Origin: Candidatus Azobacteroides sp.
Lineage (GTDB): Bacteria; Bacteroidota; Bacteroidia; Bacteroidales; WRGA01
Direction of reading: 5' to 3'
Assembly: GCA_021201815.1 (NCBI GenBank)
Contig: JAJQEC010000018.1
Span: 1 to 33,654, forward strand
Length of the DNA: 33,654 nucleotides
The stretch's first letter is position 1. Each line of letters opens with the position of its first letter. The notes under the pieces are model-generated. The model was not told the origin of the DNA. It saw nothing but the letters and a program-made list of their open reading frames with translations, and did not search any database. Of this stretch, positions 1-33,654 are shown piece by piece. The position numbers and the translations under genes were made by a program.

Positions 1-280
1 ATATTTAATAGGTTATTTTTTATCAAGCCAATTTGAGACAAAAACCTACTGCGATTTTTTTAATAAAAGACAATAAAAATTCTATGGAAACAATTTTTCT
101 TCATTATAAAAATTATCAACACTTTTATTTCTTTTTTCGTAAATTTTATTCCATTTTATAACGATAAGAATAATATATAAAAAATGAAAAGAGGTATTTG
201 TACTGGAATGTTATATTGAAGAAATCCGAAAAGTTACGAAAAAACGGCTGAGAATAGGACAGAAAAGACAGATAATATAA

Positions 281-311
281 GTAAAGCGTCCATAGACTAT
301 GGACGCTTTAC
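281..311 (-). terminator. Terminator hairpin of the tmRNA gene
   Basis: A perfect inverted repeat (GTAAAGCGTCCATAG and its complement around one A) lies 10 bases beyond the 3' end of the tmRNA. On the minus strand it is followed by TTATATTATC, which is U-rich but not a clean U run. The stem is symmetric, so it could also stop plus-strand transcription. Confidence 0.7.
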
Positions 312-321
312 ACTAATCTTG

Positions 322-717
322 TGGAGCTGGAGGGAGTTGAACCCTCGTCCAAACGAGGAATCAATATGCTTTCTACATGCTTATCTTCGCCTTCGTTTTT
401 CGAGCCGGAACAAGACCGAAGCCACCAATTCCGACCTTAGTCCCTTAATTTCGTAAGGAGTCCGGGACTTACTCCAAACTATTCCCGATATGCTGCACCA
501 CTGAGCCGGAATGCTTCGGGACAACAGCCTCCGAGAGATGTCTTGTCCTGGCACCTTGTGCCTGGATTAAGCCAGATCTACTATGATTCGATTAGGCAGC
601 AAGAGCGTAATTGTTTTCGCCAGTTAATTGTTTATCGACTAAGATTTAAGTGCTTATTCGACAATGCACTGCATGCTTACATACCGCTTCTGCCCGCTGT
701 CAAAACCGGTCAGCCCC
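322..717 (-). ncRNA. ssrA: tmRNA (transfer-messenger RNA)
   Basis: Rescues stalled ribosomes by acting as a tRNA-Ala and then as a short mRNA. The 5' end GGGGCTG (717-711) pairs with the 3' acceptor strand CAGCTCC, and the T arm (GGTTCAACTCC) lies just before it. The tag reading frame runs from 621 down to 592: GGC GAA AAC AAT TAC GCT CTT GCT GCC TAA, giving GENNYALAA, a typical Bacteroidetes proteolysis tag ending in the ClpXP-type LAA. The 3' discriminator A is followed by CAAG, so the terminal CCA is not encoded and must be added. The length, about 396 nt, is normal for a one-piece tmRNA. SmpB would be the partner; it is not in this window. Confidence 0.97.
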
Positions 718-728
718 TGATTTTCATA

Positions 729-736
729 CAAAGATA
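729..736 (-). promoter_or_regulatory. Bacteroidetes-type -7 promoter element of ssrA
   Basis: TATCTTTG on the minus strand matches the Bacteroidetes -7 consensus TAnnTTTG exactly and lies about 12 bases before the mature 5' end of the tmRNA. The -33 region is only a T run, not a clear TTTG. Confidence 0.6.
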
Positions 737-1530
737 ATGCTTTTATAGGAAAAAAATGGTGATTTTACACTGTTTAATATAAATGTATAGGAATGTCATC
801 TATAAAAACGATTTTTTATAAAATTCAGGACAAAAAATTTATTGTCTCATTCTTATATCCTTTTCTTTTTTCTTTTGTTGTCAGGAAATGTTGTAATAAT
901 TATAACTAACTTAATAAAAAAAGAGGCAGACAAAACTCTATCCTTCCATAAATAAATTATGTATTGATGAAAGGTTGAACTTATTTATTTGTCGCATAAC
1001 AGGATTTTCCACTAAATAACTTCTACTTTTAACGAGCAGTTGTATCCTGTCTTTATTATATACTTATATGAAATAACTAATGTTTATCTTAAAAATAGGA
1101 ATCTTGGGTTACCGTTTTCAATAAAAAACAGACAAAACAGAAGAAGAGGTATTGTTTGTTTTTAATTAATTCTTCACAATGAGCCAAAATGATAATAAGT
1201 ATATGCTGAAAATAAATTAATGTTACTTCTCTCTTTTTCTACATTTTATAATAATTCTGCAACATTTGTGCAAATCTACCTGCAATTATTCAAAGAAATA
1301 CTCTTTCAATGCAAGAAATATTTTCTTCTTTCCCATATTTTTGTAAAAGCAATAATTGGAAAATCTAATATAGATCCACTCTTTTGCATACTAAAACGGA
1401 TTATTAATACTGATCTTCACTTATTATGAAAAAACCTTTCTTTTTATCTGTCAAAAGGGAAAAATACATTTTTCTTTCTTCTCAACCTCTTATAACTAAT
1501 ACTAATTATAAAAAATATAAAGCACTAAGT
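737..1530. other. AT-rich intergenic region, no gene supported
   Basis: About 790 bases between the ssrA promoter and the start codon chosen for the oxidoreductase. It is very AT-rich, with no RNA gene or repeat array that I can support. A 69-codon open frame at 1220-1429 has low-complexity composition and no recognisable signal. The plus-strand promoter of the oxidoreductase should lie here, but no full TTTG/TAnnTTTG pair is evident. Confidence 0.6.
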
Positions 1531-3540
1531 ATGAAAAAACTTCATTTTTTATTTTTCTTTCCTTTTCTGTTCTTTAGTTTATTTAGCTGTTCGGAAAATA
1601 ATGACTATGAAGAAGTAGATATCTGTATCTATGGAGGTACTTCCGCCGGAGTGATTGCGGCTTATACAGCAGTTAATGAAGGAAAATCCGTGATTTTAAT
1701 AGAGCCCGGCATTAATCTGGGAGGTATGTCCTCCGGAGGGTTGGGATACACAGATATAGGAAATAAATATGTGGTAAAAGGACTGGCACGTGACTTTTAC
1801 AGAAAATTAGGAACCCATTATGGCAAACTTGAACAATGGATTTTTGAGCCATCGGTAGCTGAAAGTATTTTTAACGAATATATCCAAAAAGCAAATGTAA
1901 ATGTGTTGTATCATACACGGTTACATGATGTAAAAAAAGAAGGGACACAACTTAAAGAAATAATAGTGGAGAATTCTTTACACCCGGATATTTCTACTAA
2001 TAAACGCATCAAAGCAAAAATGTTTATTGATTGTTCCTATGAAGGAGATTTGTTAGGGAAATCCGGAGCATCTTATACAGTAGGAAGAGAAGACAACAAC
2101 GTATATAACGAAACATATAACGGTGTCCAGCTTCTGGAAGGACATCAATTCTGGCATGATATTGATCCGTATATCATTCCCGGTGATTCTACAAGTGGAT
2201 TATTATGGGGTATTTCCAATAATAAACTGGCACCTCGTGGTACCGGTGATAAAAAGGTACAAGCTTATAATTTCCGCATTTGCCTGACGGACACTCCTGA
2301 AAATATGATTCCGATTACCGAACCGGATAATTACGACCCGAAAAAATACGAACTATTAATTCGCTTGCAGGAAGTATCTCCAAGGAAAAGTGTATATGAT
2401 TTCTTTATCTGGAGTAGAATGCCTAATTCAAAAACGGATATTAATAATGCAGGAGGATTCTCTACAGATGTAATTGGCATGAACTGGGATTATCCGGAAG
2501 CTGACTATGAAGAAAGAGAAAGAATCCGGAAAGAACATGAAGACTATACAAAAGGACTCCTTTATTTTTTAGGACATGATGAAAGGGTTCCCGAATCTAT
2601 GAGAAATGAAATGAGAAAATGGGGATATCCGAAAGATGAATATGTAAATAATAACCACTGGACACATCAATTATATGTACGTGAAGCCCGTCGGATGGTC
2701 GGAGAATTAGTGATGACACAACATCATTGTGAGGGAAAAGAAGTAGTAGAAGATGTAATTGGCTGGGCTGCTTATACAATGGATTCCCATAATTGTGACA
2801 GGATTGTGGTTAACGGGTTTGTTAAAAATGAAGGAAATGTAGAAATCGGAGGCTTTCCTCCCTACTCTATTTCCTATCGTGCTATTATTCCTAAAAAAGA
2901 AGAAGTAACCAATTTGTTGGTGCCGGTTTGTTTATCTGCATCTCATATCGCTTATGGCTCCATCAGAATGGAACCGGTTTTCATGGTATTAGCTCAAGCG
3001 GCTGCTGTAGCAGCAAGTCAGGCTATTGAAAAAAATATAACCATTCAGGAAGTAAATGTCACCGAATTAAAAAAAGTGCTTGAAGAAAATCCCCTTGCAG
3101 ATGGAAGTACTGCTGAAATTCTCATTGATAACGATGACAAAGAAAATGTCATCATCACAGGAGAATGGAAATATAACTATGATACATATAGTAGTTATGC
3201 GGCTAACTTCCTAATGGATGAATCTGCCGGTAAAGAAGCTAAATCCGTAAAATATATCCCGGAAATTAAAACGGCCGGAAATTATTCTGTATTTGTTTAT
3301 TTTCCCAAATTGCCCAATGGAGCTTCTGTGACGACCTTGGCTCTTTTCGATGGAAAAACCGAAAAAGAGATAAAAATATCCCGGGATGATATATTGGTAG
3401 AAGGACAAACTATGGGAGAATGGGTGAAAGCAGGAGATCTGCATTTGGAAGAAGGTAAAAACGCTTATGTAGAAATTACCAATAAAGACGCTGATAATGT
3501 AATTGTGGCGGATGCAGTGTTATTTTTACCTATAAAATAA
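1531..3540 (+). CDS. Exported FAD-dependent oxidoreductase lipoprotein with C-terminal golvesin-type domain
   Basis: The frame is open from 1426, but the ATG at 1531 is chosen because it starts a clean lipoprotein signal peptide: MKK, a hydrophobic stretch, then LFSC with the lipobox cysteine at residue 20. The protein is then 669 residues. A dinucleotide-binding motif (IYGGTSAGVIAAY, residues about 33-45) followed by an acidic residue after the second strand (LIEPG) identifies the FAD_oxidored family. The last 140 residues or so (from about 528) look like the golvesin/xanthan-lyase C-terminal beta domain, often found on enzymes acting on polysaccharides (WKYNYDTYSSYA near its start, ADAVLF at its end). 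Substrate and reaction are unknown; a role on surface or periplasmic glycans is an inference. It is the only plus-strand gene recognised and stands alone, followed by a terminator. Confidence 0.88.
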   Translation: MKKLHFLFFFPFLFFSLFSCSENNDYEEVDICIYGGTSAGVIAAYTAVNEGKSVILIEPGINLGGMSSGGLGYTDIGNKYVVKGLARDFYRKLGTHYGKLEQWIFEPSVAESIFNEYIQKANVNVLYHTRLHDVKKEGTQLKEIIVENSLHPDISTNKRIKAKMFIDCSYEGDLLGKSGASYTVGREDNNVYNETYNGVQLLEGHQFWHDIDPYIIPGDSTSGLLWGISNNKLAPRGTGDKKVQAYNFRICLTDTPENMIPITEPDNYDPKKYELLIRLQEVSPRKSVYDFFIWSRMPNSKTDINNAGGFSTDVIGMNWDYPEADYEERERIRKEHEDYTKGLLYFLGHDERVPESMRNEMRKWGYPKDEYVNNNHWTHQLYVREARRMVGELVMTQHHCEGKEVVEDVIGWAAYTMDSHNCDRIVVNGFVKNEGNVEIGGFPPYSISYRAIIPKKEEVTNLLVPVCLSASHIAYGSIRMEPVFMVLAQAAAVAASQAIEKNITIQEVNVTELKKVLEENPLADGSTAEILIDNDDKENVIITGEWKYNYDTYSSYAANFLMDESAGKEAKSVKYIPEIKTAGNYSVFVYFPKLPNGASVTTLALFDGKTEKEIKISRDDILVEGQTMGEWVKAGDLHLEEGKNAYVEITNKDADNVIVADAVLFLPIK

Positions 3541-3544
3541 AAAC

Positions 3545-3604
3545 AAAACATCCATAGTTTTCAAATTTGCTCATAGAGTAAATTTGAAAACTATAGATGT
3601 TTTT
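3545..3604. terminator. Bidirectional terminator
   Basis: Long inverted repeat: the arm at 3547-3568 (AACATCCATAGTTTTCAAA...) matches the complement of 3580-3602 with one mismatch. A T run follows on the plus strand and an A-rich flank (Ts on the minus strand) precedes it. It separates the plus-strand oxidoreductase from the converging minus-strand small gene at 3643-3849. Confidence 0.8.
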
Positions 3605-3642
3605 ATAATTTCTTATAGAGATATATTCTCTATTCCAGCCGG

Positions 3643-3849
3643 TTATCCTCTCTCTCTTGTATTTTTGTCCGGATTTATCTCATCCACTGCATCCTGTACC
3701 TCTTCATCATCTACCGGGTAAGCATCGTCCTCATCCAGTCCGTATTTCTCAGCTTTATCAATATTTACCGAATGCTGGATCTCTTTATATACTTCGTCTT
3801 TTTCTATTTCTCTCTGTGTGTCGGAATTCAGTTCTTCGTTTACTTTCAT
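3643..3849 (-). CDS. Small acidic hypothetical protein (68 residues)
   Basis: MKVNEELN...NTRERG, rich in Asp and Glu, especially in the second half (YGLDEDDAYPVDDEEVQDAVDEI). There is no signal peptide, membrane segment or cysteine. It is probably a soluble cytoplasmic protein with a partly disordered, highly charged tail. I do not recognise the family. It starts 90 bases downstream of the sigma-54 response regulator, on the same strand, with a possible weak hairpin between them, so it may be a separate unit. It is followed by the bidirectional terminator at 3545-3604, which supports it being a real transcribed gene. Confidence 0.6.
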   Translation of the reverse strand: MKVNEELNSDTQREIEKDEVYKEIQHSVNIDKAEKYGLDEDDAYPVDDEEVQDAVDEINPDKNTRERG

Positions 3850-3929
3850 TTTTCAATCTATTTTAGTTAGACATTTCTTAATAAACAAACAACGATTTCC
3901 TCTTGTTCAGCTAAAAAAGCGTACCGGAA

Positions 3930-3949
3930 AGCTTAACGTTAAGTTAAGC
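3930..3949 (-). terminator. Possible terminator at the 3' end of the response regulator gene
   Basis: Short dyad GCTTAAC...GTTAAGC overlapping the stop codon, with a T run (CTTTTTT) about 15 bases further on. It is weak, and readthrough into the small acidic gene is possible. Confidence 0.35.
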
Positions 3950-5273
3950 CGTATAACTTCAGTTTATTATAAAGGGTTTTCCGGTCTACACCGAGTAGCT
4001 GAGCAGCCTTTGTTTTATTATTTCCTGCTTCCTTTAATGCCCTTTCTATAAGAATCTTTTCATTTTCTTTATCTTTCAGAGGAGAGGCTGAAAAAGAAAT
4101 GTTCTCTTTCTCTTCTGTAATTTCCGATGGCAGGTCTGACAGTACAATATAGCGTCCGGAAGTTAATAAAGTAGCGTATCGTATTGCATTTTTCATTTCC
4201 CGAAGGTTACCCGGCCAGGAATATGTCTGAATCAAATGCAGGGTATCCGGATCAAACCCGATCACATTCCTTTTTAATTCCTTATTAGCCATATCCAGGA
4301 AATGATGGGCAAACAGCAGGATATCTTCTTTCCGGTCTTTTAAATCCGGTATCCGGATAGTAAATTCTTTGATACGGTGATAAAGGTCTTCCCGGAAATT
4401 CCCTTTTTCAATAGCTCTTCTGAGATTCTCATTAGTAGCCGCTATCAACCGGATATTAATATTAATTTCTTCGTTGCTTCCTATCGGTTTGACTTTTCGC
4501 TCCTGCAACGCCCGGAGAAGTTGTACCTGAACTTCATAAGAAAGGTTTCCGACTTCATCTAAAAATACGGTTCCTCCTTCCGCAGCGACAAAAGCGCCCT
4601 TTTTATCGGAAACAGCTCCTGTAAAAGATCCTTTTACGTGACCAAAAAACTCAGAAGCCGCCAGTTCTTTTGATAAAGATCCGCAATCCAAGGCAATAAA
4701 AGGAAAAGCAGCACGGTTACTTTGTTCATGAATGTGACGGGCTACAAATTCTTTTCCTGTCCCACTGGCACCAATAATCAATACCGACATATCTGTAGGG
4801 GCAACAAGACGCACATGTTGATATAATTGTTTAGCCGCAGGACTATTTCCTTCCAGATAAGAATTATTTCCTCCGCTTTGTACCGGCTTAGATTCCTTTT
4901 TAACAGGTGTTTCTTCCTGTACAAGAAGGCTGTTTATTTTTTCCAGCAGGTTCTCCGGATTCAACGGTTTGGTAATATAATCTGCTGCACCGGCTTTAAT
5001 GGCCTGTACTGCTGTTGGTATATCCGCATAGCTGGTCATCATAATAACCGGAAGGGAAGAGCGCTCTTTCTTTATCCAGGACAATAAGTCCAGACCATTT
5101 CCATCGGGTAGACGAAGGTCCGATAAAAATATATCATAGGTATTTTCCTGAATCTTACGCTTTGCATCTGAAATCAAAGAAGCGGTAGTGACTTCAAAAC
5201 CTTTTTTACGAAGCCATGTGGTCAACATCAGAGAAAAAGTAAGATCATCTTCCAGAATAAAAACAGAAGGCAT
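3939..5273 (-). CDS. Sigma-54-dependent response regulator, NtrC/AtoC type
   Basis: 444 residues with the full three-domain layout. The receiver (1-120) has acidic pocket E8/D9/D10, phosphoacceptor D52 in FLSDLRLPDGNG, T80 and K102. The AAA+ sigma-54 interaction domain (about 138-370) has Walker A GASGTGKE (168-175), the sigma-54-contacting loop as GSFTGA (215-220) instead of the usual GAFTGA, Walker B GTVFLDE, and an arginine-rich FREDLYHR near 293-300. The Fis-type helix-turn-helix at the C terminus is NKTKAAQLLGVDRKTLYNKL. It would use ATP to open promoters held by RpoN. Position and promoter class point to the twin peptide genes at 5800-6545 as targets and to the hybrid kinase at 7097-9565 as phosphate donor; both are inferences. 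Confidence 0.95.
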   Translation of the reverse strand: MPSVFILEDDLTFSLMLTTWLRKKGFEVTTASLISDAKRKIQENTYDIFLSDLRLPDGNGLDLLSWIKKERSSLPVIMMTSYADIPTAVQAIKAGAADYITKPLNPENLLEKINSLLVQEETPVKKESKPVQSGGNNSYLEGNSPAAKQLYQHVRLVAPTDMSVLIIGASGTGKEFVARHIHEQSNRAAFPFIALDCGSLSKELAASEFFGHVKGSFTGAVSDKKGAFVAAEGGTVFLDEVGNLSYEVQVQLLRALQERKVKPIGSNEEININIRLIAATNENLRRAIEKGNFREDLYHRIKEFTIRIPDLKDRKEDILLFAHHFLDMANKELKRNVIGFDPDTLHLIQTYSWPGNLREMKNAIRYATLLTSGRYIVLSDLPSEITEEKENISFSASPLKDKENEKILIERALKEAGNNKTKAAQLLGVDRKTLYNKLKLYGLT

Positions 5274-5295
5274 ACTTATATATTTATACTTTACA

Positions 5296-5303
5296 CAAAG
5301 GTA
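5296..5303 (-). promoter_or_regulatory. Bacteroidetes-type -7 element before the response regulator
   Basis: TACCTTTG on the minus strand fits TAnnTTTG and ends 23 bases before the start codon, giving a very short leader. The -33 region is only T-rich. This suggests housekeeping-sigma expression of the regulator rather than sigma-54 autoregulation. Confidence 0.45.
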
Positions 5304-5747
5304 TTTAAATTTAATGACATAAAAAAATACTTTCCGAAAGAGAAAAAATATACAAAAAGAAAAACAGGGATTCTCCTTTTAAGAAAGCAGAAAAAGGAAT
5401 TATTTAAAAAAGTATAAATGGAAAAAGAAACGAAAAACAGAGTAAAAATTCTTTTCTTGTCCGAACCTTTATACCAAATTGCTATATGTTTTATTGTATG
5501 GCTAATTAATTTGGATATTTAACGTCACCACATAAGGTATTTCTACTATTAAGAATGCCATAAATAAAGCTTTTATAAATAAACAACCGTATTTTCTTTA
5601 TGGAAACTATTTTATACCCTGTCAGAATCAGAATATAATGTAAGATGAGAAGCAATTAGTACTCAGAACGAATAAATTAACGGATAAAGATAAATCCATT
5701 AATTGTTGAGAAATAAGAATAAAAAACATCTTCCACTTTTGATAATA
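5304..5747. other. AT-rich intergenic region, no gene supported
   Basis: About 440 bases between the regulator's promoter and the terminator of the first small peptide gene. I see no RNA gene, no sigma-54 element (GG-N10-GC) and no copy of the GTGGAA dyads found further upstream. Confidence 0.5.
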
Positions 5748-5781
5748 AAAAAGGGTTACCCATAGTGGACAACCCCTTAAA
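5748..5781 (-). terminator. Terminator of small peptide gene 1
   Basis: On the minus strand, AAGGGGTT, a loop, AACCC and then TTTTTT, beginning about 20 bases after the stop codon: a stem of five or more pairs with a good U run. Confidence 0.7.
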
Positions 5782-5799
5782 AGAACAAACTTTTTAATC

Positions 5800-5955
5800 T
5801 TATTCAGCAACTTCTACAACTACTGCCTCTTCAGCAGGAGCAGATTCTGTTGATTCTGTTGTAGCTTCTGTAGCTTCTTCTTTAACTTCTTCCTGTGCAA
5901 ATGTAGGAAACGAAAGACCTGCTAAAACAACGGCAAATAATACTAACTTTTTCAT
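5800..5955 (-). CDS. Small exported acidic peptide 1 (51 residues)
   Basis: Translation of the minus strand gives a signal peptide MKKLVLFAVVLAGLSFPTFA (cleavage expected after A20) and then a 31-residue mature peptide starting QEEVKEEATE and ending VVVEVAE. It is rich in Glu, Ala, Thr and Ser, strongly acidic, and has no cysteine. It is paralogous to peptide 2 at 6381-6545: the signal peptides match at 18 of 20 positions and both end VVVE-x-AE. The gene has its own sigma-54 type promoter (6008-6024), an upstream dyad and a terminator. Function is unknown; a periplasmic or secreted signal, buffer or sensor-feedback peptide is conceivable. The N-terminal Gln of the mature form could cyclise to pyroglutamate. 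It is too short for most gene finders, but duplication, signal peptide and flanking signals make it convincing. Confidence 0.85.
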   Translation of the reverse strand: MKKLVLFAVVLAGLSFPTFAQEEVKEEATEATTESTESAPAEEAVVVEVAE

Positions 5956-6007
5956 GACTTTTAGTTTTTTATAAGTTTATAATCCAATTGATATTCTACA
6001 CTTATAT

Positions 6008-6024
6008 ATGCCATTCCTGTGCCA
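6008..6024 (-). promoter_or_regulatory. Sigma-54 (-24/-12) promoter of small peptide gene 1
   Basis: Minus strand TGGCACAGGAATGGCAT. The invariant GG and GC are exactly 10 bases apart, and TGGCAC matches the -24 consensus fully. The -12 element is TGGC instead of TTGC. Expected transcription start is near 5998, about 43 bases before the ATG. The same motif, at almost the same distance, precedes the paralogous gene. Confidence 0.82.
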
Positions 6025-6114
6025 AAGTTGGAGAGATAATGCAAATAAATAAATAAAATGCTTATTATATGAAAGTTAAAGAAAATATCATGTTCAATTT
6101 CAATAGCTTATTAT

Positions 6115-6168
6115 GTGGAATAAAGTGTGGAAACGGGGAAAATTTCCTCAATGGAGTTCTACACTTTT
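6115..6168 (-). promoter_or_regulatory. Putative enhancer (activator binding) site of small peptide gene 1
   Basis: Nested dyads: GTGGAA at 6115-6120 and 6127-6132, the odd palindrome GGAAAATTTCC at 6137-6147, and TTCTACAC at 6157-6164 as the inverted partner of GTGTGGAA at 6125-6132. The core is centred 132 bases upstream of the -12 C (6010), a usual distance for a bacterial enhancer-binding protein. The block aligns without gaps to 6710-6763 upstream of peptide gene 2. Confidence 0.68.
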
Positions 6169-6333
6169 ATGTGTTTTCATTCCTGTATTTGTATTTTATT
6201 TTTACTTGTTACCAGTAAATTGTAAATAATTTAATAATAAAGAAGAAACTTGTATGCTGTATACTATACCTGAAAAGAAATTAGAAAGAAGAAAGGCATA
6301 GGAAATAAAAAGAAATGGAATTTGTAGAAAATA

Positions 6334-6358
6334 AAAAAGAGGCCAATTGGCCTCTTCT
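6334..6358 (-). terminator. Terminator of small peptide gene 2
   Basis: Perfect 20-base palindrome AAGAGGCCAATTGGCCTCTT (6337-6356), followed on the minus strand by a T-rich stretch (TTTTTATTTT). It lies 24 bases past the stop codon. Confidence 0.8.
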
Positions 6359-6380
6359 AAAAGATCAGAACCTTTTAATC

Positions 6381-6545
6381 TTATTCAGCAGCTTCAACAA
6401 CTACTGTGTCTTCAGCAGGAGCTTCTTCTGATGCATCAGTAGTAGCTTCTTTATTTTCACCTTTACATTCTTTATTCTCTTCCTGAGCAAATGTAGGAAA
6501 TGAAAGACCTGCCAAAACAATTGCACACAACACTAATTTTTTCAT
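6381..6545 (-). CDS. Small exported acidic peptide 2 (54 residues)
   Basis: The signal peptide MKKLVLCAIVLAGLSFPTFA is followed by a 34-residue mature peptide beginning QEENKECKGE and ending DTVVVEAAE. It is strongly acidic, with one cysteine in the mature part (absent from peptide 1), so it could form a disulfide-linked dimer. It is a diverged tandem duplicate of peptide 1: coding sequence, leader (both share a TTATAAAAAA run before ATG), sigma-54 promoter and enhancer are all conserved, while the rest of the intergenic DNA is not. It sits between the hybrid kinase and the response regulator. I do not recognise a described family. Confidence 0.85.
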   Translation of the reverse strand: MKKLVLCAIVLAGLSFPTFAQEENKECKGENKEATTDASEEAPAEDTVVVEAAE

Positions 6546-6602
6546 GACTTTAATTTTTTATAATTTATAAATACTTTCAATATTCACATCTGATATAACT
6601 AT

Positions 6603-6619
6603 AAGCCATTCTTGTGCCA
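6603..6619 (-). promoter_or_regulatory. Sigma-54 (-24/-12) promoter of small peptide gene 2
   Basis: Minus strand TGGCACAAGAATGGCTT, with GG and GC 10 bases apart. It matches the element of gene 1 at 14 of 17 positions. Expected start is near 6593, about 48 bases before the ATG. Confidence 0.82.
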
Positions 6620-6709
6620 AAGTTTAATGATATGAGCAAATAAGAGAATAAATACCTGATTAAAAACAAATTATAATAAATACTATCTTTGGGGATTCTT
6701 TTTCTGGCT

Positions 6710-6765
6710 GGGGAAATAACTGGGGAATTGTGGAAAATTTCCACAAGTTAATTCCACACTTTATT
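6710..6765 (-). promoter_or_regulatory. Putative enhancer (activator binding) site of small peptide gene 2
   Basis: A 19-base odd palindrome TTGTGGAAAATTTCCACAA (6728-6746) is nested between GGGGAATT (6722-6729) and the inverted AATTCCAC (6750-6757). The core GGAAAATTTCC (6732-6742) is centred 132 bases from the -12 C at 6605, identical to gene 1. The 14-mer TTCCACACTTTATT (6752-6765) also occurs, inverted, at 6119-6132. Confidence 0.68.
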
Positions 6766-7096
6766 ACTAACAAGGGAGAATGTTTTTTCATTATAACAAA
6801 ATTGAGATTTTTCTTAAAAAAACTTTCTTATAATTTTTTCAAGGAAAAGAGAGAAAGCGGAAGCTCTTTTTAACTAATGTAGAGGTGAAAACTGCTACCC
6901 CCCTTTTATTCAAATGTGTTGAATTATAAAAATTGTTTTTGTCAGATGTAAGCTGCATATCAGAACAATCTATAAAAACAGTATTATATTTTTCTGCTAA
7001 TTATCTGTAATGTATTATCATTTCCTCATAATTACAAGATAACTCTTTTAATTCACTATAAGGAGGGGAAAGGATTAATAAAGAATAGAATAATTG
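6766..7096. other. Intergenic region after the hybrid kinase gene, no gene supported
   Basis: About 330 AT-rich bases between the kinase stop codon and the enhancer of peptide gene 2. I find no ORF with a signal peptide, no tRNA-like structure and no convincing terminator for the kinase gene, so kinase transcripts may run on towards the peptide genes. Confidence 0.4.
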
Positions 7097-9565
7097 CTAG
7101 CTATCTTTCATAAACTCTATTATAAATCTATTTATTTCTTTAGAAACTACTTTTAACTGAAAAATAAGGTTATTCATTTCTTCTTTCCATTCATTGAGGC
7201 TCAATTGGTCTGATCCATTTTCTATTATTCTTAACCTGTCTGTAATTTCCTTATGTTCTAACATGGAAAAAGTAGGTAACATTTTATGCACGGTTTCAGA
7301 TGCAGGTTGTATTTTATTTTCCAATAAATAAGCTTCTAATAAAGATATATTCTTTTCGGTTTCTTCAGAAAAAGTTTTCAGAATAGAAACGGAAGAGATT
7401 TTATCATCCCCTGCAAAAGCAGTTAAAGAAGAAAAATTTAAATCGGATTCTGTTATTATTTCGACATGTAGTATTTCTTTAAATAGATCTAAGAGCTCCT
7501 GAGTAGTATAAGGTTTATTTAAAAAGCCACTGAACCCGGCATCTTTATAAAACTCCTTATTATTCTCCATATTTGCAGATAAAGCCACAACCGGTAACCT
7601 GTTCGTTTTTGGAATTCCTGATTTCCGGATCATTTCCAATAGCTTGTAGCCATCCACCTGAGGCATTTGTATATCCGTCAGGATAATATCAAATACTTCA
7701 TTATGAAGTAAATCCAGGATTTTTTCAGGGTAAGAACAGGTCGATACTTTTACATTCATTTGGATAAGTACTTCCTGTGTTAATGCCAATTGAACCGGGT
7801 CATCATCTACCAGTAAACAATGTATTGTGCCCTGTGAATGAATTTTTACTTTTTTATTCTTTGTTTCGGAAGTATCTTTTTCCGATATACTAACCGGTGC
7901 CATCCGCATAGGGAGAGTTACCTTAAATTCACTGCCCTTTCCGAATGTACTATCTACTGATAACTGACCTTTTAACAGACGGGTAAGCCGGAAAGCAATA
8001 GAAAGTCCGAGACCGAATCCTTCCACTTGTTCTGTACGCGACAATCGCTCGAATTCCGCAAATATTTTTTCTTTTTCATTATCTTTAATGCCAGGTCCTG
8101 TATCCATCACTGAAATATTCAGCCGATGCTCTTTTTCGTTTTTCTTTTCCACAGAAATATTTAAAGCCACCTGCCCTTTCTCCGTAAATTTAATGGCATT
8201 GGATAGTAAATTTCCGGTAATCTGCCGAACCAGAATGGGATCTAACAAATACAATAAGGAATAGTCCTCTTCAAAATTAAGGATACATTGCAATTCCTTT
8301 CTTTCCGCAATGGGATTGAAACCACTATGTATTTCCTGAAATAAAACCCTTAAATCTGTCGGAACGGCATGCACTTCCATACGGCCGGATTCTAACCGAT
8401 AAGAATCCAGCAGGTTATTGATCAAAGAAAGAATATGCTGAGCAGAAACTTTCATATTTTCCAGATAATATTTCTGCCTTTCATTCGGATTCAGACCTTC
8501 GAACAAATCAATATATCCTGTAATAGAAGAAAGAGGAGCACGTATATCATGACTCATCATCAGCATTAATTTCTCACGTGCCTGTAACAAATCCTCTGCA
8601 TACCGATTGGCTTTTTCCAGTTTCTGACGGTAATATCTGCTTTTTGAAATATCCCTTGTAATTACATAGAGAAAAAATATCATGATACCTATTACCAGAC
8701 TAATAACCCCTATAAGGATACGGGTGGTTTCACGAAGCAGTTCCTGTTTATTTACAGTACGGGCAAAAGAAGCATTCATTTCTTCCTCTTCCATATCCCT
8801 TAATAACTGATTAATTTTGGCAGTAATTACATTGTTATTCGTATTCAGATTCTTTACTTTTGATAAAACAAGATTATATGCTCCCTGTTGCTGGTAAGTT
8901 ACACTATCCTGAATATCTTTTAATACATTGGATATTTTTTCAGAAGGGTCAAAATATAACGTATCTGATAATACCTGTCGGCTTGATGTAACTACTACAT
9001 TCGTATCTCCGGAAGATGGAGCAAAGACATTTGCTAACCGCTGAAAGAAATTACGCTTTTTACCAGGCAAGAAAACGGTATCCTGCTGTATTTCTACTTC
9101 TTTTTCTAATTCTACTGTTACCGTATCCCGAATAGCAATTACACGATCGATATTGCGGGCATATAACCGTTCCGGGCTTGACTCATGAATAGCTTCGAGT
9201 AAACTTCTCGTGTTAATCCGTTTTCTTTCCAGAAGACTATTGATCGTATCTATTTTGAGCAGCTGAATGGAATCCGTCGTCAATACTTTCAAGGAATCCA
9301 TATTAAGACGGGCATTATTAAGTAACTGATTATAATTCCCATTGGCAGGAGTAAATAATTGCCCTAACGCTTCACTTTCATATACAAGAGAAAGTGTATT
9401 TGTAACAAGATAAATCCGTGTACGTGAAGTATGATCGGGTTCTTCTTCTTTTGCTACTTCTTTTGTAATGTCATATATATACATTACCGAAAAAATAGCA
9501 ACAATCACTATAAACAGATACCCTATAATAATTTTTAAAGTAGTATATCTATTTTTTTCTGTCAT
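7097..9565 (-). CDS. Hybrid sensor histidine kinase with receiver and HPt-like domain
   Basis: 822 residues. A membrane segment (about 11-30) and a second (about 283-302) bracket a periplasmic sensor of about 250 residues that I cannot assign to a known fold; it contains a long variable stretch around 150-205. Cytoplasmic order: HisKA with H339 in MMSHDIRAPLSS; HATPase with N456 (NLLSNAIKFT), DTGPGI at 488 and GFGLGLSI near 516; receiver (about 581-700) with DDD pocket, phosphoacceptor D631 (LTDIQMPQVDG), S663 and K684; and a C-terminal helical domain with H760 in TVHKMLPTF, which I read as a degenerate HPt. The full chain His-Asp-His is therefore on one protein and could pass phosphate to a separate regulator, most likely the sigma-54 regulator at 3939-5273. 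The stimulus is unknown. Confidence 0.93.
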   Translation of the reverse strand: MTEKNRYTTLKIIIGYLFIVIVAIFSVMYIYDITKEVAKEEEPDHTSRTRIYLVTNTLSLVYESEALGQLFTPANGNYNQLLNNARLNMDSLKVLTTDSIQLLKIDTINSLLERKRINTRSLLEAIHESSPERLYARNIDRVIAIRDTVTVELEKEVEIQQDTVFLPGKKRNFFQRLANVFAPSSGDTNVVVTSSRQVLSDTLYFDPSEKISNVLKDIQDSVTYQQQGAYNLVLSKVKNLNTNNNVITAKINQLLRDMEEEEMNASFARTVNKQELLRETTRILIGVISLVIGIMIFFLYVITRDISKSRYYRQKLEKANRYAEDLLQAREKLMLMMSHDIRAPLSSITGYIDLFEGLNPNERQKYYLENMKVSAQHILSLINNLLDSYRLESGRMEVHAVPTDLRVLFQEIHSGFNPIAERKELQCILNFEEDYSLLYLLDPILVRQITGNLLSNAIKFTEKGQVALNISVEKKNEKEHRLNISVMDTGPGIKDNEKEKIFAEFERLSRTEQVEGFGLGLSIAFRLTRLLKGQLSVDSTFGKGSEFKVTLPMRMAPVSISEKDTSETKNKKVKIHSQGTIHCLLVDDDPVQLALTQEVLIQMNVKVSTCSYPEKILDLLHNEVFDIILTDIQMPQVDGYKLLEMIRKSGIPKTNRLPVVALSANMENNKEFYKDAGFSGFLNKPYTTQELLDLFKEILHVEIITESDLNFSSLTAFAGDDKISSVSILKTFSEETEKNISLLEAYLLENKIQPASETVHKMLPTFSMLEHKEITDRLRIIENGSDQLSLNEWKEEMNNLIFQLKVVSKEINRFIIEFMKDS

Positions 9566-9632
9566 CCTTAATTATTTTAAACTTTCTGTAAGAGAAACTA
9601 TTTTATAAAAATAATTTCTCTTATTTCTATTA

Positions 9633-9640
9633 CAAAAATA
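9633..9640 (-). promoter_or_regulatory. Possible -7 element before the hybrid kinase
   Basis: TATTTTTG on the minus strand fits TAnnTTTG, about 68 bases before the ATG. The -33 region (TCTG at the expected spacing) is poor, so support is weak. Confidence 0.3.
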
Positions 9641-9714
9641 GAAGTTTTAAAAGAACGACAGAGTGATAATTAATTAAAAAAACGGAATTTGTTTTTTTAT
9701 ATGGAAAAAGGAAG

Positions 9715-10875
9715 TTATGGAATATTCAGTGTTTGTTTACTCAGCCGGATTTCTTCCTGATTACCGGTATGTTTTCCGGAAACATCGGATAATTTTACAG
9801 CGTAGAGATAGGGTTTATTTATATTTAATTTTACCTGTGCCAGTTTAATAACAATATTAAGAGGGTTGGCTCCCACATCATTAGTAAAATAGGTACCGAT
9901 GCCATAGGCATCATGAATCCGGCCATTCACATATTCTTTGATTTCTTTTACCCGTTCCAGATTCAGAGAATCGCTATATACAATTGTTTTTGATACAGGG
10001 TCAATTCTGTTTTCTTCATAAAACCGAATTGTTTTATCTGTAAAAGTTAACGGGTCTCCACTATCCCAGCGTACACCATCGAATAATTTTGCTTGTTTCA
10101 GATTAAAAGAATGGTAAAAAGAATCTGTAGTATAAGTGTCTGTTAAGGTAATTCCCAGACTTCCCTGATAAACATCGACCCAGGCTTCCAGCGCTTTCAT
10201 GTTGGCAGAACGATAGCCAAAAACAGCACCGTGGAACATAAACCATTCGTGTGGCATGGTACCGATAGGAGTTGTATTGTATTTCATGGCAAAATACACA
10301 TTACTGGTTCCTTTAAAGTATTCACCGGCATTTTCTTTAAAAGCCTTCATAACAGTATCATGGACATCAAAGGAAAATCTTCGCCGGGTTCCGAAATCAG
10401 AAAAATCAGCTTTTAAGTCATTCAATGCCCGCGCTTTTGCTATTGCTTTTTCTTTTGTCTCCTGCGGATGAATCCCCGTCATTTTAAAATATAATTCTGA
10501 CACCAAGGCTAACAAAGGAACCTCCCATAAAACAGTACGATACCAGTATCCTTCAATGGTTATTTTCAATTCTCCTTTTTTTTGTTCAATAAGCACTTCA
10601 GCAGGGTCATAACGATATCCCTCCAGAAAATCGATGAAAACAGGATCCAGATAATAACATTTGTCTTTAATGTATTCTTTCTCCTCTTTGCTCATCCTCA
10701 GGGTTGCCATGGCCTCGACTTCTTTTTTTAATTCTTCGGCAAACCCTTCCGGATAAGCTGCCATTCCACGATCCGTAAATTCATATTTTACATATGCCCA
10801 CGGATAAAGCCGTTGAATGGCAAGCATCACGGAATATTTATACAGGTCGTTATCGGTAAAGTGTTTTATGATCAT
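9715..10875 (-). CDS. pncB: Nicotinate phosphoribosyltransferase
   Basis: Converts nicotinate and PRPP to nicotinate mononucleotide in the Preiss-Handler branch of NAD salvage, with ATP hydrolysis. At 386 residues it is close to the usual length of about 400. Family signatures are FGTRRRFSF (about 161-169), SNVYFAMKYNTTPIGTMPHEWF, with H209 in the position of the phosphorylated histidine of the enterobacterial enzyme, the TDTYTTDSFY strand, and GIGTYFTND near the C terminus (phosphate binding). The start ATG overlaps the stop codon of the upstream msrBA gene by one base (TGATG), so the two are almost certainly co-transcribed and translationally coupled. Confidence 0.95.
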   Translation of the reverse strand: MIIKHFTDNDLYKYSVMLAIQRLYPWAYVKYEFTDRGMAAYPEGFAEELKKEVEAMATLRMSKEEKEYIKDKCYYLDPVFIDFLEGYRYDPAEVLIEQKKGELKITIEGYWYRTVLWEVPLLALVSELYFKMTGIHPQETKEKAIAKARALNDLKADFSDFGTRRRFSFDVHDTVMKAFKENAGEYFKGTSNVYFAMKYNTTPIGTMPHEWFMFHGAVFGYRSANMKALEAWVDVYQGSLGITLTDTYTTDSFYHSFNLKQAKLFDGVRWDSGDPLTFTDKTIRFYEENRIDPVSKTIVYSDSLNLERVKEIKEYVNGRIHDAYGIGTYFTNDVGANPLNIVIKLAQVKLNINKPYLYAVKLSDVSGKHTGNQEEIRLSKQTLNIP

Positions 10876-11816
10876 CAGTCAAATATCTTGGTATAAGTAT
10901 GACAGTAAGGAGTAGAACCTTTATGCTGATAATACTGTTGATGATAATCCTCTGCTTTCCAGAATGTAGTAGCCGGCTTTAACATGGTGGCCACTTTATA
11001 TCCTTTGTCTGTTAGAATTTTAATGTATTTTTCGGCAATTTCTTTTTCCTGTGCTGAGGAATAAAATATACAGGAAAGGTATTGAGGTCCGATATCCGGT
11101 CCCTGCCCATTTGTTTGTGTGAAATCATGCGTTTCAAAGAACAGCTTCACCAGATTTTCATAAGTAGTTTGTTTAGGATCATACACCACTTGGGTTGTTT
11201 CCAGATGTCCTGTTTTTTTCCCGGAAACCTGTTCATATGTCGGATTATCGACATGACCACCCATATAACCTACCGCAGTACTTTTTACACCTTTTGCCTT
11301 CATAAAATAATACTCGGTTCCCCAGAAACATCCGGAAGCGAAATAAGCTTTTTTGTCTCCGCTTTCATCGTCCGGAATAAATTTCATTGAAATAGAATTG
11401 ACACAATGGCGGGTGTTTTTATCAGTAAGCCTTTCTCCTTCAAACACGTGTCCTAAATGCGCACCGCAATTGGCGCAGATAATTTCGGTCCGTCTTCCGT
11501 CTGCATCCGGTACACGTTTTACAGCACCCGGAATTTCATCATCGAAGGATGGCCATCCACAATGGGAATCAAATTTATCTTCAGAACGGTATAAAGGTGC
11601 CCCACATCTTTTACATATATAAGTACCTGATTGTTTATTATTCAGGTATTCTCCCGTGTAAGGAGCTTCCGTTCCTTTATGCAGGATGACTCTTTCTTCT
11701 TCCGGAGTAAGTTTATTATATTCCATATCTGTATAATTTTTTGTTGGGTTTTCTGCTTTATTTGTACATGCAAAAACAAATAACATACTAAACAGAAAAC
11801 CAATATAAAACTTCAT
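10875..11816 (-). CDS. msrBA: Exported bifunctional methionine sulfoxide reductase MsrB-MsrA (lipoprotein)
   Basis: Repairs both the R and S forms of methionine sulfoxide. An in-frame ATG exists at 11843, but the one at 11816 is preferred because it starts a signal peptide with a lipobox ending at C17 (LFVFAC). With this start the protein is 313 residues. The MsrB domain comes first: zinc cysteines C68/C71 and C114/C117, and resolving-site motif RHCVNS with catalytic C138. The MsrA domain follows with GCFWG, catalytic C163, and a recycling cysteine near the end (TPYCHTY). Location is probably the periplasmic face of a membrane, guarding envelope proteins from oxidation. It is first in an operon with pncB. 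The B-then-A order and export fit Bacteroidetes homologues. Confidence 0.94.
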   Translation of the reverse strand: MKFYIGFLFSMLFVFACTNKAENPTKNYTDMEYNKLTPEEERVILHKGTEAPYTGEYLNNKQSGTYICKRCGAPLYRSEDKFDSHCGWPSFDDEIPGAVKRVPDADGRRTEIICANCGAHLGHVFEGERLTDKNTRHCVNSISMKFIPDDESGDKKAYFASGCFWGTEYYFMKAKGVKSTAVGYMGGHVDNPTYEQVSGKKTGHLETTQVVYDPKQTTYENLVKLFFETHDFTQTNGQGPDIGPQYLSCIFYSSAQEKEIAEKYIKILTDKGYKVATMLKPATTFWKAEDYHQQYYQHKGSTPYCHTYTKIFD

Positions 11817-11929
11817 ATTAAGGTCGTATTTAATATTCGACAAATTTTTCTACTCTATAAAAACAAAAGAAAATAACAATAAGTTTATAAGGAGATAAAA
11901 ATGTAAAATAAATTACAAAGTAATTAATA

Positions 11930-11966
11930 AAAAAGCCCCGGAAATCATTTTCTCCGAGGCTTTTTT
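11930..11966 (-). terminator. Terminator of rny
   Basis: On the minus strand AAAAAGCCTCGGA, a loop and TCCGGGGC are followed by TTTTTT: a G+C-rich stem with a good U run. It lies about 20 bases after the rny stop codon and before msrBA, so msrBA needs its own promoter. Confidence 0.85.
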
Positions 11967-11984
11967 CATTATATATTTTTTTAT

Positions 11985-13520
11985 TTATTTAGCATAACTT
12001 ACTGCACGGGTTTCCCGGATAACAGTAATTTTCACTTGTCCGGGATAAGTCATTTCATCCTGGATTTTCTTTGCAATTTCATTAGACAGTGCTTCCGTGT
12101 CTTTATCGTCGATTTTATCAGCTCCGACAATTACACGTAATTCCCGGCCAGCTTGTATAGCATATGTCTTTAATACCCCCGGATAGGAAAGAGCCAGTTG
12201 CTCCAGGTCATTCAATCTTTTGATATACGCCTCTACAATCTCACGACGGGCACCCGGGCGAGCTCCTGAAATGGCATCACACACCTGTACAATAGGAGCA
12301 ATAAGGCTGGTCATTTCTGTTTCATCGTGGTGAGCACCGATTGCATTACAGATATCCGGTTTCTCCTTATATTTTTCTGCCAGTTTCATACCCAGTAATG
12401 CGTGAGGTAACTCCGGTTCATCATCAGGCACTTTTCCTATATCGTGTAATAATCCGGCTCTTTTGGCTTTTTTCGGATTTAAGCCCAGTTCCGAAGCCAT
12501 CACAGCACATAGATTGGCTGTTTCCCTGGCATGTTGTAATAAATTTTGTCCATAAGAAGAACGATATTTCATTTTACCAACCAAACGAACCAGTTCCGGA
12601 TGCAATCCATGAACCCCTAAATCAATTACGGTTCGTTTTCCGGTTTCTACGATTTCATCTTCTACCTGTTTTCTTACTTTAGAAACGACTTCTTCGATTC
12701 TGGCCGGATGAATTCGTCCATCCGTTACTAATTGATGCAAAGCTAAACGGGCAATTTCTCTACGAACAGGATCAAATCCGGAAAGTACAATTGCTTCAGG
12801 AGTATCATCTACTATGATTTCAACTCCGGTAGCTGCTTCCAGAGCACGAATATTTCGTCCTTCACGACCGATCACACAACCTTTTATTTCATCGGATTCA
12901 ATATGGAAAACAGTGACAGAATTTTCAATTGCTGTTTCAGTAGCTACACGTTGAATTGTTTGAACAACGATTTTTTTAGCTTCCTTATTAGCAGTCATTT
13001 TTGCCTCGTCCATAATTTCATTAATGTAGGAGGCAGCCTGTGTCTTGGCTTCATCTTTCAATAATTCAACCAATCGTTCTTTTGCTTCCTCAGCAGAAAG
13101 ATTGGATATTATTTCCAGTTTTTCAATTTCTTCTTTATGTAACTTTTCTAATTCCTGCTTTTTTTTATCTACAATATCAAGTTGATTTTCCAGATTTTCT
13201 TTAATAGCATCAAATTCCGATTTCTTCCGTTGAACTTCTTCCTGCTTCTGGTTAAGCATAAGTTCCCGTTGTTTCATTTTCGCTTCTGCGGATTGTAATT
13301 TTGCATTCCTTAAAGTCACCTGCTTTTCTAAATCAGCTTTCAGATGCAGAAATTTCTCTTTTACTTCCAGCAGTTTATTTTTCTTAATGACTTCAGATTC
13401 CTTTTCCGCCTCTTCAATTATGCTTTTATAGCGGGCCTTGTAAAAGAACTTCAAAGATAGGAATGCAACAAGTGCCCCTATAAAAAAAGTTCCGGCTGCA
13501 GTTAAAATTATTTCGATCAT
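11985..13520 (-). CDS. rny: Ribonuclease Y
   Basis: A membrane-anchored endoribonuclease that starts mRNA decay. The 511 residues show an N-terminal membrane anchor (about 4-26), a long charged coiled coil (about 30-200), a KH RNA-binding domain with [15 protein letters not shown], and an HD domain with the metal ligands in [12 protein letters not shown] and GLLHDIGK plus IGAHHDE further on. The length matches the family (about 510-520). It is downstream of the zapA pair on the same strand, separated by a hairpin at about 13545-13588. Confidence 0.97.
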
Positions 13521-13544
13521 ATTTCAATATGTATTAAATATAAA

Positions 13545-13588
13545 ACAAAAAACACTACTTACCCATAAATACTATAGGCCAAGTAGTG
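13545..13588 (-). terminator. Terminator after zapA-like gene
   Basis: On the minus strand CACTACTT (13588-13581), a 20-base loop that can partly pair, then AAGTAGTG (13560-13553) and a TTTTTTG run. It may attenuate readthrough from zapA into rny. Confidence 0.7.
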
Positions 13589-13614
13589 CGGATAATATTG
13601 TGTATAATAATGAA

Positions 13615-13902
13615 TTACTCTTTTTCTAAAAACTTATCGATTTCTTCCGATAACTGAGAAATCTTCTCTACAAATGAATCATTCAATAAACCGTCCAATG
13701 CAAACTGAAAACCGGCCATTATATAAAAATCCTGTGTATACAGTCCTTCTACTTTTGAAAAACGAGATCTGTATTTGGCTACTTTGGCTCTTAATTTCTT
13801 CCGTGCATTCCGGTAATATTCTTCTTCTTCATTACTATCCTTAATAAATAAGGGATATTTCTTATTTTCAAATTCAACGCTAATTTTCCGAATGTTTTTC
13901 AT
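13615..13902 (-). CDS. zapA: ZapA-like cell division protein
   Basis: 95 residues with the ZapA layout: an N-terminal beta-strand region (ISVEFENKKYPLFI), then a long charged helix expected to form a coiled-coil dimer. ZapA binds FtsZ and bundles protofilaments at the Z ring. Bacteroidetes members diverge strongly from E. coli, so the call rests on size, layout and context. It starts 6 bases after the stop of the coiled-coil gene at 13909-14202, so the two form one unit. Confidence 0.75.
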   Translation of the reverse strand: MKNIRKISVEFENKKYPLFIKDSNEEEEYYRNARKKLRAKVAKYRSRFSKVEGLYTQDFYIMAGFQFALDGLLNDSFVEKISQLSEEIDKFLEKE

Positions 13903-13908
13903 TCTTCT

Positions 13909-14202
13909 TTATTGATTTAGTAAAGCGATGCATTTGTCTATTTCCCGCACTATGCCTGACAATCGTTTTTTCATTTTTTTTACTTCCTCATCATCTGTGG
14001 AAATAATTTTAGCTAACTTCAGATTGTCATATTTTGATGTTGCTTCCTGCACTAATTCCTTAGCTTCTTTTATTTCACCTTCCTTACGCGCGAGCATATC
14101 TTTCAAATCCTGATTTTCAGCTTTCAGTTTTTCATAGCGATTCATTAATAATCGCACTTTAAGCTCAAAATTCTTAAGTATTTTTTCATGCTCTTCGGTC
14201 AT
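13909..14202 (-). CDS. Coiled-coil protein paired with zapA
   Basis: The open frame reaches 14232, but the ATG at 14202 (MTEEHEKILKNFELK) is the more natural start and gives 97 residues. Almost the whole chain is charged heptad-like helix (about 5-65), with a break at ISTDDEE and a second helix to the end. There is no signal or membrane segment. Tight coupling to zapA suggests a divisome accessory role comparable to ZapB, but I see no sequence proof. It begins about 90 bases past the rpoBC terminator. Confidence 0.72.
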   Translation of the reverse strand: MTEEHEKILKNFELKVRLLMNRYEKLKAENQDLKDMLARKEGEIKEAKELVQEATSKYDNLKLAKIISTDDEEVKKMKKRLSGIVREIDKCIALLNQ

Positions 14203-14284
14203 ACTACACCAAAATTCTGGACGAAAATACAAAAAAAGATAAGAATAACATAATTTTAATTACAAATAAATTCGTTCAGATAAA

Positions 14285-14324
14285 AAGAAAGAGGATTGGA
14301 AAAGCGAATTCTCCAATCCTCTAA
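14285..14324 (-). terminator. Terminator of the rpoBC transcription unit
   Basis: AGAGGATTGGA (14322-14312 on the minus strand) and its complement (14300-14290) form an 11-bp perfect stem followed by TTTCTTTTTATC. It lies just after the rpoC stop codon. Confidence 0.85.
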
Positions 14325-14352
14325 GCATTTTGTATTTTAACTAAATATTCAG

Positions 14353-17300
14353 TTAATTTTCAATACTGAGTGATTTTCGTCCTAAATTTAATTTATCAAA
14401 ATCATCAGTTGCCCCTACGATCAGTTTATCAAATTCACGCTGACCGGTTCCTGCCGGAATAAGATGACCACAGATTACGTTTTCTTTCAGACCTTCTAAT
14501 CGGTCGATTTTACCGTTTATAGCCGCTTCGTTCAATACTTTTGTAGTTTCCTGGAAAGAGGCTGCAGACATAAAGCTACTTGTTTGTAAAGCGGCTCTTG
14601 TGATACCCTGTAATACCTGGTTAGAGGTAGCGGGTACAGCATCTCTTACTTCTACTAAACGTAAGTCACGACGTTTCAACATACTGTTTTCATCCCGAAG
14701 TTTACGTGGAGTAACAATTTGTCCTGGCTTCAAGATCTGGGAATCACCGGCATCCATTACCACTTTTTTACCCCAGATACGATCATTTTCTTCCATAAAT
14801 TCCAGTTTATCTACCAACTGTAATTCAAGGAAACGGGTATCACCCGGATCGACGATGCTTACTTTACGCATCATTTGACGTACAATCACTTCAAAATGTT
14901 TATCATTAATCTTCACCCCTTGCAAACGGTATACATCCTGTACTTCATCCACAATATATTCCTGTACTGCAGTAGGCCCTTTGATAGCCAGAATATCTGC
15001 AGGAGAAACCGCTCCGTCAGACAATGAGGTTCCGGCACGTACAAAGTCATTTTCCTGAACAAGGATTTGTTTAGAAAGAGGAACCAGATACTTCTTAACC
15101 TCTCCGGTTTTAGAAGTAATGATAATTTCTCTGTTACCACGTTTTACTTTTCCGAAAGTAACCTCCCCATCAATTTCCGCTACGACAGCAGGATTCGAAG
15201 GATTACGTGCTTCAAATAGTTCAGTAACACGAGGAAGACCTCCGGTAATATCTCCGGCTTTACCAACCGCACGAGGTATTTTTACCAAAACTTCTCCGAC
15301 TTTCACCTGAGCATTTTCATCTTTCATTAAGTGAGCGCCTACCGGCAGGTTATAAGATTTCAGCAAACCTCCGTTGGAAGCAACAATATGAATTGCCGGA
15401 ATTTTATTCCTGTCTTTAGATTCGATAATGATCTTTTCTCTTAATCCGGTTTGTTCGTCAGACTCAACTTTATAAGTTATATTTTCTTCTACACTTTCCA
15501 GTTCTACTTTTCCCGCAACTTCTGAGATAATTACAGCATTGAAAGGATCCCATTCACAGATTAGGTCGCCTTTTTTCACGGTACTTCCATTATCAAAGTA
15601 CAAGGTAGAACCATAAGGAATATTATGAGAAGTAAGAATAATTTTCGTATTCGGATCAATCACACGCATTTCAGCCAGACGTCCTACTACAATTTTCACG
15701 TCTTTTCCCGCATCATTTACTGCATCTACAGTTCTCAATTCATCAATTTCCAATACCCCGTCATAACGAGAGGTAATATTGAATTCAGTAGCTATATTAG
15801 ATGCAATACCCCCTACGTGGAAAGTACGCAATGTCAACTGTGTTCCCGGCTCTCCGATAGACTGAGCAGCAATTACACCCACTGCTTCTCCTTTCTGAAC
15901 CATTTTACCGGTTGCGAGGTTACGTCCATAACATTTTGCACAAACCCCTTTCTTGGATTCACAAGTCAATACGGATCTTATTTCTACCCATTCGATCGGA
16001 GAATCCTGTATTTTCTTCGCAACATCTTCTGTAATTTGTTCTCCGGAATTAATTAAAAATTCTCCGGTAAGAGGATGTTGTAAATCATGTACGGAAACAC
16101 GTCCAAGAATTCTTTCATAAAGGGAAACAACTACTTCTTCATTATTTTTCAGGTCAGTAGCAATCAATCCACGCAATGTACCGCAATCTTCTTCTGTAAT
16201 AATCACATCCTGGGATACATCCACGAGACGACGTGTAAGATATCCGGCATCTGCTGTTTTAAGCGCTGTATCCGCCAAACCTTTACGGGCACCGTGTGTA
16301 GAGATAAAGTACTCCAACACGGATAAACCTTCTTTAAAGTTGGAAAGAATCGGGTTTTCAATTGTTTGTCCACCTTCTGCACCGGATTTCTGAGGTTTAG
16401 CCATCAATCCACGCATGCCGGAAAGCTGACGAATCTGCTCTTTCGATCCACGGGCTCCGGAATCAAGCATCATAAAGACAGAGTTAAATCCTTGGTTATC
16501 TTCTGTCAATCTCTTCATTAAGATATCAGACAACCTGGAGTTGACATGTGTCCATGTATCAATAATCTGATTATAACGTTCATTATAAGTAATGAACCCC
16601 ATATTATAGTTATTCAGGATAGATTCTACTTCTGCGTCTCCTTCTTTTACTAAAATGTCTTTTTCCGCAGGAATAATTACATCTTCCAGGTTAAAAGACA
16701 ATCCGCCTTTGAATGCCATCTGATAACCAAGGTCTTTGATATCATCCAAAAACTGAGCGGTTCTGGCTACTCCACAAACGTTAATTACATTTCCGATGAT
16801 ATCTCGGAGGGATTTTTTGGAAAGAATTTCATTTATGTAACCGACTTCATAAGGAACAATTTCATTTACCATAACACGTCCGACAGAGGTTTCACGCATC
16901 ACGGTAACCATATTTCCGTTTTCATCCAGGTCTGTTACTAGTACTTTTACTAATGCATGAAGACTTACTTTCCCTTCGTTATAAGCAATCATAGCTTCTT
17001 CCGGACCATAAAATGTAAGTCCCTCACCTTTTACCCCCGGACGTATTTTTGTAATATAATACAATCCGAGTACCATGTCCTGAGAAGGCACAGTAATAGG
17101 CGCTCCATTGGCCGGATTAAGGATATTATGAGAAGCCAGCATTAACATCTGGGCTTCCAGAATCGCCTCATTTCCTAATGGAAGGTGTACCGCCATCTGG
17201 TCACCGTCAAAGTCCGCATTAAAAGCAGTACAAGAAAGGGGATGCAATTGAATTGCTTTTCCTTCGATCATTTTTGGCTGGAATGCCTGAATACCCAGTC

Positions 17301-18627
17301 GGTGCAATGTAGGAGCACGGTTTAGCAATACCGGATGCCCTTTCATTACATGTTCCAGAATGTCCCATACTACAGGATCTTTCCTGTCAATTATTTTTTT
17401 TGCGGATTTTACTGTTTTTACAATACCACGTTCAATCAGTTTTCTGATGATAAATGGTTTGTATAATTCAGCAGCCATATCTTTCGGCAATCCGCATTCA
17501 TGCATTTTTAATTCAGGCCCTACAACGATTACCGAACGAGCAGAATAGTCAACACGTTTACCAAGTAAGTTCTGACGGAAACGTCCCTGTTTCCCTTTCA
17601 AGCTATCGGAAAGAGATTTCAACGGACGGTTTGCATCGGTCTTGACCGCACTGGATTTACGTGAGTTGTCAAACAGCGAATCCACGGATTCCTGTAACAT
17701 ACGTTTCTCATTCCGTAAAATCACTTCCGGTGCTTTGATTTCAATTAATCGTTTCAAGCGATTGTTACGAATAATTACACGACGATACAGATCATTCAGG
17801 TCAGAAGTAGCAAAACGACCTCCATCGAGAGGCACCAACGGACGCAGCTCCGGCGGAATAACCGGTACGATCTTAATAATCATCCATTCCGGTTTGTTTC
17901 TATTCTTGGAAGCACGGAAAGATTCTACTACCTGAAGACGTTTTAGGGCTTCGTTTTTCCGTTGTTGAGATGTATCTGTATTTGCTTTATGTCTTAATTC
18001 ATAAGAAAGAGTATCCAGATCCAAGCGGGCCAACAGGTCATATACTGCCTCTGCACCCATCTTTGCGATGAATTTATTCGGATCGGTATCTTCCATTGAC
18101 TGGTTTTCTTTCGGAAGTGAATCCAGGATATCCAGGTATTCTTCTTCTGTCAGTAAATCATATGCATTTACTCCATCTTCCGACTTTATCCCCGGTTGAA
18201 TAACCACATAGCGTTCATAGTAAATGATAGAATCCAGTTTCTTAGAAGGAATTCCCAGTAAGTAACCGATTTTGTTAGGAAGAGAACGGAAATACCAGAT
18301 ATGTGCAACCGGCACTACCAACTGAATATGTCCGGTACGTTCACGACGCACTTTCTTCTCTGTAACTTCGACTCCACAACGGTCACAAACAATTCCTTTA
18401 TAACGAATACGTTTGTATTTACCGCAATGGCATTCGTAGTCTTTTACAGGACCGAAAATACGTTCACAGAACAATCCGTCTCTTTCCGGTTTATAAGTAC
18501 GGTAATTAATTGTCTCAGGTTTCAGGACTTCGCCACTGGAGTTTTCAAGAATTTCCTCCGGAGAAGCTAACCCGATCGTAATTTTGGAAAAATTACTTTT
18601 TATTTTATTGTCTCTTCTAAAAGCCAT
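14353..18627 (-). CDS. rpoC: RNA polymerase beta' subunit
   Basis: 1424 residues. The N-terminal zinc site is C66, C68, C81, C84 ([21 protein letters not shown], in pieces). The active-centre loop [12 protein letters not shown] carries the three catalytic aspartates D472, D474 and D476. A second cysteine cluster ([13 protein letters not shown], residues about 885-900) forms the other zinc site. The trigger-loop and bridge-helix region, around GGQTIENPI and [24 protein letters not shown], is intact. It is the last gene of the tuf-to-rpoC cluster, 98 bases after rpoB. Nothing unusual for Bacteroidales. Confidence 0.99.
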
Positions 18628-18725
18628 TATATTTGATAGAATTTAACAGTTATCGTTTTTCAGTTATCAGTGTCTGGTTTCCCGAAAATAAGCCTACTTT
18701 CAGGAAACGATTACCTGTTATCTGT

Positions 18726-21700
18726 TTATTCTAAGTTAAGACTTAATCCTAGTCCTCGTAATTCATGTAAAATTACATTCAATGCCTCAGGAATTCCCGG
18801 TTGTGGCATCGGATCACCTTTTACAATCGATTCGTAAGCTTTAGAACGTCCTACCACATCATCGGATTTAATGGTAAGAATTTCCTGCAGGATAAAGGCA
18901 GCACCGAATGCTTCCAATGCCCAACCCTCCATTTCTCCGAAACGCTGTCCTCCGAACTGAGCTTTCCCTCCAAGAGGTTGCTGAGTAATAAGAGAATACG
19001 GGCCGATAGAACGGGCATGCATTTTATCTTCTACCATGTGACCGAGTTTCAACATGTAAATAATTCCTACAGTTGCCGGCTGGTCAAAACGTTCTCCGGT
19101 TCCTCCATCATACAGATAGGTTTTTCCGTAACGTGGAACACCGGCTTTATCTGTCCACTCATTTAAATCATCCAGCGAAGCCCCGTCAAAAATAGGAGTA
19201 GAAAAGTTCACATCCAGTTTCTGTCCGGCCCAACCCAACACAGTTTCAAAAATCTGTCCAAGGTTCATACGGGAAGGTACCCCCAGCGGATTCAGAACGA
19301 TATCTACAGGTGTACCATCTTCAAGGAAAGGCATATCTTCCTGACGTACGATCCGGGAAACAATCCCTTTATTTCCGTGACGTCCTGCCATCTTATCTCC
19401 TACTGAGATTTTACGTTTCTTGGCAATATATACCTTAGCCATCTGAACAATACCTGCAGGAAGATCATCTCCGATAGTAATATCAAATTTCTTCCGTTTC
19501 AGTTCTACATCCAGATCTTTATATTTTTTCAGGTAATTCATGATGACCGCTCTGATCATTTCATTCTTACTGCTATCACCTGTCCATTTATTTACCTGAA
19601 TAGTCGTATAATCAATCTTATTCAACATCTTCTGTGTAAATTTGCTTTCTTTAGGAATAATTTCTGTTCCTAAGAAATCTTTTACACCCTGCGATGTTTT
19701 CCCGGAAGTCAAGAACATCAGTTTATCAATCAACCGACCTTTAAGTTCCGCCATCTTGCCTTCGTATTCTTCTTCGATCTTAGGTAAGATTGCTTTTTCA
19801 CTCAGGCGGGATTTTTTCTTTTTAGATGCTTTCGAGAACAGATTCGTTCCGATTACTACTCCGGATAAAGAAGGTGTTGCCTTTAAAGAAGCATCTTTTA
19901 CATCTCCGGCTTTATCCCCGAAGATAGCACGAAGCAGTTTTTCTTCCGGAGAAGGATCAGATTCTCCTTTAGGTGTGATCTTTCCGATAAGAATATCACC
20001 CGGTTTAATACGGGCTCCGACTCTTACAATTCCTCTTTCATCAAGATCTTTTGTTGAATCTTCACTCACATTGGGAATATCAGGAGTCAACTCTTCCATT
20101 CCCCGCTTGGTTTCACGAACCTCCAGCACATATTCATCTACATGAACGGAAGTAAAAATATCTTCTCTTACCATGCGTTCATTTAAAACAATCGCATCTT
20201 CGAAGTTATACCCTTTCCAGGGCATGAAAGCAACTTTCAGGTTCTTTCCGATTGCAAGTTCTCCGTTCTGGGTTGAATAACCTTCTGTCAGAATCTGCCC
20301 TTTAACCACACGGTCTCCGGGTCTGCAGATAGGACGTAAGTCTATGGTCGTATTCTGGTTTGTTTTCCTGAATTTCGGGATAATATAAGTTTCAACAGCC
20401 TCATCAAAACTTACAAAATCTTCCTCTTCTGTTCTGTCGTAACGGATACGAATCGAATTTGCATCTATGTATTCCACTACTCCATCTCCGGCAGCCGTAA
20501 CCTGTGTACGGGAATCCTGAATAATTTTCTCTTCCAGTCCTGTTCCAACAATCGGCGCTTCACACCGAAGTAAGGGTACAGCCTGACGCATCATATTAGA
20601 TCCCATCAAGGCACGGTTCGCATCATCATGCTCCAGGAATGGAATCAACGAAGCTGCAATAGAAGCAATCTGGGTAGGAGAAACGTCCATAAGATCCACC
20701 TCTTCCGGCGCAACCACAGGAAAGTCACTTTCTTTACGGGATTTAACTCGTGTCCGGATAAAAAATCCGTTATCATCCAGCGGAGCATTTCCCTGGGCTA
20801 TAATCTTTTCTTCTTCTTCCTCTGCAGTTAAATATAAAATACCTTCCGGACCCAGTTCTACTTGTTTCTTTTCCTTATTAACCTTTCGGTAAGGAGTTTC
20901 AATAAATCCAAGGTCATTAATCTTCGCATATACACACAAAGAGGAAATCAAACCGATGTTCGGTCCTTCCGGAGTTTCAATCGGGCAAAGACGTCCATAA
21001 TGAGTATAGTGAACGTCACGAACCTCAAATCCGGCACGTTCACGGGAAAGACCACCTGGCCCCAAAGCAGACATACGACGTTTATGGGTCATTTCAGCCA
21101 ATGGGTTAGTCTGATCCATAAACTGTGACAATGCATTCGTACCAAAGAACGAATTGATCACAGAAGAAATTGTTTTGGCATTGATCAGGTCAATCGGAGT
21201 AAACACTTCATTATCGCGGACATTCATTCTTTCACGAATAGTACGCGCCATACGAGCTAATCCGACTCCGAACTGATTATATAATTGTTCACCAACAGTT
21301 CTTACACGACGGTTACTTAAGTGGTCAATATCATCTACATCTGCTTTTGAGTTTAATAACTCAATCAGATACTTAATAATTTCAATAATATCTTCCTTGG
21401 TCAGTACCTTCACTTCTGCATCCGTTGTCAGATTCAACTTTTTATTGATTCTGTAACGTCCTACTTCTCCAAGGTTATATCTTTTTTCTGAAAAAAACAA
21501 ATTATGTATGACTTCACGCGCACTGGATTCATCTGCAGGTTCCGCGCTACGTAACTGACGGTAGATATAATATACCGCTTCTTTTTCAGAGTTACTGGTA
21601 TCTTTTTGTAATGTATTATATATGATGGCATAATCAGAAGCATTTTGCTCTTCTTTATGCAACAGAATAGTTTCTACACCGGATTCAAGAATTTCATCGA

Positions 21701-22544
21701 TATGGTCATTATCCAGTACGGTTTCACGTTCAATAATGACTTCATTACGTTCGATAGAAGAAACCTCTCCGGTATCTTCATCCACAAAATCTTCAATCCA
21801 TGTTTTTAGCATACGGGCCGCTAATTTACGACCTAATGCTTTTTTCAGGTTTGTTTTATTGACTTTAACCTCTTCGGCCAGATCAAATATTTCAAGAATA
21901 TCCTTATCACTTTCAAAACCGATTGCTCTTAATAAAGTAGTAACCGGCAATTTCTTTTTACGATCGATGTATGCATACATGACATTATTAATGTCCGTTG
22001 CAAATTCAATCCAGGATCCTTTAAAAGGAATAATCCTTGCAGAATAAAGTTTTATACCGTTTGCATGCATACTCTGACCGAAGAATACACCCGGTGAGCG
22101 GTGCAACTGGGATACGACAACACGTTCAGCTCCATTAATAATAAATGTTCCTTTCACGGTCATATACGGAATAGGACCTAAATAAACGTCTTGTACTACC
22201 GTATCAAAATCTTCGTGGTCAGGATCGGTACAATATAATTTTAATTTTGCCTTTAAAGGCACGCTATATGTTAATCCCCTTTCAATACATTCTTCAATTG
22301 TGTAGCGAGGGGGTTCAATATAATAGTCTAAGAATTCAAGTACAAAGTTATTGCGGGTATCGGCAATAGGGAAGTTTTCAGAAAACACTTTGTATAAACC
22401 TTCATTTTTCCTTTTTTCAGGGGGAGTATCTAATTGAAGGAAGTCTTGGAATGACTTTAATTGCACCTCAAGAAAATCCGGATAAGGAAGCGGATTTTTA
22501 ATCGATGCGAAATTAACCCTTTTATTTTCAGTACTTTGAGACAT
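18726..22544 (-). CDS. rpoB: RNA polymerase beta subunit
   Basis: 1272 residues, the usual Bacteroidales length. The rifampicin-pocket region (about 465-535) reads [19 protein letters not shown] then [19 protein letters not shown]. The residues at the positions most often changed in resistance (Asp of MDQ, His of THKRR, Ser of RMSALG) are wild type. The C-terminal block [15 protein letters not shown] and the [21 protein letters not shown] tail are present. It is separated from rplL by an attenuator-like hairpin at 22590-22627. Confidence 0.99.
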
Positions 22545-22584
22545 TTATTATGAATGTTTTATTGAAGCTTTATAAAATATATAC

Positions 22585-22627
22585 ACAAAAAGGTTAAGAA
22601 CCCTTTTTCACAAGGGCTCTTAACCAT
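22585..22627 (-). terminator. Attenuator-like hairpin between rplL and rpoB
   Basis: Minus strand GGTTAAGAGCCCTT (22625-22612), a six-base loop, then AAGGGTTCTTAACC (22605-22592), a 14-bp stem with one wobble pair, followed by TTTTTGTG. As in many bacteria, a partial terminator here would lower rpoBC expression relative to the ribosomal proteins. Confidence 0.8.
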
Positions 22628-22650
22628 AAGGGCTGAAAATCAGCAAATTC

Positions 22651-23028
22651 TTAGTTAATTTCAACTTCTGCTCCAGCTTCTTCCAAAGATTTTTTTAATG
22701 CTTCAGCTTCGTCTTTGCCTACGCCTTCTTTCAATTTTCCAGGAGCTCCGTCTACAATGTCTTTCGCTTCTTTCAAACTAAGTTCGGTCAGTTCTTTTAC
22801 TAATTTCACAACTGCTAATTTGCTACCACCAGCTGATTTAAGGATTACATCAAAAGATGTTTTTTCTTCAGCAGCTTCTGCTGCACCACCAGCAGCAGGG
22901 CCAGCAACAGCGACAGCTGCAGCAGCAGGTTCAATACCGTACTCTGATTTTAATATTTCTGCAAGCTCGTTAACTTCTTTTACTGTTAAGTTTACTAATT
23001 GTTCTGCAAAAGCTTTCAAATCTGCCAT
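22651..23028 (-). CDS. rplL: 50S ribosomal protein L7/L12
   Basis: 125 residues: an N-terminal dimerisation helix region, an alanine/glycine-rich hinge (about 36-53, [17 protein letters not shown]), and the conserved C-terminal factor-binding domain ([21 protein letters not shown], in pieces; [12 protein letters not shown]). It forms the L7/L12 stalk with L10 and recruits translation factors. It follows rplJ by 46 bases. Confidence 0.98.
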
Positions 23029-23074
23029 TGTCTTATTTGTTAAATTGTTTGTTTTTTACTTTTTTATTTAATAC

Positions 23075-23590
23075 TTATTTTTCTGAAAGAGTTTTCAGTA
23101 ATCCGTGGATGGTAGAACCTCCGGACTGAAGAGCAGAAATAACATTCTTAGCAGGTGATTGTAACAATCCGATTACATCACCGATAAGTTCATTCTTACT
23201 CTTAATTGCAACCAATGCCTCCAGATTTTCTTTTCCTACGTAAAAACTCTCTTCTACGTATGCAGCCTTTAATGATGGAATATCATTTGCTTTTCCAAGT
23301 TTTTTAATCAACTTGGCCGGCGCATTCCCCGTATTGGAAAACATAATAGAAGTTGATCCTTTCAACGAATCATACAGAGGAGAGAAATCTCCTTCAAGTC
23401 TGTCCAGGGCTTGTTTAAGCAAGGTGTTTTTAACTACCATAAGCTTAATATCTTCCTTGAAGCAAGCTCTTCTTAATTCGCTGGTTTTTTCAGCATCCAA
23501 TGTAGCAATATCGGTCAGATAAAAGTGAGCATACTCTTTTAACGTGTTAGCAATTTGCTCAATAATTGCGTTTTTATCTTCCTTTCTCAT
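23075..23590 (-). CDS. rplJ: 50S ribosomal protein L10
   Basis: 171 residues. Starts MRKEDKNAIIEQIANTLKEY; the globular rRNA-binding domain comes first (VVKNTLLKQAL, KGSTSIMF), with a C-terminal helix for L7/L12 dimers. It lies 3 bases after rplA, so translation is coupled. In many bacteria L10-L12 binds the leader of this unit for feedback; there is little untranslated leader here. Confidence 0.97.
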   Translation of the reverse strand: MRKEDKNAIIEQIANTLKEYAHFYLTDIATLDAEKTSELRRACFKEDIKLMVVKNTLLKQALDRLEGDFSPLYDSLKGSTSIMFSNTGNAPAKLIKKLGKANDIPSLKAAYVEESFYVGKENLEALVAIKSKNELIGDVIGLLQSPAKNVISALQSGGSTIHGLLKTLSEK

Positions 23591-23593
23591 AGC

Positions 23594-24292
23594 TTAATTT
23601 TCCTCCACTGATTTAGGATCAATTTTTATTCCGGGGCTCATAGTACTTGAAAGAAAAACACTTTTAATGTATGTACCTTTTGCTGCTGAAGGTTTCAGCT
23701 TCAACAATGTGGTAACGAATTCTTTCACATTTTCCCTTAACTGATCGGGAGTAAAAGATACTTTACCCACAGAAGTATGAACAATACCTGCTTTATCTAC
23801 TTTAAAGTCGATTTTCCCTTGTTTAACTTCACTTACCGCTTTGCCTACTTCATTGGTAACCGTACCATTTTTAGGGTTAGGCATCAAACCACGAGGTCCC
23901 AATACACGTCCTAAAGCACCGATTTTACTCATGATAGAAGGCATTGTGATAATTACGTCAATATCAGTCCAACCTCCTTTTATTTTTTCGATATATTCAT
24001 CAAGTCCAACATAATCCGCTCCTGCTTCTTTCGCCTGAGCTTCCATATCGGGAGTACACAACACAAGAACTCTTACCTGTTTACCCGTACCGTGAGGCAA
24101 TGAAACTACACCTCTTACCATTTGGTTCGCTTTACGGGGGTCAACACCTAAGCGGACATCCACATCAACAGAAGCATCAAATTTAGAGAAAGAAATTTCT
24201 TTCACTAATTCAGTAGCTTCTTTCAGAGAATACATTTTCCCGCCTTCAATCTTTGCTGCAGCTAACTTTTGATTTTTTGTCAGTTTAGTCAT
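23594..24292 (-). CDS. rplA: 50S ribosomal protein L1
   Basis: 232 residues, the normal length. Signatures are [42 protein letters not shown] (in pieces) and [14 protein letters not shown]. It binds 23S rRNA at the L1 stalk and in many bacteria represses the rplKA mRNA. It lies 14 bases after rplK. Confidence 0.98.
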
Positions 24293-24306
24293 CGTTAATT
24301 GAAGTT

Positions 24307-24750
24307 TTAATTATTTCCGGGGAATTCCCCTTTTACATTGATGCCCATACTCCTTGCTGTTCCTGCCACCATAGTCATCGCTGATTCCAGTGTGAAACAA
24401 TTCAGGTCAACCATCTTGTCTTCTGCAATTGTTTTTACCTGATCCCAGGTAATTTCCGCAACTTTTTTACGGTTCGGCTCCGCAGAACCACTTTTAACTT
24501 TTGCCACTTCAAGCAACTGTACAGCTACCGGAGGTGTTTTAACAACAAAATCGAATGACTTGTCCGAGTAATAGGTAATAACTACCGGAAGTACTTTGCC
24601 GGCTTTGTCCTGAGTTCTGGCGTTGAATTGCTTGCAAAACTCCATAATATTAATACCTTTAGCACCTAATACAGGTCCTACAGGCGGAGATGGGTTTGCG
24701 GCTCCTCCTTTGATCTGTAATTTAATTTGTCCAGCAATTTCTTTAGCCAT
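24307..24750 (-). CDS. rplK: 50S ribosomal protein L11
   Basis: 147 residues. N-terminal domain with the proline-rich [20 protein letters not shown] and C-terminal rRNA-binding domain ending [13 protein letters not shown]. Part of the GTPase-associated centre. It starts 69 bases after nusG; this gap could hold the L1 feedback site, but I did not resolve a clear structure. Confidence 0.98.
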
Positions 24751-24819
24751 TTTTCAACAAAATTTATTTTGATTGACATTAATTGAGAAATAATCCGTAG
24801 AGCGTAACAACATCCGGGA

Positions 24820-25362
24820 CTATTCCTTCTCTACTTGCATAAAGTTTAATTCGAGCGGTGTTTTCCGGCCGAATATCTTAACCATTACTTTGAGCTTTTT
24901 CTTTTCGTTATTTACTTCCTCGATGATGCCGCTAAATCCGTTAAAAGGCCCGTAGGTTACTTTTACGGTTTCACCGACATAAAAAGGAATGTTGATTTCT
25001 ACATCCGCCTCCTGCAATTCATCTACCGTACCTAATATTCTGTTTACTTCAGAAGGTCTTAACGGTACCGGTTTGTCGTTTCCACCAAGAAAACCGATCA
25101 CATTCGGAACGTTTTTCAGGTAATGAGCAACTTCACCTACCAGAGCAGCTTCAATCAATACATACCCGGGAAGATAACTTCTTTCTTTCATTATCTTCTT
25201 TCCGTTGCGTACCTGGTATACCTTTTCGGTAGGAATTAATACCTGAGACACATATTCGCTCAGCCCGGTATTTTTAATCTCAGCCTCGAGATATTCCCTG
25301 ACTTTGCTTTCTTTTCCACTAATAGCACGTAAAACGTACCATTTTTTTTCAATCTCAGACAT
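24820..25362 (-). CDS. nusG: Transcription termination/antitermination factor NusG
   Basis: 180 residues: an NGN domain that contacts RNA polymerase (KWYVLRAISGKESKVREYL, LPGYVLIEA) and a C-terminal KOW domain (GETVKVTYGPFNGFSGIIEEV). Sits in its classical place between secE and rplK. Confidence 0.97.
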   Translation of the reverse strand: MSEIEKKWYVLRAISGKESKVREYLEAEIKNTGLSEYVSQVLIPTEKVYQVRNGKKIMKERSYLPGYVLIEAALVGEVAHYLKNVPNVIGFLGGNDKPVPLRPSEVNRILGTVDELQEADVEINIPFYVGETVKVTYGPFNGFSGIIEEVNNEKKKLKVMVKIFGRKTPLELNFMQVEKE

Positions 25363-25390
25363 TTTTCTGAATTACTTTGTTAAAAAACGA

Positions 25391-25585
25391 TTAGAAAACT
25401 TTGGTGTAAATAAAATCCATGACGTGCTCAAATACTACATCTATTCCGAATATTGCCAATGCCATTATAAGGGAAGCAAACAAAACGACAACAGCACTAT
25501 TGCTCAATTCAGATGTAGTTGGCCAAGACACCTTATGTACAAGTTCGTCATAAGACGCTTTGAGACTAGCAATAATTTTTTTCAT
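25391..25585 (-). CDS. secE: Preprotein translocase subunit SecE
   Basis: 64 residues starting MKKIIASLKASYDELVHKVSWP. The frame stays open to 25660, but that extension runs through the tRNA-Trp gene, so the ATG at 25585, 15 bases after the tRNA, is the start. The family signature is the amphipathic helix with VSWPTTSEL, then a single membrane segment (about 30-52). It forms the SecYEG channel with SecY and SecG. Confidence 0.95.
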   Translation of the reverse strand: MKKIIASLKASYDELVHKVSWPTTSELSNSAVVVLFASLIMALAIFGIDVVFEHVMDFIYTKVF

Positions 25586-25599
25586 TTTCAAAAAAAGTT

Positions 25600-25675
25600 T
25601 GGCACGGGTTGAGAGACTCGAACTCCCGACACCTGGTTTTGGAGACCAGTGCTCTACCAACTGAGCTAAACCCGT
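25600..25675 (-). tRNA. trnW: tRNA-Trp (anticodon CCA)
   Basis: Acceptor ACGGGTT/AACCCGT, D arm AGCTCAGTTGGTAGAGC, anticodon stem-loop CTGGT-CTCCAAA-ACCAG, and T loop GTTCGAG. The 3' GCCA is encoded, unlike the four tRNAs before tuf. It lies between tuf and secE and must be processed out of the long transcript. Confidence 0.97.
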
Positions 25676-25683
25676 AAAAAGAT

Positions 25684-25737
25684 AAAAACTAAAAGTTAAT
25701 CATCTTAAAAACTCAAAACTCTTAACTTTTAGTTTTT
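25684..25737 (-). repeat. 16-bp inverted repeat between tuf and tRNA-Trp
   Basis: AAAAACTAAAAGTTAA (25684-25699) and its exact complement (25722-25737) flank 22 bases. The stem is A+T-only apart from two pairs. It might be a weak terminator/attenuator or a processing site in the tuf-trnW-secE transcript. Confidence 0.6.
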
Positions 25738-25764
25738 AGTTTTTATCTTCTAACTAATCAATGA

Positions 25765-26952
25765 TTAGTCAAGGATTTCAGTAATCTGACCTGCACCTAC
25801 TGTACGTCCACCTTCACGGATTGCGAAACGAAGACCTACACTACATGCTACCGGGTAGATAAGTTCTACTGTAATAGTTACGTTATCACCAGGCATTACC
25901 ATTTCAGTTCCTTCCGGCAAAGTAATTTCTCCGGTTACGTCCAGTGTACGGATATAGAACTGAGGACGGTATTTATTATGGAATGGAGTATGACGACCAC
26001 CTTCTTCTTTTTTCAGGATATAAACCTCAGCTTTAAATCTAGTGTGAGGAGTTACTTTTCCCGGGTGAGTGATAACCATACCACGTTTGATTTCATCTTT
26101 GTCGATACCACGAAGTAAAAGACCTACGTTGTCACCAGCCTGACCTTCGTCAAGAATTTTACGGAACATTTCTACTCCTGTAACAACTGATTTTTTACCT
26201 TCAGCACCTAAACCGATGATCTGTACTTCTTCACCTGTTTTGATGATACCTGTTTCGATACGACCTGTAGCAACAGTACCACGACCAGTGATTGAGAATA
26301 CATCTTCAACCGGCATAAGGAATGGTTTATCGATATCACGTGGAGGAAGCGGAATCCATTCGTCAACAGCTGCCATTAGTTCCATGATTTTATCTTCCCA
26401 TTCTGCAACACCGTTCAAGCCACCAAGAGCAGAACCTCTGATAACAGGAGTATTGTCACCGTCGAAATTATAGAAAGAAAGTAATTCTCTCATTTCCATT
26501 TCAACTAATTCCAACATTTCCTCGTCATCAACCATATCGCATTTGTTCATAAACACAACGATTTTAGGCACGTTCACCTGACGAGCCAAAAGGATGTGTT
26601 CACGAGTCTGAGGCATAGGACCGTCAGTAGCAGCAACCACGATAATTGCACCATCCATCTGAGCAGCACCGGTAACCATGTTTTTCACATAGTCGGCGTG
26701 ACCCGGACAGTCAACGTGTGCATAGTGACGATTTTCTGTTTGGTATTCTACGTGTGCAGTATTAATCGTAATACCTCTTTCTTTTTCTTCAGGAGCATTG
26801 TCAATCTGATCGAAAGATTTTACTTCTGAAAGACCTCTTTTTGCTAATACTGTAGTAATAGCAGCGGTCAAAGTCGTTTTACCGTGGTCAACGTGTCCAA
26901 TAGTACCAATGTTCACGTGCGGTTTCGAGCGTTCAAATTTCTCTTTAGCCAT
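25765..26952 (-). CDS. tuf: Elongation factor Tu
   Basis: 395 residues. GTP-binding motifs: GHVDHGKT (about 19-26), DCPGHADY (about 81-88) and NKCD (about 136-139), with switch 1 [12 protein letters not shown]. Domains II and III follow, ending [12 protein letters not shown]. It delivers aminoacyl-tRNA to the ribosome. It is preceded on the minus strand by four tRNA genes, as in the tufB operon of E. coli, and followed by tRNA-Trp and secE. Confidence 0.99.
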
Positions 26953-27005
26953 AGCTTAACTTGTTATTTATTTTATTTAAATGATTAGCCTCTTGGGGTT
27001 GTTAG

Positions 27006-27077
<72 letters not shown>

Positions 27078-27085
27078 TGATTAAG

Positions 27086-27158
27086 AGCGGGAAACGGGAC
27101 TCAAACCCGCGACCCTCAGCTTGGAAGGCTAATGCTCTATCAACTGAGCTATTCCCGC
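27086..27158 (-). tRNA. trnG: tRNA-Gly (anticodon TCC)
   Basis: Acceptor GCGGGAA/TTCCCGC, D arm AGCTCAGTTGATAGAGC, anticodon stem-loop TTAGC-CTTCCAA-GCTGA, T loop GTTTGAG. No encoded CCA. Equivalent to E. coli glyT. Confidence 0.97.
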
Positions 27159-27196
27159 AAATCAACCCTTTTTGTTACCTTTATAAACAAAAAGCG

Positions 27197-27279
27197 TGGG
27201 CGAAGATGGATTCGAACCACCGTAGGTATTAACCAGCAGATTTACAGTCTGCCCCATTTGGCCACTCTGGTATTCGCCC
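27197..27279 (-). tRNA. trnY: tRNA-Tyr (anticodon GTA)
   Basis: Acceptor GGGCGAA/TTCGCCC, anticodon loop CTGTAAA inside CAGA/TCTG, and a long variable arm as expected for class II tRNA-Tyr. T loop GTTCGAA. CCA is not encoded. Confidence 0.96.
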
Positions 27280-27380
27280 GGAATTTTTCAAAAAGTAAAA
27301 ACTAAATTATGTCAACAGCACTCTTTCTGTAAACATTAAAAGACTTTCGGTTGTTATCTTTTAACTTTTAGTTTCCTTTG

Positions 27381-27454
27381 AGCCTCTTGTCGGATTCGAA
27401 CCAACGACCCCGAGATTACAAATCACGTGCTCTAGCCAGCTGAGCTAAAGAGGC
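27381..27454 (-). tRNA. trnT: tRNA-Thr (anticodon TGT)
   Basis: Acceptor GCCTCTT/AAGAGGC, anticodon loop TTTGTAA, T loop GTTCGAA. The anticodon stem CGTGA/TCTCG has a central T-T mismatch. CCA is not encoded. First gene of the tRNA-tuf unit, matching E. coli thrU. Confidence 0.95.
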
Positions 27455-27465
27455 AGAATTCTTAT

Positions 27466-27503
27466 AAAAAGCCGTCTCACTATGGGAAAAGTGAAACGGC
27501 TGC
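27466..27503 (-). terminator. Terminator of hpf (and leader hairpin of the tRNA-tuf unit)
   Basis: Minus strand AGCCGTTTCACTT, a loop, then AGTGAGACGGCT (one mismatch) followed by TTTTTATAAG. It lies after hpf and ends only 12 bases before the first tRNA, so tRNA transcripts starting at the promoter at 27503-27532 would also carry it. Confidence 0.75.
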
Positions 27504-27532
27504 AAAATTACAAATTATTTTTTAATTACAAA
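27503..27532 (-). promoter_or_regulatory. Promoter of the tRNA-tuf-secE-rpoC cluster
   Basis: -33 TTTG (27532-27529), 18-base gap, then -7 TAATTTTG (27510-27503) on the minus strand, matching TTTG/TAnnTTTG. The predicted start, near 27496, is inside the hairpin that ends hpf. Confidence 0.5.
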
Positions 27533-27550
27533 ATATCTTACTTTGTTTTT

Positions 27551-27850
27551 TTATTTTCCCTTTAATTTTTCTTTAAATTTTGCAATTTGCTTTTCCAGCG
27601 CCTGAACGACCTCATCTATTGATTGTTCGAAACTACCGGTTGTTTTTTCCGCAAACAGGTCATACCCAGGTACAATTAATCTTACCTGTGCATGTTTATT
27701 ATTAGCAGCTTCCGGTTTGACTACTTTTAAAGAAACTTCAGCACTCAGGATGCCATCAAAAAAGTTATCTAACTTCGATACCTTTTTCTGAATAAATGCT
27801 TCCAGTTGTTCGGATGCCGTAAAATGAACGGCTTGAATGTTTATTTCCAT
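27551..27850 (-). CDS. hpf: Short ribosome hibernation promoting factor
   Basis: 99 residues of the HPF/YfiA (S30AE) fold: MEINIQAVHFTASEQLEAFI, KVSKLDNFFDGI, VRLIVPGYDLFAEKTTGSFEQSIDE. There is no C-terminal dimerisation extension, so it is the short form. It binds the 30S decoding region and inactivates idle ribosomes. Third gene of rpsU-xerC-hpf, 21 bases after xerC. Confidence 0.93.
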   Translation of the reverse strand: MEINIQAVHFTASEQLEAFIQKKVSKLDNFFDGILSAEVSLKVVKPEAANNKHAQVRLIVPGYDLFAEKTTGSFEQSIDEVVQALEKQIAKFKEKLKGK

Positions 27851-27871
27851 AAGACCTCCTTTTTCTAAAAG

Positions 27872-28768
27872 CTATCCCTCTCTGGGATGCGCTTCGTGGT
27901 ACACTTTTTTTAATTCTTCAAATGTAATATGTGTATAAATTTCCGTGGCAGCAAGACTGCTGTGCCCCAGAATTTCCTTCACATGATTCAAACCTGCCTG
28001 ATGGTTAAGCATAACAGTAGCAAAGGTATGCCTCAATACGTGAGGGCTCCTTTTTTCCAGCGAGCTTACGGTTGTCAGGTATTCTTTTACTATAAGGTAT
28101 ACCTGCTTGGGATACATTTTCTCTCCGCTTTTACGCACAAAGAAAAAATCATCACTTACCGAAACTTCCCGCTCTTTAAATTCAAGATATTCTCTGATAT
28201 GGTCCTTCAGTTCATCCCCGAAAGGAATAATCCGTTGTTTGTTTCTTTTTCCGGTTACCTTAATCTGGCTGGCTGATAAATCCACATCTACCGATTTCAG
28301 GTCAATCAGTTCGGCACGCCGGATGCCTGTCAGATAAAAAAATTCCACAATTAACCTGTCTCTACAGGTTTCAAAATCTTTTACCACAAATACATGGTCC
28401 AGTAACATATCCATCTCTTTTTCCTTCACAAAAACGGGAAGCTTCTTATTTACTTTCGGTCCTGAAACACTTCTGGCCGGGTTCGTTTTGACTTCTCCCT
28501 CTTTCATCAGGAAATTAAAAAAAGATTTTACCGCACTTAATTTACGGTTGACAGTACGGGGTGTATTTTTTTCTTTCAACAAAGATACAATCCAACTTCT
28601 GATTATATCAGACTGTACTTCATTCCAATCCGAAATTTGATAAGTATTCTGCAGGAAAAACACAAATTGAGCCAGATCTTTTTCATAAGCAGTAACGGTA
28701 TGAGAAGAATAGTTCTTTTCATACTGCATATATTGAAGAAATGACTCGATAGACATCTTACGTTGCAT
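27872..28768 (-). CDS. xerC: Xer-type tyrosine recombinase
   Basis: 298 residues. N-terminal SAM-like core-binding domain (about 5-90) and catalytic domain with R150 (TGIRRAEL), K174 (TGKRNKQR), H243 and R246 (SPHVLRHTFA), H269 (LGHSSL) and nucleophile Y278 (EIYTH). Size, completeness and housekeeping context between rpsU and hpf argue for the chromosome-dimer-resolving XerC/XerD role rather than a mobile-element integrase. An internal start at M5 is possible. Confidence 0.88.
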   Translation of the reverse strand: MQRKMSIESFLQYMQYEKNYSSHTVTAYEKDLAQFVFFLQNTYQISDWNEVQSDIIRSWIVSLLKEKNTPRTVNRKLSAVKSFFNFLMKEGEVKTNPARSVSGPKVNKKLPVFVKEKEMDMLLDHVFVVKDFETCRDRLIVEFFYLTGIRRAELIDLKSVDVDLSASQIKVTGKRNKQRIIPFGDELKDHIREYLEFKEREVSVSDDFFFVRKSGEKMYPKQVYLIVKEYLTTVSSLEKRSPHVLRHTFATVMLNHQAGLNHVKEILGHSSLAATEIYTHITFEELKKVYHEAHPREG

Positions 28769-28829
28769 TTAAATTCAGCAACGAATATAAAAAATAGAAT
28801 TAATAATTCCTACAAAAAAAGAAGTTTTA

Positions 28830-29021
28830 TTATTCTTCGGCTTGTTTTAACTGTTGCACGTAGACAGCGCAGATTTTTTGTTTTCTTTTTGTGATAGAAG
28901 GCTTTATAAAAGCTTGTCTGGCTCTTACTTCTTTTACAACTCCTGTTTTTTCAAATTTTCTTTTAAATTTCTTTAATGCTTTTTCGATGTTTTCGCCTTC
29001 TTTTACAGGTACAATGATCAT
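28830..29021 (-). CDS. rpsU: 30S ribosomal protein S21
   Basis: 63 residues from MIIVPVKEGENIEKALKKFK. The frame is open to 29075, but that part overlaps the promoter and lacks homology to S21, so the ATG at 29021 is the start. The core KFKRKFEKTGVVKEVRAR is diagnostic. In Bacteroidetes S21 takes part in holding the anti-Shine-Dalgarno end of 16S rRNA, which fits the weak Shine-Dalgarno use seen here. Confidence 0.95.
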   Translation of the reverse strand: MIIVPVKEGENIEKALKKFKRKFEKTGVVKEVRARQAFIKPSITKRKQKICAVYVQQLKQAEE

Positions 29022-29062
29022 ACTTTTATGAGTTAAAATATTATTTTTTTTAATTCGAGCGG

Positions 29063-29093
29063 CAAAAATAGACATAGTTTCGGGATTGGCAAA
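29063..29093 (-). promoter_or_regulatory. Promoter of rpsU-xerC-hpf
   Basis: -33 TTTG (29093-29090), 19-base spacer, -7 TATTTTTG (29070-29063): a perfect Bacteroidetes housekeeping promoter about 42 bases before the rpsU start codon. Confidence 0.7.
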
Positions 29094-29203
29094 ACTTTAC
29101 GGGATATTTTTTAATGTAAAAACGCAAAGAACGCAAAGAATAAATAAACATATAATTATTTACTTCCGAGCGTTTTTGCGCTTTATTTTATTTAAAGGAT
29201 ATA

Positions 29204-29521
29204 TTAAGGATTCTGACGGTTTTTGTTCAGATAATTATCCGCATCACTTGCTACGTCCTGAGCCTGATCTTTTGCATCATGTCCCCAGTCCTGTAATTTA
29301 TCTTTTACTTTATCTGCCATATCACGCGTTTTATCCGCAAGATTATCGAAAAAGCCATCTGCTTTTTCTTTTCCATCTTCCAGTTCTCCCTTGAAAAGAT
29401 GATTCCAGTCTACGTTCGCACCTTCATCGTCTAAATAACTTTTCATTACCCGCATGGATTCAACAGCTTGTTGCTGAGATAATCCTGCTTCATTTTCCAA
29501 TCTATGCAATAAATTTTCCAT
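29204..29521 (-). CDS. Small amphipathic helical protein (105 residues)
   Basis: The open frame goes to 29593, but MENLLHRLENEAGLSQQQAVES at 29521 is the natural start. The N-terminal half (about 1-45) looks like a small helical bundle with a conserved-looking LSQQQAVESMRVMKSYL. The C-terminal half is a charged amphipathic run (FFDNLADKTRDMADKVKDKL, then DAKDQAQDVASDADNYL) like YtxH/LEA-type stress proteins. There is no signal peptide or membrane segment. I do not recognise a named family; a role in stress or envelope protection is a guess from composition. It stands alone, 106 bases after the large receiver/PPDK-like gene. Confidence 0.75.
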   Translation of the reverse strand: MENLLHRLENEAGLSQQQAVESMRVMKSYLDDEGANVDWNHLFKGELEDGKEKADGFFDNLADKTRDMADKVKDKLQDWGHDAKDQAQDVASDADNYLNKNRQNP

Positions 29522-29627
29522 TGGTTTATTTTTTAAAGTGAATAATACTGGATATAAACAAGTAAAGGAGTTAGAAAGTTTAAACCCGTTCAAACACCTT
29601 CAAAAAAATGAATCTCCTTAGGTAAAT

Positions 29628-32591
29628 TTATTTCCCCGGTTTCATTACCACGCCCAGGTTTTTCTTTCCATCTATTTTAACCACGGCCGGTTTTTCAAAA
29701 CGAACATGGCGTAAATATTCCGTTTCATTCACCGCGGGTAATGAATTCAGATATTCTTCATCATAATATCCTTCCTCTATATAAGGATTTATTGTAAAAT
29801 AACCGACTCCCAATGATGTAAGATTCTGGAAAAAGTGTGTCCCCTGGCTGGGGTCAATCCGGTAATTAGTCAGTCCGGCTTCCACGATCAGGCGTGCCGC
29901 GGAAATATGCGGCCACTTAACAGGAATACCCAGCCACACATCACTGGACCCCCAGCGTCCGGGACCAATGAGAATATAGTGTTTATTTTCCTTAATAAAT
30001 TGCTTGTTTATCTTTTCAATATCATAAGCAATCAACTGGTTGTTAAAAGCATTGAATTTATCGGACTTTATATACACAATATCCTGAATGTCCGACATGA
30101 TACCATGTCCCAATGCCTGGGGAGTCTGCAGGATGGTATCTGTTAATTCGATCTTTGTCAGGTCTTCATCCAGCATTTTCTTGGTATCCACAATGGGACG
30201 GATCTGCAACAGGTAAAAAGTACTTTTGTTCGGGTCTTCGTAATTAAGGTTTACGGCAAACTCTATTTCAACCGGACGCCCCATTTCTTTTGCGGCTTCT
30301 CTTAATACATACACCAGTATCTCACTCAAAGGAAAAGAATCATGCTGCAGGATATTGGCAAAAGAAATCACCTTTCTTCCTCCTTCATATAAACCATCCC
30401 GGATTACCTGGTCATACGGATCAAAAGTAGAAGCAATATATTTCAGGGTACCGTCTTCTTCCGCATCCTTTACAGAAAGATTTAAAAGGTTAAAACTATC
30501 GTCCACCCGGAATTCGGAAGAAGTATTGGATAAATCGAGGGCACAAAAACGTGTCTGTGTTTCCCGTAAGGCAAAATCCAGCGTACTCATCTGCAGGATA
30601 TTATGCGGATGCTTGGGAGAAAAGCGCAAGGTTACTCCCCCATCCACGATATATTTTCCTAATCCCAGCGCAATATTGGCAATTCCGTCTTCTGTTTTTT
30701 CATTGTTGATCGGATAAAAGTTAAGGGATCTGGCAACACCGGAAAAAGAAGGATAGAAACGGTTTCCATATTCATTTCCGCAAACTTCCTGTATTACAAT
30801 CGCCATCTTTTCCTGATCAATCACATTTGATGTGGCAGTCATATATGCTTTGCTATCTTTATAAAATACAGACGCATATACACTTTTAATCGCATTAGCC
30901 AGTAACCTCAACATCTGCTTTTTATCTTCCAGATGAGGAATCATGTAGGTGGAATAAACACCGGCAAAAGGCTGGTAATGGGAATCCTCCAGTAAACTGG
31001 AAGAACGGATGGCCAATGGAGTGGTAATGACATCAAAAATAGCAATCAGATCATCTTTGATTCTTTCCGGAAGCCTGCCGGCGAGAAAACTTCTCAGGAT
31101 CTCTTCATCTTCCGCATCAGAAAGAGCAATCTGATACAGATTATTCATTTCCAGAAACTCGTCAAAAATATCGGTGCAGAGGACAACCGTTTTAGGAATA
31201 GTCACTTCGAAATTTTCTGATGCTTCCAGCCAGGGATGGCGTTTAACCATCTGGTCAATAAAAGCCAGTCCGCGTCCTTTCCCCCCCATGGAACCTTCGC
31301 CAATACGGGCAAAACTGGAATATTTATCAAAGCGGTCACGCTGGAACACAGCTACGACACCCCGGTTTTTCATCTTCCGGTATTGAACGGTGGCATCAAA
31401 AATAAGTTGACGGGCCGCGTGAATATCATCCTCTTCCCTCAAGACCAAAGGCCGGATAAATGCAGCTAACGGAAATAATGCCCGGGATGCAAACCAACGG
31501 GAAATATGATTATGGGAAAAATGATAACGGATGGAAGATTCCGGCACTTCAAATATCTTCTGCTGCCAGTCTTTCAGGTCCTTTGCTCTTCCTACTTCCG
31601 CCTGTGTTTGCGGATCACGGAAAATAAAATCCCCGAAACCGAAGTTTTCCATAATGCGGTTTCTGAGATCTACGGGAAGCTTTTTAGATTGTTTACTGAT
31701 AAAAGTAGCACCCAGACGGGCAGCGTGTTCCGCATTCTCATCTTCGGAGGATTCCAGAATCAACGGCAGGTATTTATCCTGCATCCGGATATAGTCGCCT
31801 AAACGGATGCCGGCCCGGTTATCTTTTTTGCCATCCCGCATAAAGCTGACATCCGATACTACACCTAATATATTATTCTTATATTTATCGTATAATTCGA
31901 CAGCTTCTTCATAACTCCGTGCCAGTAAGATTTTCGGCCGTCCACGCATCCGGAGCATCTGCTGGTGTTCATTTAAAGCTTCGGTAGAAAATATTTTGGA
32001 TTGCTTTAATACAAATTTAAATAAATAAGGAAGAATGGAGGAATAAAAACGAATGGAATCTTCCACAAAAAGAATGACCTGCACTCCGACGGACTCTACA
32101 TCCTGTTCCACATTCATTTTATCTTCTATCAGTTTGATAATAGCCAGCAGCAAATCGGTATTTCCCAGCCAGCTGAATATATAATCAATGTCTTTGAGGT
32201 CTTCCGAGGACATTTTCTGATAGACATTATGTAGAAAAGGGGTTAATACCACTGCCGGGATATGGGGATATCTTTTTTTAATATGTTTGATAGAAGCAAA
32301 TACATCTTTTGCTTCGTCATTCGGCATGGAAATCACCAGGTCGTATTCTTTTCCTTCCAGTTCAAGCATGGCTTCTTCCTCGGTAGAAACCTGCACGAAA
32401 CGGGGAGGATAACGCAGGTTAAGCGACATGTATTCATTAAAGATCTGCTCATCTACCCGGCCGTCATCCTCCAGCATGAAGGTATCATATTTACTGGCAA
32501 TCAGAAGGATATTGAATATCCGCCGGTTCATCAGGTTGGCAAAGGAAGTATCTTTAAAATATAGTTGCTTGAATTGCAATGCATTTTTCAT
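29628..32591 (-). CDS. Tandem receiver - PEP synthase-type ATP-grasp fusion protein
   Basis: 987 residues. Two receiver-like regions come first. Receiver 1 (about 25-155) lacks a clear phosphoacceptor (DLVISMPNDE). Receiver 2 (about 168-310) keeps the pocket D178 (LFVEDS), a candidate phosphoacceptor D247 (GVVSDVSF) and K300 (TFISK). Next comes a PPDK/PEP-synthase N-terminal ATP-binding domain (about 425-810) with GEGSMGGKGRGLAF, AIRSSSLLEDS, PFAGVYSTY and the C-terminal LLQIRPIVD. The last 175 residues (IGPGRWGSSDVWLGIPVKW) are an extension I cannot assign. I see neither the swivelling phosphohistidine domain (GGxTxHxA) nor the PEP-binding TIM barrel, so it cannot be a complete PEP synthase or dikinase. 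Its function is unknown; similar proteins occur in Bacteroidetes. Confidence 0.85.
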   Translation of the reverse strand: MKNALQFKQLYFKDTSFANLMNRRIFNILLIASKYDTFMLEDDGRVDEQIFNEYMSLNLRYPPRFVQVSTEEEAMLELEGKEYDLVISMPNDEAKDVFASIKHIKKRYPHIPAVVLTPFLHNVYQKMSSEDLKDIDYIFSWLGNTDLLLAIIKLIEDKMNVEQDVESVGVQVILFVEDSIRFYSSILPYLFKFVLKQSKIFSTEALNEHQQMLRMRGRPKILLARSYEEAVELYDKYKNNILGVVSDVSFMRDGKKDNRAGIRLGDYIRMQDKYLPLILESSEDENAEHAARLGATFISKQSKKLPVDLRNRIMENFGFGDFIFRDPQTQAEVGRAKDLKDWQQKIFEVPESSIRYHFSHNHISRWFASRALFPLAAFIRPLVLREEDDIHAARQLIFDATVQYRKMKNRGVVAVFQRDRFDKYSSFARIGEGSMGGKGRGLAFIDQMVKRHPWLEASENFEVTIPKTVVLCTDIFDEFLEMNNLYQIALSDAEDEEILRSFLAGRLPERIKDDLIAIFDVITTPLAIRSSSLLEDSHYQPFAGVYSTYMIPHLEDKKQMLRLLANAIKSVYASVFYKDSKAYMTATSNVIDQEKMAIVIQEVCGNEYGNRFYPSFSGVARSLNFYPINNEKTEDGIANIALGLGKYIVDGGVTLRFSPKHPHNILQMSTLDFALRETQTRFCALDLSNTSSEFRVDDSFNLLNLSVKDAEEDGTLKYIASTFDPYDQVIRDGLYEGGRKVISFANILQHDSFPLSEILVYVLREAAKEMGRPVEIEFAVNLNYEDPNKSTFYLLQIRPIVDTKKMLDEDLTKIELTDTILQTPQALGHGIMSDIQDIVYIKSDKFNAFNNQLIAYDIEKINKQFIKENKHYILIGPGRWGSSDVWLGIPVKWPHISAARLIVEAGLTNYRIDPSQGTHFFQNLTSLGVGYFTINPYIEEGYYDEEYLNSLPAVNETEYLRHVRFEKPAVVKIDGKKNLGVVMKPGK

Positions 32592-32622
32592 AAAAACGGG
32601 ATCTGTGTTGGTTGATTTAGTA

Positions 32623-32630
32623 CAAAGATA
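32623..32630 (-). promoter_or_regulatory. -7 promoter element of the receiver/PPDK-like gene
   Basis: TATCTTTG on the minus strand, an exact TAnnTTTG match, about 32 bases before the ATG. No clear -33 TTTG is seen at the usual spacing. Confidence 0.5.
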
Positions 32631-32710
32631 AGGAATTTAGGAGGGAATAGGAAATATTTTAAAAACAGGCTGTGGGAAGGATAAAAATGAGTCAGTTGTG
32701 TTCCTGATTT

Positions 32711-32757
32711 CCGTAGGCTGAGGCGCTACGGCTAGTGGGATATCGCCGCTACGCGGC
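32711..32757. repeat. Pair of short G+C-rich palindromes
   Basis: CCGTAG/CTACGG (32711-32716 and 32726-32731) and GCCGC-TAC-GCGGC (32745-32757) sit within 50 bases of otherwise AT-rich DNA. They share CGCTACG, suggesting a degraded REP-like or mobile-element-derived unit. Confidence 0.4.
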
Positions 32758-32893
32758 TTGTTGGAAAATGTTTTCTTCTTGTCATATGGAGCTAGTTTGT
32801 TTTTAACTCAATTGACTTTGATAAAGGGTAAATAGAAAGAATAAAAGAGAAGAAGGAGCTGCTAAAAATATCTGAGCAGCGGCATATTGCCAG

Positions 32894-33240
32894 TCATAGC
32901 CTCTGTCCCTGATAATCTTCAAAAGAACGCACATGGCTTTGCTCATACAATCCCTTTACGTCTTCTTGTTTTCCAGTGACAGGCTTTCCTAATGAATCTT
33001 CCTTACCTGATTCATTATCTGTTATAGTTAAACAATTGTCTTTATCTTTAATATTTAATCGTCTCACCCAATAGGGTTAAGGCATTGAAATTGTTTTACT
33101 CCTCCCTTCATTGTTCCCTCAGGTACTTCGTAATAGAGCGTCCGGTATGTTACCATCCCCATAATTCGATAAAATTGTGGACAGTGTTTGTTTGTGTATA
33201 ACCAACCTGTTATATAGCTGTTGCATCGCTCCTTTATCAT
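32894..33240 (-). pseudogene. Possible frameshifted small gene
   Basis: On the minus strand an ATG at 33240, with GGAGGA 8 bases upstream, opens a 58-codon frame (MIKERCNSYITGWLYTN... to stop at 33064-33066). Where it ends, another frame is open from a run of three Cs (33076-33074) as PYWVRRLNIKDKDN... for about 57 codons to a stop at 32894. Adding one C would join them into one protein of about 114 residues (...FQCLNPYWVRRLN...). I do not recognise the family. It could also be two chance frames. Confidence 0.35.
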
Positions 33241-33310
33241 TAAGGCATGTCCTCCTGACTTCTAAGGGGGATTCCCTATTCCCTAAGCTGTATAAGTACG
33301 TACTTCTTTG
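33241..33310. other. Non-coding tail region before the tandem repeats
   Basis: Part of a stretch of over 1 kb (32631-33654) upstream of the receiver/PPDK-like gene with no well-supported gene. Apart from the possible frameshifted ORF, the palindromes, the tandem repeats and the terminal hairpin listed separately, I see nothing in it. Confidence 0.4.
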
Positions 33311-33398
33311 TTGATTTACTAATGAAAATCACTTGATTTACTAATGGAAATCAGTTAACTTACTAATGAAAATCAGTTGATTTACTAATGAAAATCGA
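33311..33398. repeat. Four tandem 22-bp repeats (iteron-like)
   Basis: Units at 33311-33332, 33333-33354, 33355-33376 and 33377-33398 share the core TTACTAATGAAAATCA, with one to three differences between units. There is no spacer between units. The 22-base period is two helical turns, so a protein bound to each unit would lie on one face of the DNA. The array is followed by CCTCCCGGAGG and a second AGGAGGT. Confidence 0.9.
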
Positions 33399-33609
33399 CT
33401 TAGCCTCCCGGAGGTAAAAAAAGGAGGTATTAGGGAAGTAGCATGTAAATATACAAAATAATAAAGCGGAATGCAAGGATTATGGGAAATAAAAAGGGGA
33501 AAGTAAGAAAATCAGGAAGGGGTACTAATGGGACAAATACCGGAGATAAGGAGAAAACTTAAACGGTTTTGCCTTGGGGTGGCCGGATTGTGCTTCAAGA
33601 AACCCCACC

Positions 33610-33630
33610 CCTTTTGGCGGAGCCAAAAGG
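33610..33630. repeat. G+C-rich hairpin CCTTTTGGC/GCCAAAAGG
   Basis: Perfect 9-bp stem with a three-base GGA loop near the window edge. There is no T run, so it is not a standard terminator. It may belong to an element that continues beyond the window. Confidence 0.5.
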
Positions 33631-33654
33631 TACTCCCCTCGTACGTTTGCATGA

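Follow-up and report, generated by a model that had tools for sequence, protein, structure and literature searches.

A candidate dedicated sigma-54 circuit in Candidatus Azobacteroides, with two predicted exported acidic peptides and a product that appears to vary across Bacteroidales

The DNA analyzed here (the window, a stretch of 33,654 nucleotides from Candidatus Azobacteroides sp.) probably encodes a dedicated two-component sigma-54 circuit, made up of an envelope sensor, a phosphorelay, an activator and two exported peptides. An initial annotation of the same DNA had proposed such a circuit, and as an architecture the proposal is well supported by the predicted domains, by an enhancer conserved beside the regulator, and by the finding of no other target with enhancer and promoter in the genome. 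On balance we also favor a broader reading, in which a sigma-54 circuit found throughout Bacteroidales retains the sensor, the regulator, the enhancer and the promoter while swapping its product, so that disordered exported peptides in some genera correspond to small RNAs in others. Bacteroides would then be in transition, with the signal codons of a peptide mRNA now serving as a conserved RNA core that has outlived repeated, independent loss of the frame.

We picture the circuit in the window as follows. The hybrid kinase would sense something in the envelope, and phosphate would pass from its histidine kinase core to its own receiver, from there to its Hpt and finally to the response regulator, as the order of domains suggests. 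Once phosphorylated, the regulator would bind an array of TGTGGAA-N3-TTCCACA sites about 108 bp upstream of each promoter, loop to the sigma-54 polymerase at the -24/-12 element and switch on two short single-gene transcripts. Each of these would yield a Sec-exported, strongly acidic peptide, probably unfolded, with about 31-34 residues left once the signal is cleaved.

Locus organization

The genes run in the order hybrid kinase, peptide gene 1, peptide gene 2, response regulator, all on the minus strand (Table 1), which is the one-strand arrangement described in the initial annotation. The window also carries a tmRNA gene (Rfam RF00023) at 319-717 on the minus strand and five tRNAs at 25603-27454; an Rfam scan of the window and seven related loci returned tRNAs and tmRNA only, with no family at the circuit outputs.

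Table 1. Features of the candidate circuit, with positions counted from the first base of the window. The start of each predicted transcript was placed 12 nt from the GC of the -12 element.
Feature	Position	Strand	Description
Hybrid sensor histidine kinase	7097..9565	-	822 aa; HisKA, HATPase_c, Response_reg (Pfam), C-terminal Hpt (TVHKMLPTF)
Basic amphipathic periplasmic segment of kinase	9017..9064	-	GKKRNFFQRLANVFAP, residues about 168-183
Enhancer array 1	6709..6758	-	core palindrome TGTGGAAATTTTCCACA at 6729-6745; half-sites -138, -125, -115, -107, -95 relative to promoter
-24/-12 promoter 1	6605..6620	-	TTGGCACAAGAATGGC
Predicted transcript 1	6333..6593	-	261 nt; inferred start to intrinsic terminator (hairpin + U-run)
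Peptide gene 1, predicted exported	6381..6545	-	54 aa; MKKLVLCAIVLAGLSFPTFA/QEE..., acidic disordered tail
Enhancer array 2	6114..6163	-	degenerate core TGAGGAAATTTTCCCCG at 6134-6150; half-sites in array 1 register
-24/-12 promoter 2	6010..6025	-	TTGGCACAGGAATGGC
Predicted transcript 2	5747..5998	-	252 nt; intrinsic terminator (hairpin + U-run)
Peptide gene 2, predicted exported	5800..5955	-	51 aa; MKKLVLFAVVLAGLSFPTFA/QEE...
NtrC-type response regulator	3939..5273	-	444 aa; receiver, AAA+ sigma-54 interaction domain, Fis-type HTH (Pfam)

Kinase, phosphorelay and regulator

Membrane helices read from the kinase sequence lie at about residues 12-28 (TM1) and 283-305 (TM2) with a periplasmic domain between them, and this plan is conserved in orthologs. 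Pfam gave no match to an Hpt domain in the kinase at E 1e-3; the Hpt was recognized in an alignment of 20 orthologous kinases, at whose C termini lies an Hpt-like segment containing a conserved His-Lys/Arg motif. On paper, a relay from kinase through receiver and Hpt to regulator would thus be complete. The sigma-54 contact loop of the regulator reads GSFTGA, a GAFTGA-type variant that also occurs in the other activator of this genome, and the genome has a single rpoN gene (E 1e-53).

Sigma-54 promoters

The two -24/-12 elements that the initial annotation placed before the small genes, with GG-N10-GC and the complete TGGCAC in either one, are both present and differ from the consensus by one mismatch. 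The sites are real, although the positions first given for them were off by 1-2 bases, and the predicted transcription starts (6593 and 5998) agree with those named earlier. From the GC of the -12 element to the ATG there are 59 bases for gene 1, close to the 58 first reported, and 54 for gene 2, where the 31 first reported was wrong. In the Markov-shuffled intergenic region between kinase and regulator, 0.009 sites are expected (at most 1 mismatch, GGCA fixed) and 2 are observed, though the two are not independent because they are paralogous.

Consensus matches (at most 1 mismatch) are only modestly enriched genome-wide, with 41 sites against 28 for the reversed control, as would be the case if the window sites were chance occurrences or relics and the peptides were expressed from ordinary Bacteroidetes -33/-7 promoters. 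We regard this as highly improbable given the position of the sites, their spacing from an enhancer, their order-wide conservation and the low number expected in the region. The case for the two predicted promoters is built on the enhancer 108 bp upstream and on comparative data, rather than on consensus matches alone.

Enhancer palindromes

The earlier picture of promoters and regulator holds, but it overlooked the enhancers: upstream of each promoter in the window, at a distance of exactly 108 bp, lies a palindrome, TGTGGAA-N3-TTCCACA. The core of enhancer 1 is a perfect 17-bp palindrome and that of enhancer 2 is degenerate, with 3 mismatches, and half-sites at -138, -125, -107 and -95 stand in the same register in both arrays. 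We scanned 99 loci around the orthologous regulator for pairs of palindrome and -24/-12 element (at most 2 mismatches per element, 30-200 bp apart) and found 52 pairs in the 664 kb that lie no more than 3 kb from the regulator versus 1 in the other 878 kb; with a control palindrome, the whole scan yielded 1 pair. At this strict threshold 47 of the 99 loci, some of them contig ends, have no pair. The enhancer adjoining the regulator is conserved in many Bacteroidales families, and because the palindrome is associated with the regulator gene across loci, we read it as the putative binding site of the neighboring regulator. Distances between enhancer and promoter peak at about 97-99, 107-108 and 117-120 bp; helical phasing of these distances was considered and is not significant when repeated distances are collapsed to one (R 0.30, p 0.16).

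Dedication within the genome

Palindrome-like sites with at most 2 mismatches number 23 in the genome, against 5 for the reversed control. All 23 were inspected, and a plausible promoter followed by a gene was present downstream only at the two peptide genes. A candidate third target on contig C117 (locus L199) was rejected, as its site falls inside a coding sequence.

The genome has two strong sigma-54 activators, the regulator in the window and a receiver-less one on contig C138, which adjoins an LptE-like and a SecG-like gene (both named by eye). Further -24/-12 sites occur 53 bases before htpG (L013, C43:14940-14955) and 77 bases before dnaK (L015, C47:11568-11583), both without the palindrome. 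Since the palindrome is missing there, another activator presumably serves these two genes; we infer that it is the receiver-less one, which suggests a separate sigma-54 chaperone regulon under the C138 activator. One could extend this to the window, with sites that are real but part of a general RpoN regulon under the C138 activator, leaving the neighboring regulator with other targets. A second activator and additional -24/-12 sites before dnaK and htpG do exist, as that account needs, but in many families the palindrome accompanies the regulator gene, it is rare elsewhere, and it is absent at dnaK and htpG, so that we consider the extension very unlikely.

The twin peptides

Both peptides begin with MKKLVL(C/F)A(I/V)VLAGLSFPTFAQEE, a textbook Sec signal as judged by eye. 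The parts after the signal comprise 31-34 residues, contain no F, W, Y, L, I or M, and have net charges of -9 and -10. These are the only two copies of the gene in the genome, and the duplication takes in the promoter and leader. Comparison of the paralogs, which is small (51 codons) but shows a strong contrast in the signal part, gives pN 0.04 and pS 0.47 for the signal-peptide codons and pN 0.19 and pS 0.22 for the mature part. The former values are a clear sign of purifying selection on the protein at the signal peptides, while the mature peptides seem to evolve almost without constraint; because they are also unrecognizable by sequence outside the species, their role may be loose.

A protein search for homologs in 149 genomes returned weak, unconvincing matches only, because the tails diverge too fast, and synteny via kinase and regulator succeeded instead. 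Membership in the PG1828 lipoprotein family (NCBIfam NF050142) was rejected, with 30.8 bits against a cut-off of 50 and no lipobox cysteine at the cleavage region. Tandem duplicate peptide genes adjoining the regulator also occur in three Bacteroides loci (L168, L244, L250), in parallel to the twins in the window.

The periplasmic domain of the kinase offers one possible partner. A basic amphipathic helix, (K/R)(K/R).FF(K/R)RLA(D/E)VF (also KKxFFKRLAxVF), is found in 58 of the 62 kinases compared. A structural model of the sensor (mean pLDDT 76.6, pTM 0.48) predicts a helix bundle with a two-stranded insertion and places the basic helix, at 173-181, between the two strands. A fold search with this model gave no match at E below 0.001, and a weak resemblance to helical sensors, among them McpS and TorS, with low TM-scores. 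Charge pairing between the acidic peptides and this conserved basic segment is suggestive only, and we speculate, tentatively, that the peptides could serve as an envelope-stress effector or a feedback ligand acting on cationic or membrane-active partners, possibly including the basic segment of the kinase sensor itself. Three kinases belonging to a single family (L090-L092) lack the helix, and the outputs of two of them are PepSY-like.

Conservation and exchange of the product

The initial annotation had called for a search of Bacteroidales genomes for the kinase-peptide-regulator neighborhood and for conservation of the -24/-12 elements, and this search was positive. Orthologs of the kinase, identified by the sensor region (E at most 1e-10), occur in 39 of 393 Bacteroidales genomes, kinase and regulator genes adjoin each other in many families, and 80 named regulator loci were retrieved. 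A relative of the same genus (L083) has a single predicted exported acidic peptide, different in sequence, between kinase and regulator, with both the palindrome and a -24/-12 element (the latter with 3 mismatches). Bacteroides and Barnesiella-like genomes have predicted exported low-complexity peptides behind enhancer and promoter, for example with TDSVPTQEPK repeats, and a few relatives have PepSY-like exported proteins there (recognized by eye). At one further locus (L086:5320-6066), the stretch covered has a kinase ortholog, no regulator, and the palindrome with a weak -24/-12 element before a 248-aa exported protein.

In Parabacteroides and relatives, the position of the peptide gene is taken by a non-coding stretch with an invariant block, GTTTCTACATTTA, and a terminator. 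Short RNA candidates of this type (L081, L082, L084, L085, L101-L103, L108, L114, L119, L123) lie mostly between kinase and regulator. Phocaeicola and relatives have a non-coding stretch with AACCCAACCC, GAAGATGCCTATGTGTT and a terminator, and GAAGATGCCTATGTGTT is invariant in the short RNA candidates of this type (L087, L132, L142, L144, L149, L153, L159, L160, L163, L171). A short peptide, MKMPMC, could be encoded in most of these loci, and because L171 lacks the ATG for it, the RNA seems to be the conserved entity. No Rfam match was found in the two Phocaeicola-type loci scanned (L087, L163). In a regulator tree built by a quick method, the Phocaeicola type forms one supported clade, and coding and ORF-less Bacteroides loci are intermixed, with at least two, more likely about four, switches between the two states.

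These comparisons suggest that regulator, enhancer and promoter are kept across Bacteroidales while the product varies between exported disordered peptides, PepSY-like exported proteins and short non-coding RNAs, and that the peptide message has, in some genera, given way to a conserved non-coding RNA, either by replacement or by decay into one. The idea that exported peptides are the output of the circuit is therefore supported in the window, but they appear not to be its sole output, as several genera have a non-coding RNA in their place.

An RNA core in Bacteroides

In eight ORF-less Bacteroides loci (L147, L148, L158, L165, L173, L175, L178, L180) loss of the start codon or a break in the frame has left 18-35 nt of the signal-peptide stretch nearly identical; these are the core-keeping members among the 10 ORF-less Bacteroides loci of the regulator-based set, with the core absent in L145 and L150. 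The exact core, TGTTTATGTTTGTTTGTG, which in intact copies lies inside the signal-peptide codons, occurs in 73 of 150 Bacteroides genomes, and its reversed control in none. An upstream -24/-12 element (at most 2 mismatches) accompanies 62 of the 68 distinct occurrences inspected, and 56 of these also have the palindrome. A script counted 31 open frames and 37 occurrences without one; after curation, in which L256 and L259 were removed (no promoter) and L277 and L229 were set aside as odd, about 29 have a peptide and about 35 do not, a ratio that is no rate, the scan being blind to genomes with a decayed core. Among intact copies, the signal core has a synonymous divergence of mostly 0-0.5, versus 0.34-0.85 for the regulator gene.

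The simplest reading of these sequences is that the Bacteroides transcript acts as a small RNA, or as one with a dual function, and that its active core overlaps the signal-peptide codons. Being rich in U and G, the core could pair with the A-rich leaders that Bacteroidetes mRNAs have, and candidate targets in Bacteroides genomes would be those with the complement of CCUGUUUAUGUUUGUUUGUG near start codons. At L229, as at L230 and L233, an ORF-less core directly follows the promoter. Behind the core at L229 comes a peptide gene that looks intact, so that both RNA and peptide may be made there.

Might the window transcripts, too, act mainly as RNAs or dual-function RNAs, with their peptide frames secondary and the regulator a riboregulation switch like LuxO-Qrr or GlrR-GlmY? 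The exact core in about 35 broken-frame Bacteroides loci, most with the same promoter and enhancer, its retention in 8 of 10 ORF-less loci, a synonymous divergence of signal codons far below that of the regulator gene, and the invariant blocks in the non-coding stretches of the Parabacteroides and Phocaeicola types would all fit such a role. The signal peptides in the window nevertheless have the opposite of the Bacteroides pattern (pS 0.47 versus pN 0.04), and the RNA blocks of the other genera are not seen in the window transcripts. The targets of LuxO-Qrr and GlrR-GlmY type systems are non-coding; the frames in the window are under coding constraint, and the target looks non-coding in Parabacteroides, Phocaeicola and part of Bacteroides. 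An RNA role for the window transcripts is in our judgment unlikely, and we retain the reading of a dedicated circuit with exported peptides.

Discussion

Together, these observations give Bacteroidales a candidate sigma-54 circuit whose enhancer sequence can be tested and whose start sites are predicted in tractable species. They also yield a defined set of candidate small RNAs without an Rfam match. The Bacteroides series, in which intact, partly decayed and lost frames share one core, may be a natural experiment in the passage from messenger RNA to regulatory RNA.

The sigma-54 regulon of Flavobacterium psychrophilum, a member of the same phylum, has the -24/-12 motif and, in the part of its description considered here, includes exported proteins of unknown function along with chaperones (PMC9723704). 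The same part of that account differs from ours in assigning no regulator to individual promoters and in having no kinase-peptide-regulator unit, and its chaperone branch resembles the dnaK and htpG sites described above, not the peptide circuit. RpoN and sigma-54 are not mentioned in the main text of the B. thetaiotaomicron transcriptome papers (PMC7366714, PMC10994844). The promoter of BatR, an sRNA related to bile, has an ordinary -7 box (PMC10861873). In the literature searched, which comprised main texts outside subscription journals, we found no description of a kinase-peptide-regulator unit and no Bacteroidales sigma-54 regulon for which an activator is named.

In Gammaproteobacteria, the LuxO-Qrr and GlrR(QseF)-GlmY/GlmZ systems use a sigma-54 response regulator to drive short, separately terminated transcripts. 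The circuit shares this plan of a sigma-54 regulator acting on short terminated transcripts, which in Bacteroidales relatives resemble small RNAs, but the window products are predicted exported peptides under coding constraint, and the Bacteroidales circuit has its own enhancer and RNAs, with a type of product that differs between genera. ZraSR-ZraP and CpxAR-CpxP are envelope two-component systems that induce a small exported protein, and ZraR is also a sigma-54 activator. The combination of an envelope two-component system with a small exported product recurs here, as predicted from sequence; unlike ZraP and CpxP, which are folded proteins, the window peptides look unfolded, acidic and hardly conserved, and the kinase is a hybrid with an Hpt. 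The dual-function RNAs SgrS/SgrT and RNAIII combine a short reading frame with a conserved non-coding element on one transcript, as the Bacteroides transcripts appear to do, but the conserved element of Bacteroides sits within the codons of the signal peptide and persists after the frame is lost, and no Rfam family is found at these loci. The circuit would work much as do the known sigma-54 two-component systems that act on a small local target, and what appears unusual about it is that disordered exported peptides are the sole targets detected in the genome and that relatives seem to have exchanged peptide for RNA.
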